Assembly (NCBI RefSeq): GCF_038070105.1 | Contig: NZ_JBBPBZ010000002.1 | Coordinates: forward strand, 2,368,001-2,432,000 | Direction: 5' to 3' | DNA: 64,000 nucleotides | Source: Methylocystis sp. IM3 | GTDB lineage: Bacteria > Pseudomonadota > Alphaproteobacteria > Rhizobiales > Beijerinckiaceae | In this document: positions 1-64,000 of the stretch, piece by piece | How positions within the stretch are numbered: the first letter of the stretch is position 1 | How the letters are laid out: the number at the start of each line of letters is the position of its first letter | Notes under the pieces: model-generated | Databases searched by the model: none | The model's input: only the letters and a program-made list of their open reading frames with translations | What the model was told of the DNA's origin: nothing | Program-made: the position numbers and the translations under genes

Positions 1-55
1 GCCGCAGCAGGGCGACGCGGCCATGGGTCTCTACTTCGATTGTGTCATAGCTCAT
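1..55 (-). CDS. Enoyl-CoA hydratase, N-terminus only (runs off window)
   Basis: Only the first 18 codons are inside the window. They read MSYDTIEVETHGRVALLR, the typical first strands of crotonase-fold enoyl-CoA hydratases, which hydrate trans-2-enoyl-CoA in beta-oxidation. Two ATGs are adjacent, at 58 and 55. The GGAGG at 61-65 is 5 nt from the second and only 2 nt from the first, so I chose 55. The gene follows the coaBC-dut-Rrf2 genes on the same strand. The assignment rests on a short N-terminus and could be another crotonase-family enzyme. Confidence 0.6.
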   Translation of the reverse strand, partial: MSYDTIEVETHGRVALLR

Positions 56-87
56 CATGGCCTCCTGAACGCGCCTCGCGCGGCGCC

Positions 88-525
88 CTAGATCTCGAAA
101 TCCGTCGTGGGCTGTTTCTCGCCAAATCCTTGCGCGACAGCGCGCGCATAGAGGTCCTCGAGCGTGATCTCGTCGAGCCGGGCCAGCGTCGCCTCCTCGG
201 CTTCCGCGATCAGAGGCTCGAGAATCGCGACGAGCAGCGCCGGCGCCTGATCGGCCTCCTCCTCCGCCCGCAAAGCGACGCGCACGATCTCGCCGACGCA
301 AAGGCGGCGCCGCTCGCGCGCGAGCTCATAGCCCCCCGCGGGACCGCGCACGCTTTTCAAAATCCCCGCGCGCACGAGCGTCTGGAGCAGCGTCTCCAGC
401 CGGCGCGGCGGCAGATCATGACGCGCCGCGAGCTCTTTCGACGACACCGGCCGGCCGCGCGCATGGAGCGCAACGTCGAGCGTCGCCATCAAGGCGAAGC
501 GCGCGGGCCGTGGCAGAAGCCTCAT
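88..525 (-). CDS. Rrf2 family transcriptional regulator
   Basis: The 145-residue protein has an N-terminal winged helix-turn-helix (roughly residues 1-80), including the family signature [14 protein letters not shown] in the wing. Rrf2 proteins such as IscR, NsrR and RirA regulate Fe-S, NO or iron responses. This one has a single cysteine (in RRLCVGEI) and so lacks the three-Cys Fe-S cluster site, and a cluster-independent signal is likely. The ATG at 525 overlaps the stop of dut as ATGA, implying translational coupling in the coaBC-dut operon. A longer reading frame upstream is judged not to be the start because it lies inside dut. Confidence 0.85.
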
Positions 526-983
526 TCGCGGCCTTCTCCGAGCCCGGTCGAGCCGAAACCGCCCGCGCCGCGCGCGGTTTCGTCGAGCTCCTCGCATTCC
601 AGCAGAGTGGCGTGGGCGACCGGCGACACGACCAGCTGCGCGATGCGCATGCCCCGCGTGATCTCGAAGGGCTGGCCGCCGTGATTGATCAGCAGCGCCT
701 TCACCTCGCCCCGGTAGTCGCTGTCGATCGTGCCCGGCGCATTGAGCACCGTGACCCCGTATTCGACGGCCAGTCCCGAGCGCGGCCGCAGCTGCGCCTC
801 ATAGCCTAACGGCAGCGCGATCTGCACGCCCGTCGGAATGAGGTCGCGGGCACCCGGCTCGAGCACGAGCTTCTGTCCGGCAGGCAGAGCCGCATAGAGA
901 TCGAGGCCGGCGGCGCCGTCGCTGGCATAGGCCGGAAGCGGCAGGCCCTCGCCGTTCGAGAGACGGCGGATGGAAAGCTTCAT
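522..983 (-). CDS. dut: Deoxyuridine 5'-triphosphate nucleotidohydrolase (dUTPase)
   Basis: Trimeric dUTPase that hydrolyses dUTP to dUMP and pyrophosphate, keeping uracil out of DNA and supplying dUMP for dTTP synthesis. The 153-residue length is normal. The conserved motifs are present in order: [10 protein letters not shown] near residue 23, PRSGLA near 67, [11 protein letters not shown] near 84 with the catalytic Asp, RIAQLV, and the Gly-rich C-terminal [10 protein letters not shown] that closes over the nucleotide. Its start overlaps the coaBC stop as ATGA, and its own stop overlaps the Rrf2 start the same way. The coaBC-dut pairing is common in bacteria. Confidence 0.97.
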
Positions 984-2260
984 GGCGCGGCCTCACTCAA
1001 GATTCGGGCAATTCGGGCGACGAGGCGTTCGGCGACGGCCTCCTTGCTCATGCGCGGCCAGCTCTCGACGCCGCCGCGGGAGACAAGATGCGCTTCGTTG
1101 GCGTCGCCGCCAAAAACCCCCGCGCCTTCGGAGACGTCGTTGGCGACGATGAGGTCGCAGCCCTTGCGATCGAGCTTCTCGCGCGCATGGGCGATCACGT
1201 CCCGCGTTTCCGCGGCGAAACCGACAACGAGACGCGGGCGCGTCGCCGTGCCCGCCTTGGCCACGCTTGCGAGAATGTCCGGATTTTCGACGAGCGAAAA
1301 GCTCGGCGCCGCCACGCCCTGCTCTTTCTTGATCTTTTGCGACGCGGCCTCGACGCGCCAGTCGGCGACGGCAGCGGCGCCGATGAAGACATCGGCGGGC
1401 AAAGCCGCCTCGACGGCGGCGAACATCTGCCGGGCGCTTTCGACGCGCGCCACATCACAACCTTTCGGATCGGGCAGCGACACCGGCCCGGAAACGAGCG
1501 TCACGCGCGCGCCGGCGGCGGCGGCGGCGGCGGCGATGGCGTGGCCCTGCTTGCCCGATGAGCGGTTGGCGATATAGCGCACGGGATCAATGGCCTCGTG
1601 CGTCGGACCGGAGGTCACGATCACATGCCGCCCCGCGAGCGGGCCCTTGCGCTGCGCCGGCAGAGGGAGGCGCGCGTCGGCTCTCAGCGCCGTCTCCACG
1701 GCGGCGACAATGTCGAGCGATTCGCTCATGCGGCCGGGTCCATATTCGCCACAGGCCATATCGCCCTCTTCGGGCCCGACGAAAAGAGCGCCGTCCTGTT
1801 TCAGCGCCGCCACATTGCGTTGCGTTGCGGGCGCGAGCCACATGCGCAGATTCATCGCCGGCGCATAGAGCGCGCGCTTGTCCGTGGCGAGCAGAAGCGT
1901 GGTGGCGAGATCGTCGCAAAGCCCCTGCGCGGCGCGGGCGAGCAGATGCGCCGTCGCCGGCGCGACCACGATCAGATCGGCCGCGCGCGACAGCTGGATG
2001 TGCCCCATCTCCTGCTCGTCAGTGGGCGAGAAGAGGTCGTCGTGAACTTTTTCGTTGGACAGGCTGGCAAAGGCGAGCGGCGTGACGAATTCCTTGGCCG
2101 CGGCGGTCATGACGACGCGCACGCGCGCGCCGCGCTCCCGCAGCCGCCGCACGAGATCGAGCGACTTATAAGCTGCGATCCCGCCGCCGACGATCAGCAA
2201 AATGGTCTTGCCGTCAAGGCTTTGCGTCAATTTAACCTCGCCGGGCGCGTTTTTTTTCAC
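980..2260 (-). CDS. coaBC: Bifunctional phosphopantothenoylcysteine decarboxylase / phosphopantothenate-cysteine ligase
   Basis: Catalyses two steps of coenzyme A synthesis: ligation of cysteine to 4'-phosphopantothenate, then FMN-dependent decarboxylation to 4'-phosphopantetheine. The N-terminal half is the CoaC flavoprotein, with [16 protein letters not shown] for FMN binding, the PAMNLRMW substrate clamp, and the CGEYGPGRM segment with the catalytic Cys. The C-terminal half is CoaB, with [14 protein letters not shown], the KIKKEQG lysine loop and FAAET. Length is 426 residues as annotated. An in-frame start a few codons downstream is possible. It is the first gene of a tightly coupled leftward operon with dut. 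Confidence 0.96.
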
Positions 2261-2413
2261 CCCTGGGGCGCGGAGAATACAGATTTTGGGCGCGGCGCCA
2301 AAGCGGCGATGGGTTGCGCGGGGGGGCGGCCTGTGGATTGGACCTTTGGCGCCGAGGCGATTAATCTCACAATCGCCCTTCCGGCGCCACGACCTGCCCT
2401 CAGGCCCTCCCCG

Positions 2414-2965
2414 ATGAACTGCACTCGAATTCTATACGGAAGCCGGCCCCTGCCTGCGCTTTGCGCGGCGCTGGCCGTCTCGTTCACTGGAAGCGCGGCG
2501 CATTCGCGCGACAGGGAGCAGCCGGCCGTCATCGTCAGCGCGGAGGCGACGGCGCCGGCGCCTGAGCAGAAGCTCGTCAATCAGGGGCGCACCTTCGTGC
2601 CGCTGCATTCGACGCTCATCGGCCAGGGCGGCGTGACGCGGCTCAACTTCTCTGGAACGCTTTCGATCCACAATACCTCGGCGACCAATGTGCTCGCCGT
2701 GCAGCAGATCGACTACCGAAGCGGCGCAGGACAGCTCGTCGAGAGCTATCTTTCGACGCCGATCTATCTGAAGCCCTATGCCTCCATGCAGGTCACGATC
2801 GCGCAGGACGACGTGCGCGCCGGAGTCGGCGCAAGCTTCACCGTTGACTGGGCGACCCCCGCCGGAGCGGACGAGCCCGTGGTCGATGCGGTCATGGCCT
2901 CTTTCGTGGGCACGCGCAGCTACAGCTTTCTCTCGCCCGGCAAGCGCGTGTCCCGCCCGCAATGA
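2414..2965 (+). CDS. DUF3124 domain protein, exported
   Basis: The 183-residue protein starts with a basic segment and a hydrophobic stretch (LPALCAALAVSFTGSAAHS) that looks like a signal peptide. The rest resembles the DUF3124 family, with FVPLHSTL and the segment LNFSGTLSIHNTSATNVLAV, and is predicted to be periplasmic. Function is unknown. The ATG at 2414 was preferred because a longer open frame upstream overlaps coaBC and its divergent promoter region. It ends 15 nt before recF on the same strand, so the two may be cotranscribed. Confidence 0.75.
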   Translation: MNCTRILYGSRPLPALCAALAVSFTGSAAHSRDREQPAVIVSAEATAPAPEQKLVNQGRTFVPLHSTLIGQGGVTRLNFSGTLSIHNTSATNVLAVQQIDYRSGAGQLVESYLSTPIYLKPYASMQVTIAQDDVRAGVGASFTVDWATPAGADEPVVDAVMASFVGTRSYSFLSPGKRVSRPQ

Positions 2966-2980
2966 CGGTCTGACACGCCG

Positions 2981-4105
2981 ATGACCCTGCCCGCGCCGCG
3001 CCTGCGGCGCCTTTCGCTTTTCGATTTTCGCTCCTACGCGCAGGCGCGGTGCGAGATCGACGCGCAGCTCGTGGCGCTGATCGGCGAGAACGGCTCGGGC
3101 AAGACCAATGTGCTGGAGGCGCTGTCGCTCTTTTCTCCCGGCCGGGGCCTGCGCCGCGCGGAACTCGGCGAATGCGCAAGACGCGGCGGCGCCGGCGGCT
3201 TCGCGGTGTCCGCGGAGTTCGAAACCGACGGCGCGCCGATCCAGCTTGGCCATGGGCTGACGCCTGACGGCGAACGCCAGTTTCGCATCGAACGCGCGCC
3301 GGTCGGTTCGGCCCGCGCCTTCGCGGAACATCTGCGCCTTCTTTGGATCACGCCCGCGATGGATGGCCTGTTCAACGGCCCCGCCGGCGAGCGACGGCGC
3401 TTTCTCGATCGCCTGGCGCTCGGCGTCGATGCGGACCATGGCGCGCGCGTCAACCGGCTGGAGCGCGCGCTTCGCAATCGCAACCGTCTGCTGGAGGACG
3501 GCGTCCCGGATCGCCGCTGGCTCGACGCCGCCGAACAGGAGATCGCGGCGCTCGGCGTGGCCGTCGCCGCCGCCCGGCGCGAGACTGTCGCCCGGCTGGG
3601 CGCCCTGATCGTCGCGCGAGAGAGCGCCTTCCCCTGGGCTGAAATCGCGATTGACGGCGAGATGGAGAACATGCTCGCCGAGGCGCCCGCGCTCGCCGTC
3701 GAAGAGCATTTCCGCGAGAAGCTTGCGGCGACGCGACGCCGCGACGCCGCCGCCGGCCGCACGCTCACAGGGCCGCAGACGAGCGACCTTGCCGTGCGCC
3801 ACGGTCCGAAGTACGAGGCCGCGCGCGACTGCTCGACGGGCGAACAGAAAGCGCTGCTGATGGGCCTCACGCTGGCCCATGCGCGTCTTGTCGGCGAGAT
3901 GACCGGCAAGGCTCCCTTGCTGCTTCTCGACGAGGTGGCGGCGCATTTCGATCCGAAAAGGCGCGAGGCCCTGTTCGGCGAGCTCGAGGCGCTCGGCGGA
4001 CAGGTCTGGATGAGCGGCGCCGATCCGCTGCTGTTCGCCTCTTTGAACGGTCGCGCGGAACTGTTGCAGGTGACGCCGGGGAAGCTCGCCGCCGCGACGT
4101 TTTGA
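2981..4105 (+). CDS. recF: DNA replication and repair protein RecF
   Basis: SMC/ABC-type ATPase that binds gapped DNA and loads RecA with RecO and RecR. The 374-residue length fits. Walker A is GENGSGKTNVLEAL near residue 33. The ABC-like signature lies in STGEQKALLMGL and is followed by Walker B in LLLLDEVAAHFD. The gene is separated here from dnaA/dnaN and from gyrB (about 4.5 kb away), unlike the classical dnaA-dnaN-recF-gyrB order. It follows the DUF3124 gene by 15 nt. Confidence 0.97.
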   Translation: MTLPAPRLRRLSLFDFRSYAQARCEIDAQLVALIGENGSGKTNVLEALSLFSPGRGLRRAELGECARRGGAGGFAVSAEFETDGAPIQLGHGLTPDGERQFRIERAPVGSARAFAEHLRLLWITPAMDGLFNGPAGERRRFLDRLALGVDADHGARVNRLERALRNRNRLLEDGVPDRRWLDAAEQEIAALGVAVAAARRETVARLGALIVARESAFPWAEIAIDGEMENMLAEAPALAVEEHFREKLAATRRRDAAAGRTLTGPQTSDLAVRHGPKYEAARDCSTGEQKALLMGLTLAHARLVGEMTGKAPLLLLDEVAAHFDPKRREALFGELEALGGQVWMSGADPLLFASLNGRAELLQVTPGKLAAATF

Positions 4106-4633
4106 AGTTCACTCGCACCTTGCCCGGGCAGTGATGGTTTTTTCGATCGACGATCAGAGTCGAGGCCGCCGATGCGCCGTGACGAGGGTCGCATTTCAGC
4201 CACGCTCCAGCTTGTCGCGGCGTTAGGTGAAAATAAGATCGTCGAAAGACAAGGCTATATGCGCGAGAGACGCAAATTCCGACAAAGTACGATTGCACAA
4301 CAGGCGATGTCGTGACAGTCTCAGAAGCGGAATAGAAATAACATTTCGGAAAATATCATTTATGCCGAGGCTTGGAGCGCTGGCCAATATTGCAAAGGTC
4401 AAGCCTTGCGGCTTGGCAAAATTGCTACGGTTAGCGTATGCGACGGCGATAGACGAACATGCTGACCTCGCGGCCCTTGTCGCTTGATGGGGCCGCGCCC
4501 GCCGGCGCTATTGGCGACAAGGAAACTGCTTCTTGCAATCTCGATGGAAGGAAAGCTGCATCATGACTCGAAAGGCTCCTGAGCTGGTGAAATTAGCAGG
4601 CAGCTGAGACTTGGCTTGGAGAGAGGAGCGAGC
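4106..4633 (+). other. 528-nt intergenic region before the NusG-like gene
   Basis: No convincing gene is seen on either strand. The DNA is clearly less GC-rich than the neighbouring genes, particularly about 4225-4440. It may hold the promoter and a long 5' leader for the orphan NusG/RfaH-like gene. I found no RfaH ops-like element or terminator that I could defend. Confidence 0.4.
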
Positions 4634-5206
4634 GTGAATTACGTCCAAGTGGGATTTACCCCTGCGGAACAAGCGGCAAGACGTAAGCCGACTGCGAAGC
4701 TATTGAGAGAGGGTGAACGGTGGTACGCTGCGCAAACCCTGGCCAATCGCGAGACCGGCGCCCTGTTGCACCTGAATGCGCAAGGCTTCCGAACCTTCCT
4801 GCCTGTGTCTTTGCGAACAGTGAGCCATGCACGCAAATTGAAAACGGTGCGTCGCGCGGTTTTTCCGGGTTATCTCTTCCTCATCCTTGATCTGCAGCGG
4901 GATCGCTGGCGAAGCGTGAATGGCACAAGCGGCGTCTCGCGCCTGGTGATGGGGCGGGATTATCCCTTGGCGGTGCCTGAAGGCGTCGTGGAGACATTGC
5001 TGGACTGCGTCGATGAACAGGGTCTCTGCACGCTGGGTAGGGATCTGCGAGAAGGCGAGAAGGTAAGAGTAATCTCCGGGCCACTGGCGCAGGCCATGGG
5101 GCAACTGGTCAACCTCGATGACAAAGGCCGCGTGCGGGTGCTGCTTGAGATCATGGGCGGCGAGGTCCTCACGACCATGGAGCGGTGCGTCCTCGAGCGC
5201 GCCTGA
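4634..5206 (+). CDS. NusG/RfaH-like transcription antitermination protein (orphan paralogue)
   Basis: The 190-residue protein has an N-terminal NGN domain that binds the RNA polymerase clamp (WYAAQTLANRETGALLHL, then FPGYLFLILDL). A C-terminal KOW domain follows, with GEKVRVISGPLAQAMGQL. Specialised NusG paralogues of this type usually control one long polysaccharide or secretion operon. Here no such operon follows, because the next gene is convergent. I chose the GTG at 4634 because GAGAGGAG ends 5 nt before it; a TTG at 4616 would add six residues but lacks a good ribosome binding site. Confidence 0.8.
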   Translation: MNYVQVGFTPAEQAARRKPTAKLLREGERWYAAQTLANRETGALLHLNAQGFRTFLPVSLRTVSHARKLKTVRRAVFPGYLFLILDLQRDRWRSVNGTSGVSRLVMGRDYPLAVPEGVVETLLDCVDEQGLCTLGRDLREGEKVRVISGPLAQAMGQLVNLDDKGRVRVLLEIMGGEVLTTMERCVLERA

Positions 5207-5242
5207 ATTAGTATAGGGCGCGAGCGCCGCGCTGATGGCCTG

Positions 5243-6412
5243 TCAGGGCTGCAACATCACTTTAATGCAGCCGTCCCTGTGATTACGAAACATCTTGTAC
5301 ATCTCCGGCCCTTCCTCGAGCGCGGCGCGATGCGTGACGACGAAGGAGGGATCGATGTCGCCCCTTTCGACGCGCTCCAGCAGACGCGGCAGGTAACGCT
5401 GCACGGGCGTCTGCGCCATGCGGAAAGTCAGACCGCGATTGATCGCCGAGCCCATCGGAAATTTGTCGATGAAGCCGCCATAGACGCCAACGACCGAAAC
5501 CGTTCCGAAATTGCGGCAACAGTGAATCGCCTGTCGCAACACATGCGGCTGGTCGGTGCCGAGGAAGGTTGCGACCTTCATACGGTCCACCATAGAATCC
5601 AGGCTCGCGGTCGGATCGGGCTCCGTGCCGACTGCGTCGATGCAGGCGTCGGCGCCGCGGCCATTGGTCATGCTCTGGATCGAGTCGTAAATATCGACCT
5701 TGTGGAAATCGAGCGTCTCGGCGCCAGCCTTTTCCGCAAGCGCCAGCCGCTCCGGCACGCTGTCGATGGCGATGACGCGTTCGGCCCCAAGCATGAAGGC
5801 GCTTCGGATCGCGAACTGGCCGACGGGCCCGCAGCCCCATATGGCGATCGTGTCGCCGGGTTTGATGTCGCAAAATTCGGCGGCCATGTAGCCTGTCGGA
5901 AAAATATCCGACAGAAAGAGCGCTTGATCGTCTGATAGCGACTCTGGAATCTTGATCGGCCCTGAGTCCGCGAAAGGCACGCGCAAATATTCCGCCTGGC
6001 CGCCCCTATAGCCGCCAAGCAAATGCGAATAGCCGAAAAGCCCGGCAGGCGAATGGCCCCAGAGCGTCTCGGCCTTCTTGTGGTCCGGATTGGTGCGCTC
6101 GCAGGCTGAATAATAGCCATGCTGGCAGAACCAGCATTCCCCGCAGGAGATGGTGAACGGCACGACGACGCGCTCGCCGACCTTCAGATTCTTCACGGCC
6201 GAGCCAACCTCGACGACTTCGCCCATTGTTTCGTGGCCGAGCACGTCGCCGTCGTGCATCTGTGGAATCACGCCGTCATAGATGTGAAGGTCAGACCCGC
6301 AGATGGCGCAGGCCGTGACCTTGATCACCACGTCGCGCGGATCCTCTATCCCCGGATCGGGAACGCTCTCGCAGCGAATGTCTCCCTTCCCGTGAAAGGT
6401 GAGCGCTTTCAT
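5243..6412 (-). CDS. Zinc-dependent alcohol dehydrogenase (FdhA-like MDR family)
   Basis: Medium-chain dehydrogenase/reductase of 389 residues. It has catalytic-zinc ligands in [13 protein letters not shown] and GHE, a four-Cys structural zinc loop ([16 protein letters not shown]), and a Rossmann motif [13 protein letters not shown]. Overall it resembles the group related to glutathione-independent formaldehyde dehydrogenases and threonine dehydrogenase. In a C1-utilising bacterium an aldehyde or alcohol substrate is plausible, but the sequence does not fix it. I used the Met of [10 protein letters not shown] as start; four residues upstream are also open. Confidence 0.85.
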
Positions 6413-6543
6413 GCACAGCTCCAATCCGTCCGAACGCGTGAGGATGCGCGGCTTTTGTGATCAACGTATCCGGCTGGCGATCGTTCCCCGGCGGCCGCGC
6501 AGACAAGGTATGGCCCGGTTCGCGCCTGTGCTATGCCACACAC

Positions 6544-8343
6544 ATGGCCTCACTCCCTCCGCAGGCGCGCGCGCTGCTCAAATCCGTCTTCGGCTACGAC
6601 GATTTCCGGCCCGGCCAGGCCGAGATCATCGCCGCCGTGCTGAATGGCGGGCCGGTGCTCGCCGTCATGCCGACGGGAAGCGGCAAATCCATGTGCTATC
6701 AGCTGCCGGCGATCATCGAGGAGGCGCCGACGGTGGTGGTTTCTCCGCTGATCGCGCTGATGCGCGATCAGGTCCAGCAGATGCGCGCGCTCGGCGTCGC
6801 CGCCGCGACGCTCAACTCCATGAACAGCGGCGAGGAGAACGACGACGCGCGCCGCGCCTTGCGCGCGGGCGAGCTGCGCCTGTTGTTCGTGTCGCCGGAA
6901 CGCCTTCTGATGGATGGGCTGATCAACGAACTGCGCCGCGCAAGGCCGCAGCGGCTCGCCATCGACGAAGCGCATTGCGTTTCCGAATGGGGGCACGATT
7001 TTCGGCCCGAATATCGAGAGATCGGCCGCGCGGCGGAGGCGCTCGGCAATGTGCAGGTGATTGGACTCACCGCCACGGCCGACGCCGCGACGCGCGCGGA
7101 CATTGCGGCGCGTCTCTTCCCCTCGCCGCCGGAGCTCTTCCTGCACAGCTTCGACCGCCCCAATATCGCGCTGAACTTCGTCCTGAAGGATCAACCGAGG
7201 CGGCAGCTGTCACGCTTTCTCGAGCGCCACAAGGGCGAGAGCGGGATCGTGTATTGCTCCTCGCGCCAGCGCACCGAAGACCTTGCGCGCTACTTCCTCG
7301 ACCAGGGCCACGACGCCCTGCCCTATCATGCCGGGCTCGATCAGGAGACGCGCAACCGCAATCAGGACCGCTTCCTGCGCGAGGACGGCGTCGTCGCCGT
7401 CGCGACCATCGCCTTCGGCATGGGCGTCAACAAGCCGGACGTGCGCTTTGTGGCGCACGCCGACATGCCCTCCTCCGTCGAAGCCTATTATCAGGAGATC
7501 GGCCGCGCGGGCCGCGACGGCCTGCCCGCCGATACGTTGACGCTCTACGGTCTCGACGACATGGCCTTCCGCCGCCGCCGCATCGACGAGAAGGAGATCG
7601 GCGAGAACCGCCGCCGCATCGAGCACGCGCGGTTCTCGGCGCTCGCCATGCTCTGCGAAACGCCGCGATGCCGGCGCCAGACGCTCCTCGCCTATTTCGC
7701 GGAGGAGGCGCCGGGCTGCGGGCGCTGCGACGTCTGCCAGGGCAAGGTCGCCGTCTTCGACGGCGTCATTCCTGCGCAAAAGGCGCTCTCGGCCATCTAT
7801 CGTACCGGCCAGAGGTTCGGGGCCGGCCATATCGCGGACGTGCTCATGGGCGACGCGACCGAGGCCGTGCGCCGCCATGGCCACGACGCCATCAAGACCT
7901 TCGGCGCCGGCAAGGAGCACAGCAAGCAGGAATGGGCCTCGATCCTGCGCCAGCTTTTCGCCGCGGGGGCGCTGCAAACGGCGAGCGCGGAGCATGGCGG
8001 CTTCGCGCTGACGCCGCGAGGGGAGGATATCCTCTTCGGCCGCGAAACCATCCTCCTGCGCAGCGATCCGCTGACGCCGCGCGAGCGCCGCCGCAAGGAG
8101 GCGCCGAGCCTGGACGAAGCGACGGACCGCGTCCTCGCCGCGCTCAAGCGCAAGCGGCGCGAACTCGCACAGGAGGAAGGCGTCCCGGCCTATGTCATCT
8201 TCGCCGACCGCACGCTGATCGACATGGCGGAAACGCGCCCCGCGACGCTCGACGAGCTGCTGCGCGTGCATGGCGTCGGCGAACGAAAGCTCGCGCGCTA
8301 CGGCGACGCCTTTCTGGACGCGCTGAACGAGGCGCTGCAATGA
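6544..8343 (+). CDS. recQ: ATP-dependent DNA helicase RecQ
   Basis: 3'-to-5' DNA helicase acting in RecF-pathway recombination and fork repair. The 599-residue protein shows Walker A ([15 protein letters not shown]), the DEAH box in [19 protein letters not shown], and helicase motifs V-VI ending in [11 protein letters not shown] zinc-binding region ([10 protein letters not shown] to CGRCDVC), winged helix and C-terminal HRDC domain follow ([19 protein letters not shown]). The ATG at 6544 begins [12 protein letters not shown], the usual RecQ N-terminus. The gene is divergent from the alcohol dehydrogenase. Confidence 0.97.
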
Positions 8344-8556
8344 CGCGTTTCCGCTCTCCGGGGCGATCGCTTCCGCTGGCGCCAATTTCCGCGTCGAAAT
8401 AAAAACGCTCGCAACCGCGCTGCTGCCATAGTAGGGAACGCGCACGCTGGGAACAAAAACCCCGTTTACAATCAGGCGTTTGTAAACACAGAAAATTCTT
8501 TCTCCCGCGTGCATTTGGCTTGCAATCCAGCCTAAAATGCGCTGTACGAATCATGA

Positions 8557-11016
<2,460 letters not shown>

Positions 11017-11043
11017 CGGCGGCGTGGGCCGCCGGTTTCGGCC

Positions 11044-11847
11044 ATGAAGAAAGAAGACCTCTCAATACTTTTCGAGCGCACGCTCGCCTGCGATTACGAC
11101 GACGACGGCGCTTGGGAGGCGGTCAACGCCCTGCGATCCCAGGGCGGGCGTGAGGTCTTCGGCAGGGCGGCGCAGTGGCTCAAATCGGCGCGGCCTCTGG
11201 AGCGGGCGCGCGCGGCGGACATTCTGGGGCAGATCGGCGTCGGCCCCGGCCGCGCGCACGAGTCTCCGACCGAAGCCTGCGAATTGCTCATCGAATTGCT
11301 GCTCGGGGAACAGCACCCGCGCGCCGCCGCCTCCGCGCTCGTCGCGCTCGGGCATATCCAGGACTCGCGCGCGCTCCCCGTGATCTACCGGTTCATCGGA
11401 AACGAAGACCCCGTGCTGCGCCATGCCGTCGCCTTCGCGCTCGGCTGCTTCGTTCAGGACACCGCCAGCCATCCGGGGCTGATGCTGCTCATGTCCGACT
11501 CAGACGAAGATGTGCGCGACTGGGCGACCTTCAGCCTCGGCGTCTGGGGCGATCTCGATTCGGCCCGCGTTCGCGACGCGCTTGCGCGGCGGCTCGACGA
11601 TTCTTTCGAGAATGTCCGCCTCGAAGCCATCGCCGGTCTTGCAAAGCGCCACGACGCCCGCGTCCTCCCGCTGCTGATCGAGGCGCTCGAGTGGCCGGAG
11701 GCGCAGGACGATCCCGAGCCGAAACTCATCGAAGCGGCCTGCGCGTTGCTGTCGCTGTCAAAGGAGCCGCGCGGCTGGGTCGGAGAAGACTACGCCAGGG
11801 CGCTCCGCCAGCGTTTTCGCGGCGAGATTGCGCCGAGTTGGCAATAG
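11044..11847 (+). CDS. HEAT-repeat domain protein
   Basis: A 267-residue protein built of repeated helix pairs. HEAT-type units are visible as RARAADILGQIG, HPRAAASALVALGHI, DPVLRHAVAFALGCF, DEDVRDWATFSLGVW and FENVRLEAIAGLAKR, spaced about 30-40 residues. No catalytic motif or signal peptide is seen, so it is probably a cytoplasmic protein-binding scaffold with unknown partner. It lies 27 nt after gyrB and just before the small ferredoxin-like gene. Confidence 0.8.
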   Translation: MKKEDLSILFERTLACDYDDDGAWEAVNALRSQGGREVFGRAAQWLKSARPLERARAADILGQIGVGPGRAHESPTEACELLIELLLGEQHPRAAASALVALGHIQDSRALPVIYRFIGNEDPVLRHAVAFALGCFVQDTASHPGLMLLMSDSDEDVRDWATFSLGVWGDLDSARVRDALARRLDDSFENVRLEAIAGLAKRHDARVLPLLIEALEWPEAQDDPEPKLIEAACALLSLSKEPRGWVGEDYARALRQRFRGEIAPSWQ

Positions 11848-11854
11848 CAGGAGC

Positions 11855-12169
11855 ATGAGCGGACCCATCCGCCTGATCGTGTGCGTCGGCCCGCGTTGCG
11901 ACGCCGAGGGACGCGGACGCGCCCTGCTGGCGCAGACAGAGACGGCGTTGAAGGAGAATTTCTCCGAGGCCCTTGCCGAAGGGCGGCTCGAACTCGCGAC
12001 GCGCGACTGCCTCCGGCTCTGCACCCGCGATCCCGTGGTGAGGCTGGAGCCCTCCGGCGAGGCGCGCTCCGGCCCCGACATCGGCCAATTGCTCCGAGAC
12101 ATAGAAGGCGAGCTGGCGCGGCAAAAATTACGCGCCGCCGCTCCCGTCATAATGAGAGGCGCTAGATAA
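11855..12169 (+). CDS. Thioredoxin-like [2Fe-2S] ferredoxin family protein
   Basis: A 104-residue protein with four cysteines in two pairs: C-x4-C near the N-terminus (VCVGPRC) and C-x3-C in DCLRLC. This is the layout of thioredoxin-fold [2Fe-2S] ferredoxins. It probably acts in cytoplasmic electron transfer or Fe-S binding, with partner unknown. The ATG at 11855 has CAGGAG immediately upstream (11848-11853) and lies 7 nt after the HEAT-repeat gene, so cotranscription is likely. Confidence 0.7.
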   Translation: MSGPIRLIVCVGPRCDAEGRGRALLAQTETALKENFSEALAEGRLELATRDCLRLCTRDPVVRLEPSGEARSGPDIGQLLRDIEGELARQKLRAAAPVIMRGAR

Positions 12170-12209
12170 AACCGCGACGGCCGGCGCGATACGCCGGCGG
12201 AGCGCCTCC

Positions 12210-13442
12210 ATGAGAACAGAGTCTTGCGCCGCGGCCTTCCGGCTGGCGGCGGCCGCCATTTTCTCCCTACACCTCTCCCCGGTCTTCGCGGAACGCGCCG
12301 AAGCGTCGCCCCCGGAGGCAAGAGAGACGGAAAAGCCGTCGCGGGCGCTCCCGAGCTATGGGCCCGAGACCGAGCGCGCGACGCTGGAGGCCGCGCGGCG
12401 CTACGCCGATATTGCGGCGTTGGGCGGCTGGCCGCATATCCGGCGGCCGCTCGGCCCCGACTCGCATGGCACGCCGGTCGCCGAGCTGCGCCGAAGGCTC
12501 GCGATCGAAGGCTATCTGCCGCAGGATCAGGCGCGTGATGAAGATCCGCGCTGGGACGATGATCTGACGGACGCCGTGCGACGCTTCCAGGCGCATGTCG
12601 GGCTCGAACAGACGGGCGAAGTCTCGCGCGAGACGTTACTCCAGTTGAATGTTTCGCCCGCTGCGCGCGCACGCGCCCTCGCGGCGACGGCCGGGCGTCT
12701 GTCCAGAATGCGGTTTCGCTTCCCCGAGCGCTATGTCGCCGTCAACCTCCCCGCCGCCGCCGTCGAGGCTGTCGAAGACGACGAGACGCAGGCCCGCTAC
12801 GACGCAATCGTCGGCGGCAAGCGCCATCCTTCTCCGCAGATCACGGCGCGGATCGACTCCGTCGATATCAATCCCACCTGGACCGTGCCAGCCTCGATCA
12901 TCCGAAAGGAGCTGGCGCCCAGGCTGAAACGCAATCCAAACTATCTTGCGCACGAGCACATCAGAATATTCGATGGGCGCGGGCACGCGGTCGACCCGAG
13001 GCGATTACGGCGCCTGTCCGCGGCGCGCGCGGCGCATTTCACTTTCCGGCAGGACCCCGGCCCGAACAATGCTTTGGGCTCGCTTCGTCTGTCCATGCCG
13101 AACAAGGACGCCGTTTACATGCACGACACGCCGAGGAAAGACCTTTTCGACAGAGACTATCGATTCCTTTCCCATGGCTGCGTGCGCGTCGAGGGCGTTT
13201 ACGACCTCGCCGCCTGGCTCCTGAATGATGGCGCCCACAAATGGGACGAGGCGGGGCTACGGGACGAAGTCGAAGAGGGCCGCACGGAAAAGATCAGGCT
13301 CGATCATCCGACGACAGTGGCCTGGGTTTACATGACCGGCTGGGCCACGGACGACGGACCCGCGCAGTTTCGCCGGGACATCTACAGCCTCGACAAAGGC
13401 GCGAAGCCACCGCCGCACGGGCGCGCCGTTGCGCTGCGGTGA
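12210..13442 (+). CDS. L,D-transpeptidase (YcbB-like), with peptidoglycan-binding domain
   Basis: The 410-residue exported enzyme probably makes 3-3 cross-links in peptidoglycan. A signal peptide covers roughly residues 1-28. A peptidoglycan-binding domain (TDAVRRFQAHVGLEQTGEVS) is near residue 120. A YcbB-type scaffold and the YkuD catalytic domain follow, with the nucleophile in SHGCVRVEGVYDLAAWLL. The tail after residue about 370 is short and polar. It may belong to the gyrB-HEAT-ferredoxin run, being 40 nt after the last gene. A palindromic repeat array begins directly downstream. Confidence 0.9.
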   Translation: MRTESCAAAFRLAAAAIFSLHLSPVFAERAEASPPEARETEKPSRALPSYGPETERATLEAARRYADIAALGGWPHIRRPLGPDSHGTPVAELRRRLAIEGYLPQDQARDEDPRWDDDLTDAVRRFQAHVGLEQTGEVSRETLLQLNVSPAARARALAATAGRLSRMRFRFPERYVAVNLPAAAVEAVEDDETQARYDAIVGGKRHPSPQITARIDSVDINPTWTVPASIIRKELAPRLKRNPNYLAHEHIRIFDGRGHAVDPRRLRRLSAARAAHFTFRQDPGPNNALGSLRLSMPNKDAVYMHDTPRKDLFDRDYRFLSHGCVRVEGVYDLAAWLLNDGAHKWDEAGLRDEVEEGRTEKIRLDHPTTVAWVYMTGWATDDGPAQFRRDIYSLDKGAKPPPHGRAVALR

Positions 13443-13470
13443 GACTCTGCATCATGGCGGAGCTGGTTCC

Positions 13471-14055
13471 GTGGATGCCCGCGACAAGCGCGGGCACGAC
13501 GCGGAGAGAGCCGCCCTTCCCTCCCGTCATGGCCGGGCTCGTCCCGGCCACCCACGCCGGAGGGCGCCCTCACACGGCCCGTGGATGTCCGCGACAAGCG
13601 CGGGCATGACGCGGAGAGAACCGCCCTCCTTTCCCGTCATGGCCGGGCTCGTCCCGGCCACCCACGCCGAAGGGCGCCCTCACGCGGCCCGTGGATGCCC
13701 GCGACAAGCGTGGGCATGACGCGGAGAGAGCCGCCCTCCCTCCCGTCATGGCCGGGCTCGTCCCGGCCACCCACGCCGGACGGCGCCCTCACGCGGCCCG
13801 TGGATGCCCGCGACAAGCGCGGGCACGACGCGGAGAGAGCCGCCCTCCCTCCCGTCATGGCCGGGCTGGTCCCGGCCACCCACGCCGGACGGCGCCCTCA
13901 CGCGGCCCGTGGATGCCCGGGACAAGCGCGGGCATGACGCGGAGAGAACCGCCCTCCCCTCCCGTCATGGCCGGGCTCGTCCCGGCCACCCACGCCGGAG
14001 GGCTCACTCACGCGGCCCGTGGATACCCGCGACAAGCGCGGGCATGACGCGGAGA
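13471..14055. repeat. BIME-like array of alternating palindromic repeats
   Basis: Two related palindromes alternate with a period of 109-110 bp. Type A (TGCCCGCG, 5-nt loop, CGCGGGCA) begins at 13471, 13581, 13691, 13800, 13909 and 14019. Type B (TGGCCGGG, 5-nt loop, CCCGGCCA) begins near 13525, 13635, 13744, 13853 and 13963. The reverse complement of B matches A apart from the stem, so A and B are one element in opposite orientations, as in REP/BIME arrays. Spacers are also repeated, so this is not a CRISPR. A sixth B copy lies at 14413, beyond the GIY-YIG gene. Confidence 0.9.
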
Positions 14056-14065
14056 GAACCGCCCT

Positions 14066-14356
14066 CTAATTCGCGAGATCTTGGTACAGGTCGCGCCACG
14101 ATGGGTTCATGTCCAAGATGAGCCGCACCTTCCACGCGCGAGGCCAGTGCTTCATTGTCTTCTCGCGTTGGATGGCGATGCGAATGTCGTCATGGGGTTC
14201 GTACCAAGCGAGTCGTTTCAGGCCATAGCGCTTCGTAAACCCTTCGATGACGCCCTCGCGGTGCTCCCAGGCGCGTCGCGCGAGGTTGCTCGTGACGCCG
14301 AGATAAAGCGTCCCGTTCGAGCGATTGGTCATAATGTAAACCCAGCTCCCGCGCAT
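14066..14356 (-). CDS. GIY-YIG nuclease family protein, inside the palindrome array
   Basis: A 96-residue single-domain GIY-YIG protein. The first motif is VYIMTNRSNGTLYLGVT (the GIY-YIG strands). The catalytic Arg lies in RRAWEHREGVIEGFTKRYG, and the conserved Glu is near AIQREKTMKHWPRAWK. Small proteins of this family are frequent and often multicopy in Hyphomicrobiales. The function is unknown but a Mg-dependent nuclease is expected. The stop codon TAG is formed at the junction with the palindrome array. GCCCTC flanks the gene segment at 14061-14066 and 14401-14406, suggesting that it inserted into the array. Confidence 0.85.
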   Translation of the reverse strand: MRGSWVYIMTNRSNGTLYLGVTSNLARRAWEHREGVIEGFTKRYGLKRLAWYEPHDDIRIAIQREKTMKHWPRAWKVRLILDMNPSWRDLYQDLAN

Positions 14357-14412
14357 TCTCGAATTGTATAGCTAAAGTCTGTTGTGGCAAGCAGTGGTGC
14401 GCCCTCCCCTCC

Positions 14413-14446
14413 CGTCATGGCCGGGCTCGTCCCGGCCACCCACGCA
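14413..14446. repeat. Isolated palindromic repeat (type B) after the GIY-YIG gene
   Basis: It carries the same palindrome as the type B units of the array at 13471-14055, with TGGCCGGG and CCCGGCCA stems around CTCGT. It is preceded by GCCCTCCCCT, the normal spacer sequence of the array, so it appears to be the right-hand continuation of the array after insertion of the GIY-YIG segment. Confidence 0.85.
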
Positions 14447-14454
14447 ATTCGCCG

Positions 14455-14922
14455 TCAGAACTGCGGTTTCGCCACCATCAGCCAGAAAATGAACAACATC
14501 GCGATGAAGGCCGGCCACCCCAGGGCGAACCACCACCAAAAGTAGCGACTGTATTGCGCGGGCAGTTCCGCGCCGGTTTCGAGGCAGGCCTCGGCGATCT
14601 TGGCCATGCGCATTTGCAGCCACACCACCGGCAGCCAGCAGGCGCCGACGAAAATATAGAGCGCGACCGAGGCCAGGATCCAATGGCTGTCGAGCGGCCA
14701 GCCCTCTTCGAGCGCGAGCGCCACGCCTGTCGCCGGCTGGATGATGACCGCGGGGGTCGTGAAGAGCCAGTCGGCGAGCACGACATTCTTGTCGCCTGCG
14801 ACGATGGCGCGGAGATCGCCGCGAAGATTGGTGGCGAGCCCGTGGAAGGCCGTCCCCAGTCCGGTGCCGAACAGCACCGTGGAGCTGATGATGTGAATCC
14901 ACTTGAGAAGCGTGACGTCCAT
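14455..14922 (-). CDS. DUF2269 family integral membrane protein
   Basis: A 155-residue protein with about four transmembrane segments (LLKWIHIISSTVLFGTGLG at the start, IIQPATGVALAL, VALYIFVGACWLPVVWL, and FALGWPAFIAMLFIFWLMVA at the end). It matches the DUF2269 family (predicted inner-membrane proteins) in length and in its KWIHIISS opening. Function unknown. Its ATG immediately follows the stop of the SDR/DoxX-like gene upstream, so the two are translated from one message and may act together in the membrane. Confidence 0.85.
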   Translation of the reverse strand: MDVTLLKWIHIISSTVLFGTGLGTAFHGLATNLRGDLRAIVAGDKNVVLADWLFTTPAVIIQPATGVALALEEGWPLDSHWILASVALYIFVGACWLPVVWLQMRMAKIAEACLETGAELPAQYSRYFWWWFALGWPAFIAMLFIFWLMVAKPQF

Positions 14923-16212
14923 TCAGTCGGCCTCCATTGCGATCATCACCAGGATCGCCGCCGCGATGGGCAGGTTTTTCAAAATCGGCGCGAAGGGATG
15001 CAGCCAGTATTCGCCGGGAAGGCCCATCGCCAGCAGGGTGAAGGCCGCCATGCTCGCCAGTTGGATCCAGCCGATCAGCGCCGGGCGCCAGCCGCGCAGC
15101 AGGATGAGGCCGAGAATGAAATCGAGCGCCGCGCCGCCATAGAGCGCCAGCGAGGCGACCGGCCCCGTGAGTCCGATGGCGGCGAGCAAGTCGTAGCTCT
15201 TGTCGACCGAATAGAGACCGAAGGACAGGAGTCCGGTCACGATCCACAGGATCGCCAGGCTCCAGCGCAGCACGGGCTTCAGGAAGAAGAGCCGCGCCGA
15301 CAGGCGGTCGGCGTCGGAGGCCGGCTCCTCGGCGAGCGCGGTCCGGATGCTTTTCGGCGGACGCCCCAGCGCCGCCGTCAGCGCGGCCGGATCGGAGACA
15401 TTGCCGCCGGCCAGCATCTTCATGACGTCGGGATTGAGCGGCCCGCTGGTGAAGCGCCCGCCGATCTCGGTCGCGATCTCGAACAGACGGTCCGGGATGC
15501 GCACAGAACCCGTCGGGCGCAGGCGCAGCCAGTTGCGCAGGATGCGCTCCAGCTCATAGGCCGTCATCGGCTCCGGTCCCACCACGTCGATCATGCGCGC
15601 GGACTCGGCGCCTTCGGCGAGCCGCGTCACCAACTCGGCGAGGTCATCCACATGAACCGGCTGGAACTTCCAGTCGTCGCGTCCGATGCGCGGCAAGACG
15701 GGAAGGGCCGCGGCGGCCAGGAGCCAGCGCGTGCTCGCCCCACCCCGCCCCACGACGACAGACGGCCGCAGCACGCGCCAGTCGATGCGCTCGCCATGCG
15801 GGTCGGCGTCCAGAAAAAACGCCTCCGCCGTGCCCTTGCTGCGCTGGTAATCCGTCTCGCCCTGCGCCGTCGCGCCCAGCGCCGAGATATGGATGAAGCG
15901 CGCCAAACCCGCGCCGATGCAGGCCGAAAACAGCCGCATGGCGCCTTCCGCATGCACCGCGTCCATGGTATTCGCGCCCTCGTCGCGCACGAGGCCGGCG
16001 CAATTGACGACGACGTCGAAGCCCGCGACCTTCGCCCGGAGGCGAGCGGGAAAGTCGCGGGCGATGTCAATGTCCCCGCGCCCCGCCGCCATCACCGAAT
16101 GACTTGCCGCCGCAAGCCGGCCGGCGATATGGCGCCCGATGAAGCCGGTTCCGCCGACGATGAGACACCGGGCCAAGGCTGCGCCTCCCGCAAAAGCGTC
16201 CTCGGCGGACAT
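14923..16212 (-). CDS. SDR/NAD-dependent epimerase fused to a DoxX-like membrane domain
   Basis: The 429-residue protein has two parts. The first 300 residues are an atypical short-chain dehydrogenase (Rossmann motif VGGTGFIGRHIAGRLAAA, HISALGA, and a shortened active-site segment around DYQRSKG). The last 130 residues contain four hydrophobic helices (LRWSLAILWIVTGLLSFGLY onward) like DoxX/DUF4166-type membrane tails. Substrate unknown; quinone- or lipid-related chemistry is plausible. I started at the ATG at 16212 (MSAEDAFAGG) because longer upstream frames run into hemW. The 61-nt gap to hemW holds divergent promoters. Confidence 0.8.
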   Translation of the reverse strand: MSAEDAFAGGAALARCLIVGGTGFIGRHIAGRLAAASHSVMAAGRGDIDIARDFPARLRAKVAGFDVVVNCAGLVRDEGANTMDAVHAEGAMRLFSACIGAGLARFIHISALGATAQGETDYQRSKGTAEAFFLDADPHGERIDWRVLRPSVVVGRGGASTRWLLAAAALPVLPRIGRDDWKFQPVHVDDLAELVTRLAEGAESARMIDVVGPEPMTAYELERILRNWLRLRPTGSVRIPDRLFEIATEIGGRFTSGPLNPDVMKMLAGGNVSDPAALTAALGRPPKSIRTALAEEPASDADRLSARLFFLKPVLRWSLAILWIVTGLLSFGLYSVDKSYDLLAAIGLTGPVASLALYGGAALDFILGLILLRGWRPALIGWIQLASMAAFTLLAMGLPGEYWLHPFAPILKNLPIAAAILVMIAMEAD

Positions 16213-16273
16213 ATAGGGGTCGCCCCCGCTTCGCCCTGCGATTTTTCCGCGATTTCGTGCGATATAGGAGACC

Positions 16274-17440
16274 ATGGCGACGATTCGGAATGCTTTCGAC
16301 CCCGGCTTTGGCGTGTATGTGCACTGGCCGTTCTGTCTGTCGAAATGCCCATATTGCGACTTCAACAGCCACGTCCGCCGCGGCGACGTGGACGAGGATC
16401 GCTTTGTCGAGGCTTTCGCGGTGGAGCTGGCGCATCGGGCGAGCCTCGCGCCGGGGCGGGAGGTGCGCTCGATCTTCTTCGGCGGCGGCACGCCGTCGCT
16501 GATGTCGCCCTCGACGGTCGAAGCGATTCTGGCGCAGATCGCCAGCCACTGGACCCTCGCCAGGGATGTCGAGATTACGCTGGAGGCCAATCCGACGAGC
16601 GTCGAGGCGTCCCGCTTCAAGGGCTTCAAGGCGGCGGGGATCAACCGCGTCTCGCTCGGCCTTCAGGCCCTGAACGACATCGACCTCAAGGGGCTCGGGC
16701 GGCAGCATTCGGTCGCCGAGGCGCTGATGGCGGTCGACATCGCCAATTCGGTCTTCGACCGCACCTCCTTCGATCTGATCTACGGCCGGTCTGGCCAGAC
16801 GCCGGCGGCGTGGCGCAAGGAGCTCGATCTCGCGCTCGCCCGCGCGCCCGAGCATGTCTCGCTCTACCAGCTCACGATCGAGCCGGACACCATGTTCGAG
16901 CGCATGGTCAACACCGGCAAGATGACGATCCCCGACGCCGAAACCCAGCGCGCCTTGTGGGACGTGACGCAGGAGATCACCGCGCGCCACGGCCTGCCCG
17001 CCTATGAGGTGTCGAACCACGCGCGCCCCGGCGCGGAATGCCGGCACAATCTCGTTTACTGGCGCTATGGCGAATATGCCGGCGTCGGGCCCGGCGCGCA
17101 TGGCCGCATCGTGACCTCGCGCGGGCGCCGCGCCATGGCCTGCGAGCGTCATCCGGAAATGTGGCTCACCTGCGTGGAGACCGAAGGCCACGGCCTCGTC
17201 GAGGACGAATTGCTCAACGCCGAGCAGGAAGGCGACGAGTTCCTGCTGATGGGCCTGCGCCTGCGCGAGGGGATCGACCCGCAGCGTTATTTCCTGCTCA
17301 CCGGCAAGAAACTCTCCCAGTCGCGCATCAGCGAACTCGTGGGCGACGGCCTCGTGGAGCTGACCCGCGAGAACCGGCTGCGGGTGAGTTCCGAAGGCTT
17401 CCCTGTTCTCGACGCCGTGGTGGCCGATTTGGCGGCCTGA
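16274..17440 (+). CDS. hemW: Radical SAM heme chaperone HemW
   Basis: A 388-residue radical SAM protein related to oxygen-independent coproporphyrinogen III oxidase. The CxxxCxxC cluster motif is in CLSKCPYCDF near residue 21. FFGGGTPSLM and the C-terminal HemW_C region (EEFLLMGLRLREGI-like, near residue 320) are present. HemW binds heme and inserts it into respiratory enzymes; it lacks the extra N-terminal Cys pattern of true HemN. It is divergent from the SDR gene and convergent with ligD. Confidence 0.93.
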   Translation: MATIRNAFDPGFGVYVHWPFCLSKCPYCDFNSHVRRGDVDEDRFVEAFAVELAHRASLAPGREVRSIFFGGGTPSLMSPSTVEAILAQIASHWTLARDVEITLEANPTSVEASRFKGFKAAGINRVSLGLQALNDIDLKGLGRQHSVAEALMAVDIANSVFDRTSFDLIYGRSGQTPAAWRKELDLALARAPEHVSLYQLTIEPDTMFERMVNTGKMTIPDAETQRALWDVTQEITARHGLPAYEVSNHARPGAECRHNLVYWRYGEYAGVGPGAHGRIVTSRGRRAMACERHPEMWLTCVETEGHGLVEDELLNAEQEGDEFLLMGLRLREGIDPQRYFLLTGKKLSQSRISELVGDGLVELTRENRLRVSSEGFPVLDAVVADLAA

Positions 17441-17446
17441 CCGCGG

Positions 17447-19903
17447 TCAGGCCATCCTGTCCCGCATGAAGGCCAGCGCGCCGGCGGGGATCGTCTGGCG
17501 GGTTTTGAAAAAGCCCCGCCACGAGTCTTTCACGGCGAGGGCGCTGCGGATGTCGAAGGCGCTCGCGCTGTCGACCGACTCCAGCGCCTCCCATGACAAT
17601 GGCGTCGCCACAGTGGCACCCCGCCTCGCCCTGAGCGACCAGGGCAGGATCGCCGTCGCCGTTTTCTTGTTGCGCAGCCAGTCGATGAAAATGCGCCCCT
17701 CGCGGCGCCGCTTGCTCATATTGGCCACGAAGCGTTTCGGCTCCTGCCGCGCCAGCCCGCGCGCGAAGCCGGCGGCGAAGACTTCCGTTTCGGCATAAGC
17801 GAGCGAGCCGTCGAGCGGCAAAACGATATGCACGCCCTTGCCGCCAGTGACGAGCGGCCAGCTTTCGAGGCCGATCTCCGCGAGATAATCGCGAATGTCC
17901 GCGGCCGCCTTTCGCACCTCGCGGAAGGGCAGCTCCTCGTCGGGATCGAGGTCGAAGACCATTCTGTCGGGCCGGTCGAGATCGCGCGCCAGCGACATCC
18001 AGCCATGGATTTCGATGGCCCCGAACTGCGCCGCCGTGTGCAGGCCGAGCGCGCCGTCGAGCGCGATGTAGGGCTCGCCGCCCTCGTCCTCGACCTTCAG
18101 AATTCCTTTGCTCATGCCCTTGAGCGGGTGGCGCTGGAAGAACAGCTCGCCAATGTTATCGGGCGCGCGCAGCAGGCTGATCGGCCGGTCGGCCAGATGT
18201 GGCGCCATGCGCGGCGCCACGGCGTCGTAATAGGCGGCGATTTCGCCCTTTGTAATATTGTCGTCGGGATAGACGACGCGGCTGGCGTGAGTGATGCGCG
18301 CAAGCTTCGGCGCCTCGGCGGAGGCCGCCGTCTTCGCCTTCACGTCCTCGCGCACGCCGAGAAATCGCGCCTGCCGCATCTGACCGTCCATGGTCCAGCC
18401 CCCGAAACGCACTTCCGCCGGAAAGGGCGCCTGGATGAAGACGACGCCCTTTGGAATGAGCTCGGAGGCCGCGACCGCATAAGGCGGCCGGCTCCCCGCG
18501 CGCTTCGCCAGCAAGGGCTCCAGGGCGCTCCGCGTCTGCGCGCCATAGCCCGTGCCGATGCGGCCGACATAGCGCAACCCTTCCGGCGTTTCCTTGGCGG
18601 CGACGAGCGAGGCGAAGCTTTCACCCTTCTCAGACAGCCGATAGCCAATGATGACCACATCCTCGCGAAAATCGCCCTTGATCTTCAGCCAGTCGGCGAA
18701 GCGCCCGCTGCGATAGGGCGCGGCGGCGCGCTTGGCGATGATCCCTTCCGCGCCCGCCTGCGTCGCCTGCCGGAAGACGGCGGCGCCGTCACCCTCGATG
18801 TAATCGCCGTAACGGATGGCGCCCGAGGCGCCCGAGAGCAGCTTTTTCAGGAGCGCCTTGCGCTCGCGCAACGGTTTGCTTCGCAAATTCTTCTCGTCGA
18901 GCGCGAGCAGATCGAAGGCGACGAACTCCACCCGCTCGGCGCGGCCTGCCTCCAGCGCCGAGACCAGCATGGCGAAATCGGAAAGCCCCTTCTCGTCGAA
19001 GACGACCGCCTCGCCATCGAGAAGCGCGTTGCGGCAGGGAAGCGCGAAGGCGGCGCGGGCGAGGCCCGGAAAGCGGTTCGTCCAGTCGAGCCCCGAGCGC
19101 GTATAGACGACCGCGCCATCCGCGCCCGTCGCCAGTTCGAGGCGATAGCCGTCGTATTTGAGTTCGAAAATCCAGTTGGCCCCCACGGGCGGCGTCTCCG
19201 CCGTCTCGCAGAGCTGCGGGAGGACGAATTTCGGCGTCGGCGCGCTGGCGATGGGCGTCTCGGACCAATAGGCGGCCCTGGCGCGGGCGGCCGGCGTCTT
19301 GCGACGCTTCGCCCTGGCGCCGCGTTCGATTTCCTCGCGGGTGCGCCCGGTGGCGACGCTCGTCGTATAGTGCTCGACGAGATTTTCCTCGGGCTCGGCC
19401 CATTCGTCGCGCTCCTTGATCAGGAGCCAGTTCTCGTGCCCGTCGCTGGGCTTCATGCGCACGAGCACATAGCCGCCGCGCATTCTCTCGCCATCTGCGC
19501 GAAACTTGATCTCGCCCCTCTCCAGCGCTGCGAGCGGGTCGCCGTTCATGGGCGCATAGGTCGCATCCTCCCACAGCATCACCGTGCCGCCGCCATATTC
19601 GCCCTTGGGGATCAGGCCCTCGAAATCTCCGTAATCGAGCGGATGGTCCTCAGTGCGGACGGCGAGCCGCCTGTCGGCCGGATTGGTGGAAGGGCCGCGC
19701 GTCACGGCCCAGCTCTTCAATACGCCGTCCATCTCGAGGCGCAGATCGAAATGCTCGCGCCGCGCGAAATGGCGTTGCACGACGAGGCGCGGAGCCTGCC
19801 CTTGCGAGACGCCGCCCTGCGGCTCGGGCGTCACGGCGAAATTGCGCTTGGCGCGATAGGCGGCGAGCGCGCCGTCGTCCGTCTGCCGCCCGCGCGCCGG
19901 CAT
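17447..19903 (-). CDS. ligD: Multifunctional DNA ligase D (NHEJ)
   Basis: The 818-residue protein combines three activities of bacterial nonhomologous end joining. The N-terminal 3'-phosphoesterase spans about residues 25-150 (VVQRHFARREHFDLRLEMDG). The ATP-dependent ligase follows, with nucleotidyl Lys in ELKYDGYRLEL near residue 250. The C-terminal primase-like polymerase domain, about residues 530-800, has DLDPDEELPF. The PE-Lig-Pol order is that seen in Pseudomonas and many rhizobia. The ku gene is 3 nt upstream on the same strand, making a two-gene repair operon. Confidence 0.96.
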   Translation of the reverse strand: MPARGRQTDDGALAAYRAKRNFAVTPEPQGGVSQGQAPRLVVQRHFARREHFDLRLEMDGVLKSWAVTRGPSTNPADRRLAVRTEDHPLDYGDFEGLIPKGEYGGGTVMLWEDATYAPMNGDPLAALERGEIKFRADGERMRGGYVLVRMKPSDGHENWLLIKERDEWAEPEENLVEHYTTSVATGRTREEIERGARAKRRKTPAARARAAYWSETPIASAPTPKFVLPQLCETAETPPVGANWIFELKYDGYRLELATGADGAVVYTRSGLDWTNRFPGLARAAFALPCRNALLDGEAVVFDEKGLSDFAMLVSALEAGRAERVEFVAFDLLALDEKNLRSKPLRERKALLKKLLSGASGAIRYGDYIEGDGAAVFRQATQAGAEGIIAKRAAAPYRSGRFADWLKIKGDFREDVVIIGYRLSEKGESFASLVAAKETPEGLRYVGRIGTGYGAQTRSALEPLLAKRAGSRPPYAVAASELIPKGVVFIQAPFPAEVRFGGWTMDGQMRQARFLGVREDVKAKTAASAEAPKLARITHASRVVYPDDNITKGEIAAYYDAVAPRMAPHLADRPISLLRAPDNIGELFFQRHPLKGMSKGILKVEDEGGEPYIALDGALGLHTAAQFGAIEIHGWMSLARDLDRPDRMVFDLDPDEELPFREVRKAAADIRDYLAEIGLESWPLVTGGKGVHIVLPLDGSLAYAETEVFAAGFARGLARQEPKRFVANMSKRRREGRIFIDWLRNKKTATAILPWSLRARRGATVATPLSWEALESVDSASAFDIRSALAVKDSWRGFFKTRQTIPAGALAFMRDRMA

Positions 19904-19906
19904 GCA

Positions 19907-20836
19907 TCAGGCTCGCCGCCGCGCGGGCGCTTTGGCCGATTTCGCGGGCTTCGTCGTTTTCGGCGTCGCCGCGGTCTCTTTAGCCGGCGGCTTCCCCTTC
20001 TTCGGCGGTTCGGGCGGGGCCTCGCCGCCGCCGCTCGCGGCCACGGAGCGTTTCAGCGCCTCCATGAAGTCGAGCACCTTGGCGCCGGGCTCGACCTGCT
20101 CCTCGACCGGCACGGTCTCCCCGCGGCCGAGCTTCGCCTTCACGAGATCGCGCAGCGCCTCGGCGTAATGATTGCGGAATTTGGCGGCGTCGAAGGGCTC
20201 GCTGCGCCGCTCGATCAAATCCTCCGCCATCTGCACCATGTCCTCGCGCGGCTTCTCCCGGCCGATGTTCGAGAAAATGTCGTCGGCGTCCTTGAGTTCG
20301 CTCTCGTAGCGCAGCGTATCGAGTGCGAGCCCCTGCCCCTCGCCGGTTGGATACAGCGCGACGAGATGCTCGCGGCCCCTCAGGGTGAGCTGTCCGATGC
20401 CGACCTTGTGCTTCGCCCACAGCGCATCGCGCAGCACGCGATAGCCTTCCTCCGCGACTTCGCCGTCCGGCAACACGTAATAGGGGCGATTGTAATAGAC
20501 GGGCTCGATCTCGTCGGCGTCGACGAATTGCGACAGCTCGATCGTGTGGCGGGAGGAGAGCTTCAGCGAGTCGAGCTCCTCATCCTCCATGAAGACGTAA
20601 TTGCCGGGCTCGACCTCGTAGCCGAGCACGATGTCCTCCTTCTTCACCTCGCCCTTGCCGGGCGCGATCTTGAGGTAGCGGATGCGCTGTTTGGAGTTGC
20701 GGTCCAGCTGATGGAAGCGGATTTCGGACTCGGCCTTTTCCGCCGCGACCAGACGCACGGGGATGGAGACGAGGGCCAGACGCAAATGGCCCTTCCAGAA
20801 GGTGCGCGCCGACTCGGCCATAACTCGCTCCTGCAC
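19907..20836 (-). CDS. ku: DNA end-binding protein Ku
   Basis: A 309-residue homodimeric ring protein that threads onto double-strand ends and recruits LigD. The core (about residues 5-250) opens with RTFWKGHLRLALVSIPVRL and contains GYEVEPGNYVFMEDEELDSL. The last 40 residues are Lys/Pro/Ala-rich, a DNA-binding tail typical of rhizobial Ku. It sits directly before ligD (3-nt gap), so the two form an operon starting near 20836. No partner gene for other NHEJ factors is visible. Confidence 0.96.
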   Translation of the reverse strand: MQERVMAESARTFWKGHLRLALVSIPVRLVAAEKAESEIRFHQLDRNSKQRIRYLKIAPGKGEVKKEDIVLGYEVEPGNYVFMEDEELDSLKLSSRHTIELSQFVDADEIEPVYYNRPYYVLPDGEVAEEGYRVLRDALWAKHKVGIGQLTLRGREHLVALYPTGEGQGLALDTLRYESELKDADDIFSNIGREKPREDMVQMAEDLIERRSEPFDAAKFRNHYAEALRDLVKAKLGRGETVPVEEQVEPGAKVLDFMEALKRSVAASGGGEAPPEPPKKGKPPAKETAATPKTTKPAKSAKAPARRRA

Positions 20837-20917
20837 GCGCTGCTCGGGATCGTCCTTACATAAGGCGACGGCAGGAAGGGCGCAGTCCCCTGTGCAAAAA
20901 ACGCCAGAACGGCGGGC

Positions 20918-21871
20918 CTATCGGCTTTTGGCGGGCGGGTCGGAGAGCGGGTGCAGGTCGCGCACCATGGCGCGAACCCGCTCGTCGAGGACGTGAGTGT
21001 AAATCTGGGTGGTGGCGATGTCCGCATGACCCAGAAGCTCTTGCACGACGCGCAGGTCGGCGCCGTTCTGCAGGAGATGGCTGGCGAAGGCGTGGCGCAG
21101 GGCGTGAGGATGGACCTCGGCGGCGGTAAGCCCTGCGGCGACGCCAAGGGTTTTCAGCTCGCGAGCGAATGCCTGGCGGGTAAGATGGCCGCTGTCGCTG
21201 TCGGCCGGGAAAAGAAACGGGCCTTCGGCCAGAACCGGAGCGACCGCCTCCAGAAGCTTGCGATAATCCGCGATGGCGCGCTTCGCCCGCCCGGTGAGCG
21301 GCGCGAGCCGCTCGCGGCCGCCCTTGCCCTTGATGGTGATGAAGGCGTCGCGCGCCCGCGCCGCGCTTTTCGGCAGCGACACGAGCTCGGAGACGCGCAG
21401 GCCGGTCGCGTAGAGCGTTTCGAGCAGCGCATGGAGGCGCGCGGCGCGCAGCCGCTCGCGCAAGGGACGCTTCTCGTCGTCGAGCCCCTCGCGGGCTGCG
21501 GCGAGCAGACGCTCCACCTCGTCGATCGACATGACGCCGGGCGCGTCTCGCGTCAGCCTCGGCCCCTCCAGCGCGGCGGCAGGATCGTCGGCCCGATGCC
21601 CGTCCACATAGAGGAACTTGTGGAACTGCCGCAGCGCGGAGAGGCGCCGCGCGACCGTGGCGGTCGACATGCCGTGGGCGTCGAGCGCCGCGAGATAGGC
21701 GCGCAAATCATCTGTCGCGGCGTCGCCCGGAGCGCGCCCGCGCCGTGAAAGAAAGCCGGTGTAATCCGAGAGGTCGCGACGGTAGGCGTCCAGCGTGTTG
21801 CGCGCGGCGCCGCGCTCCGCCGCCAGCATGTCGAGAAATGCGTCGAGTTGGCGGGCGGCGGGCGGCATCAT
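20918..21871 (-). CDS. xerD: Site-specific tyrosine recombinase XerD
   Basis: A 317-residue tyrosine recombinase that acts with XerC at dif and FtsK to resolve chromosome dimers. The N-terminal SAM-like core-binding domain (LDAFLDMLAAERGAARNTLDAYRRD) precedes the catalytic domain with Arg in TGLRVSELVSLP, HALRHAFASHLLQNGADLRV (H-x-x-R), and Tyr in TTQIYTHV. No att-like features flank it, so it is the housekeeping enzyme, unlike the integrase near 53 kb. A conserved 47-residue membrane protein lies just upstream. Confidence 0.93.
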   Translation of the reverse strand: MMPPAARQLDAFLDMLAAERGAARNTLDAYRRDLSDYTGFLSRRGRAPGDAATDDLRAYLAALDAHGMSTATVARRLSALRQFHKFLYVDGHRADDPAAALEGPRLTRDAPGVMSIDEVERLLAAAREGLDDEKRPLRERLRAARLHALLETLYATGLRVSELVSLPKSAARARDAFITIKGKGGRERLAPLTGRAKRAIADYRKLLEAVAPVLAEGPFLFPADSDSGHLTRQAFARELKTLGVAAGLTAAEVHPHALRHAFASHLLQNGADLRVVQELLGHADIATTQIYTHVLDERVRAMVRDLHPLSDPPAKSR

Positions 21872-21881
21872 GGCCAGCGCC

Positions 21882-22025
21882 TCATTTATTGAGGCGTTGG
21901 GCCGGAATCGTATAGGTCATTTCCCGCGGCTGCGGCGTCACGAAAGAGACGACCGCGATCATGGCGCCATAAGCGAGCGCAACAATGGCCGCGACAATAA
22001 CCAGAAAGCGGAGAAGACTGGGCAA
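21882..22025 (-). CDS. Small single-pass membrane protein upstream of xerD
   Basis: A 47-residue frame with one hydrophobic helix (FLVIVAAIVALAYGAMIAVV) followed by FVTPQPREMTYTIPAQRLNK. The pattern is like small proteins I recall beside xerD in other rhizobia, such as a helix plus P(R/N)-x-R-E-M-x-x-x-I-P. It starts with TTG at 22025; an in-frame stop just upstream (22038-22040) excludes a longer version. No strong ribosome binding site is present, which lowers confidence. The stop is 10 nt before xerD, so it is probably in the same message. Confidence 0.55.
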   Translation of the reverse strand: MPSLLRFLVIVAAIVALAYGAMIAVVSFVTPQPREMTYTIPAQRLNK

Positions 22026-22099
22026 GGAAAGAACTCGTCAGCAAGAACCCTGCCCAAGTCTATCGCGCGAAGCGCGCCCGAATGCAACCGGGAGCGGGT

Positions 22100-22819
22100 C
22101 TAGCGCACGATCACCCTCGTTCCGACCGGAACGCGCGCGTAAAGATCGATCACGTCTTCGTTCATCATGCGAATGCAGCCAGAGGAGACATTCTGCCCGA
22201 TCGTGCCGGGCTCGTTGGTGCCGTGGATGCGATAGAGCGAGGAGCCGAGATACAGCGCGCGAGCGCCGAGCGGATTGGCGGGGCCGCCTTCCATGTGACG
22301 CGGCAGATCGGGGCGGCGCGCGAGCATTTCGGCAGGCGGCGTCCAGTCCGGCCATTCCGCCTTGCGGCTCACCGCCTTCACGCCGGACCACTCGAAGCCC
22401 GGCCGGCCGACGCCGATGCCGTAGCGGATCGCGCGCCCGTGGCCATGCACGAAGTAAAGGAACTTGCGCGGCGTATCGACGACGATCGTGCCCGGCGCCT
22501 CGGCGCCGTCGTAGGAGACTTCCGCGCGGGCGTAGCTCGGATCGAGCGCCCGTTGCGGCTGCTGCATGGGCGGTTCCGGCGCGTAAGCCGCGAGACGCGC
22601 GCCGGGGGGCGGCGCGGCGTAGCGCACCGGTCGCGGGTCGGCGCCCACGACAAGCGCCTCGATCAGACCGCCGCCCAGCGCGCTTTGCTGTTCCGGATAG
22701 GGCGGCGCGGCGGAAAGGGCGGGATTGGCGCGGGCTGCCCCGCCCTGGGCGGCGCCGAGCAAGAGCACGAAAACCGTCGCCGGAACGGCGGAGCGAAAGA
22801 TTGCACGGCGCACAGACAT
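22100..22819 (-). CDS. L,D-transpeptidase (YkuD/ErfK family)
   Basis: A 239-residue exported protein with a signal peptide (VPATVFVLLLGAAQGGAARA), a Pro/Ala-rich linker, and a YkuD domain in the last 140 residues. The active site is SSGCIRMMNEDVIDLYARV, with the nucleophilic Cys and the nearby His in YRIHGTNEP. Such enzymes make 3-3 cross-links or attach lipoproteins to peptidoglycan. The second ATG (22819, MSVRRAIFRS) is preferred over 22831. It is the simpler of two L,D-transpeptidases here; the other is at 12210. Confidence 0.9.
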   Translation of the reverse strand: MSVRRAIFRSAVPATVFVLLLGAAQGGAARANPALSAAPPYPEQQSALGGGLIEALVVGADPRPVRYAAPPPGARLAAYAPEPPMQQPQRALDPSYARAEVSYDGAEAPGTIVVDTPRKFLYFVHGHGRAIRYGIGVGRPGFEWSGVKAVSRKAEWPDWTPPAEMLARRPDLPRHMEGGPANPLGARALYLGSSLYRIHGTNEPGTIGQNVSSGCIRMMNEDVIDLYARVPVGTRVIVR

Positions 22820-22981
22820 GAGAAAAACCACTGCAAGCGCGCCGCGCTTGCAGGGCGCAGACGCGAATAACGATGGCGGCCAGTCTGCTATGCTCGAGCT
22901 ATGCCGTAAATGCGCAACGAATTACATGGTTAGGCGCAAGTATAGCCTGATGGTGAACGGCCCCTTGCGACCTTCGCCGGT

Positions 22982-23608
22982 TCAGAAGTGCGATTCAGAG
23001 TCCTCTTGTTCCGCCGGGATTTCGTGGCGCATGATCAGCGGCGCCTGCGCGACGGCGAAAAGGACGGTCAGCGGCAGAATGCCGAAGACCTTGAAGTTCA
23101 CCCAGGCGTCGGTCGAGACGACGTGGCGGACGACTTCGTTCAGGCCGGCGAGGAAAAAGAAGAACAGGCCCCACCGCCAGGTGAGCTTGCGCCATCCTTC
23201 GTCGTCGATATGGATCGCCATGTCGAAGACGATGGGCAGCAGAAGCTTGCCGAAGTAGAGCGCGCCGATGAGCGCCGCGCCGAACATGGAGTAGAGGATC
23301 GTCACCTTCAGCTTGATGAAGTCCTCGTTTTGCAGAAAGACCGTGAGGCCGCCGAAGACGAGCACGAGGATCGCGGTGACGACCGGCATCGCCGGCAGAT
23401 GTTTGGTGACCGCCCAGGAAACGGCGAGCGTCAGCAGAACGCCGGCCATCAGCACGCCGGTGGCGTAGAAAATGCCGAATTTGCTGTTGACGACGAAGAA
23501 GACGATCAGCGGCCCGAGTTCGAGCGCGATTTTCAGTCCCGGATTGAGTTTCTTCTTCTGTCCCGCCGGCGGCGCCGCCTTGACCGGCGTTGTCGTTTCC
23601 TGTGTCAT
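22982..23608 (-). CDS. yciB: Inner membrane-spanning protein YciB (septation protein A)
   Basis: A 208-residue membrane protein with five to six hydrophobic helices (LELGPLIVFFVVNSKFGIFYA, LLTLAVSWAVTKHLP, VVTAILVLVFGGLTVFLQNE, and later segments). It includes the family segments LQNEDFIKLKVTILYSMFG and WRKLTWRWGLFFFFLAGLNE. YciB takes part in envelope synthesis and cell-division septation. The start at 23608 (MTQETTTPVK) lies 4 nt after the ftsY stop, so the two form an operon; a longer frame upstream overlaps ftsY. Confidence 0.93.
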   Translation of the reverse strand: MTQETTTPVKAAPPAGQKKKLNPGLKIALELGPLIVFFVVNSKFGIFYATGVLMAGVLLTLAVSWAVTKHLPAMPVVTAILVLVFGGLTVFLQNEDFIKLKVTILYSMFGAALIGALYFGKLLLPIVFDMAIHIDDEGWRKLTWRWGLFFFFLAGLNEVVRHVVSTDAWVNFKVFGILPLTVLFAVAQAPLIMRHEIPAEQEDSESHF

Positions 23609-23612
23609 AACC

Positions 23613-24689
23613 TTAGCTTTCCGGCGCCGGCTCCGGCGCTTCTTCATCTTCGTCGAGGCCGGCGATCGCGCGGGCGAAGTCACGGGCGGTGAAGGGCTCC
23701 AGATCGTCGGCGCCCTCTCCGACGCCGATGAAGTGGATTGGCAGGCCGTAAGCGTCGGCAATCGCGACCAGAATGCCGCCGCGCGCGGTGCCGTCGAGCT
23801 TCGTCATGACGAGGCCGGTCACGCCGGCGGTGCGGCCAAAAATCTCGACCTGCTGCAAGGCATTCTGACCGACCGTGGCGTCCAGCACAAGCAGGACCGC
23901 GTGGGGGGCCTCGGGCTCCGCCTTTTTCATCACCCGGACGATTTTTTCGAGCTCCGCCATCAGCTCGGCGCGATTTTGCAGACGGCCGGCCGTGTCCATG
24001 AGCAGAATATCGGCTTCAGTCTCGCGCGCGCGATTGATCGCGTCGAAGGCGAGGCCCGCGGCGTCCGCGCCCTCCTTGCCCGCCACCACTTCGGCGTCGA
24101 GCCGCGCGCCCCAGATCTTGAGCTGATCGACCGCCGCGGCGCGAAATGTGTCGCCCGCCGCCAGCACCACCTTCTTGCGCTCGCCCGTCCATTTGGAAGC
24201 AAGCTTGGCGATGGTCGTCGTCTTGCCCGAGCCATTGACGCCAACGACCAGGATGATGAACGGCTTTTTGGTCTCGTCGATCTCAAAGGGCGTGGCCACG
24301 GGCGTCAGCACCGACTCGACCTCGCGGGCGAGGATGGCGCGGACCTCCTCGGGGGCGATGTCCCTCTCGTAGCGGGCCTTGCCGACGGCCTTGGTGATGC
24401 GAGACGAGGCGCCGACCCCGAGATCGGCGCGCAGCAGCACGTCCTCGAGCTCCTCGAGCGTCAGCGCGTCGAGCTTGCGCTTGGTGAAAATATCGGCGAC
24501 GCCCTGAGTGATCGCCTGCGAGGTGCGGGCGAGGCCGCCCGTGAGGCGCTGCCACCAGGATTTTTTTGGAGCTTCCGCCTCGGCGGCGGCCTCCGGCGTC
24601 GCCGGCTCCTCCGCCTGTGGCTCCGCGCCTCTGCCGAACAGGCGCGAAAACATGCCGCGCTTCTTAGGTCCGTTTGCGTCCGTGCTCAT
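23613..24689 (-). CDS. ftsY: Signal recognition particle receptor FtsY
   Basis: A 358-residue GTPase that docks SRP-ribosome complexes at the inner membrane. An acidic/Ala-rich A region (about residues 1-50) precedes the N domain and the G domain. The G domain contains GVNGSGKTTTIAKLA (G1), DTFRAAA, DTAGRLQ (G3) and TKLDGTARGG (G4). The start MSTDANGPKKRGMFSRLFGR (24689) was chosen over an upstream Met because it begins with the usual basic amphipathic segment. yciB follows 4 nt after the stop. Confidence 0.96.
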   Translation of the reverse strand: MSTDANGPKKRGMFSRLFGRGAEPQAEEPATPEAAAEAEAPKKSWWQRLTGGLARTSQAITQGVADIFTKRKLDALTLEELEDVLLRADLGVGASSRITKAVGKARYERDIAPEEVRAILAREVESVLTPVATPFEIDETKKPFIILVVGVNGSGKTTTIAKLASKWTGERKKVVLAAGDTFRAAAVDQLKIWGARLDAEVVAGKEGADAAGLAFDAINRARETEADILLMDTAGRLQNRAELMAELEKIVRVMKKAEPEAPHAVLLVLDATVGQNALQQVEIFGRTAGVTGLVMTKLDGTARGGILVAIADAYGLPIHFIGVGEGADDLEPFTARDFARAIAGLDEDEEAPEPAPES

Positions 24690-24921
24690 GCGTCCCTCAT
24701 GCGGCGAACTGCCTACACCAGTCGCGCATAAAGGGCTAGCGCATCGGGCGGGGAGAGCGGCCTTTCGCACTCCTGACCGCGCTAAAACGCCGCGGGACGC
24801 TTTCCCCGAGGGCGCGAGGGCCTAGTTACCTGATGCGGGATCGCGTTGCGGCGGCGTTATTGCCGTATCGGTTCCACAAGGGCGGGCCGGCGGCCGAAGC
24901 TCGCCCTTTCCATCTCTCGCC

Positions 24922-25905
24922 TCACCAGCGCAGGACCGCGCCTCCCCAGCTCATGCCCGCGCCGATCGCCATCATGGCGATCACGTCGCCTCTCTTCAGC
25001 TTTCCGCCGCGATGGGCCTCGTCCAGCGAGATGGGCATGGAGGCGCTGGACGTGTTGCCGAAGCGGTCGATGTTGATCCAGCACTTTTCGCGCGGCACGC
25101 CGAGCGTATCCAGCGCCGACTCGATGATGCGCTGGTTCGCCTGATGGCAGATGACGTGATCGACGTCGGCCGCAGACAGCCCCGCCTTGGCCAGCGTCTC
25201 GGCGACCACCTCGGGCAGAAGCCGCGTCGCGACCCTGTAAACCTCCCTGCCCCGCATCCTGATCTTGTTGCCATTGTCCGCCAGCATCTCCTGCGAAACC
25301 GGCTGGCGGCTGCCGCCCCCGAAAATGCCGAGGATGCCCGTCATCGAGCCGTCGGTGCGCAGGGTGGCGGCCAGCAGCCCGTGCCCCTCTTCCTCGGTCG
25401 CGCCGAGCAGCATCGCCCCGGCCGCGTCGCCGAACAGCACGCAGGTCTCCCGGTTGCCCCAGTCGACGAAACGGCTCAGCGTCTCGGCGCCGATGACCAG
25501 CGCGCGCCGGACCATGCCCGAGCGGATGAACTGGTCCGCGATGGTGAGCCCATAGATCGAGCCGGCGCAGGCGGCGGCCACGTCGAAACAGAAGGCGTTC
25601 CGGGCGCCGATGAGGTCTTGCACGAAGGCGGCGCAGGAGGGCGTCGGCGTGTCGCCCGTCACGGTGCCGACCACGATCATATCGACTTCGGCAGCCGAGA
25701 CGCCCGCGTTTTCGAGCGCCTGCCGCGCCGCGGCGGCGGCGAGGTCCGAGGTGGCCTCGTGGTCGCCGGCGACATGCCGCTCCCTTATGCCGGTCCGGCT
25801 GACGATCCACTCGCTGTTGGTGGCGACGATTTTCTCGAGATCGGCGTTGGTGAGAACACGCTCCGGCGCATAGGATCCGGTTCCGAGAACGATGGAATTC
25901 GGCAA
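24922..25905 (-). CDS. fabH: Beta-ketoacyl-ACP synthase III (FabH-like)
   Basis: A 327-residue thiolase-fold enzyme that condenses acetyl-CoA with malonyl-ACP to start fatty-acid synthesis. The catalytic triad is visible: Cys in AAACAGSIYGL, His in ICHQANQRII, and Asn in FGNTSSASMP. GGSRQPVS in the middle is also typical. It stands alone, leftward, not in the usual plsX-fabH cluster, so it could be a paralogue acting on a special acyl starter. The 358-nt region upstream (25906-26263) should hold its promoter. Confidence 0.9.
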   Translation of the reverse strand: MPNSIVLGTGSYAPERVLTNADLEKIVATNSEWIVSRTGIRERHVAGDHEATSDLAAAAARQALENAGVSAAEVDMIVVGTVTGDTPTPSCAAFVQDLIGARNAFCFDVAAACAGSIYGLTIADQFIRSGMVRRALVIGAETLSRFVDWGNRETCVLFGDAAGAMLLGATEEEGHGLLAATLRTDGSMTGILGIFGGGSRQPVSQEMLADNGNKIRMRGREVYRVATRLLPEVVAETLAKAGLSAADVDHVICHQANQRIIESALDTLGVPREKCWINIDRFGNTSSASMPISLDEAHRGGKLKRGDVIAMMAIGAGMSWGGAVLRW

Positions 25906-26263
25906 GGCTTGGTCTTTCTGAAAAAAGCGGCCGCCGGCGCGGCGTTAACGAGCGTCGGCGCGTGCAGGCGCCCGGCGGGCTCCGGCGCGGCTATTCATAT
26001 CGGCGCGGGCTCGAAGCGCAAAGGCTTTTTGCAGCGCAGCACAACCCGCTGATATCCTTGTATTTCATGCTGCCGCGCTGGTGGCTCCCGGAGAATCCGC
26101 GCCTGCTTTTTGCGCACCCGATCCGGCCCGTCGCAACCTTTCTTTAAGAGCGTGCAAATATTAACAAAGGGCCGGGCGGCAGGCGGGCAGGCCGCGCCCC
26201 GTTCTCGACAACCCTCGTCTTCGCGTCGCCGCGAGCTCCCCGCGGCAGAAGGAGTTTCTGTTC
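25906..26263. other. Intergenic region between fabH and the 21-residue ORF
   Basis: No gene seen. It probably holds the leftward fabH promoter and the promoter of the rightward micro-ORF/rimO transcript. No defined promoter box or riboswitch could be called. Confidence 0.4.
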
Positions 26264-26329
26264 ATGATTCATGCCTTGATCTTTGCCGCTGTCGCGCTCT
26301 ATGCCCTCGTCGGCGCCCTGACGGCCTGA
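26264..26329 (+). CDS. Candidate 21-residue hydrophobic micro-protein upstream of rimO
   Basis: A 21-codon frame ([18 protein letters not shown] then LTA) that is almost entirely hydrophobic and could span the membrane once. It has AAGGAG at 26249-26254, spaced 9 nt from the ATG, and ends with a TGA 52 nt before rimO. It is too short to identify by similarity. It could be a real membrane micro-protein or a leader peptide. Support comes only from the ribosome binding site and composition. Confidence 0.4.
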
Positions 26330-26381
26330 TTTTTCTCTCCTTTCGATTGCCTTCCGCGTCGCGCCATGGCAATCGGGCGCG

Positions 26382-27728
26382 ATGCAGGAAGACCAGAAGC
26401 GCACCGCCCCGCGCGTTTCCTTCGTTTCGCTCGGTTGTCCCAAGGCCCTCGTCGACAGCGAGCGCATCGTCACAAGATTGCGCGCGGAGGGTTATGAACT
26501 CGCGCGCCACCACGCCGGCGCCGATGTCGTCGTCGTCAACACCTGCGGGTTTCTCGACAGCGCCAAGGCCGAGTCGCTCGACGCCATCGGCTCGGCGCTC
26601 GCCGAAAACGGCAAGGTGATCGTCACGGGCTGCATGGGCGCCGAGCCCGATCAGATCAGCGCCCGCTTCCCCGACGTGCTCGCCATCACCGGCCCGCAGC
26701 AATATGAGAGCGTGGTCGAGGCCGTGCACCGCGCCGCCGCCCCGGCGCATGATCCCTTCGTCGATCTCGTGCCCGAACAGGGGGTGAAGCTCACCCCGCG
26801 CCATTACGCCTATCTGAAAATCTCCGAGGGCTGCGACAACAGCTGCTCCTTCTGCATCATCCCGCATCTACGCGGGCCGCTCGTCTCGCGCCCCGCCGCC
26901 GACGTGCTGCGTGAAGCCGAAAAGCTTGCGCGCGCCGGCGTGAAGGAGCTGCTGGTCATCTCGCAGGACACGAGCGCCTATGGCCGCGACCTGCGCTACG
27001 CCGAAAGCATGTTCGGCGACCGCGCAGTGCGCGCGCGCTTTCTCGACCTTTCGCGAGAACTCTCCGAGCTCGACGTCTGGGTCCGCCTGCATTACGTCTA
27101 TCCCTATCCGCATGTGGACGAGGTCATCGGCCTCATGGCCGAGGGCAAGATTCTTCCCTATCTCGACATCCCCTTCCAGCACGCGGCCCCGAATGTGCTG
27201 AAGGCGATGAAGCGCCCGGCGAACGAGGAAAAGACGCTGGCGCGCATCAAAAGCTGGCGCGCCGCCTGCCCCGACCTCACACTGCGCTCGACCTTCATCG
27301 TCGGCTTCCCCGGCGAGACCGAGGAAGATTTCGAGATCCTGCTCGACTGGCTCGACGAGGCGGAGATCGACCGCGCCGGGGCCTTCAAATATGAGCCCGT
27401 CGCCGGCGCGCCGGCGAACGACCTCGGCCTCGCGCCCGTTCCCGACGACGTGAAGGAGGCGCGCTGGAAACGCTTCATGGAGAAGCAGCAGGCGGTGAGC
27501 GCAAGGCTGATGAAGCGAAAGGTCGGAAAGAGGCTCCAGGTCATCATCGACGAGCCGGGCGGCGGCGCGTCCGGCGTACTCGCCAAGGGCCGCACCAAGG
27601 CTGACGCGCCCGAAATCGACGGCTCTGCTTTCGTCTCGTCCCGCCGCCCGCTGCGCGCAGGCGACATCGTGACCATCAAAGTCGAGCGCGCCGACGCCTA
27701 TGACGTTTACGGCGCAGCCTCTGGCTGA
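26382..27728 (+). CDS. rimO: Ribosomal protein uS12 methylthiotransferase RimO
   Basis: A 448-residue radical SAM enzyme that adds a methylthio group to an Asp of ribosomal protein S12. The N-terminal UPF0004 domain has the first cluster cysteines ([30 protein letters not shown]). The radical SAM motif is CDNSCSFC in [19 protein letters not shown] near residue 150. A C-terminal TRAM domain is present ([19 protein letters not shown]). Matching length and all three domains separate it from MiaB/MtaB. Confidence 0.96.
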
Positions 27729-27829
27729 CGCCCGCGCGTGTGGCGGAGATCCGCCCAGATTTGGCGGAGAGCGCCGCTTCCCCACAAGCCTCGCACTCGT
27801 AAAATTGATCGAGAAAGCGAGGAAGCGCC

Positions 27830-28147
27830 ATGTCGGAAAGAGAAACCCGCCAGAACCAATCCACACCGCCGCGCCGGCGCGGCGAACAGCCTGAATTCGT
27901 GTTCCCCGTGCCCAAGAACATGGTCTACGGGACCGTTGCGGTCGTCATAGCGTCGCTGTTGGTGACCTTCTTCGCGCGCAACCCCTATACGCAGGCGTCG
28001 ACCGAGGGCAGTCTCTATTACGAGCGCGGCATGGAGACCAACATGGTCCTCTGGGTCGTGATCTTCATTGGCGTCCCGGCAAGCTTCCTCGCCTACAAGC
28101 ACTGGTTCCTGCCGATGCTCGAACGCCGAGCCAAGACCCGGCGCTAA
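27830..28147 (+). CDS. Two-TM membrane protein, paralogue of the 28241 gene
   Basis: A 105-residue uncharacterised protein. A basic N-terminus with polar residues (about 1-30) leads to one TM helix (YGTVAVVIASLLVTFFARNPY), a short extracytoplasmic loop (SLYYERGMETN) and a second TM (VLWVVIFIGVPASFLAYKHWF) with a basic end. GAGG-rich sequence precedes the ATG at 27830. The next gene encodes a clear homologue with the shared pattern ARNPYTQxxxEG. The two may form a small membrane complex; function unknown. Confidence 0.7.
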   Translation: MSERETRQNQSTPPRRRGEQPEFVFPVPKNMVYGTVAVVIASLLVTFFARNPYTQASTEGSLYYERGMETNMVLWVVIFIGVPASFLAYKHWFLPMLERRAKTRR

Positions 28148-28240
28148 AAGGTCTCGGCACATCCCCGGCGGCGCTCTATGGCGCGGGCTTCCGGTCTGTT
28201 CCATATTAGGGGCCGGAAGCCTTACAGAGGAGCGCGCCCC

Positions 28241-28534
28241 ATGAACGAAGATCGCAAAGATCGTCAACAGACCCCGCGAAATGAGAAGCCGGGCCAGCCG
28301 GTCATGCTGATCCCGAAAAGCTTCATCTACATCATCGGCGCGATTGTCGTCGGCTCGTTTCTGCTGACCCTTTTCGTGCGGAACCCCTACACGCAGTCGG
28401 TTCACGAGGGCGGCACTTTCTATGAGAACGGCGTCGACAACTCCGCCTTGATGTGGGTCGCAATCTTCGTCGGCATCCCCGCAAGCTTCTGGGCCTACAA
28501 GCGGTGGATCATCCCGCTCTTCGACAAGAAGTGA
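28241..28534 (+). CDS. Two-TM membrane protein, paralogue of the 27830 gene
   Basis: A 97-residue protein with the same architecture as its neighbour: charged N-terminus, TM helix (FIYIIGAIVVGSFLLTLFVR), NPYTQSVHEGGTFYENGVDN loop, and second TM (LMWVAIFVGIPASFWAYKRW). AGAGGAG at 28226-28232 precedes the ATG at 28241. Its stop codon touches the nadD stop at 28535 on the opposite strand. The duplicate pair is probably an old tandem duplication. No function is known to me. Confidence 0.7.
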   Translation: MNEDRKDRQQTPRNEKPGQPVMLIPKSFIYIIGAIVVGSFLLTLFVRNPYTQSVHEGGTFYENGVDNSALMWVAIFVGIPASFWAYKRWIIPLFDKK

Positions 28535-29137
28535 TCAGGGCGCGCTCCGCCGCAGCGCCGTCGAGGACGTCGCGCTGCGCGGGCCGTGCAGATAGACATA
28601 GGCCGGCGGCGTCGCTGTCGGCAATGAGCCCGCCACGCGCTCGTCGATCCTCGCGTGCGGAAATCGCTGCACAGCCTTTGCGCTTGCCGCCTTCGCAGTC
28701 GCGCCTGGGCGATCGACGATGGCGACGGGCGTGGTGCGCATGATCTCTTCCCAATCGCGCCAGCGATGAAACTGCAGGAGATTGTCCGCGCCCATGATCC
28801 AGACGAAATGGACGCCGGGGCAGCGACGGCGCAGGAATCGTAGGGTCTGGGCTGTGTAGCGGGCGCCGATATGCGCTTCGAGACCCGTCACCGCGATGCG
28901 CGGGTCTCGCGCCAATTTGCGCGCCGCTGCGATGCGCGCCTCGAGCGCCGGAAGCGCGCGCGTATCTTTCAGCGGATTGCCGGGCGTGACCAGCCACCAC
29001 AGCCGATCGAGCCCGAGCCTCGTGAGCGCAAGGCGCGCGACCAGCGCATGACCCTCGTGCGGCGGATCGAAGGAGCCCCCGAAAAGCCCGATCCGCATTC
29101 CCGGCGCATGAGGCGGCAGGCGGACAGGCGCCGTCAT
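28535..29137 (-). CDS. nadD: Nicotinate-nucleotide adenylyltransferase
   Basis: A 200-residue enzyme that forms deamido-NAD from nicotinate mononucleotide and ATP. The nucleotidyltransferase signature is GLFGGSFDPPHEGHALVARL, with the HxGH motif reading HEGH. FVWIMGADNLLQFHRW provides the nicotinate-binding Asn/Trp. The N-terminus before residue 14 may not be translated. It follows proA by 25 nt on the same strand. In many rhizobia rsfS and rlmH follow nadD, but here convergent genes follow. Confidence 0.92.
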   Translation of the reverse strand: MTAPVRLPPHAPGMRIGLFGGSFDPPHEGHALVARLALTRLGLDRLWWLVTPGNPLKDTRALPALEARIAAARKLARDPRIAVTGLEAHIGARYTAQTLRFLRRRCPGVHFVWIMGADNLLQFHRWRDWEEIMRTTPVAIVDRPGATAKAASAKAVQRFPHARIDERVAGSLPTATPPAYVYLHGPRSATSSTALRRSAP

Positions 29138-29162
29138 CGACGCGGCGCGCCCGGCCGCTGAT

Positions 29163-30452
29163 TCACGCCCTCACCTGCCCGGCGCCGTACACCCGATATT
29201 TGAACGAAGTGAGCTGCTCCACGCCCACAGGTCCGCGCGCATGCATGCGCCCTGTCGCAATGCCGATCTCGGCGCCGAAGCCGAACTCGCCGCCATCGGC
29301 GAACTGCGTCGAGGCGTTATGCAGCACGATGGCCGAGTCGACCTCGTGCATGAAGCGCCGCGCAACCGCCTCGTCCGTCGTGATGATGCAATCGGTATGG
29401 TGCGAGCCATAGGTCTCGATATGCTCGATCGCGGCCTCCAGCCCGTCGACGACCTTCGCCGCGATGACGGCGTCGAGATATTCCGCGCGCCAGTCGTCTT
29501 CGACGGCCGGCGTAACGCGGGAGTCGATGGCCTGGGTCGCAGCGTCGCCGCGCACCTCGCAGCCCGAATCGATCAGCATGGCGACGAGCGGCGCCAGATG
29601 GGTCGCTGCGCAGGCCTTGTCGACCAACAGCGTCTCGGCAGCGCCGCAGATGCCCGTGCGCCGCATCTTGGCGTTGAGCAGCACGCGCTTGGCCATGTCG
29701 AGGTCGGCGTCCTTGTGCACGAAGACATGGACGATCCCCTCGAGATGCGCGAAGACCGGCACGCGCGCCTCGTGCTGCACGCGCGCCACCAGGCTCTTGC
29801 CGCCGCGCGGCACGATGACGTCGATGGCGCCGTCGAGCCCCGCGAGCATGGCGCCGACCGCGGCGCGGTCGCTCGTGTCGATCAGGGAAATCGCCGCCTC
29901 CGGCAGGCCCGCGGCCTTCAGCCCGGCCACAAGGCAGGCATGAATCGCGCGCGACGAGCGCAGGCTTTCCGAGCCGCCGCGCAGGATGGCCGCGTTGCCC
30001 GCCTTCAGACAGAGCGCCCCGGCGTCGGCCGTGACATTGGGACGGCTTTCGTAGATGACGCCGATCACGCCGAGCGGCGTCGCGACGCGTTCGATGATGA
30101 GCCCGTTGGGCCGCTCGAATCGCGCGAGCACCCGTCCGACCGGATCGGGCAGCGCCGCAATCTCCTCGACGCCACGCGCAATGGCCTCGACCCGGCCAGG
30201 GTCGAGCGTGAGCCGATCGATGAACGAGCCCACCGTCCCGCGCGCCTTGGCGTCCGCGACATCGAGCGCATTGGCCGCGAGAATCGTCTCACCCTGCCGA
30301 CGAATCTCGGCCGCCGCGACGCGCAGCGCCTCGTTGCGCGCCTCGGCGGGCGCCAGCGCGACGGCCCGCGCCGCCTTGCGCGCGGCGCGCCCGAGAGCGA
30401 CAAGCGAAGCCTCGAGGGCCGCTTTTTGCGGCGTATCTGCGATAAGCGTCAT
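29163..30452 (-). CDS. proA: Gamma-glutamyl phosphate reductase
   Basis: A 429-residue NADPH-dependent enzyme of proline synthesis that reduces glutamyl 5-phosphate to glutamate semialdehyde. It belongs to the aldehyde dehydrogenase fold, with the catalytic Cys in [11 protein letters not shown] and the [18 protein letters not shown] segment. The C-terminus reads [20 protein letters not shown] used the Met at 30452 (MTLIADTPQ), since the preceding 13 residues look untranslated. nadD follows downstream; proB is not next to it in the window. Confidence 0.96.
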
Positions 30453-30565
30453 GGTTTTCGATCCGAAAAAAGCCGGTCCTTCCGCTATCACGCGAGCGCC
30501 GAACGCGAAAGCGCCGTCAGGCCCTTGCAGACCGGCCCCGGCCAGTCTATAGAACCCCCGCGCCC

Positions 30566-30641
30566 GCTCCCTTCGTCTAGCGGTCTAGGACGTCGCCCTC
30601 TCACGGCGAAAACAGGGGTTCGAGTCCCCTAGGGAGCGCCA
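30566..30641 (+). tRNA. tRNA-Glu (anticodon CTC), with encoded CCA
   Basis: A complete cloverleaf with 7-bp acceptor GCTCCCT/AGGGAGC. The anticodon stem TCGCC/GGCGA encloses loop CTCTCAC, so the anticodon is CTC (Glu, reading GAG). The T arm is AGGGG-TTCGAGT-CCCCT, followed by discriminator G and encoded CCA at 30639-30641. Its 3' half (30596-30641) is the left copy of the 46-bp att repeat of the genomic island that follows. The tRNA remains intact, as is usual for tRNA-targeting islands. Confidence 0.97.
30596..30641 (+). other. attL: 46-bp att repeat in tRNA-Glu 3' end
   Basis: The sequence from CCCTCTCACGGCG to GGGAGCGCCA matches 53703-53748 exactly. It starts in the anticodon loop region and runs to the encoded CCA. 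The base before it differs (G here, A at the right copy), which marks the repeat limit. The integrase strand-exchange site should lie inside it. Confidence 0.92.
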
Positions 30642-31048
30642 AAAAAATCAATGCCTTAGTGAAGCGCGCTCCGCCGCGTGTGTAATTTTGTGTAATATAC
30701 AGCCGTGGACGACTGTGTAATGCGATGGGCGTTAGTGCGCCCGCCCCCTGCTCTGAACTGATCCGTTTAAAAGGCTTCGCACCGCCCTGCCCGCGTCCCT
30801 CAACGCATGTCGGTCATGGGGAGGCGCTTGGCCCCTCGATCAGCCGTGCCGCCATATGGGGGCGTGGTGGCGGCTTTGCGCGTGGGCTGCCAAGGTTCGC
30901 TCCTTATCGGGGTTTCACTGTCTCTGCCGCCAAGGCTCCCCACTGCTACGACAGCCCTCAAAAATCATTGAAAACAAAGCTAAAAAAGAGCATCATTGCG
31001 AAAACAAGCCTGAGCTAATCACTAACATGGGGAGCCTAATAGGCTAAT
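30642..31048. promoter_or_regulatory. Left end of the island: TGTGTAAT repeats, no gene
   Basis: Contains 30678-30698, reading GTGTGTAATTTTGTGTAATA plus T, with a further TGTGTAAT at about 30714. The same 21-bp unit occurs at 53566-53586 near the other end. These could be integrase or Xis arm sites. A 97-codon frame here (30725-31018) has no ribosome binding site or recognisable domain and was not annotated as a gene. Confidence 0.6.
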
Positions 31049-31294
31049 ATGAAGACAGTAACCTGTGTGCTGGCTATTTTAGCCGCAACTTGCACTGGTG
31101 CCTTTGCGCAAGCGAGCGTCGCCTTGGGATTCGCAACCTCCTACGCCACTACTCACCCAAAGAGCAATTCACTAAATAATCCTCTCAAAAACCAACATAA
31201 TCACGTCTATCCATCTACTGGGCGTCTCGTTGGGGTCGGGACGCAGACCCAATTGCCTCCGTCCTCTCCATTGCCTTCCATGTCTTCTCCCTAA
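31049..31294 (+). CDS. Small exported protein, unknown
   Basis: An 81-residue frame with a clear signal peptide (KTVTCVLAILAATCTGAFA-like, cleavage after about residue 20) and a Thr/Ser/Pro-rich mature part of about 60 residues. I do not recognise it. The ribosome binding site is weak. It begins the left cargo of the island. A neighbouring, overlapping reading frame (31201-31599) also looks partly protein-like, so this region may be a decayed gene. Confidence 0.4.
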   Translation: MKTVTCVLAILAATCTGAFAQASVALGFATSYATTHPKSNSLNNPLKNQHNHVYPSTGRLVGVGTQTQLPPSSPLPSMSSP

Positions 31295-31350
31295 TCGGCT
31301 TACGCCAGATACTGGACCTCGACATAACTCCCGAAGAGCGAGCCGAAGCG

Positions 31351-31599
31351 TTGCTGCAAAGCCTACTGCCGGAAATGGAGTCGGCAATGAGCAACGACTG
31401 TGAATTCCCCCGCTATCGCGGGCGACTCAGGCGCTTGGGCGAGGTCATTGGGTGCCGGAAGTATGGCGGTCCACTGCTAAAGCTTTACGCCAAGCTGAAC
31501 AATCTGGCGAGCCATAAGCTTCACGCCGAGTTTCAGGCGCTCAAGAAGGCTCCCCCAAAACGGAACAGCAAATGGTCGAAGGCAGGAGTGTCGAAGTAG
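31351..31599 (+). CDS. Hypothetical protein, possibly fragment
   Basis: An 82-residue frame starting at TTG. The sequence upstream in the same frame, back to a stop at 31198-31200, also reads like protein (LIGLRQILDLDITPEERAEA), but it has no usable start codon. So this may be the 3' part of a broken gene, or the start may be non-standard. The mature part is Lys/Arg-rich. I do not recognise a family. Confidence 0.3.
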   Translation: MLQSLLPEMESAMSNDCEFPRYRGRLRRLGEVIGCRKYGGPLLKLYAKLNNLASHKLHAEFQALKKAPPKRNSKWSKAGVSK

Positions 31600-31715
31600 A
31601 GTTTATCGATCCTGTGAAGGTCAAGACAAAGAAGCCAAGAGCGAGGAAGACGGTCGCGACCATTATCGATGAGACCGCAGTGGCGATGCGCAAGTCGCTC
31701 CCCCGCAACGCATGA
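31572..31715 (+). CDS. Small basic protein, unknown
   Basis: A 47-residue frame overlapping the end of the preceding one. It reads MVEGRSVEVEFIDPVKVKTK and then a basic stretch ending in ETAVAMRKSLPRNA. The charge distribution and absence of low complexity are protein-like, and the size and basicity suit a small DNA-binding or regulatory protein. No motif identifies it. Overlap with 31351-31599 suggests coupling, or that only one of the two is real. Confidence 0.3.
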   Translation: MVEGRSVEVEFIDPVKVKTKKPRARKTVATIIDETAVAMRKSLPRNA

Positions 31716-31893
31716 CGCGGGGCGTCTCAGGATCAGGGGGCCTTACCGGCCTTCTTCTTCCGCGCGGCCTGATATCGACACCGCGCGGCCGGGAACGCGC
31801 GCCGGTTCGTGTGGGAGCAAAATCGGGTTGGAAAGCAAATCCGGTTTTCGACCCATGGGAGAGCGAATCGCCTCCTTAGGCACGGTCCTATAA

Positions 31894-33723
31894 CTAAAAG
31901 TTGATGGAAATTCCTCCTGTGGCGCTAGAGATATTCGCATTATTCGCAAACATCCCGTCATATCGAATGAACAACTTCGCCTGAGCAAGCGGGAGGGATA
32001 TCTTCGCGCCGATTGAGGCGGCATTGCGTGGCCAACGGGCTCCCTCAACCCAAAAATTCGACCTTGAAATGCCCTGAAAGTTTACGAGGGCGAACCGGTT
32101 AACATCAGCGAAATCATGGGACCAACCTGCTCGTCCAGACAACGTCACAGGTGCATTCAGACCTATCGGCATGTCGTAGGACAGCTCTGTTCCTAAAGTA
32201 CTCATCGCTGTCGTAACAGTGCGCTCCTTAACATCCATACTTATGGCTCCGGCTCCCTGCTCTGAAAAATTGATCGGAAAAACCACCACGCTCTGGAACG
32301 CGGCAAAAGGCGTGGTTTTTAATTGGGCAGTCCAGAAAAAATCATAGCCAAATTCTGCTCTCGAAAGCAGCGCGTCATTATGGAAGCTCGCGGTTGCCGC
32401 GCGCGCAAAATAAGGTAGGGCGATGCTGCGGCCCACGCCAGCTGGGTTGTATGAATATCCAAGCGCCGCATCGAGATAGAAACTTCCTAAGGCATATCCT
32501 GCATAAGACCCAAACGAATAACTATCGAGGTTGCCCGAGGCGGAAATCCCATTCATCGAGAAAGAGTTTCGCGAATAAGCCGCGCTTACACCAATTTGGA
32601 AGTTTGGGTTGTAAGCATAATCGATTCCGACTGCGGCACCCCCGCCGGAGAATCTTATACCGCTGACGTTTTGATTTCCATTAAGATACGCAGCTCCCCC
32701 AAATCCGCTTATCCAAGGCCGCACACCGTTTTGTGAGCGTGGCGTCGAAGGAAGACGCGTCAATTGAGTTTGGTCTCTAAGGACCTCGAGAAACATTCGT
32801 CCAGCCCCGATCACAATCGATGGGGCATTGGCGTATATTTCTCCGTCCAGTTGAGTGAGAGCGTAGCGCAGCTTTCTGGGATCGCCATAATTTAATAAAT
32901 CAAGCAAGTTGTAAACGCTGTCCCCATCCGTGAACTGGGCAGGAAAACTTGCATGGTCTAGTGCGAAAGCGACGGCGAGCGGATTGCCGTATCCGGCACG
33001 CGGCACATAAGCTAGAGCATAGTCCCCGATAAATTGCTGATTCATATACGCCGTCGGCGGAAGGTAACTCGGCGAGGAGCCCGGCCCGCATCCAGTCGGG
33101 CTCACCCCTATCAAGTAATCCTGAACCGCGCCGCCGCGACCCCAATAGCCAGGGGCAGACGGAGGACTGACGTTTTGAGCGTTAGTTATTGGCCCGGCTT
33201 GCCCGGCCAAAATGCACGTTTGAGCGGGAGCTACGACAATTTCCTCCATAGTAGGCACCTGAGGGAGAGCCAGAACCTCTCTAACTTCCCATGGGGTTAG
33301 ACCGCGAACCTGATTCGATGGGGCAACCCACGGCCCTAGCGCGCTGGTAGTGTAAAAACGCACCCATTGGGTTGGTACGTACGTCCACACAACGGCCGCC
33401 GGTGCCGATGTCGAATCGATGAACGGTAACGTCGTTTCATTATAATCGATGGCGGGTAGAATGTACTGATTCGCATCGTGACCGTTGGAGATTGACGGAT
33501 AGGTCGTGCCTCGGCAAGGCGTCGTTGAATTTTTCGGACAGTTTGGTGGGGGGTTGCCCGAAGTAAAGGTCTGACCTCGGACGATCGGCCCAGTAACAAT
33601 CTGACCACGAGGCAAGGGCCAAAAGGGCAATGTCTGGGCGCTCGCCGAACCTGCTATCGACCCAGTGATTATCGCAGCCAAAACGCGATGAAGACCACTA
33701 CGGCGAAAACCGGGAAGGTTCAT
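31894..33723 (-). CDS. Autotransporter outer-membrane beta-barrel domain protein
   Basis: A 609-residue exported protein. After a signal peptide (LHRVLAAIITGSIAGSASA, about residues 10-30) comes a roughly 310-residue N-terminal region with no repeats. The last 260 residues look like an autotransporter barrel: alternating strands such as FQIGVSAAYSRNSFSMNG and YFARAATASFHNDALLSR, ending in a C-terminal Phe (GGISINF), as Bam substrates do. The ATG at 33723 has GAGG 6 nt upstream, better than the ATGs farther up. The passenger is unlike known adhesins I can recall. Island cargo. Confidence 0.75.
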   Translation of the reverse strand: MNLPGFRRSGLHRVLAAIITGSIAGSASAQTLPFWPLPRGQIVTGPIVRGQTFTSGNPPPNCPKNSTTPCRGTTYPSISNGHDANQYILPAIDYNETTLPFIDSTSAPAAVVWTYVPTQWVRFYTTSALGPWVAPSNQVRGLTPWEVREVLALPQVPTMEEIVVAPAQTCILAGQAGPITNAQNVSPPSAPGYWGRGGAVQDYLIGVSPTGCGPGSSPSYLPPTAYMNQQFIGDYALAYVPRAGYGNPLAVAFALDHASFPAQFTDGDSVYNLLDLLNYGDPRKLRYALTQLDGEIYANAPSIVIGAGRMFLEVLRDQTQLTRLPSTPRSQNGVRPWISGFGGAAYLNGNQNVSGIRFSGGGAAVGIDYAYNPNFQIGVSAAYSRNSFSMNGISASGNLDSYSFGSYAGYALGSFYLDAALGYSYNPAGVGRSIALPYFARAATASFHNDALLSRAEFGYDFFWTAQLKTTPFAAFQSVVVFPINFSEQGAGAISMDVKERTVTTAMSTLGTELSYDMPIGLNAPVTLSGRAGWSHDFADVNRFALVNFQGISRSNFWVEGARWPRNAASIGAKISLPLAQAKLFIRYDGMFANNANISSATGGISINF

Positions 33724-34150
33724 TTTGTGCCTCGAAGATTCTTTCGATCCGAGCAATCTGAAGTATTTCATCGCGAGCTTTGAGTCGCTACTCAATTAGG
33801 AAGGCTAATTCTCTTTTTCGGGACAGTGTTGCCATCAGCCCACACCCAGGTGTTTTTTTGTCGCCGGTCTGAAGTGGACTTTTGCCTGACGGAACTTCGC
33901 AAAGCTCGCACTAGACTAAAAGCCAAAAGCTGCACCCCCCAGCGGCGGGCGATCGAGGCGCAGACAAGGTGGCTTCACAGCTACCACGGCCGAGTTTGCG
34001 GTCTCTTCCAAATGTACTTGTTTTTGTCAGAACGCCGGGACAAAAAGGCTCAATGGGCTCCGTAGCGAGCGAGCAATTGTTAAGGCATGATTGCATCACA
34101 GCGCAGTACGGTCTGGAAGTCAGTTTTATTCGAACCAATGGAGCGGTAAA
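33724..34150. other. Divergent intergenic region between two exported-protein genes
   Basis: No gene is supported. It separates the leftward autotransporter gene from the rightward Asp-box gene and should contain their promoters. Weak frames here lack ribosome binding sites. Confidence 0.4.
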
Positions 34151-35878
34151 ATGAGTAAGGCTGAATCCTCAGGGAGCGCCCTTGCCAACGAAATCGGCCT
34201 AGTATTTGCGTTTTTGTTCGGTTGCTTGTCACCAGTCACGAACGCCTTTGCAACCGAAATATCTGCGACGCCGGGACCGCAGGTTGCACAAAGCGGCGTG
34301 CTGCAGCAGCAATCTATCGTGATCGCACAACCCACAGCGTCGACGCCGGCCCCGGAGGGGGATAAAGCGTCAAGTCGCGGGCATGATCAAAATGGCGTCT
34401 GGAAGCGCTGGAAGAATAAGCTGGGCCCTGCAAGCGGGAACAAGGTAACCAATCCGGATGTATCTGCGATTTTAGGGCCCCCGCTTCCCAATCCAGGAGA
34501 TGACCCTGGTCCCCATAAGGGCGACTCGAGGCAACTGACCATCTTCCGCAATACGACTATCCCGGTGACGACGGGGCAGACAGGAGCGACATCCGAGCCC
34601 AGTACGGATCAATCGGGAAAAAATATTTTTTCCACCGCTAACTACCATGCAGAGTTCTCCAAAGATAACGGCGCGACATGGCAAGGCCTGGATCCTTTTA
34701 CGATCTTTGGCGAACAAGGCTTCTGCTGTGATCAAGCAACGATTTACGACCCTAGCAGCAACCGCCAGCACTGGGTGTTGCAGTATCTACCCAGCATTTT
34801 GCCGCTCAATGCATCAAAATCTCTTGATGCTAAAGATCCGAGCATCGAGGATCATCTTGTCCTGGCTAATTCCTCGCCAGGGGATTTTATTAACTGGTGT
34901 CCATACATACTCAGGCCCTCGGATTTGGGGCGGCCGAGCGACGAAAGCTTAGATTTTAACGACTTGGTCGTCGGGACACACTACCTCTATCTAACCACCC
35001 GCATTATCCAATTCCAAGGTGAGGACTATGGTCTTAAGGCGCTTGCCTTACTGCGATTCCCATTGCTGGAATTAGCCGCTTGTAAGCCGGCCCATTTTGA
35101 CTTCGTGCTTCGGACAGATGTCGGTGAGGGGCAAAATGGCGAGCTAAGAGTCCCCCAGGGCATCAGCGATATTGCCTACGCGGGGGCAAACGACCCCCAT
35201 GGAGGTCAGGGCAGTATCTTTCGGCTTCTAGTTTGGCCCGAGTCGTCGAAGGTCGTTAAAACTATCGACCGCGCAGTGCCGCCATTCATCTACTACGAGA
35301 GCGGGGGACCGCAATGCGCCAGTGAGGACGGCGTGGTCGCAAACTGGTGCAGTGATAGCCCGAGATTGTTCGCCACCAAGGGCGGCGGCTCCCTGTGGTT
35401 TAGCTGGGATGCGCAGCAGTATGGCAACAAACGGCCCTTCCCCTATACGAGGATAACGCAAATTCGGGAGTCCGACTTGGCGGTGGTTGGTAGCCGTGAC
35501 TTTTATGGCCTCACGGTTGCCCACGTACAGGCTGCGATTGCTGCTGATCGTTACGGTAATATCGGCTTGGTGGATTTTTTCGGTGGCGGCAAACACAATA
35601 AACATTACTTTCCAAGTGCCATGATAGCCATCCTCGAGCGTAACCGCGTGGCTCCTCCGGCGGTAAACTTCTTCCTATCAGGCAAAGGAATTGGATGCAA
35701 CGATGGGCCAGGGCCTGATTTCACAGGAGCCTGGGGTGACTTCCATACGATCCGTTCTTGGCAGAGGCGGGATGGCACGTGGCTCGCCACCACGTTTGTT
35801 CGCAACGATAATAATGTCGGCGATTGTCCTCAACGCGGTGCCAGCGTAACTATCAAAAACGTCGTATTCGGGCGCTGA
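34151..35878 (+). CDS. Exported protein with an Asp-box (BNR-like) motif, unknown
   Basis: A 575-residue protein with a membrane-targeting N-terminus (ANEIGLVFAFLFGCLSPVTNAF). A low-complexity Thr/Pro/Gln region covers about residues 35-120. The remainder contains one perfect Asp-box, SKDNGATW, and many Trp/Tyr-rich strands, suggesting a beta-propeller or sialidase-like fold. Catalytic residues of sialidases were not identified. The ATG at 34151 has GGAG 7 nt upstream. It lies on the opposite strand to the autotransporter gene. A stem (35920-35944) follows the stop. Confidence 0.6.
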   Translation: MSKAESSGSALANEIGLVFAFLFGCLSPVTNAFATEISATPGPQVAQSGVLQQQSIVIAQPTASTPAPEGDKASSRGHDQNGVWKRWKNKLGPASGNKVTNPDVSAILGPPLPNPGDDPGPHKGDSRQLTIFRNTTIPVTTGQTGATSEPSTDQSGKNIFSTANYHAEFSKDNGATWQGLDPFTIFGEQGFCCDQATIYDPSSNRQHWVLQYLPSILPLNASKSLDAKDPSIEDHLVLANSSPGDFINWCPYILRPSDLGRPSDESLDFNDLVVGTHYLYLTTRIIQFQGEDYGLKALALLRFPLLELAACKPAHFDFVLRTDVGEGQNGELRVPQGISDIAYAGANDPHGGQGSIFRLLVWPESSKVVKTIDRAVPPFIYYESGGPQCASEDGVVANWCSDSPRLFATKGGGSLWFSWDAQQYGNKRPFPYTRITQIRESDLAVVGSRDFYGLTVAHVQAAIAADRYGNIGLVDFFGGGKHNKHYFPSAMIAILERNRVAPPAVNFFLSGKGIGCNDGPGPDFTGAWGDFHTIRSWQRRDGTWLATTFVRNDNNVGDCPQRGASVTIKNVVFGR

Positions 35879-35919
35879 TTGTTGAAGCACGATTCGAAAC
35901 GATTAGTTTGTGACGAGAC

Positions 35920-35944
35920 CTGCGCGGCCCTCTCAGCCGCGCAG
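35920..35944 (+). terminator. Stem-loop after the Asp-box gene, terminator-like
   Basis: A 9-bp perfect stem CTGCGCGGC/GCCGCGCAG with a 7-nt loop lies 42 nt after the stop. It has no clear T-run, so it is a weak candidate for termination or mRNA stabilisation. Confidence 0.3.
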
Positions 35945-36072
35945 ATGCGCCGGTCGGAATTGGCCAGTCCTTTGCTGGGTGGCCCTTCATCATCAATACA
36001 CAGGTCTTACCTCGAAACATCGGCCAATCCGGCGAATGCCGGTATAAAGACAGCCCAGTCGAAGTTCCACCA

Positions 36073-36344
36073 ATGTCCGCTGAGGCCTTTATCTCGGTTA
36101 TCGCGTTATTTTTAGCCTCATTGATTATGCAATTTTCTGTCCGAAGAGGGTTAAGCAATTCAGCCTTGAGCACTGGCACCAAGAACTTGAAAAATCTCCA
36201 CTGGAATATTTGCCGCTGTCTTGGACAAACTGGTTTGCTAGACTAATGACCGGCTTATTGTATCTCGCAGGTGGAGTTATGGCTTTACACGTTGTCGGTT
36301 CGAAAGTTTTCACAACGCTTCAGTTCATATGGGCCAATAGTTAG
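36073..36344 (+). pseudogene. Broken small membrane protein gene (frameshift)
   Basis: It opens at ATG 36073 with a hydrophobic helix (SVIALFLASLIMQFS). After about 36130 coding potential continues in a different frame as RVKQFSLEHWHQELEKSPLE, then WFARLMTGLLYLAGGVMALHV and a stop at 36342-36344. The switch near 36140 suggests a one-base indel. The protein family is not recognised. It could also be two chance frames, but both segments look protein-like. Confidence 0.4.
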
Positions 36345-36949
36345 AGAGCGGAGAGTAAAGAAGCTTTGAGGCGGACGCTCCGGCACTGTCGGTGCGTCAC
36401 GTGTCTGCTGTGCGGTGGGATAGATCAAACAGGCTATGACTGAAGTTTTAGAATAGCGTGCCTCGCTTCGAACATTCCCCACAAAAAGAAGGGAAAACCT
36501 TGCGGGTGCCCACCCCGTCCAACCACCCCCCCCGTGCCACGTGATCGCCCCCACAGCCCCAGAACAACGTTCCCATGCGCCTGTCTCCTCAAGAGGTATG
36601 ATGTCGCCGGGGCGATGGTCTGGGGGGCTCAGCGGCGCGGGATGCGGTCGCCCCGCCACCTATCCAAAGCCCAACGCGCCCCGGCGTTGGCGCGTCCCTA
36701 GCGGCCACGATCTGGCGCTTGCTTACCCACGACGTAACGTTGAGGAAGGGGCGCGGTTTGCCGTTCAACAGTGGCTCCGCCACTATAAAAGTTTCCACCA
36801 TGTAAGCTATTGCCAGAAAGCCAAAGACGCCCATCGAGGGCAGGCGGCTGCCTGCTTGCGCGCCCTCGATGGGCTGGAACAAGCCAAGCGGGGCTCGCGT
36901 TGCAGGGTAGCCATCCGGCATAGGCCGCAGGTGTCGGCGTCGGGGCGTT
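36345..36949. other. 605-nt region without a supported gene, upstream of IS66
   Basis: Long open frames exist on both strands, but none has a ribosome binding site or recognisable domain, and they overlap each other. It might contain a remnant of an older insertion. The far end of the IS66 element is probably in or near it, but I could not define inverted repeats. Confidence 0.3.
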
Positions 36950-37183
36950 TTAACGCTTGAGGAGTGTCGGATCGGCCTTATACATTTTGATCAGCTCGAT
37001 CAGGTTATCGATTCCGAAGTCGGTGAACGCCATCACGCCGTCGTACGTGATCCCGTGGACCCATATGAGACCATCTTCGGGCTCCATCTCGGCAGCGACG
37101 TCGAACAGCCAATCCTCGTTCTCACCAAGTTCTTTGGCGACCTGGCTGATCGTCGTGATGTGAGAGACCTTGTTGACGTGCAT
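36950..37183 (-). CDS. Small conserved protein after IS66 tnpC
   Basis: A 77-residue protein (MHVNKVSHITTISQVAKELG onward, with WLFDVAAEMEPEDGLIWVHG). I recall similar uncharacterised proteins in rhizobia near IS66-type transposases. An acidic/hydrophobic, compact sequence without TM helices suggests a small soluble protein. Its ATG is 3 nt after the tnpC stop, so it is read in the same transcript. It may be an IS accessory gene or a gene captured by the element. Confidence 0.6.
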   Translation of the reverse strand: MHVNKVSHITTISQVAKELGENEDWLFDVAAEMEPEDGLIWVHGITYDGVMAFTDFGIDNLIELIKMYKADPTLLKR

Positions 37184-37185
37184 TA

Positions 37186-38835
37186 TCAGGCGACACGAGC
37201 GAAGGCTGCCGGACCTTTTGCCACCCAATTCCAGGGCAGCAGTTCATCGAGGCGGTGTGCGGGATGGAGGGCGATGCGCGAGAGGACGTCGGCGAGCCAA
37301 GCCTGCGGATCGACGCCATTCATCCGTGCGGTGACAACGAGACTATACATGGCCGCGGCCCGCTGCCCTCCGCGGTCCGACCCGCAGAACAGCCATGATT
37401 TTCTTCCGAGCGCGATGCCCCTTAGCCCTCGTTCCGCGGCATTGTTGGACATGCACACGCGTCCATCTTCAAGGAACAGCGTGAACGCCGCCCAACGTTT
37501 GAGCATGTAATTGATCGCCTTGACCAGATCATGCCCGCGCGAGAGCCTCGCTGCCTGCGTGCGCAAATAGTCCTGCAGATCATCGACCAGCGGTCGGCTC
37601 AGCGTGTGGCGAACCGCCAGGCGTTCTTCGGCGCTCTTACCGTTAATGGACCGCTCGATCTCGAAAAGGACGTCGATGCGGCGCACCACCTCGATCGCGA
37701 TCGGCGACAAAGGGATTTCCTTTTTACCCGCCGCTTTGCGGCGCGCGTTCTCATCCAGATCCGCCATGGCGAAGAACGGGCGCCGTGCGTGAACCCAGCA
37801 CGCCGCCTCCTTGACCGGACCCGGCTTGCGATCCGCCAGATAGAGCCTGTTGTAGCCGTCATAGGCGTCGGCTTGCAGGATGCCGGAATATCCCGCCAGA
37901 TGCGCCTGTGGATGTTCGCCCCGGCGATCGCGCGAATAGTAGAACATCGCCGCCGGCGGCCCGGCGCCGCCGAACGGTTTGTCGTCTCGAGCATAAATCC
38001 AGCACCGCCCGGTATCAGTCTTGCCTTTGGCCAAAACCGGCACGGTCGTGTCGTCGCCATGCAGGCGTTCGGCCGCCATGACATGAGCTTCCACACGGCG
38101 GAGCAGAGGATCGAGGGCCGTGCAGACCGAGCCCACCGCGTCGGCCATCGTCGACAGCGCGATCGGCACGCCTTCCAGGGCATAGCGCTCGGCCTGGCGG
38201 TTCAAAGGCTGGTGTTGGCCAAACTTCTCGAACACGATCATCGCCAGCAGGCTCGCCCCCGCCCATCCTCGCGCAATCACGTGGAATGGGGCCGGCGCCT
38301 GACTGATCTTCTCGCAATCCCGGCAGGTGAACTTCTCCCGCACCGTCTCGATCACCTTCCACTGACGGGGCGTCGTTTCCAATGTGCGCGTCACATCCTC
38401 GCCGAGCTTGCGCAGACGCGCGCTCCCGCAGCATTCGCATGCCGTCGGCGCCTCAATCACGACGCGCTCGCGAGGAAGGTGGTCGGGGAATGTAGTGCGC
38501 TCCGGACGCTTGCGCGTAAATCCTGCGACAGTCGTCCTGACGACAGCCTTTTCGGCCGCAAGCTCGTCTTCCGTCGCCGCAGCTTCCAACTCCTCGAAGG
38601 TGAGCGCCAGTTGATCGATCAATCTCACGGACCGCTCAGACCGCTGCCCGAAGATCTGGCGCTCCAGTTTCGCGATCCTAAGCTTCTGTTGCGCGATCAG
38701 CGCCATGTCTTCCGACGCTTTCGCGCGGGCGACCGCCAATTCCGCCGCAACTTCCAGGGCCTTTGTCTGAGCGACGGCCAGCGCCGCTTTCAGGGCGGCG
38801 TTCTCGCGGGCAAGCTCGGCGTCAGCGGCATCCAT
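37186..38835 (-). CDS. tnpC: IS66-family transposase TnpC
   Basis: A 549-residue transposase with a leucine-zipper-like N-terminal coiled coil ([20 protein letters not shown]), an HTH and a zinc-ribbon region (CECCGS and CRDCEK). A DDE-type catalytic domain follows, with [26 protein letters not shown] and the final Glu in [10 protein letters not shown]. Full length for the family. The small 77-residue gene follows 3 nt after its stop, and tnpB lies 84 nt upstream. Confidence 0.95.
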
Positions 38836-38919
38836 GAGAGGGAGTGAATCATAAATCGCGTGATTTGAAGCGCCCTAAAATGCACGCGACCACGCTTTTT
38901 TTACTCGGTCGGGAGCGCT

Positions 38920-39267
38920 CTATCCGGCGCGTTCCGGCCGCCAGGTCAGTTGCGGGTTTCTCCAATCGATCCCTTCCAGCATATAGGCCATCTGCCCCGC
39001 CGAGATCGAAACCGCCCCTGCCGTCGCCGACGGCCAGATGAACTTCCCGCGATCCAGACGCTTGGCGTAAAGCGACAGACCGACGCCGTCATGCCAGAGA
39101 ATTTTGGCGAGATCGCCACGGCGGCCACGGAAGATGTAGAGATCGCCCGCGTGCGGGTCGCGCTTCAATTGCTCCTGCACCTGCAGCGCCAGCCCCTGCA
39201 TGCCGCGGCGCATGTCGGTATGGCCGGTCGCAATCCAGACCCTCACGCCGCTCGGAACCGGAATCAT
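38920..39267 (-). CDS. tnpB: IS66-family accessory protein TnpB (Orf2)
   Basis: A 115-residue protein with the IS66 Orf2 signature: MIPVPSGVRVWIATGHTDMR, then GLALQVQEQLKRDPHAGDL and FRGRRGDLAKILWHDGVGL. It assists TnpC in transposition. Its ATG at 39267 overlaps the tnpA stop (39264), so translation is coupled. A longer frame upstream lies within tnpA and is not used. Confidence 0.93.
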   Translation of the reverse strand: MIPVPSGVRVWIATGHTDMRRGMQGLALQVQEQLKRDPHAGDLYIFRGRRGDLAKILWHDGVGLSLYAKRLDRGKFIWPSATAGAVSISAGQMAYMLEGIDWRNPQLTWRPERAG

Positions 39268-39647
39268 CGCCGCGACAATGCCTCCAGCACCCGTGACAGC
39301 GCCGCCGGCTCCACGTCCGCCCACACGAGGATCCGATCGCCCCCGGCGAGAACAATCTCCATCTGGCCGTTCGACCCTCGATCGGAATAGTCCGCCGTCG
39401 CATCCCGCGAGATTGTTACGGGCAGGATCGGCGCGAGCTCCTTCGGCGCCGCCGCCTCAACGCCAAACTGCCGACGCCAAGAGAAGAGCTGGTTGGCGTT
39501 GAGGTCGTGGCGTCGCGCGACCTCGGCGATCGAGGCGCCGCCCTCGAGGCATTCGCCGACAATGCCGCGCTTCTCCTCCAGGGTCCAAGATCGGCGGCGG
39601 CGGCGCTCTGGTGATACGGAATCCTCGTCATGATGGTCTGTCGACAT
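39264..39647 (-). CDS. tnpA: IS66-family accessory protein TnpA (HTH)
   Basis: A 127-residue protein. The N-terminal HTH (RRRRSWTLEEKRGIVGECLE, then GASIAEVARRHDLNANQLFS) is like IS3/IS66 Orf1 proteins. It is the first gene of the element. The last part (VEPAALSRVLEALSR) is typical. Its stop overlaps the start of tnpB. Confidence 0.92.
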   Translation of the reverse strand: MSTDHHDEDSVSPERRRRRSWTLEEKRGIVGECLEGGASIAEVARRHDLNANQLFSWRRQFGVEAAAPKELAPILPVTISRDATADYSDRGSNGQMEIVLAGGDRILVWADVEPAALSRVLEALSRR

Positions 39648-39821
39648 CGCTGATAGTGTCCGCTTGTATTTGAAATGGACACGATCACCGCGCCATCGTC
39701 AGACAGCTATCCAGGAACCGGCATTCAACGCCAGGCGGCCCTCGCCGGAGCGATACGTTGCAGGGGCGGCGTTGGGGCTTTGTCCAACAAGGGCCTAAAC
39801 CGGGCCGAGGGAGTTCCGCCG

Positions 39822-40313
39822 ATGACGAACTCACGCAAGATAATTACTGCGGCGCTCGCCACCACGATGACAATCGCCACGCTGTCAATTGCGACTCCTG
39901 CTTCCGCATGGGGCCGCTATGGCGGCGGGTGGGGGCACCGCCACTGGGGCTCCGGCTGGGGTTACCGTCATGCTGGGTGGCGTCCGACATGGGGCTATGG
40001 CCGTTGGGGCTATGCCGGTATGCGTAGAGGATGGGGCTATGGTCGCTGGGGCTACGGCGGCGTGGCTCTCGGCGCGGCGGCAAGCTACCCATATAGCTAC
40101 GGCTATTATGGCTCCGCCTATCCATCGGCGTGCGGCAATTATGGCTCCGGGACCTACGGCTATTCAGGCGCAAGCTATTCCGCGCCAGTCGCGAGCGAGG
40201 GCTATTATTGTGCGACCTCCGAGAAGACTTGCTTGCTTAACGAGCCCGGATGGCTTGGGACCGGTTGTTCCTGCAAGGTTCCCGGTGGCCGTGCAAGGGG
40301 GATAGTTGAATAG
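39822..40313 (+). CDS. Gly/Tyr/Trp-rich exported protein
   Basis: A 163-residue protein with a signal peptide (KIITAALATTMTIATLSIA, cleavage after TPASA). The middle is low-complexity, rich in WGYGR and HRHWG-type units. The C-terminal half has tyrosines and four Cys (CATSEKTCLLNEPGWLGTGC). Such small surface or matrix-like proteins are common in rhizobia. Function unknown. The ATG at 39822 fits the signal peptide; an upstream frame through the IS66 side was rejected. Confidence 0.6.
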   Translation: MTNSRKIITAALATTMTIATLSIATPASAWGRYGGGWGHRHWGSGWGYRHAGWRPTWGYGRWGYAGMRRGWGYGRWGYGGVALGAAASYPYSYGYYGSAYPSACGNYGSGTYGYSGASYSAPVASEGYYCATSEKTCLLNEPGWLGTGCSCKVPGGRARGIVE

Positions 40314-40868
40314 AGCGTAGCAACAGCGCCTAACGACGACGATGCTGCGGCCGAGAAAAAATCGGCCGCAGTGTTTCGTTACAAGAAAGGCATGCGAGAG
40401 CGTCGCACCGCGAAAACACTTGATCGAAGAGGGTAGCTCCGCTTCTGTCGCTCTACGTCCCCGCCGTCCATGTTGCCGCAGTTAACGCTTTGGTAAGGAA
40501 TTGAGCGTCGGATGATCCCTGCAACGTCGGGCATATTCATCTGCCAGTGTCAGCACCACTCGTGAACCGCTTGGAGTTGCACCAAATGCGGCGCTGGCCC
40601 ACGCTCAGTTTTTCACTCCATCCGCCGAGTCGGCGCTCATCGAACTGGCAGCCCGTAGCCAAAGGTTCGCGCCGCCAGTTCGACTCGTCTGCTTGTGCAG
40701 AAGAGGCTGAGCCTAACGGTCAATAACGCTCACGCAATGGTGAAAAATACGCATTGTGCTGTGGCAGGCGCGGGCTACCGTGGTTGTGTTTTTAAGAGAG
40801 AATTTTTAGGGGCAAAGCGACCGCTCGCCTGTAGGCCGCCTCCGGGCGGGCCGTCTATTTCGGTTGGT
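40314..40868. other. 555-nt region without a supported gene
   Basis: No coding frame with a ribosome binding site was accepted. A weak rightward frame (40695-40946) has no family resemblance. The region separates the Gly-rich exported protein from the NepR-like gene. Confidence 0.35.
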
Positions 40869-41063
40869 TCAGCCTGTGCGAACCGCCGAAGACCCATCTC
40901 GATCATCTACGCCGCGACGCCCTTCTCTCGCCGCCAATTCTTTTAGCAGCACTTGAATTCGATCGGGCAACGGCTCACGCACAACTTTTCCGTAGTAAGA
41001 TTTAAGCTCGTTGCCAATTTCACGTTCAATGAGGGCCGCGTCTTCGGAAGCGATTGTCGTCAT
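40869..41063 (-). CDS. NepR-like anti-sigma factor
   Basis: A 64-residue protein with the NepR core IEREIGNELKSYYGKVVREP and then LPDRIQVLLKELAA. In Alphaproteobacteria NepR sequesters the sigma factor EcfG until phosphorylated PhyR removes it, switching on the general stress response. No EcfG or PhyR gene is next to it, but a stand-alone response regulator and a broken HWE kinase lie at 42.6-44.3 kb. The ATG at 41063 was chosen over 41078. It is an island gene, so may be a second NepR in the genome. Confidence 0.65.
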   Translation of the reverse strand: MTTIASEDAALIEREIGNELKSYYGKVVREPLPDRIQVLLKELAAREGRRGVDDRDGSSAVRTG

Positions 41064-41507
41064 GGTCCCTTTCAACACAAGTTATTTGGAGAGTGATCCA
41101 GCGGGGCTTTTCAATTTTTGACTGCGTGCCTGTGAGAAGCACGAGCGCCCGACGCATAACGGAACAGGGACACGCATACTCGATTTCTTCACGCTGATCA
41201 AGACACCGAGCCTAAAGGCTGCGACGCTATCAAACATCCGTTCTACGAATCGCCTTTGTCATTTGGCGTGTTTTTTAACAACCTCCGCGAGGGCGAGTCA
41301 CATTAACAAAAGGGCGAAGTCGGAAGGCAGCGAACCCTTCGCGCCACGAATAAGTTCCGCGCGCGTTGAGCAAAAGAAACGAGCGAAAGCCGCATCCTAA
41401 CATGGTCACTGGCAACGTCGGAAACAACGTAAGTTCATACACGTTAGGGCGTATCACGGTTGGGGCCTTAAAGCCCTCTCGTAACCTACCCTCTCAAGGA
41501 GCGAGCT
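41064..41507. other. Region with a degenerate NepR-like remnant
   Basis: No intact gene. The minus strand at about 41275-41400 resembles the 3' half of the small gene at 42104-42388 but with frame changes, so it appears to be a decayed copy. A rightward gene starts at 41508, with AAGGAG ending 6 nt before its ATG. Confidence 0.35.
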
Positions 41508-41999
41508 ATGATGAAGCTATCGGCGCAAATTAACCGGCATATCGTGAGCGTTTCCGCGATACTGGCGGCTCTGGCGGTCTTAGGCTACACAGCAAACACA
41601 GCAACTTCTCGTCGTGTGGCAAGCCTCCCCGAAGAGGGCTTTGCAATTGCGCAACAAGCGCCAATTGAGGCGACGCTCTCGAATGAGAATTTCTTGGCGC
41701 AGCTAAAACAGATTCCGCAGAACGCGTATGGATCAGCGCGAGGGTCGGAAGAGTCACTGGGCGAAAAGATAACGAGCGGCATCAAGGCGGTGGTGCCTTC
41801 GAAGGGTTTGAAATCGGCGCAAACAGAGTCTGAGAGTTGGAGCGACGAAGAGTGGCAAATTGCTGAGAAGGCCGTCGCCGATAGCCGGGCCAATTCAAAC
41901 GCGCGGAACAGCAGTAACGCAAGCGCGCGAGTGAACGCGAACACAGTTTGGCAGCCGCCAGAGGAAATTGCGGGAAGCCAAGCGAACCAATCACGGTAG
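41508..41999 (+). CDS. Exported or membrane-anchored protein, unknown
   Basis: A 163-residue protein with an N-terminal hydrophobic helix (IVSVSAILAALAVLGYTA), so it is a lipid-independent anchor or signal peptide. The rest is polar and Ser/Asn/Ala-rich, with likely disorder (ARNSSNASARVNANTV). AAGGAG lies 6 nt before the ATG at 41508, making the start firm. No family is recognised. Island cargo. Confidence 0.6.
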   Translation: MMKLSAQINRHIVSVSAILAALAVLGYTANTATSRRVASLPEEGFAIAQQAPIEATLSNENFLAQLKQIPQNAYGSARGSEESLGEKITSGIKAVVPSKGLKSAQTESESWSDEEWQIAEKAVADSRANSNARNSSNASARVNANTVWQPPEEIAGSQANQSR

Positions 42000-42103
42000 A
42001 AATGGCATAAGGCTCATGCTGCCTACACCAATATAGCGATATAGCGGCCCGGCGAGTGTATTCTCGGTCCGGCCGCGCATAAAGAAACGCTCTGTTACCA
42101 ACT

Positions 42104-42388
42104 TCACACAATCCGGATTCTGAAAACATCTTTGTCACAAGACGTGTCTTTAATCAGTTCTGCGAGCGCCAGCCGCAGCAAGACAAGAGCGAAATTGCGA
42201 GGCAGCGCCTCTCGCGCGACTTTCTCATAGGAGAGTCGCAAAACAAAACCAAGCTGACTCACAGGGGTCGCGCTTCGCACGCCATGGGGCAAAAGACATT
42301 GTTCAAAATCGGGGCTGAGCCATTCGATCAGGAGGGGTTGGGGCCCCAAGTCTTTTTTGCTGACGGATGTTTTTAAATGATCCCGCAT
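42104..42388 (-). CDS. Small protein with weak NepR-like pattern
   Basis: A 94-residue protein. The last third, VSQLGFVLRLSYEKVAREAL then PRNFALVLLRLALAE, has the spacing of a NepR helix pair (LG..LR..Y..V..E.LP..F..LL.RL), but this is an inference from pattern only. The first half has no recognised domain. I chose the ATG at 42388 over upstream frames that lack support. A decayed copy of its 3' half may lie at 41275-41400. Confidence 0.4.
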   Translation of the reverse strand: MRDHLKTSVSKKDLGPQPLLIEWLSPDFEQCLLPHGVRSATPVSQLGFVLRLSYEKVAREALPRNFALVLLRLALAELIKDTSCDKDVFRIRIV

Positions 42389-42585
42389 CGTGCCGGATTC
42401 AACAGATAGGCGCTTATCCCTGCGGCTGCAAAACGTCCAGCACAGGCCTAAGACTTGCGCCGCGATGGGCGGAACGATTGCGTGGCGCGCAAGACGGAGG
42501 CAGACCATTCTCTTCAAAACCGCCACGCCCACGCATTGTCCTTAGTCGAAATCACGCTTGCCTTTCTTCGAGTTACGAACTGGGG

Positions 42586-42957
42586 TTACAAACGGCCCGA
42601 AAAGGCTTCGCGAATGGCTTTTTCGACGGAACGAATGCTAAACGGCTTCGAAAGCTTCGGAGTTTCCGTAAAGCGATCAGGTAGCGTCTTCATATCATAT
42701 CCGGTCGCAAAAATCACGGGGACATCGCCCGCCAATAACCCATCAGCCAAAATGAACGTGTTCGCACCGTCCAGATTTACGTCCAGAATTGCAGCGTTAA
42801 GCTTGTTAGATTGTGCGAGAGCCGTGCCTTCATCGAGACGCCCAGCCGGGCCCACTACCGCCCCGCCGAGCTCCTCAACCATCTGGCTGAGATCGAGCGC
42901 CATGACAAAGTTGTCCTCGACGACCAATACGCGGTGGCCTCTAAGTAGCTGACCCAT
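42586..42957 (-). CDS. Single-domain response regulator
   Basis: A 123-residue receiver domain alone. The acidic pair is in VLVVEDNFVMALDL, the phospho-acceptor Asp in AAILDVNLDG, and the conserved Lys in KLSKPFS. There is no output domain, so it works by protein interaction or as a phosphate shuttle. Its start overlaps the end of the kinase pseudogene by 17 nt, as in a two-component operon. It looks intact although the kinase is broken. Confidence 0.9.
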   Translation of the reverse strand: MGQLLRGHRVLVVEDNFVMALDLSQMVEELGGAVVGPAGRLDEGTALAQSNKLNAAILDVNLDGANTFILADGLLAGDVPVIFATGYDMKTLPDRFTETPKLSKPFSIRSVEKAIREAFSGRL

Positions 42958-44306
42958 CGTGCTTCCCCGTGTTTGCGAGAGGTAAGGGAAACTCAAGTTG
43001 ATAATCTAGACCGTCCGGCGCAAACGTAAGCCGCGCAGTCCCGCCCAGCATGTAAGCCAAGCTCCTCTCGATGACCTCCGTTCCAAAACCTCTGGCAGGA
43101 GCGAGGTTTTCAATATTTACACCACGTTCCCGCCAACCGAATCTCAGGCGCTTGCTTTCCTTTCGATCCACGCTCCAACTGATTTCGATCATTCCCTTTT
43201 CGACTTTGAGAGCGCCGTATTTGGCGGCATTCGTTGTCAATTCATGAATGGTCATACCCATCGTCTGCGCCTCGCGGGAGGAAAGATGGACCTCGGGCCC
43301 GTGCACCGTGAAGCTTACTCCTAGCTCCGCGCCGCCCGCTTCCAGCTCTCCGACCACAATATCGCGAAGCTCGACGTCACCGGACGGCGCACTCAGCAAC
43401 AAGTCTTGAGCTCTCGCGAGAGCCTCGAGTCGAGCATCAAACGCCTCAAAGAACTCATCCACACTAGGGTGGCGCTTTCGCGTCTGCCTCGCCATCGAAC
43501 GCACTTTACCAAGGATGTTCTTCACTCGATGTTGTAGCTCCCCCATCAAGGCTATCTGACGGAACTCTTGTTGACGCTGCTCGGTAACATCGCGAATGGC
43601 AAGGAGAATGAGATTCATATGATCTAGTCGGCGAGCATTAAGCAACATAGATCGGCGGCCAATTCAAACTATGTTCAATTTCGTAGTCATCGAAAGAGTT
43701 TTTTTGGGGCAGGATCTGCTCTAAGAGCCTACGGAGTTCAGGGATGCTCCATTGACCATTCCCCAGCTCCCAGACAAAGACGCCCTCGGTTTCCTTGGGA
43801 GTAACAGCGAACTGATCGTAAAAACTTTGATTCGCATAATGGACACGCAAGTCCCAACCCAAAACCAAGATAGCTTCTCAAATACTGTCGATAAGCTTAT
43901 TGGCGAAGTCTCTCTGGCCTTCCAGCTCAAAGCGTAGACGCTCGCTCTCAGTGATATCGTTGAAAGCGAGGAGGATCGTGTTCTCCTCCGCCTCGGGGCG
44001 CATTCGGTTCGCATTGAGTAGCATGACCCGCTTGCCAAATACGTGTTCCACCCGGAACTGGCAAATCTTATTGTTATCGCTCAAAACGTCCTCTAACAGG
44101 CGTCGTAGCGAAGCAATATTCCACTGTCCATTGCCAAGCGAGAAGACCGTATGATCGAGAGTTTCGGCAGGCTCTACGTTGAAATGACGGTAGAACGCAG
44201 CATTCGCTCCGACAACTCGGAGTCCACCATCGAGGACCAATAGTGGTTCAGCGATAGTTTCAACAATCGCATGGGTGAGTGAGCCTTCAAGCAACGCACT
44301 TTGCAT
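42941..44306 (-). pseudogene. Broken PAS-PAS-HWE histidine kinase
   Basis: Once a sensor kinase with two PAS domains (about 43880-44306 and 43650-43870) and an HWE/HisKA_2 kinase domain (about 42941-43640; LQHRVKNILGKVRS, then MTIHELTTNAAKYGALKV). Two defects are seen. An in-frame TGA at 43878-43880 sits between ANKLIDSI and EAILVLGWDL, where CGA (Arg) would fit. A one-base frameshift near 43655-43660 precedes IGRRSMLLNARRLD. Each remaining part alone cannot give the full kinase. The response regulator downstream overlaps the 3' end and is intact. Confidence 0.8.
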
Positions 44307-44652
44307 GACAGCCGCCTACCCGAAGCCAACGCCCCCGCTCTGGGTTGTCAGAAGTCCCAACGAATACGAACAAATTGGCTGCCTCGCTTGTTCCATAAGC
44401 CTCGGCGTGATCATAGCGCCTACGGTCGGGGCATGCAGATTCCCTGGAAAATGCCGGTTTTGTCGGCAAAATCTCTGGATGAGACTCCGGCAGGTGTTGG
44501 CGGTGCCATGGTCAAGCACACGTTTAACCCCCGTCCGCAATGGAACGCGGTGTCTCGCTCAGCGTTCACCCCTGTGTATGCCAGTCCTCCCAGAGGCTGG
44601 GAGGGAAACCGATTCCTTTCAGTAACACTTTTCAACTCGAAGGATGCGAACA
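44307..44652. other. Region upstream of the lectin gene
   Basis: No gene accepted. Both strands have long open frames around 44420-44780, but they overlap in opposite directions and carry no known domain or good ribosome binding site. Confidence 0.35.
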
Positions 44653-45807
44653 ATGGGCCCAACCACGCTGGCCAAGGGATCGCTTTCTCATATTCGAGAG
44701 ATGATGTTACACCAGTGGCTGGAAAACCCATTGCGACGTCCTTTCGCCGGGATGATGTTTGTCCTTGCAATGCAACCAATCACCCCGGTTGAGGCGAATT
44801 CGCCTTCCTACTGCGTCTGGCGAGGCACCGGGCCTATGTGTGACGGCGAGTGTAATTCTGGCGAGGAGGAATCAGGGCGATCGGCCCATCCTCCCGGGGA
44901 AAGTCCTTGTTGGTGGAGCGGAACTAAGGTCCTGTGCTGCAAATATCCCCCGCCAACACCGAGGGAGATCCGCTCAACCGCTGCTGCCAATCGCTGCCTC
45001 GACGCTGATCTCGGCACTATTGGTGGGAACGGAACAAAAGTGCAGCTTTGGGAGTGCTTGGGCGGACAAAATCAAAAATGGCTCACCAATCGGAACGGGA
45101 CCATTGTCAACGCTCAGAGCAATCGATGCCTTGACGCAGATCTGAACACAATTGGTCAGAACGGAACGATTATACAGCTATGGGATTGCTGGGGCGGAAA
45201 AAATCAGAATTGGACTTTCACCATATCTCAGCGAGGCGAGGGCTTCCCTCCAGCGGGCCTCCAGAACGAGCAAGGCTTCACCTCGAATGTCCTCGACGCT
45301 GATCTGGGCACTATCGCGAGTAACGGAACGAAAATTCAGCTCTGGGAAAACTTTTACGGACCTAACCAACAATGGACCGATTCCAATTTCTATATCAAAA
45401 TTCTTCAAGGAAAACGCTGCCTCGACGCCGACTTGGGCACTATTGGAGAGAACGGAACAGTAGTGCAGCTTTGGGATTGCTTGGGCGGACAAAACCAACA
45501 ATGGCAGGTAAATTCCGATGGGACAATCGTAAATGCTCAGAGCCATAGATGCCTTGATGCCGACCTGAACACTATTGGGGAGAACAGGACAGTAGTGCAG
45601 CTTTGGGATTGCCTGGGCGGACAAAATCAAAAATGGAAGTTTCAATCCAACGGTGCACCCATTTCACCAGCCCTCCACAACGTGCAAAGCAATAGGTGTC
45701 TTGACGGCGATTTGGGAACCATCGGGGAGAACGGAACGAAAGTGCAGCTCTGGGATTGCCTGGGCGGACAAAATCAAAAATGGGAGCAGCAGCAGGCTGC
45801 CCAATAA
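44653..45807 (+). CDS. Exported ricin-type beta-trefoil lectin, six repeats
   Basis: A 384-residue protein: N-terminal export segment, a Cys-rich part (CVWRGTGPMCDGECNSGEEE), then six repeats of about 43-45 residues. Each has NRCLDADLGTIG-like, VQLWDC and GGQNQKW elements, the QxW motif of ricin B-type lectins. Six repeats would form two three-fold trefoils. DNA repeats are also similar, so the gene grew by tandem duplication. A start at 44701 (MMLHQWLENP) would give a tidier signal peptide; I used 44653 because GAAGG lies 9 nt upstream. Probably binds carbohydrate outside the cell. Confidence 0.75.
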   Translation: MGPTTLAKGSLSHIREMMLHQWLENPLRRPFAGMMFVLAMQPITPVEANSPSYCVWRGTGPMCDGECNSGEEESGRSAHPPGESPCWWSGTKVLCCKYPPPTPREIRSTAAANRCLDADLGTIGGNGTKVQLWECLGGQNQKWLTNRNGTIVNAQSNRCLDADLNTIGQNGTIIQLWDCWGGKNQNWTFTISQRGEGFPPAGLQNEQGFTSNVLDADLGTIASNGTKIQLWENFYGPNQQWTDSNFYIKILQGKRCLDADLGTIGENGTVVQLWDCLGGQNQQWQVNSDGTIVNAQSHRCLDADLNTIGENRTVVQLWDCLGGQNQKWKFQSNGAPISPALHNVQSNRCLDGDLGTIGENGTKVQLWDCLGGQNQKWEQQQAAQ

Positions 45808-46013
45808 TGCGCGGGGCGGCGTTGGCGTGTTCGGGCGCGGGCGGATTTATAAAGCGGCACACCAATTTCGCGTCTTTATTGCGAATCTCAAGGCTTTCGC
45901 GAAAGCCGCGCGCCCTCGCATTTTCAAAGGATTGCCACGTGCAAAAAGATAGGCACGAAAGTCGAGCGCCATTCAGCCGAGGCCGTAGCCTTACAGACGA
46001 TGGCCGCTTTGGG

Positions 46014-46631
46014 TCAAAAGCGGGCCAGAGAACGCGCGGCGTGCCCTTGGACAATGCCCTCCGCTTCGTGAATTCTCGCAACGAGGCGTTCGAAAGTGCG
46101 CCAATGCATGCCTTTTGGCTTGGCAATATAGCTGCCTATCAAACCATTATTGTCGAGCCTTTGGCGTAGTGAGAAGGCGCGGGATAAAGCACGATCGCGG
46201 GGCGTTCGGCGCTCCGATTGGTAGCCCAACTGGTACGCTACGCGACAAGCGAAGTTATAGGCTCCATCCGGCAAATGCAGCCGAGAAGCGAGCCGCCCGG
46301 TGCGAGGGCAGATGAACCACCATCGTCGGCCGCCGAAGGGCTGCGGCCTGGTCGTCAGCGTGATGTGGTTTTCGCATTCGCGCTTCTCATTGGTCCGCCG
46401 ATCCGTGGATGCCCAGCGAAGATTCATATACCCCGCTTCCTCGCCCAAGCAGCTTTCGAAATCCACGGAGACTACCTCGTCATCAATCCAAGCGGCTGAC
46501 CATCTCAACGTGCCCATGGTGCACGCGCGAGCCTTAAGCCACCCTGACTTAAAGAGGCGCGAAAGATTGAGCGTGAGGCTACGCTCTACTATGGGCCGTC
46601 CTCCCCATCGCCCGCTTCCATAGCCGCCCAT
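46014..46631 (-). CDS. Conserved hypothetical protein of mobile islands
   Basis: A 205-residue soluble protein with the opening MGGYGSGRWGGRPIVERSLT. I recall relatives with this N-terminus in alphaproteobacterial islands and prophages. It contains Trp-rich beta segments (RWWFICPRTGRLASRLHL) and a Cys but no catalytic motif I can name. Function unknown. It is the last leftward gene before the iteron region that follows the replication gene. Confidence 0.6.
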   Translation of the reverse strand: MGGYGSGRWGGRPIVERSLTLNLSRLFKSGWLKARACTMGTLRWSAAWIDDEVVSVDFESCLGEEAGYMNLRWASTDRRTNEKRECENHITLTTRPQPFGGRRWWFICPRTGRLASRLHLPDGAYNFACRVAYQLGYQSERRTPRDRALSRAFSLRQRLDNNGLIGSYIAKPKGMHWRTFERLVARIHEAEGIVQGHAARSLARF

Positions 46632-47189
46632 CGCAACGTGCCTTTCTGGATTTTACTGAATCCAGTGTGAAATTGCGCCTTAATTCAAAATGGGTCGGGT
46701 GGGGCGTCCCTGCCAATGTGATCCGAGGTAAAGTATCGATTTGCCAAGCACTTCGGACATCGGTCTGCTTAAGGTTCGGTTACAGTGCACACATCGGCGC
46801 AATTGGTGCCGGTCCCACGCGAATGATGCGACAAGGGTAGCAAGAGTAGTTAAAAGTTACCCTTGCCGATTTTCGCCTAGAGAATGCTCGGGAAACAAGG
46901 GTAACAAGGGTAACAAGACTAATAATCTTGCGTGTATAAGGCCGCGAGGGAATCAAAGGTCGAAAGCCAAAGAACGCGTTTCAGGGGCATAGATGTCTTT
47001 TCGCGCCCTTAAAGAATTTTCTCGATTTTACCCCCGTTACTCTTGCGATAGGCGTTAACCAGAATGATTACCGTCACTTAGCCGACAATAGTAGCGCCAA
47101 GTGACCCTTGTTCCGCAAGGGTATTACTCTTGCACACCACAGAAACCGCCCAAGCCACGTCAGGAGTCGAATTATGAGCAACGAAACCT
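46632..47189. promoter_or_regulatory. Iteron-like repeats, candidate replication origin of the island
   Basis: Ten copies of a 9-bp motif with consensus CAAG(G/A)GTA(A/G) lie between 46832 and 47132. Direct copies are at 46832, 46841, 46896 and 46905 (tandem 9-bp period, with a third partial at 46914) and 47116. Inverted copies end at 46865, 47045, 47110 and 47132. The region has no gene, is AT-rich for this genome, and follows the stop of the primase-helicase. Iterons next to a primase resemble P4-like ori/crr organisation. Confidence 0.6.
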
Positions 47190-50100
47190 TCACATCGAAG
47201 GCTCTTCGTCCACGCCGTCCAACTCTTCGTCCTCTGGCCAAGTTAGCGCCAGACCTGTCGCCTTGGCGAACGCCTCCCGCGCCTGCGCCAGCGTTCCTAA
47301 CCGATAGGCAGGCTTGCGGTCGTCATTGTATCGGACGCGAACGTCCAACCCGCGTCCGGCCTCGCCATGGAACGCTTCTCGCGATTGCGTCTTCGTCATA
47401 AATCCCATGTCGTGCATGAATCGGCCGAAGTGGACTGGATTCAACCAGCCGCGCGCGCCGTTCTCCTTGGCGAACTTCTCATAGCTCTCGTATAGAAAGT
47501 CGGTCGTCACGGCCTCGTGCCACGTTTCCATACTGTTCAATCCAGAGTCAGACCTGCGAATATATCCCTGCGACAAGATGCGATGCAGCCATCTTTCCTC
47601 CGGCTTTAGCGATCGTAGCTTCTGATCTTGGAGAGCTTCTGTTTCTGGGTAATCACGAACGCTGAAGTTTTTGAGATCCACTTGCTGTAAATCGTACAGC
47701 ATGGCCTCATAGCCGCCGTTGTCGAGTTCCTTCTGGACCGCACCGAAGTAAACCGTGTCCTGCTTGTGCTCGTCGCTCACGTCGAACACGCAATAACGTC
47801 GCTCGTCACGCGACGCTGGAATAACCCAGTCGTCATTCGACGCCATGATCATGTGTATGTAGTTTTTGCTTTCGACAATATCCTTGCCCTTTCCCTCGAT
47901 CGAAAGTGAATGTTCGGTGATAATCCTGTTGAGGATACCGATATGTTTCTTATCTCCTGCATAGAAAGCCTCGTCGGCAAAAAGCAGGCAGCATCCTTGC
48001 AGATGCTGATTGAATTTTCCAACAAGATGCTCGGCGTTGCTGATGTGCATTCCATGGAGACCGAATAGGCTAACCATGACGCGACCGAGGAAGCCCTTGC
48101 CGACGCCCTTGCCGCCGCGCATGACGATTACGACTTCGCCCTGCTTCTCAGGATGCTGCACGGCGTTGGCGAGCCAGCGGATCAGATATTTGAACAGACG
48201 CTTATCGCGGCGGCAGACAACCTTGTAGAGATGCTTCCTGAACTTCTTCCACGATCCCCTCTTCGCTTCAACGCGGAAGCCGCTCCACAAGTTGAATTGA
48301 TCAGGCCGATGCCGGTTGGCCGGATCGAACACGACGCCGCCGAGATATTGACGCCGCTCGGGATGGCGCAGCCAATACTGGCCGAAGCCCATGTCGTGGA
48401 TGCCGTTGGCGGTGACGACCGGGACGCGATGGTTTTCGTGCGCTATCTCGAAATCCTTCGGTCTAATCCGGTCATAGAATCGCCGTTCGAGCACGTTGTC
48501 ATACTTCTCATGGAAGACGAATATCCTGCTTCCCTCGTAGGCGATGAAGTGGTCCTTGTTGATTTCGGCGACCTTTTGATCGTCGGGATTGCCGCCGCGT
48601 CCCGCCTCTTGCTCGCGCCGCCGGGTATCGTCTTCTTGGCGTAGGCGCTTGATGAGCGTCTTGGCGTCCATTTTCCACTGCGTATAGAAATATCGCCGTT
48701 CCTTCGGATCGCCCCGGTAGTTGTCTGACGAATTCGCGAACAGCTTGATCGCTTCGTCCTTTATCTCCGCGAAGTCGGCGCTTAGCGTATCGAGGCTTTC
48801 GGTCTGACGATGTAGTTCATTGATCCGAGCGCGAATCGCCGGATCGTCGAGACAGTCGTCGCTGCGAAAGTTATACTCGGTGACGAGTCCATGTGCGAAA
48901 GACACGACATATACGCTTCCGTCCTCTCGTTGTCTGACCTTGGCGGCGCTTGAATAATGCAGGTCGTCTCCGTCGAGCGGATCGGGAATGTATTTTTCGA
49001 GGTAGTTTTCAGGGCAGGCGAGAATGTCGGCCACGGTGACGAAGCCGAGCTTATGGCGGCGGAAATCGAGCACGGCGTCGGGCAGCAGCACGCCTTTTGT
49101 CCATTGCTGCGCCATCCGCTTCGCCGTTTCGGGATCGACGCCGCGATCAAGCGCCTCGGCGACTCTTTGTTCTTCGAATTTCTTCCGGCGCTTATCGGCT
49201 TCCGGCTTGAGACGCGCTTTTGAAGCGGCTATCGCGTCAGCGCACGCCTTGCTCTCGGCCGCAGTCAGATCGAGACAATATTTCCGACTGTCGAACGGGA
49301 GGCCATCATGGATTTGCGGTTCTGGCCGATCCTGCGTCAGTGAAGGGTGGTCCAAATCCGGCGGGGCCTCGAAGACCAAGCGTGAAGCGTCGCTCACGCT
49401 TCGATCAACAATGGATCGAGACAGATATGAGCCGTTCTTGCTGAGCATATGCCAGCCCAAACCGTTCGCCCATGCGCGAGTATGAAGCGTATCGAGCAAC
49501 CTCTTGGTGTCGGAACCGTCGCGGACAAGCAGATAGATGTGCTCGCCATCTTTCTGGAATTTCTTGCCGGGCTTTTCGTCGGTCTTTTTGATGTAGACGC
49601 CGCTGCTAGTCGATTTGCGGCAGATGTATCCGGCTTGGCGCAGTTCGGGGCAGATATGATCGAGCGCCCCATGCAAGCCGCCAAGCGCGTCGAGCCTCTC
49701 TCTTACCGCGTCGGGCATTTCCTTTGTGTCATGATCCAACAACGCAAAGGCTGGCTCGCCTTCGCGATAGGAAATCGATTCTTTGCTGCGCGCTGCGCCT
49801 GTGGTGACTTTGCCAATCACTTCGACCACAACGCTGTCGCCGAATTGCTCCTTCAACCTGCCGACGCCATATGCTGTATCACGAGGGGTCTTATCGAGAA
49901 TTTCAGCGAATTCTCGCCAATCTTTCAGCGGCAGGCGCTCTTGAACGCCTTCGCACATACGACACTGACTTCCATCACTTACGAGTTCTCCGTCAGCGTC
50001 GAGTGATATCTTTTTCGTGAGGGGGCCGCCTTCCTTGACGAAGCGGACCATTTCAATCGAGACTGGCACAGACTTCGCGAACGGGTGCGGCTTGCCATTT

Positions 50101-50198
50101 ATGCCCGTGCTGCTATTCTCTGTGGCGTTGGGATTGCTATGCGGCCCGGTCTCGCCTTGCCCGCGAGCCGGGTCTTTTTCAATGATATGTTCCGTCAT
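47190..50198 (-). CDS. SF3 helicase-primase-type replication protein (DUF5906-like)
   Basis: A 1002-residue protein. The C-terminal third is a superfamily 3 (D5/DUF5906-like) helicase. It has Walker A in MRGGKGVGKGFLGRVM (near residue 695), Walker B in CCLLFADEAFYAGDKK and the sensor MASNDDW near 786, followed by a winged-helix-like end. The N-terminal two thirds may include the primase; Cys pairs such as CRMCEG are present, but I did not find a certain catalytic motif. The ATG at 50198 has GGAGG 9 nt upstream. It should unwind or prime replication of the excised island, as P4 alpha does. Confidence 0.8.
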   Translation of the reverse strand: MTEHIIEKDPARGQGETGPHSNPNATENSSTGINGKPHPFAKSVPVSIEMVRFVKEGGPLTKKISLDADGELVSDGSQCRMCEGVQERLPLKDWREFAEILDKTPRDTAYGVGRLKEQFGDSVVVEVIGKVTTGAARSKESISYREGEPAFALLDHDTKEMPDAVRERLDALGGLHGALDHICPELRQAGYICRKSTSSGVYIKKTDEKPGKKFQKDGEHIYLLVRDGSDTKRLLDTLHTRAWANGLGWHMLSKNGSYLSRSIVDRSVSDASRLVFEAPPDLDHPSLTQDRPEPQIHDGLPFDSRKYCLDLTAAESKACADAIAASKARLKPEADKRRKKFEEQRVAEALDRGVDPETAKRMAQQWTKGVLLPDAVLDFRRHKLGFVTVADILACPENYLEKYIPDPLDGDDLHYSSAAKVRQREDGSVYVVSFAHGLVTEYNFRSDDCLDDPAIRARINELHRQTESLDTLSADFAEIKDEAIKLFANSSDNYRGDPKERRYFYTQWKMDAKTLIKRLRQEDDTRRREQEAGRGGNPDDQKVAEINKDHFIAYEGSRIFVFHEKYDNVLERRFYDRIRPKDFEIAHENHRVPVVTANGIHDMGFGQYWLRHPERRQYLGGVVFDPANRHRPDQFNLWSGFRVEAKRGSWKKFRKHLYKVVCRRDKRLFKYLIRWLANAVQHPEKQGEVVIVMRGGKGVGKGFLGRVMVSLFGLHGMHISNAEHLVGKFNQHLQGCCLLFADEAFYAGDKKHIGILNRIITEHSLSIEGKGKDIVESKNYIHMIMASNDDWVIPASRDERRYCVFDVSDEHKQDTVYFGAVQKELDNGGYEAMLYDLQQVDLKNFSVRDYPETEALQDQKLRSLKPEERWLHRILSQGYIRRSDSGLNSMETWHEAVTTDFLYESYEKFAKENGARGWLNPVHFGRFMHDMGFMTKTQSREAFHGEAGRGLDVRVRYNDDRKPAYRLGTLAQAREAFAKATGLALTWPEDEELDGVDEEPSM

Positions 50199-50407
50199 GA
50201 CGCGAAACCTCCGCGCCGTTTTCAGGCGCTTGTCAGATTTGAGAGTTTCGCGACGCCATCGCCCTTGGGGCGATATTGGCTTGGGCAATCGGTATGTCGG
50301 CCCGCTTCTTTCTAGAAGTCCCGGTTCTGCGAGCGCCGGGCGAAGGGTATTCTTCATTGCGACCGCTATTTTCTCCAAGGCGCTCGCCACATGGTTGAAT
50401 GGTTCTC

Positions 50408-51310
50408 TCAGGAGTTGGTGGGAGACGCAGTCTCGGCTGGGTCCTGTATCTCGGTGTCCTCTGCTACTTTCTCAGTGGTTGTGGTGGACTTCTTGGTTGT
50501 AGATTTCTTGGTGGTGGGCTTCTTGGCGGTAGGCGTTTTGGTGGAAGGCTTCCGCTTCACGGATGATCCCCCCAAGGCTGCGTCTTTTCGAACAATTTTT
50601 GCCCATGCTGCATCCACTTTGGTAGCGCCATACTCAGTTTTGTAATGGCGCAACACACCAATGATAGGCCGTTTGACAGCTTCATCGGCAGAGCCCTTGC
50701 GCAGCATTGCGATAAGCTGCTCCGATTCGAATTGTTCGAACCATGAAATGATCGTCTCGACAGGCATGTCATCACCCTCCGCCTTGGTTTTGATCCAGTC
50801 GGTGGCTTCCTCAAGTGCAACCTTCGTGTCTGCGGCAAGCTGAGTCTCGAGTTCCGGATGTTTGACGACCCCCGAGCGTCCTGAGGCGGATGCCTTTGGG
50901 GCTTCGCCACGCATGCTCACTACATCCTTTCGCTCTGTGCGCGGTGTAATTTCTCCGCTCTCGATTTTCTTTTCCAGAAGGTCGTCTGGCAGTTTGGCCA
51001 GTTCGTAGAGGGTCTGGTATGAAGCGGGTAGATTCCGACCATGATCGGAATTTGAAAGCACGGGGTTGCGTGCCACTTTCATCAGTCGCTCTGCCGTATC
51101 TTCCCCAAACGGAAGCTCATCCTTGATCATTTTGAGCCATTCACCGTGCTCCAATTCCTGTTTTGCTTGGATGAGGTTGTGGCCCGTTTCGAGGATCGAA
51201 GCGACTGACTTCTGCCAAGCGGCGGTGATCCTCTCGGCCCACGTTTCGCGGAGCGTCATATTGCTGATGGCGGATGAGGTATCGGCTGCTGGATGAGTTA
51301 AGGAGGTCAT
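50408..51310 (-). CDS. DUF3102 domain protein with basic Thr/Lys tail
   Basis: A 300-residue protein. The N-terminal 150 residues match DUF3102-like island proteins (AAWQKSVASILETGHNLIQA and EHGEWLKMIKDELPFGEDTA), found with phage and island replication genes and possibly ParB-like. The C-terminal 60 residues are Lys/Thr/Pro repeats (TPTAKKPTTKKSTTKKST), which should bind DNA non-specifically. Its start overlaps the stop of the AlpA-like gene as ATGA, and the primase follows. Role in replication or regulation inferred from context. Confidence 0.7.
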   Translation of the reverse strand: MTSLTHPAADTSSAISNMTLRETWAERITAAWQKSVASILETGHNLIQAKQELEHGEWLKMIKDELPFGEDTAERLMKVARNPVLSNSDHGRNLPASYQTLYELAKLPDDLLEKKIESGEITPRTERKDVVSMRGEAPKASASGRSGVVKHPELETQLAADTKVALEEATDWIKTKAEGDDMPVETIISWFEQFESEQLIAMLRKGSADEAVKRPIIGVLRHYKTEYGATKVDAAWAKIVRKDAALGGSSVKRKPSTKTPTAKKPTTKKSTTKKSTTTTEKVAEDTEIQDPAETASPTNS

Positions 51311-51561
51311 TGTCTTGCCTCCCCCACGTCCTTTGTCTCAGAGCGCGATTTGATTGCTTGTTCGGCTTCGGTTTCGGCATTGCGCCGTTCCATAGCGCTG
51401 CGCCATTCGGCAGCGGCTTCATTGCTGATGAGACGGCGGCCACGGACATGCATGACGCGAGGTCCGAGACCCTGACCGAACAAATTGTAAAGGGTGGAGC
51501 GTGAAATCCTGTGCGCGTGACAGAATTCCACGAAGGTGTAGGCGTCTAGGCGGTGTTCCAT
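51307..51561 (-). CDS. AlpA/excisionase-like HTH protein
   Basis: An 84-residue protein with a MerR-type HTH: TFVEFCHAHRISRSTLYNLF, then RVMHVRGRRLISNEAAAEWR. This is the layout of AlpA/Xis proteins, which control excision of islands. GAGG lies 6-8 nt upstream of the ATG. A TGTGTAAT motif (inverted) lies at about 51594-51601, in its upstream region, and may be bound by it or by Int. The stop overlaps DUF3102, coupling the two. Confidence 0.75.
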   Translation of the reverse strand: MEHRLDAYTFVEFCHAHRISRSTLYNLFGQGLGPRVMHVRGRRLISNEAAAEWRSAMERRNAETEAEQAIKSRSETKDVGEARQ

Positions 51562-51588
51562 TTCGTCCTCTTTGGATGCGAGAGGACT

Positions 51589-51604
51589 CCCTAATTACAC
51601 ACGC
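51589..51604 (-). promoter_or_regulatory. Inverted TGTGTAAT motif upstream of the AlpA-like gene
   Basis: The plus strand reads CTAATTACACACGCGCC, whose complement matches the GCGTGTGTAATT core of the repeats at both island ends (30678 and 53566). It lies about 30 nt from the AlpA start, suiting autoregulation or accessory binding. Confidence 0.5.
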
Positions 51605-51698
51605 GCCGAGCGCCTGTCTAAAGCCCCGATCATCGTAAAATCGGGGCGGAGACAAATAGGATGAAAGTCTTAGGATTTGTCTGCGCTCCAAAACGGAA

Positions 51699-51719
51699 AG
51701 GCCGCCAGAGCGGCGGCCT
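51699..51719 (-). terminator. Stem-loop after the integrase operon
   Basis: An 8-bp perfect stem (AGGCCGCC/GGCGGCCT, 5-nt loop) is followed on the minus strand by TTCCGTTTT. It lies 35 nt after the stop of the 51754 gene and before the AlpA promoter, so it probably terminates the integrase transcript. The T-run is interrupted. Confidence 0.55.
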
Positions 51720-51753
51720 CTTAGTGTAAACCTTGGCGTTGAGGGCTATCGGG

Positions 51754-52284
51754 TCAGGAACGCAGATGGCGCTTTTTGAGGCGCTGTCTCAATTTCCGCA
51801 TGGGATTATGCCTACCTGTGTAAGCGTTCTCTATAGTATTTGCATCCATTTCTTCATTCTCGGCAACTTGCTGAATAGCGTCTGCGACGCTCATTCCATA
51901 GCCTTTGACCCTTTCCTCCACTTCCTGGCAGGCAAAGATTAACTCGCGTTCCGAGCGGGTCATTCTATAGAGTGGGGTGCGTCGCATATCCTTACGAACG
52001 CCCTTGATCAATCCATGGCGTTCGAAAAGATCACGGATGAAGGGCCGCATTTCTTTCGGGAGCGGCTCTGATTGCATCAGATCGAGCAATGGCGCGAAAT
52101 CACGGGTCTGATCAACTTCGATGCATACTTTTAGCCATGCTTTGTAATTATAAAAGCGATTCATATCGTCATCGAGGTGGAAAAGAAGATTTACCTCGTC
52201 CTCCAAGGCTTCCTCATCCGACATAAATTCATTTGGATCATATTCGATCTGCGACTCGATCTTCTGCGTTCGGCGCTTAGTCAT
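51754..52284 (-). CDS. Small island protein after the integrase
   Basis: A 176-residue soluble protein with charged helices (DPNEFMSDEEALEDEVNLLF, ERHGLIKGVRKDMRRTPLYR). It has no cysteine motif, HTH or enzyme signature I can name. It is translated with the integrase: an upstream TTG start overlaps the int stop, and the ATG at 52284 is 13 nt after it. A role in excision or regulation is inferred only from position. Confidence 0.55.
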   Translation of the reverse strand: MTKRRTQKIESQIEYDPNEFMSDEEALEDEVNLLFHLDDDMNRFYNYKAWLKVCIEVDQTRDFAPLLDLMQSEPLPKEMRPFIRDLFERHGLIKGVRKDMRRTPLYRMTRSERELIFACQEVEERVKGYGMSVADAIQQVAENEEMDANTIENAYTGRHNPMRKLRQRLKKRHLRS

Positions 52285-52297
52285 GACGCTGCCCAAC

Positions 52298-53548
52298 TTA
52301 CTCTTCTCGGCCAAACCCGAATTCCGGAAGCTTGTTGCGGACTGTCTCGGCGATGTAATCGTCGCTTAAATGCGCATAATGCTTTGTTGTCATACGCGCG
52401 TCCGCGTGACCCAATTGAGCGGCGATAACATCCAATGGTGCGCCCTTCTGCGCCAATGCCGAAGCATAACTGTGCCTCAAAATGTGAAAGGTCGCGGGAG
52501 GATCGATTTTCGCGCGTTCACAGGCACGGGCAAGGGGACGGGCTTGATGTGAAGCGCCCCAAGGCGCGCCATCCGGACGCAGGAAAACAATATCATTCGG
52601 CTGTCGCCCTTCCGTGAGCCGCCTGAAGAGCCCCCTGCCCTCTTCGGTCAGCGCGACGTGGCGCGGCTTTCCCGACTTAGTCTTCCCAACCGTCAGCTTG
52701 TTAGCAGCGGCGGTGAAATCCCCGCAACGCAACCTAATCAATTCGCCGTATCGAAGGCCGGTTAAAAGAGCGCCTTGAACAAGGTCAGCGAATCCCGGGT
52801 CGCAAGCGGCTACAAGGCGCGCCGCTTCATCGGGCGTGAGGTAATGGACTTTGGCAGTGTCGGCCTCGCGGAACGGCTTTACTGCGCGCCACGCCGTGTC
52901 GTTGGTGACACGCCCTTCGGTAAATGCATAGTTGAGCGCCGCTTTCAGAATCGTAAGTGTTCGGTTCGCGGTGGACCGTCGCCTTCGTATTTCCTCCTCG
53001 GTTTCGGGATGCGCCAAGGCGCGGGCGGGCCGGCCTTTCTTGCCCCTCGTCAGGCGGGGACGGGCGGCGAGCGCCGCGAGCCAATCTCGCAACTCTCTTG
53101 TGGTCAAGCTATCTACCCGGCGATGACCGAGCGCCGGACCAATGTCGTTTTTTACGCGATTGCGGGCGGTAGCGGCGCTTTTGCGGTGGGCTTCGAGGAA
53201 CTTCAGGTAATCCTCAAGCGCCTGCGCCATGGATAGCGGCGCGCCCGGTTCAACCGCAGCAGCGGCGTCGCCGCCGCTCGCCCAGCGCCGGGCGGCATCT
53301 TGCGCCTCTGCCCAGCTTAGAATTGTTTTCCCGTTGGCGGGGTGAATGTCGTCGGCGTCGGCGAGGGTCTCGCCCATATACTTTCCCGCCACGCGACGCC
53401 GGGCAACCCAAACCCCGACTTTGCTGCCCTTTCGGTAGCCAAGGTGCAGATCGCGCCCTATCGAGGCGTAATAGGGCACACCGCGCGGCGCGAGCTTGGC
53501 GCGCTCACTTTTGCTATCGAGGCGCACGGCTTTGGTCTTCTTCGCCAC
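52298..53548 (-). CDS. int: Tyrosine-type integrase of the island
   Basis: A 416-residue site-specific recombinase. The N-terminal arm-binding region (to about residue 90) precedes a SAM-like core-binding domain and the catalytic domain. Active-site residues are visible: Arg in TGLRYGELIRL, H-x-x-R in HILRHSYASALAQ, and Tyr in HYAHL near the end. It lies beside attR and should recombine tRNA-Glu att sites. I chose the GTG at 53548 (VAKKTKAVRL) since the preceding 25 residues read through the TGTGTAAT repeat. Confidence 0.93.
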   Translation of the reverse strand: MAKKTKAVRLDSKSERAKLAPRGVPYYASIGRDLHLGYRKGSKVGVWVARRRVAGKYMGETLADADDIHPANGKTILSWAEAQDAARRWASGGDAAAAVEPGAPLSMAQALEDYLKFLEAHRKSAATARNRVKNDIGPALGHRRVDSLTTRELRDWLAALAARPRLTRGKKGRPARALAHPETEEEIRRRRSTANRTLTILKAALNYAFTEGRVTNDTAWRAVKPFREADTAKVHYLTPDEAARLVAACDPGFADLVQGALLTGLRYGELIRLRCGDFTAAANKLTVGKTKSGKPRHVALTEEGRGLFRRLTEGRQPNDIVFLRPDGAPWGASHQARPLARACERAKIDPPATFHILRHSYASALAQKGAPLDVIAAQLGHADARMTTKHYAHLSDDYIAETVRNKLPEFGFGREE

Positions 53549-53565
53549 TGTAGCAGGACCCCTTT

Positions 53566-53586
53566 GTGTGTAATTTTGTGTAATAT
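53566..53586 (+). promoter_or_regulatory. TGTGTAAT double repeat, right end of the island
   Basis: A 21-bp unit beginning GTGTGTAATTTTGTGTAATA is identical to 30678-30698 at the left end. Inverted part-copies follow near 53661-53677. It is just before the integrase start, so it could be an Int arm site and part of the int promoter. Confidence 0.6.
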
Positions 53587-53702
53587 GCGCACCTATATAG
53601 CCCAATACAAGGACGGGCGGCACCGGAACCGCTTCCAGCTATACGTTATTATATCAACATGTTAAATTACACGCGCATGAACGGTAATGGACGCTGACAT
53701 GA

Positions 53703-53748
53703 CCCTCTCACGGCGAAAACAGGGGTTCGAGTCCCCTAGGGAGCGCCA
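53703..53748 (+). other. attR: 46-bp copy of the tRNA-Glu 3' end
   Basis: A perfect copy of 30596-30641. The 5' half of the tRNA is absent, so this is the attachment remnant, not a gene. The sequence after it (GACCAATCC) returns to the chromosome. Confidence 0.93.
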
Positions 53749-53886
53749 GACCAATCCAGAGACTTGTTGTGAGAACCGCGTGCGGAGGTCCCGCTTGCGC
53801 GAGGCGCGCAACAACGCCTGATCAAATGCGTCCGCTGCTTCCGGGCGCCAGTCGGTGTGGCGCCCGGATTTTCCTGCCCGTCTGTC

Positions 53887-54636
53887 TTAGTTCATGAAAC
53901 ATTCGTTCAGCGTGGCGTTCTTGCCTGTCAGCTGGATGGTCAGATAGCGCCCCGCGCCGGGGGGCGCGCCAACCGGGATGATGCTGCCATTCTGCACGTT
54001 TTGCGAGCAGAACTTGAAAGCCTCCTGCTGGCAGGGATAAGGCCCCACGAACTGAAAACCGAAGGGAGCGCTGGAAGCTGACGCCTGCGTGATGGGGCAG
54101 GAGCACATGATCTCGTCGTTCTTGAGCTGCCCCACTCCCGGAAAACTCTTCCCAATGGTGCTCGTGAAGCATGTCCCACCATCGCATTGAGCGTAGCCAG
54201 CCGTGGAGCCGCCGGGGCATGTATAAAGCGCCTGATTGGCCGCCGGATTATCCTTCAGAATCGATGACGGCAGGCTGTAGGTGCTCACCATGTAACCGTT
54301 GCCGGCCCCTTCTGCGTTATAATCGCAGATGTTTTTCTGAACCTTCGTACCCGGCGGATAATACAGGGGCGGCGCGCTGATGCTGTCGCCCCGCTTGACC
54401 TGGCATTTCGCGTAAGCGACTTCCTGATAGACGAAAGAGGTCGCGGTCGCGCAGAGCGCATAGGTCTGGTTTTTACAGATGACATAAGGCTGGCCCGCCG
54501 TACTCCTGAGCCGCGCCAATTCCCCGAGCAATACGTCGGATAGTTGCGCGCCATTCGCGGCGCCGGCCAACAAGGCCAAGGAACAGAGGACGAGCGGGAA
54601 ACCCCCCAATTTTTTATATGCCTGCATAATCTTCAT
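53887..54636 (-). CDS. Cys-rich exported protein, unknown
   Basis: A 249-residue protein with a signal peptide (LGGFPLVLCSLALLAGAANG), and then about 15 cysteines over the mature part, for example CKNQTYALCATATSFVYQEV and CDGGTCFTSTIG. Disulfide-bonded periplasmic or extracellular protein expected. The start at 54636 has GAGG upstream. No family recognised. It is the first gene after attR, in a run of exported proteins. Confidence 0.6.
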   Translation of the reverse strand: MKIMQAYKKLGGFPLVLCSLALLAGAANGAQLSDVLLGELARLRSTAGQPYVICKNQTYALCATATSFVYQEVAYAKCQVKRGDSISAPPLYYPPGTKVQKNICDYNAEGAGNGYMVSTYSLPSSILKDNPAANQALYTCPGGSTAGYAQCDGGTCFTSTIGKSFPGVGQLKNDEIMCSCPITQASASSAPFGFQFVGPYPCQQEAFKFCSQNVQNGSIIPVGAPPGAGRYLTIQLTGKNATLNECFMN

Positions 54637-54762
54637 TTTCTTCGCCTCGAAGCGCCGGACAGGAGCCCGGAACCTATAAGACACAGCGAAGAGCAGGCCA
54701 ATGGCCAAACATTACCTTTTGTTACACCTCGCGCCAGAAAGAACGGCGAGGTCCGAGGCGGA

Positions 54763-55137
54763 TCAACGGCAATAATAGGATGGCTGGACCCTCTGGTAAC
54801 GCACCCAGTCGCCGCCGGGGCTATAATTGATTTGGTTTGCAATGCATTTGCGCCCGACGCGGACGAAGGGAGTCGTATAGCCCCACGGATATTCAGCCGT
54901 GCTGGAGGGATACCCAGTTTCCGGATCGTAGCTCCAGGGGGCGGAAAAACCCCAGTCGCGTATCGCGGGCGCGCGAGACCAGTCCTCGCGGCGCCACCCC
55001 TCCTCGACCCATGGCCCGAGGCGCTGGGCCGCAGGGGCCGACCACCAGCGCCGGCCCCGCGCCGCCGACGACTCCGGGGATAGCAGCACGGCCACAAGCA
55101 TGAGAAGGCAAGCGGCGCGCAAGGGACGTAGGGACAT
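54763..55137 (-). CDS. Small exported Trp/Tyr-rich protein
   Basis: A 124-residue protein with a signal peptide (PLRAACLLMLVAVLLSPESS) and a Trp/Tyr-rich mature domain (WWSAPAAQRLGPWVEEGWRR, then RKCIANQINYSPGGDWVRYQ). It has two cysteines that could pair. No family recognised. It is leftward, 126 nt upstream of the Cys-rich gene. Confidence 0.55.
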   Translation of the reverse strand: MSLRPLRAACLLMLVAVLLSPESSAARGRRWWSAPAAQRLGPWVEEGWRREDWSRAPAIRDWGFSAPWSYDPETGYPSSTAEYPWGYTTPFVRVGRKCIANQINYSPGGDWVRYQRVQPSYYCR

Positions 55138-55591
55138 GACAACCTCCGGAGGCGCCAGCTAGACGCGTTTTGCGCGCGATGTAAACTCGCCCTGCTCACA
55201 AACAGCGCGACGGGCAGGCCGTATCAGGTCGCGAGGCCGGCCGGAATGCTCCGTGCGAGATCATTATCGGCGCCGCAATGGCGCTGCGCACGGACGCCGG
55301 GATCCCTGCTCCGGAAATCGACGCCGAAATCGCCGCCCCCGCGCAGCCCCCAGACCAAATCGCACCGATTTCTCTGATTTGCCGTTTCTCCGCGCCCATC
55401 CGCGGCGCCACATCGCGCTCGCGAGAAGGCCCCCCCTCGCTTGGATCGGGTGTTGCAAATTTGAAACATACCTCCATTTTGTAACTTACTGTAATGTTAA
55501 CTCTTGAATATGAAACACTTTTTCGCAATTCTAACGGATCGTCACCCGCCCGAACTATTGCCCCTGTTCACATATAGAGAGGATACCAGGT
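55138..55591. other. Intergenic region upstream of the PhoD gene
   Basis: No gene accepted. It holds divergent promoters for the leftward exported protein and the rightward phosphatase. The last 130 nt (55450-55580) are AT-rich and promoter-like, but I could not fix -35/-10 boxes. Confidence 0.35.
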
Positions 55592-57631
55592 ATGAATTTC
55601 AGGTCCGCGTTCCATCTTTCGATGATCTCTCTCTCTCTTGGAATAGGCGGCCTCGAAGCCCGCGCGCAGCCCTTGCGTCCGGCCTTTGTCGCAGTATCCG
55701 CGGGCGACGTCACCGATACCGCTTCGATCATCTGGACGCAGATCGGATATGCCGACGGCACGATTCAGACCTCCGCCCCGGCTGAATTGCTGAAGGCCGA
55801 AGTTGCTACGGACCCCGCGTTTTTCAGGATCATTTTCACGTCGAGCGCCAGCACCGACCCCAACAACGGCAATTCGGCCAAATTCCTCGTCGGCAAACTC
55901 GCAGCGAACACGCGTTATTATTATCGTTTCAGCGTCACGCGCAATGGCGTCATCTACCGGAGCCAGACGGGGAAGTTCACGACCAATCCCGACAGGACCA
56001 CAGCAGCGCCTTTCGCAATCGGTTTCTCAGGCGACTATGATGCAAAATACCGCCCTTACGCCCTGCTGAATAATTTTGGCGCTCAGGGCGGGTCCATCGG
56101 CCTGCGCCAGTTCGTCAACCTCGGCGACATCATCTACGAGACCAACGCCAAAGGCTCGGAGGCCCTGCCAGGGGCCAAGGGATCGCCGGAAGAAAAAGCC
56201 GGAAACGAACTGACGCCTCTCAGTCCTGCCCTGACAAAACCCGATCTGAACAGGTTTTACAGAAAATATCTCGAAGAAGCCACGGGCGTAAACAGCGCCA
56301 CCGGACAGCTTTCCGTCTTGCCGGCCCTGCAGCAAGGCGTAAAAAACATGCTCGCCTCGCAGGGCGTCTATACGCTGCTCGACAACCACGAGCTTTATAA
56401 CGCCATGATCTCCGGCGGCGCGTCGAAATATTCCATCAAGGAAAACTACCTCGACGGCGAAACCGATCCGGCCTACCAGCCTCCGCCGGATTCCCAATGC
56501 TTCGCCATGGAGTCGCCGCTGCCCCTCGTTCCGCCGCCGGCGCCCAAGACGAGATGGATCCGATGCCTGAAAGACGCCGGCGCCAATGCCGGGGCGAGCT
56601 TCGTCAACAGGAGCAACTCCTTCCAGGCGATGATCAAGGCCTTTTACAATACTCAGGCCACGTCGATAAACTTGAACGGACTACCGGGCGCCCTGACTCC
56701 GGTAAATTTACTGGGCGCGACGCCGACTATCCAGGCGCCGGACGATCCACGAACGAACGGCACGGTCCAAAACTACTTCGCGCGTCCGTGGGGCGCCAAT
56801 ATCCGATATATCCAGCTCGACGACAGATCATATCGCGACGCGCGAATGGTCAACGTAAGCCCGATCGTCGCAAACGATCCCAGGCGGACGATGCTGGGAA
56901 AGACGCAGCTGGCATGGTTCAAGCAGCAGCTCCTCGACGCCCGGGACGCGGGGGTCAAATGGAAAATCGTCGCACTTTCCACGCCCATCGACATATGGGT
57001 CGATTTTTCCACCAAGGCGCTGGACAACAAGAGCTGGGTGGGCGGCTACAATTATGAAAGAAACGACATAATGAAGTTCATCGCGGACAACGGCGTCAAG
57101 AATGTCGTTTTCCTGACGACGGACGATCATCTGTCTCGCGCGACGAAGCTCACCTATCAGCCGGCTGGAGCCAAAGCGGGAAATCCCTGGGTCGAGGTTC
57201 CCTACACGATTCAGATTCTTGCCGGTCCCGCAGGCGCCGTCGGTCCTTATCAGAACGCTATGGATCCCAATTATAACGGCTTTGGGATCGACGCCTCGCG
57301 GAAAATCCTCAATGCCTATGACAAGGAAATTACCAAGAATGGCGCGCCGCCCATCGGCCTTATGGGTTATCCGGGCTTGTCGGTCCTCTACCGGGAGGGG
57401 GACCCCAACGCAGCGAGGGCCCCGCAGGGAGTGGACTTCCTACACGGCACGAGTTTCAACTACGTCTCCATCGCCTGGGACGCCAATGCTAAAATGACGG
57501 TCTCCTATTGGGGCGTCGACGCCTATGCGCCGGACGCCTATCCGGCGCCGTGCGCAACCCTCCTGTCAGCCAATTGCGTGCGGCCACCCAGAAAACTCAT
57601 TGAGTTTGCGCTCGTCCCGACCAATCCCTAG
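55592..57631 (+). CDS. PhoD-like alkaline phosphatase/metallophosphatase, exported
   Basis: A 679-residue exported protein with a signal peptide (residues 1-25, ending ARAQ). An N-terminal fibronectin-like domain (RPAFVAVSAGDVTDTASIIW) precedes a PhoD catalytic domain with FVNLGDIIYE, LLDNHELYN, YIQLDDRSYRD and LTTDDHLSR, whose Asp/His residues should bind the metals. Phosphomono- or diesters are likely substrates. GAGAGG precedes the ATG by about 9 nt. It lies among genes for exported proteins next to T2SS genes, and could be a secreted substrate. Confidence 0.85.
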   Translation: MNFRSAFHLSMISLSLGIGGLEARAQPLRPAFVAVSAGDVTDTASIIWTQIGYADGTIQTSAPAELLKAEVATDPAFFRIIFTSSASTDPNNGNSAKFLVGKLAANTRYYYRFSVTRNGVIYRSQTGKFTTNPDRTTAAPFAIGFSGDYDAKYRPYALLNNFGAQGGSIGLRQFVNLGDIIYETNAKGSEALPGAKGSPEEKAGNELTPLSPALTKPDLNRFYRKYLEEATGVNSATGQLSVLPALQQGVKNMLASQGVYTLLDNHELYNAMISGGASKYSIKENYLDGETDPAYQPPPDSQCFAMESPLPLVPPPAPKTRWIRCLKDAGANAGASFVNRSNSFQAMIKAFYNTQATSINLNGLPGALTPVNLLGATPTIQAPDDPRTNGTVQNYFARPWGANIRYIQLDDRSYRDARMVNVSPIVANDPRRTMLGKTQLAWFKQQLLDARDAGVKWKIVALSTPIDIWVDFSTKALDNKSWVGGYNYERNDIMKFIADNGVKNVVFLTTDDHLSRATKLTYQPAGAKAGNPWVEVPYTIQILAGPAGAVGPYQNAMDPNYNGFGIDASRKILNAYDKEITKNGAPPIGLMGYPGLSVLYREGDPNAARAPQGVDFLHGTSFNYVSIAWDANAKMTVSYWGVDAYAPDAYPAPCATLLSANCVRPPRKLIEFALVPTNP

Positions 57632-57812
57632 TCGATGCGAAATCATGGATGTTCATCGAACCGGCGGACGTCCATTCGCCTTACCTTAAAGGCACATTTT
57701 GACGATTGGCGCGACGGCGCTTTCACTCGTCGCGCGGGTCTTCAACCATCAAAAGCCCGGTGAACAAAGCCGCTCACGGCGCATCATTTCCGAGTTTGAC
57801 CGAGCCGATCCG

Positions 57813-57849
57813 GGAAAAAAAAGCGCCCGCCAGAATATGGCGGGCGCTT
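57813..57849 (-). terminator. Rho-independent terminator of the GlcG/HbpS-like gene
   Basis: A 12-bp stem (AAGCGCCCGCCA / TGGCGGGCGCTT, 5-nt loop) is followed on the minus strand by a run of eight T. It lies 25 nt after the stop at 57875 of the leftward gene. It may also slow readthrough from the phosphatase. Confidence 0.85.
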
Positions 57850-57874
57850 CGAAAATTACACTAAGTCCACGCCG

Positions 57875-58561
57875 TCAATTCGCGGGGTCGACGCAAGGCG
57901 TTCCATCGGAAACCTTGTCCAAGCCCAGTTTTCCGCGGACAGCCCGAGAAAACCTGTCATCCCGGCAAGCCGTGTCGCCGGAGACGCCCAGACCGCCAAC
58001 CGGCTCGGCGCCCGTCGCCGCCACGAGCGGAACGCCGCCACCGAAGGTGATCGTGCCGCCGATGCGGTTTCCAACCATCGGGTCATTCTGCGTGCCCCAC
58101 GAGCTGAAGGGACCCTTGTACGCAGCCGCGGCATCCTGGATGTTGCCGAAGGCCACGTTGAAAAGGCCGGCGCCGGGCTGGACAAGCGGATCAAGAGCGA
58201 TCGTCGGGATCGGATGGTTTTTCAGGCTCAGACCGTTGGTCGTGAAGGCCTTGGCTGCGGCGATCTGACGGCTCAGCAGCCACTGGGACGTGATCGTCGC
58301 CCCGGAGTAGGCGACTGCGCAGACGGTGCCGTTACGATTCACCACGACGCCCCACATGGGGTTCCCAAGTCCGCCGGGAACGACAACGCCCATGGCCGAT
58401 TTTAGCTGCTGATACGTTACGGGGCACGCGCCTTCGCCTGAATTACCCCCGCCAGCGTTACCGCCGGTCCCGCGGAAAGCCACGCTCTGCGCCGAGCCCG
58501 GCGTCGCCGAAATCAGAGCGCCAACCAGCGTTGCGAATGCAATAAATCCAAGTTTTTTCAT
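57875..58561 (-). CDS. Exported GlcG/HbpS-like heme-binding family protein
   Basis: A 228-residue protein with a signal peptide (MKKLGFIAFATLVGALISAT, cleavage after GSAQ). The mature part has the GlcG/HbpS fold pattern: MWGVVVNRNGTVCAVAYSGA, SRQIAAAKAFTTNGLSL, and GGGVPLVAATGAEPVGGLGV. Relatives bind heme or are linked to glycolate use. It could be a heme scavenger or sensor outside the cytoplasm. A strong terminator follows. No partner kinase is adjacent. Confidence 0.8.
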   Translation of the reverse strand: MKKLGFIAFATLVGALISATPGSAQSVAFRGTGGNAGGGNSGEGACPVTYQQLKSAMGVVVPGGLGNPMWGVVVNRNGTVCAVAYSGATITSQWLLSRQIAAAKAFTTNGLSLKNHPIPTIALDPLVQPGAGLFNVAFGNIQDAAAAYKGPFSSWGTQNDPMVGNRIGGTITFGGGVPLVAATGAEPVGGLGVSGDTACRDDRFSRAVRGKLGLDKVSDGTPCVDPAN

Positions 58562-59089
58562 GCTCCCCTCCCAATTAGGCAGGCATTAATAAAATACCCG
58601 CTAAGTAAACAAGCGCCCGTATTCGCCAACACGCGCCACAAACCACGGTGCGTGAAGCAGACTTCAAGAATCTGCCGTCGTAAGGATTGGCTTAGGTGCG
58701 CGGATATAGCGACGTCGTCAGAACGACGATAGAGGCGCAAATAATAAGGAAACTCTCAACCTTTGAATGTAGCCTCCAAATCATTCGCGCTTCGTAACGG
58801 GCATGGATATGGACCATGGGCGTGTCGCCCGGTCAAGCCATCTGGACAAAAAGCCAGATTTCAGTGCTATTTATGCCACAGTTTTTTGAACGTCTTTCAA
58901 TATAAGTCGCAGTACAGACACCTTCGAGAAGGAGCGCCTCGCGGTTCGGGGCCTCTTTTTTTGGCGGGAGCCCGGGAGCCAATTGTCACGATCTTTAGGT
59001 CGGACGCATCCTCATAGCCCCGCATTGCGCCGCGCGAAAAACAGCCATACACATGCTTGTGACATGCGCGCCGCGTCGCCGGAGGTGAA
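58562..59089. other. 528-nt region with one terminator-like structure
   Basis: No coding gene accepted. At about 58932-58968 a short imperfect stem (GAGCGCC ... GGGGCCTC) is followed by T7, a terminator-like end on the plus strand. It has no gene in front of it, so it may end a small RNA transcribed from about 58750. Also holds promoters for flanking genes. Confidence 0.4.
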
Positions 59090-59494
59090 ATGGACGGGAG
59101 CTTTCAGCCCAACAGACTGAAGAACGCCTGGCGATCACTATTTTTGTTACTTTTTGCCGGGGCACTGCCCTGCTCAGGATCATCCGCCCTCGCCGACATC
59201 AATGTCAGGCCCGATGCGCTCAAACATTATTCCTACTGCATCAGCCATGCGAAGGACCGCGCCACCGTCTTTCTCCTCGACCGCGGCACCCTCTACCGCT
59301 GCGGCGACGAGATCGCCGTGTCTTATTACAACTATCTGGGCCGGCAGCGGGTCCCTGAAAAGCGCGTCGTCGAAGCCGAAGGCGTCTTCATCTACCGAAT
59401 GATATCGGGCGTCGGCAAATGCTGGAACAAGATAGAGGACGCGGAGGGCAATCCGGTCTCGATCTATGGCTGCGACGTTTACGTGGAACTTTGA
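59090..59494 (+). CDS. Small exported protein before T2SS genes
   Basis: A 134-residue protein. Export helix LFLLLFAGALPCSGSSALA follows a basic N-terminus; the mature part (about 100 residues) has two Cys-rich segments (YCISHAKDRATVFLLDRGTL; CWNKIEDAEGN). GGAGG spaced 5 nt before the ATG makes the start firm. No family recognised. It lies 87 nt before gspG on the same strand. Confidence 0.6.
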   Translation: MDGSFQPNRLKNAWRSLFLLLFAGALPCSGSSALADINVRPDALKHYSYCISHAKDRATVFLLDRGTLYRCGDEIAVSYYNYLGRQRVPEKRVVEAEGVFIYRMISGVGKCWNKIEDAEGNPVSIYGCDVYVEL

Positions 59495-59581
59495 TCCGCA
59501 CCCGGGCGGGTGGTCGGCGTTTGTTGCGGGCGGCGCCGGTCTCCGGGTAAATCCCTCGTAGATCAAGACGGGAACAGAAAC

Positions 59582-60058
59582 ATGCAGAAGGGTTTGGATC
59601 AATCCGTGAAATTCATGAAGAGCCGCGCCCGCCGGGCGCGCGCGCAGAGGCGGCGCGCCGGTTTCACGCTGGTCGAAATGCTGGTCGTGCTGGCGATCAT
59701 CGGGTCGATCGTCGGTCTCGTCGGCCCGCGCGTGCTGAACTACCTTTCGGAATCGAAAGTGAAGACCGCCCAAATCCAGATGGAAAACCTGTCGAGCGCT
59801 CTGGACCTCTTCTATCTGGACGCCGGACGTTATCCCACGACCGAGGAAGGGCTCGGCGCGCTCGTGCAGCGCCCTGCGGGCATCTCCTCCTGGAGCGGCC
59901 CCTATCTCAAATCGGCTGGCGTTCCCAAGGATCCGTGGGGTCACCCCTATCTCTATCGCGCGCCCGGCCAGAACGGCCCCTATGACGTCGGGTCCATGGG
60001 CCCCGAGGGACGCGAGGGCTCCGCGGGCGCAATCTCGCGCAGCGCGACAGCCAAGTAA
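59582..60058 (+). CDS. gspG: Type II secretion major pseudopilin GspG
   Basis: A 158-residue pseudopilin. The prepilin peptidase site is RRAG/FTLVEMLVVLAII at about residue 27, with Glu at +5. The C-terminal domain has the T2SS G signature (LDLFYLDAGRYPTTEEGLGA, then VPKDPWGHPYLY). The leader before the cleavage site is long and basic. Stacked subunits form the piston that moves folded proteins through the GspD channel. gspK follows 22 nt after the stop. Confidence 0.93.
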   Translation: MQKGLDQSVKFMKSRARRARAQRRRAGFTLVEMLVVLAIIGSIVGLVGPRVLNYLSESKVKTAQIQMENLSSALDLFYLDAGRYPTTEEGLGALVQRPAGISSWSGPYLKSAGVPKDPWGHPYLYRAPGQNGPYDVGSMGPEGREGSAGAISRSATAK

Positions 60059-60080
60059 GTCTCAAGAGCGAGATCGCGGC

Positions 60081-61037
60081 GTGAGGTCAAGGGTCAAAGC
60101 GCCCCGCGCCAAAACCAGGCGCGCGGGGTTCGCTTTGCTGGCGGTCATCTGGGGCACGGGGCTGATCTCGATGCTCGTCGTGGCCTTCATGACTTCGGGC
60201 CGGCTGCGCCTGCAAACCGCGTTCAACATCGCCAGCGCGACTGAGGCAAGCTATGTCGCCGAAAGCGCGATCAACCTTGCCACTCTCGCGCTTCTCTCGC
60301 GGAAGGACGCTCTCATCCCCGGCGAAGCGGTTTACGACGGCGCGCCAAAATTCTGCGTTCTCGACCGCGCGGCCGTGGCCCTGGCCATCGAAGACGAAGC
60401 CGGCAAGATCGACCTCAATGCGTCGCAGCCCGAACTCCTGCAGGCCGCCCTCGTCGGCCTCGGCCTCGACGACTCGAAAGCGCGGGAGATCGCGGCCGCG
60501 ATCGTCGCTTTTCGGACGGCGTCCGTCGACGGCCTGAGCCAGAACAGCCCGACTCCGACCGGCGACAAGCCCGTCGGGCCGAAGCAGGGGCTGTTTGAGA
60601 CCGTGATGGAGCTTGATCAGGTGAGCGGCGTCGATTCCGCGCTGTTTCGCACGCTCGCGCCCCTTGCGACCGTCCATTCGAGAAGCGCAGGCGTAGATGC
60701 GCGCTCGAGCCCGCCCGCGCTCTTCGCCGCCCTGGCTGGCCTGCCAGCCGAGGAGGCGCGCGCCCTCATCGCAGCGCCCTACCCGAACAATCTGAAACGG
60801 ACCGATCCGCGTTTCCCCGCGAATTTCAATCAGCCCGGCGACCAGAGCTCCTTTCTGATCCACGCCGAGGCGAGACTGGCGAGCGGGCAGACGATCGCAA
60901 GAGACGCAATCCTCGATCTGCGTCCGCAGAGCGGGAAGCAGTTCGCCATAAGGGAAATCAGACGCGGCCCGTCCCGATACGCCGAACGGCTGCGCGCCAT
61001 CATCGCCACCAATGGCGCGGGCGTTCCAGACTGCTGA
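60081..61037 (+). CDS. gspK: Type II secretion minor pseudopilin GspK
   Basis: A 318-residue minor pseudopilin. Its N-terminus has a cleavage-like site and helix (RRAGFALLAVIWGTGLISML). Other segments fit GspK proteins, including ASYVAESAINLATLALL and EDEAGKIDLNASQPELLQAA. GspK caps the tip of the pseudopilus with GspI and GspJ. The GTG at 60081 was chosen because the earlier frame overlaps gspG and reads unlike a leader. It converges with gspD. Confidence 0.85.
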   Translation: MRSRVKAPRAKTRRAGFALLAVIWGTGLISMLVVAFMTSGRLRLQTAFNIASATEASYVAESAINLATLALLSRKDALIPGEAVYDGAPKFCVLDRAAVALAIEDEAGKIDLNASQPELLQAALVGLGLDDSKAREIAAAIVAFRTASVDGLSQNSPTPTGDKPVGPKQGLFETVMELDQVSGVDSALFRTLAPLATVHSRSAGVDARSSPPALFAALAGLPAEEARALIAAPYPNNLKRTDPRFPANFNQPGDQSSFLIHAEARLASGQTIARDAILDLRPQSGKQFAIREIRRGPSRYAERLRAIIATNGAGVPDC

Positions 61038-61044
61038 GAGCTGA

Positions 61045-63450
61045 TCACCGCGTCTCCTTGTCGACGCGCCAGGGGCTCTTTGACCAGGGGTCGAGCACGG
61101 TGCGCCGCAAGGATTGTTCGATGTCGTGAGGCCGCCCGACGGCGCGGGACGAGATGTCGAGCAGCTTGCGCTTGTATTCCTCGGTGATCTCGCGGCCTTC
61201 GCTCAGCGAACGCACGACATGCGGCGTGAGCATGATGATCAGCTCCTGCTTGTCGATCGAATCGCCATGGTTTTTGAAGAGATTGCCGACAATGGGCACG
61301 TCGCCCGCGACTGGAATCTGGGATGAATTCTTCCCCGTCTCGGCCTTCACGAGGCCGCCGAGCATCAGCGATTCATTGTCATTGACGACGACCTGGGTTC
61401 TGACCCTGCGCTGCTGAATGCGCGGCGTCGTGCTGGTGGGGTCCGACAGGGGATCGACGTTGGAGACCTCCTGCTCGATCTCGAGCATCACGCGACCGCT
61501 TTCGCTGATGTGCGGCGTGATTTTGAGAATGACGCCCGTATTGGTGTAATTCACCGAATTGAAGGTGTTGCCGATCGCAGAAACGCTGGTGAGCGTTTGC
61601 ACCGGAATCTGGTCGCCGACCTGTAGAATGGCTTCGCGGTTGTCGAGCACCATGAGCGACGGCGTCGAGATGATGTTGGTGTCCGTGATGGCGTTCAAAG
61701 CGTCGATGGTGAGCTGCTGGCTCGTTGTCCGGAACGCATAGGCGAAACCGGGGAAGACCGCGCCGACATTCGTGCCGAGGAGGTTGTTGCCGAGCGCGTC
61801 GTTGGCTGCCGGATTGCCGCCGCGCAGGCCGCTGAATCCGAAAATATTGGGATGAGTCTGCATGAACCAGCGCACGCCGAAACGGATCGTGTCGTTCAGC
61901 CGGACCTCCGCGATCGTCGCCTCGAGAAAAATCTGGTTCGGCAGCACGTCGAGCGTCTCGATGACGGCCCGAACGCGGCGATAATCCTCGGGCGTCGCCA
62001 TGACGATGAGCGCATTCTTGGCGTCGTCGACGCCGATCTTGTAACGATCATTGTCCAGGCTGACCGCCGGCGTCGGTCCGGCCTGACCGCCTCCCGACGA
62101 GTCGCCGGGCACGCTCAGGCCGCTGATGCTGCTCGGCGAACCGCCTGCGCCGCCAAAACCCGCGCCGAACCCGCCGCCGCCAGACGGCCCGCCGCCGGTG
62201 GGCGCGCCGCCGCCAGACGCCATCGAGCCGCCGCCTGTCGGCCCCGATGCGGACAATGCTCCGAGCGGGCTCGACGACGCTCCCCCGCCGCTTCCGCCCC
62301 CCATCATGCCGCCGCCGTTCATGCCGCCAGATGACAAGGACGACTGGCCGAAGCGCGGGGAAACGTTCGGATCGGCCCCCTGCCCCTTTGAGCCGAAGAC
62401 GGAGGTGAGAACCGCCATCAGTTCCTTGGCGGGTCGGTTCTGAACCCGAAAGGTGAAGAACTGTTTTTCACTGTGCTCGGCGCGCGCGTCGAGCTTATCG
62501 ATCCAGGCGCGGGCGCGGGCGATATATTGCGGCTGCGACGAGATGACCAAAATCGACGACAGACGCTTGTTGCCGATGAAGCGGATCATGCCGCCCATCG
62601 GCCCTTCCTTCTCCGAACCGAAGACGTTCTTGAGGTCGTCCGCCAGAAGATCGGCGTCGCCGCTGCGCACGGGCACGAGCGCGAAGGACATGCCCTTCAT
62701 CGTGTCGATGTCGAACATGCTGACGGCGTCGAGCAGCGTGGCGATGTCCTGCGCCGACCCGTTGATCGTCAGCGTGTTGCGCGCGTCGTCCGCCCGCACG
62801 ATCGACCCGCGCTCGGCGATCGGTTCGAGCACGCGCTTCATCTCGGAGGCCGAGACATAGCGCAGTTGCACGACGCGCGCGGTCTGGCCGAGCGGCGTAG
62901 CCTCGGGCGGCAGGGCGTCGCCGGAGATCACCTCGCCCGAAACGGCCGCCTGGTCGCTGGGGACGATCTTGTAGATGTCGCCGGCCTTCACGACGGCGGC
63001 CCCCGACACGCGCAGCGCGGACTGGAAAAGGTCGAGCGCCGTGCTCTTGCGCACCGGGTTGGCCGTATGGACCGTCACCTTGCCGTCGAGCTTGGGATCA
63101 ACGACGAAGTCGGCGCCGACGATGTCGCCGATGACGATTTTCGCGGCCTGGGAGATCGGCAGATCGACAAGGTTGAGGGTCACCCCGTCCTCGCCGACCG
63201 GCTCTTGCGCCGGCTGGCGGGTCTTCCCCGCGCCGATCAGCCGGCCCGTGCCGGTCGCAACGATCGCCCTCGCCTGATTTCTCGAGGAGAGCGGCACGGC
63301 CGACGCCCCCGCCCCCCCGACCGGCTCACGCGAGATTGGCGCAACGTTCCATTCCGCCACGGGCGGCCCGCCGGATACGGTCGAGGAGTTGCAGGCGGCG
63401 AGAGCGGCGATCACCAAAACGAGCGCAGTTGTTTGAGGGATCAAACGCAA
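61045..63450 (-). CDS. gspD: Type II secretion outer-membrane secretin GspD
   Basis: An 801-residue secretin. A lipoprotein-like N-terminus (LVLVIAALAAC) is followed by N0-N3 domains, a long Gly/Ser/Pro-rich insert (SGGGASSSPLGALSASGPTG) and the secretin core (LIVMATPEDYRRVRAVIETL; VGDQIPVQTLTSV; LMLGGLVKAETGKNSSQIPV; ELIIMLTPHVVRS). It forms the outer-membrane ring through which T2SS substrates pass. The start is TTG at 63450; no ATG fits the frame. The insert is unusually long. It is on the strand opposite gspG and gspK. Confidence 0.94.
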   Translation of the reverse strand: MRLIPQTTALVLVIAALAACNSSTVSGGPPVAEWNVAPISREPVGGAGASAVPLSSRNQARAIVATGTGRLIGAGKTRQPAQEPVGEDGVTLNLVDLPISQAAKIVIGDIVGADFVVDPKLDGKVTVHTANPVRKSTALDLFQSALRVSGAAVVKAGDIYKIVPSDQAAVSGEVISGDALPPEATPLGQTARVVQLRYVSASEMKRVLEPIAERGSIVRADDARNTLTINGSAQDIATLLDAVSMFDIDTMKGMSFALVPVRSGDADLLADDLKNVFGSEKEGPMGGMIRFIGNKRLSSILVISSQPQYIARARAWIDKLDARAEHSEKQFFTFRVQNRPAKELMAVLTSVFGSKGQGADPNVSPRFGQSSLSSGGMNGGGMMGGGSGGGASSSPLGALSASGPTGGGSMASGGGAPTGGGPSGGGGFGAGFGGAGGSPSSISGLSVPGDSSGGGQAGPTPAVSLDNDRYKIGVDDAKNALIVMATPEDYRRVRAVIETLDVLPNQIFLEATIAEVRLNDTIRFGVRWFMQTHPNIFGFSGLRGGNPAANDALGNNLLGTNVGAVFPGFAYAFRTTSQQLTIDALNAITDTNIISTPSLMVLDNREAILQVGDQIPVQTLTSVSAIGNTFNSVNYTNTGVILKITPHISESGRVMLEIEQEVSNVDPLSDPTSTTPRIQQRRVRTQVVVNDNESLMLGGLVKAETGKNSSQIPVAGDVPIVGNLFKNHGDSIDKQELIIMLTPHVVRSLSEGREITEEYKRKLLDISSRAVGRPHDIEQSLRRTVLDPWSKSPWRVDKETR

Positions 63451-63698
63451 GACAAGAACCCATTGATTGATCGAAGGCCTGCACCCGCTTTTGGGAATGA
63501 CGCGACATCAGCTGCCAAGCTTCTAAAAACGAGACGATCGACCCGATTTCGTAACATCCTGGTCTTACAATTGCAACGATTCAGTTGAAATTCAGCAAGA
63601 TGGTGACGGCGTTCAACAGGGCTCCTGCCGTTGACGCCGAGACATAAACTCGCACAAACCCGCACGGACGATCAACAGAGCGATGGGAGGAGAGGTTC

Positions 63699-64000
63699 TT
63701 GCTCCGAAATCTCGCAGGCGAGGCGGGCCGCTGGCGGGGGGCGCCCGTTTGCCGCCGCCGCCGCCGCGCACTCGCGCCCCTGGCGCGCGGCATCCTGCTC
63801 GGGCAGGCGGGCGGGCGGGCGCTGACAGCCGCCGCATGGCTCTCGCTCGTGGCGCTCGGCGCCTTGTTCGCCCAGAGCGCCGCCCTGGGCTGGCTCATAC
63901 TGCCAAGCCTGTGCCTGTTCGTCGCACTTTGCGCGGTCGCGCTGTTCGACGCTCGTTACTTCGTCATTCCGGACGGACCGCTCCTTTGCCTCGGGCTTTG
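63699..64000 (+). CDS. Prepilin peptidase, A24 family, N-terminal part (runs off window)
   Basis: About 100 residues are visible. Export-like helices lead to LCAVALFDARYFVIPDGP, where an Asp close to a TM helix fits type IV prepilin peptidases (GspO, CpaA). The start is TTG at 63699 with AGGAGAGG a few nt upstream. The enzyme would cleave and N-methylate GspG-type pseudopilins, fitting the neighbouring genes. The second catalytic Asp is beyond the window end. Confidence 0.65.
   Translation, partial: MLRNLAGEAGRWRGAPVCRRRRRALAPLARGILLGQAGGRALTAAAWLSLVALGALFAQSAALGWLILPSLCLFVALCAVALFDARYFVIPDGPLLCLGL

Follow-up and report, generated by a model that had tools for sequence, protein, structure and literature searches.

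The window considered here is a 64,000-nt stretch of the genome of Methylocystis sp. IM3 (contig NZ_JBBPBZ010000002.1), and positions at this locus are numbered within it. It holds an array in which six copies of palindrome A on the minus strand (starting at 13472, 13582, 13692, 13801, 13910, and 14020) alternate with six copies of palindrome B on the plus strand (starting at 13525, 13635, 13744, 13853, 13963, and 14413), with a period of 109 to 110 bp. The 46-nt B units are spaced by 110, 109, 109, and 110 bp and then by 450 bp (i.e., 110 plus 340). An earlier note on this DNA had described the alternation, its period, and its resumption with B at 14413, and the palindrome positions bear this out. 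The left edge of the array is a single A (13472 to 13501, minus strand). Five head-to-head dimers follow, each composed of a B on the plus strand and an A on the minus strand with the CGTC tags facing outward: dimer 1 (13525 to 13611; B at 13525 to 13554, A at 13582 to 13611), dimer 2 (13635 to 13721; B at 13635 to 13664, A at 13692 to 13721), dimer 3 (13744 to 13830; B at 13744 to 13773, A at 13801 to 13830), dimer 4 (13853 to 13939; B at 13853 to 13882, A at 13910 to 13939), and dimer 5 (13963 to 14049; B at 13963 to 13992, A at 14020 to 14049). Dimer 5 adjoins the 3' end of a GIY-YIG nuclease gene (14066 to 14356, minus strand), and the last B (14413 to 14442, plus strand) lies to the right of the gene, on its 5' side. 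The gene thus occupies an inter-dimer linker running from 14050 to 14412; the gene-less linkers of the array measure 22 to 23 nt between tags. Array length varies between conspecifics: on the left side of the gene, the window has five B-A dimers and the conspecific genome G548 has two, as judged by reading the alignment.

Palindrome B is CGTCATGGCCGGG-loop-CCCGGCCAC-CCA, with one A-C mismatch at the end of the stem, and palindrome A, reversed, is CGTCATGCCCGCG-loop-CGCGGGCAT-CCA. Both have a CGTC tag, a 9-bp stem beginning with AT, a 5-nt loop, and a CCA tail. In the parts of the defining paper that we draw on (Di Nocera et al. 2013, PMC3733652), CGTC REPs are described as having a CGTC (or TGTC/CCTC) tag, a stem of 8 to 9 bp starting with AT, a loop of 4 to 5 nt, and a CCA tail, and as occurring mainly as head-to-head dimers. 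The window palindromes share the tag, stem, loop, and tail of these REPs, and their five outward-tagged dimers share the head-to-head arrangement, which places them in the CGTC REP superfamily. The two arms of a dimer are often different REP variants in other genomes as well, like A and B in the window (G051, G010, G115, and G132).

The gene encodes a protein of 96 amino acids, which scored 45.1 bits against the GIY-YIG profile PF01541 (cutoff, 22.6 bits), so that the GIY-YIG gene proposed in the earlier note at these positions stands. Y7, Y18, R28, and E65, which correspond to the conserved tyrosines of the GIY and YIG motifs, arginine, and glutamate of PF01541, were invariant in 23 sequences; we take these residues to be catalytic. 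The protein, a predicted nuclease, has the motif K69-H-W-P-R73. An AlphaFold2 model of the protein had a mean pLDDT of 94.4. Its best relative among solved structures was 1zg2, a UPF0213 protein (E value, 4.1e-10), and an NCBIfam search assigned the window protein to no family. The median dN/dS ratio of the gene over 55 pairs within one genus was 0.089, and the gene is under purifying selection in that genus. No intron or intein was noticed around it.

The borders of the gene-bearing linker carry a short direct repeat. The earlier note had reported GCCCTC at both junctions; the repeat is present and one base longer, 7 bp, with CGCCCTC at 14060 to 14066 and at 14400 to 14406. As proposed, the stop codon of the gene is made at the junction, using its first base. 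In simulated random blunt insertions into the linker, matches of at least 7 bases arose with a frequency of 4.5e-4, and the match is therefore more than the coincidence that the note had named as an alternative. The note had also proposed a 340-bp insertion into the spacer with duplication of the target. The 340 extra bp are confirmed, and the insertion and duplication are not established by the 7-bp match, because the left copy reads CCCCCTC in G548 (the right copy is the same there) and because a deletion between two short repeats leaves an identical pattern. Reading of the window, G548, genus relatives, and Shinella loci showed no consistent target duplication. The repeat fits a duplication generated by insertion and also fits the endpoints of gene loss from gene-less units. 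By eye, the sequence past the stop codon resembles that found at the gene's other chromosomal sites in the genus, and thus the mobile unit is probably something other than this 340-bp stretch. At one locus (L034 in G095, positions 1134 to 1290), a neighboring array unit consists of the start of the GIY-YIG gene fused to the gene's downstream sequence, and a gene-less unit can therefore arise through internal deletion. At another locus (L061), gene-less linkers were considered as gene remnants, and an alignment gave no support for this.

The association between the gene and REPs extends well beyond the window. Among 227 nonduplicate GIY-YIG relatives, 171 had a REP within 250 bp, which upholds for related genomes the linkage to palindromes that the earlier note had suggested. 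This pool combines three sets, minus three duplicates, none of which is a random sample. For the first set, 149 genomes of the window's family were searched, with matches in 85; we examined 79 relatives in 77 loci (30 best and 47 chosen; 47 to 100% identity to the window protein), and a REP lay within 250 bp of 69 of them with a looser detector. REP density in this set was 5.18 per kb near the gene versus 0.121 per kb beyond 1 kb, and reversed strings yielded zero detections. The second set came from 398 genomes of the phylum, 149 of which had matches; among the 71 genes examined (29 best loci and 40 chosen), 40 adjoined a REP. The third set, the best 80 of 557 relatives (named loci) retrieved by a GSR-subtype profile, included 64 with a REP, from organisms such as Rickettsia tamurae, a Pseudomonas species, and members of the Bdellovibrionales, Amoebophilaceae, and Nitrospiraceae. 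The looser detectors were adopted after reading of the flanks, since a strict 9-bp-stem detector missed other REP types. By detector, 56 of the 227 genes had no REP; several of these carry variant palindromes on reading (e.g., TGTCATTCCGACC...GGAGGAATCTT), and a few genes, such as those at L141, L149, L150, and L153, showed no clear palindrome within the 90 nt read on each side. REPs stood on both sides of 128 of the 227 genes, with a +- layout in 55, -+ in 31, -- in 22, and ++ in 20. Set beside the terminal inverted repeats and fixed target duplication of an insertion sequence, the layout varied and the loci read showed no consistent duplication; the expectation that relatives would be flanked by palindromes together with short direct repeats was borne out for the palindromes of most relatives and not for consistent repeats.

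These frequencies speak against simple colocation, in which REPs and a short gene would both fall between genes by chance. REPs are indeed mostly extragenic. However, in loci of at least 9 kb, a REP was found at 350 of 11,485 random positions (3%), and beside 13 of 192 other open reading frames of at least 150 amino acids versus 48 of 79 GIY-YIG genes. None of 14 distant GIY-YIG genes (32 to 37% identity, 13 loci) had a REP beside it. Together with the subtype specificity of the REP type described below, these results make chance colocation very improbable.

Several individual loci deserve description. Two GIY-YIG genes lie close together with REPs at single loci in four cases (L061, positions 5001 to 5756; L082, positions 5001 to 6039; L118; and L119). 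In Neisseria gonorrhoeae (L336), a relative at 1501 to 1767 is flanked, by reading, by dRS3-like repeats (CGTCATTCCCGC...GCGGGAATCC), one of which, at 1361 to 1387, was also found by the detector; the 2.17-Mb record is labeled a plasmid and is chromosome sized. On a Planktothrix agardhii plasmid (L339), the neighbors of a relative are an MmeI-type gene on one side and the DISARM gene drmA on the other, and TGTCATTCTGA-type repeats flank the relative. In Azospirillum lipoferum 4B (L337), the gene at 1486 to 1779 is located between sufB and sufC and has a REP dimer to either side.

The type of REP follows the subtype of the protein. Among 76 proteins with K-x-G at the positions of window residues 69 to 71, 71 were accompanied by CGTCATTGCGAG...GCAATCCA-type REPs or close variants, whereas CGTCATTGCGAG-type REPs accompanied only 3 of the 151 proteins lacking this motif. 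For HW/HY proteins, the 9-bp-stem REP type was present in 31 of 37. Across the 77 loci, flank similarity rose with protein identity (Mantel r of 0.57, reached by 0 of 2,000 permutations; Spearman coefficient of 0.48 over 2,901 between-genome pairs). Unlike proteins from the same genome (13 pairs with <62% identity) had a median of 1.1% of their flank words in common versus 4.1% for 325 between-genome pairs with at least 68% identity (P = 6e-5), although 2 of the 13 pairs exceeded 3%, which counts against the pattern. The same specificity appeared in genome-wide counts, in which REPs beside the gene were also counted and for which subtypes were assigned from the identity of full-length matches. 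The 32 of 149 genomes with a KHW-subtype gene had a median of 13.5 P2 REPs versus 0 in those without (P = 1.2e-11) and no excess of P1 REPs (P = 0.42); the 22 genomes with a GSR-subtype gene had a median of 49 P1 REPs versus 0 (P = 4e-9) and no clear excess of P2 REPs (P = 0.07), all of these P values ignoring genome relatedness. At least 40 P1 REPs were present in 16 of the 149 genomes that had no full-length GSR-subtype gene, and at least 12 P2 REPs in 12 that had no full-length KHW gene. REPs therefore persist where the enzyme is missing. Of these REP-rich genomes, a few hold gene fragments (G125, G128, and G138), and some of the assemblies are incomplete. We are nearly certain that the association between GIY-YIG genes and CGTC REPs, and its subtype specificity, is real.

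The gene occurs with its REPs at different places in related genomes. A search of 39 genomes of the window's genus located it at four chromosomal sites, one in the window species (two genomes), one in a group of three genomes, one in a single genome, and one represented by eight loci in seven genomes. At 11 of the 13 genus loci read (L316 and L318 to L329), the closest REP detected to either side of the gene points its tag toward it, and the gene therefore lies between head-to-head dimers; L320 and L322 are the exceptions, each with a degenerate palindrome closest to the gene on one side. The site occupied in the window has no REP in G564 or in G535, where the two flanking genes are about 15 kb apart. 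At the same site, by reading, G114 has a single, slightly degenerate REP at the place orthologous to the right-hand REP B; G546 has one dimer beside the right-hand gene, the left-hand gene being unmatched; and G551, G537, and G538 have dimers of another type (partly by reading). On Shinella plasmids (68 records had a match, and seven of the loci were examined), two loci carry the gene and four REPs as one block (L343 and L344), three retain the flanking region and lack both the gene and the REPs (L345, L346, and L349), and two have a much shorter intergenic region with neither (L347 and L348). Gene-free orthologous sites thus exist, with edges that have diverged too far for a recognition site to be defined. 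Two genes of G019 (L054 and L055), the proteins of which are 94% identical, were considered as evidence of movement and set aside, because the sequence they share runs past the REPs. No usable empty site was found for Rhizobium CIAT894 (L341).

RAYT transposases are low-copy-number genes. RAYT-REP systems, REPtrons, and REPINs resemble what is described here in that short tagged palindromes, often dimers, occur in many copies per genome with a partner nuclease gene among them, as set out in the parts of PMC3733652 that we draw on. The partner there is an HUH transposase of the IS200/IS605 type and the tag is GTAG, whereas here the partner is an unrelated GIY-YIG enzyme and the tag is CGTC, TGTC, or CCTC; unlike GTAG REPs, CGTC REPs predominate in Alphaproteobacteria. 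We found neither of the two defining features of RAYT-REP systems that we examined, an HUH Y1 partner and a GTAG tag. That CGTC REPs are instead mobilized by RAYTs or other HUH transposases, with an incidental GIY-YIG link, is hardly credible. RAYTs are tied to GTAG REPs in the portions of PMC3733652 that bear on them, where CGTC REPs, which include dRS3 and RPE-4 and RPE-6 of Rickettsia, are reported without a dedicated transposase and no tyrosine transposase gene examined was flanked by CGTC sequences. In our own search of 33 REP-bearing genomes, Y1 transposases (PF01797) were present in 8 and were not found in the window's genome or in 24 others, and the detector found no CGTC REP at any of 13 Y1 transposase loci when up to 1.5 kb to either side was taken in. 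With most of the relatives examined adjoining REPs, REP type following subtype, and Y1 genes absent from 25 of the 33 genomes, the separation from RAYTs envisaged in the earlier note is strongly supported.

Other known GIY-YIG systems match less closely. GIY-YIG homing endonucleases such as I-TevI and its free-standing relatives differ in that the proteins here are about 95 amino acids long, comprise the catalytic domain only, and are tied to dispersed palindromes rather than to one allelic site. Slx1-like and UPF0213 proteins are likewise minimal, stand-alone GIY-YIG domains; the window protein is related to UPF0213 (1zg2) but separate from the group with 32 to 37% identity in the same genomes, which was taken as UPF0213-like without a specific test and which, unlike the window type, was the REP-free group. 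In the parts of a GIY-YIG survey covered here (PMC1564403), homing by these enzymes is described, and Penelope-like retroelements are given as mobile elements combining a GIY-YIG nuclease with a reverse transcriptase. The latter are similar in placing such a nuclease in a mobile element, but a unit here, one 96-amino-acid gene with palindromes, is too small to include a reverse transcriptase. The same parts of the survey make no mention of palindromic repeats, the main text of PMC3733652 contains no word beginning with "giy," and word counts for PMC12306157 and PMC6006769 gave no mention of GIY-YIG. We found no report linking GIY-YIG genes with CGTC REPs in a search that left out preprints, took in few subscription papers, and does not prove absence. 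The parts are known already, and the pairing of a GIY-YIG gene with CGTC REPs appears to be new.

We consider it fairly probable that the gene is the partner nuclease of CGTC REPs, acting on them as RAYTs are thought to act on GTAG REPs; the GIY-YIG/REP system probably works like RAYT-REP systems. That the enzyme acts on REPs is the likelier part of this reading, and we hold it with good confidence; that it spreads them is a part toward which we only lean. The enzyme would recognize its cognate REP hairpin, perhaps by means of the K69-to-R73 loop before the last long helix, and would nick or cut it. Repair of the break by copying would allow REP dimers, with or without the gene, to enter new intergenic sites, often near existing REPs, and tandem arrays would grow or shrink through slippage or unequal recombination. 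Copies would lose the gene by internal deletion, so that gene-less dimers would be numerous and each genome would keep one gene or a few.

A different reading would make the enzyme a free-standing, homing-type hitchhiker that cuts REP-bearing sites, into which repair then copies its gene, the REPs being spread by something else. Free-standing GIY-YIG homing enzymes exist, the genes are often found in linkers, within a REP dimer or between two, and many REPs are far from any such gene. Nevertheless, REPs of the cognate type are more abundant where the gene is present, the Shinella loci have the gene and REPs together (two loci) or neither (five loci), and no other mobilizer was seen in the search for Y1 transposases, which were not found in 25 of 33 genomes; we regard this reading as unlikely. 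Less likely still, the enzyme would be a domesticated nuclease of the host whose role is to trim or resolve the hairpins or cruciforms of REPs and so limit the harm they do, and it would remain close to them for regulation. Against this, a host-protective gene needs no REPs at its own ends and the unit is found at different sites in related species.

If the GIY-YIG enzymes are the partners of CGTC REPs, the system could amount to a new class of mobile DNA, in which GIY-YIG nucleases spread CGTC REP dimers (including dRS3 and the RPE-type repeats of Rickettsia) in several phyla, specificity resides in a short motif around residue 71, and the repeats derive by deletion from gene-bearing units; for this broader proposal, we find the balance even. 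CGTC REPs are widespread in Alphaproteobacteria and several other phyla, and the defining paper, in the parts that we draw on, left open what spreads them (PMC3733652). A paired nuclease with a pattern of subtype specificity makes that question directly testable. The pairing would bring a second enzyme superfamily, unrelated to the first, into REP biology, would explain many small database genes annotated as GIY-YIG nuclease family, and would offer a compact candidate for a hairpin-reading nuclease of 95 amino acids.

Further repeats were observed at related loci. Downstream of the GIY-YIG gene at L342, reading revealed head-to-head dimers with a CCTC tag (CCCTCATTCCTGTG...CACAGGAATCCA); two such dimer units are present in L342, L363, and L365, and one is present in L364. 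Rhizobium plasmids have insertions and deletions beside the gene, one of which is owed to another repeat family: on a plasmid of Rhizobium sp. K15/93 (L363, approximately 415 to 500), a palindromic insertion of about 82 bp belonging to that family lies between two genes. It is absent from L342, L364, and L365, and a short flanking repeat is present.
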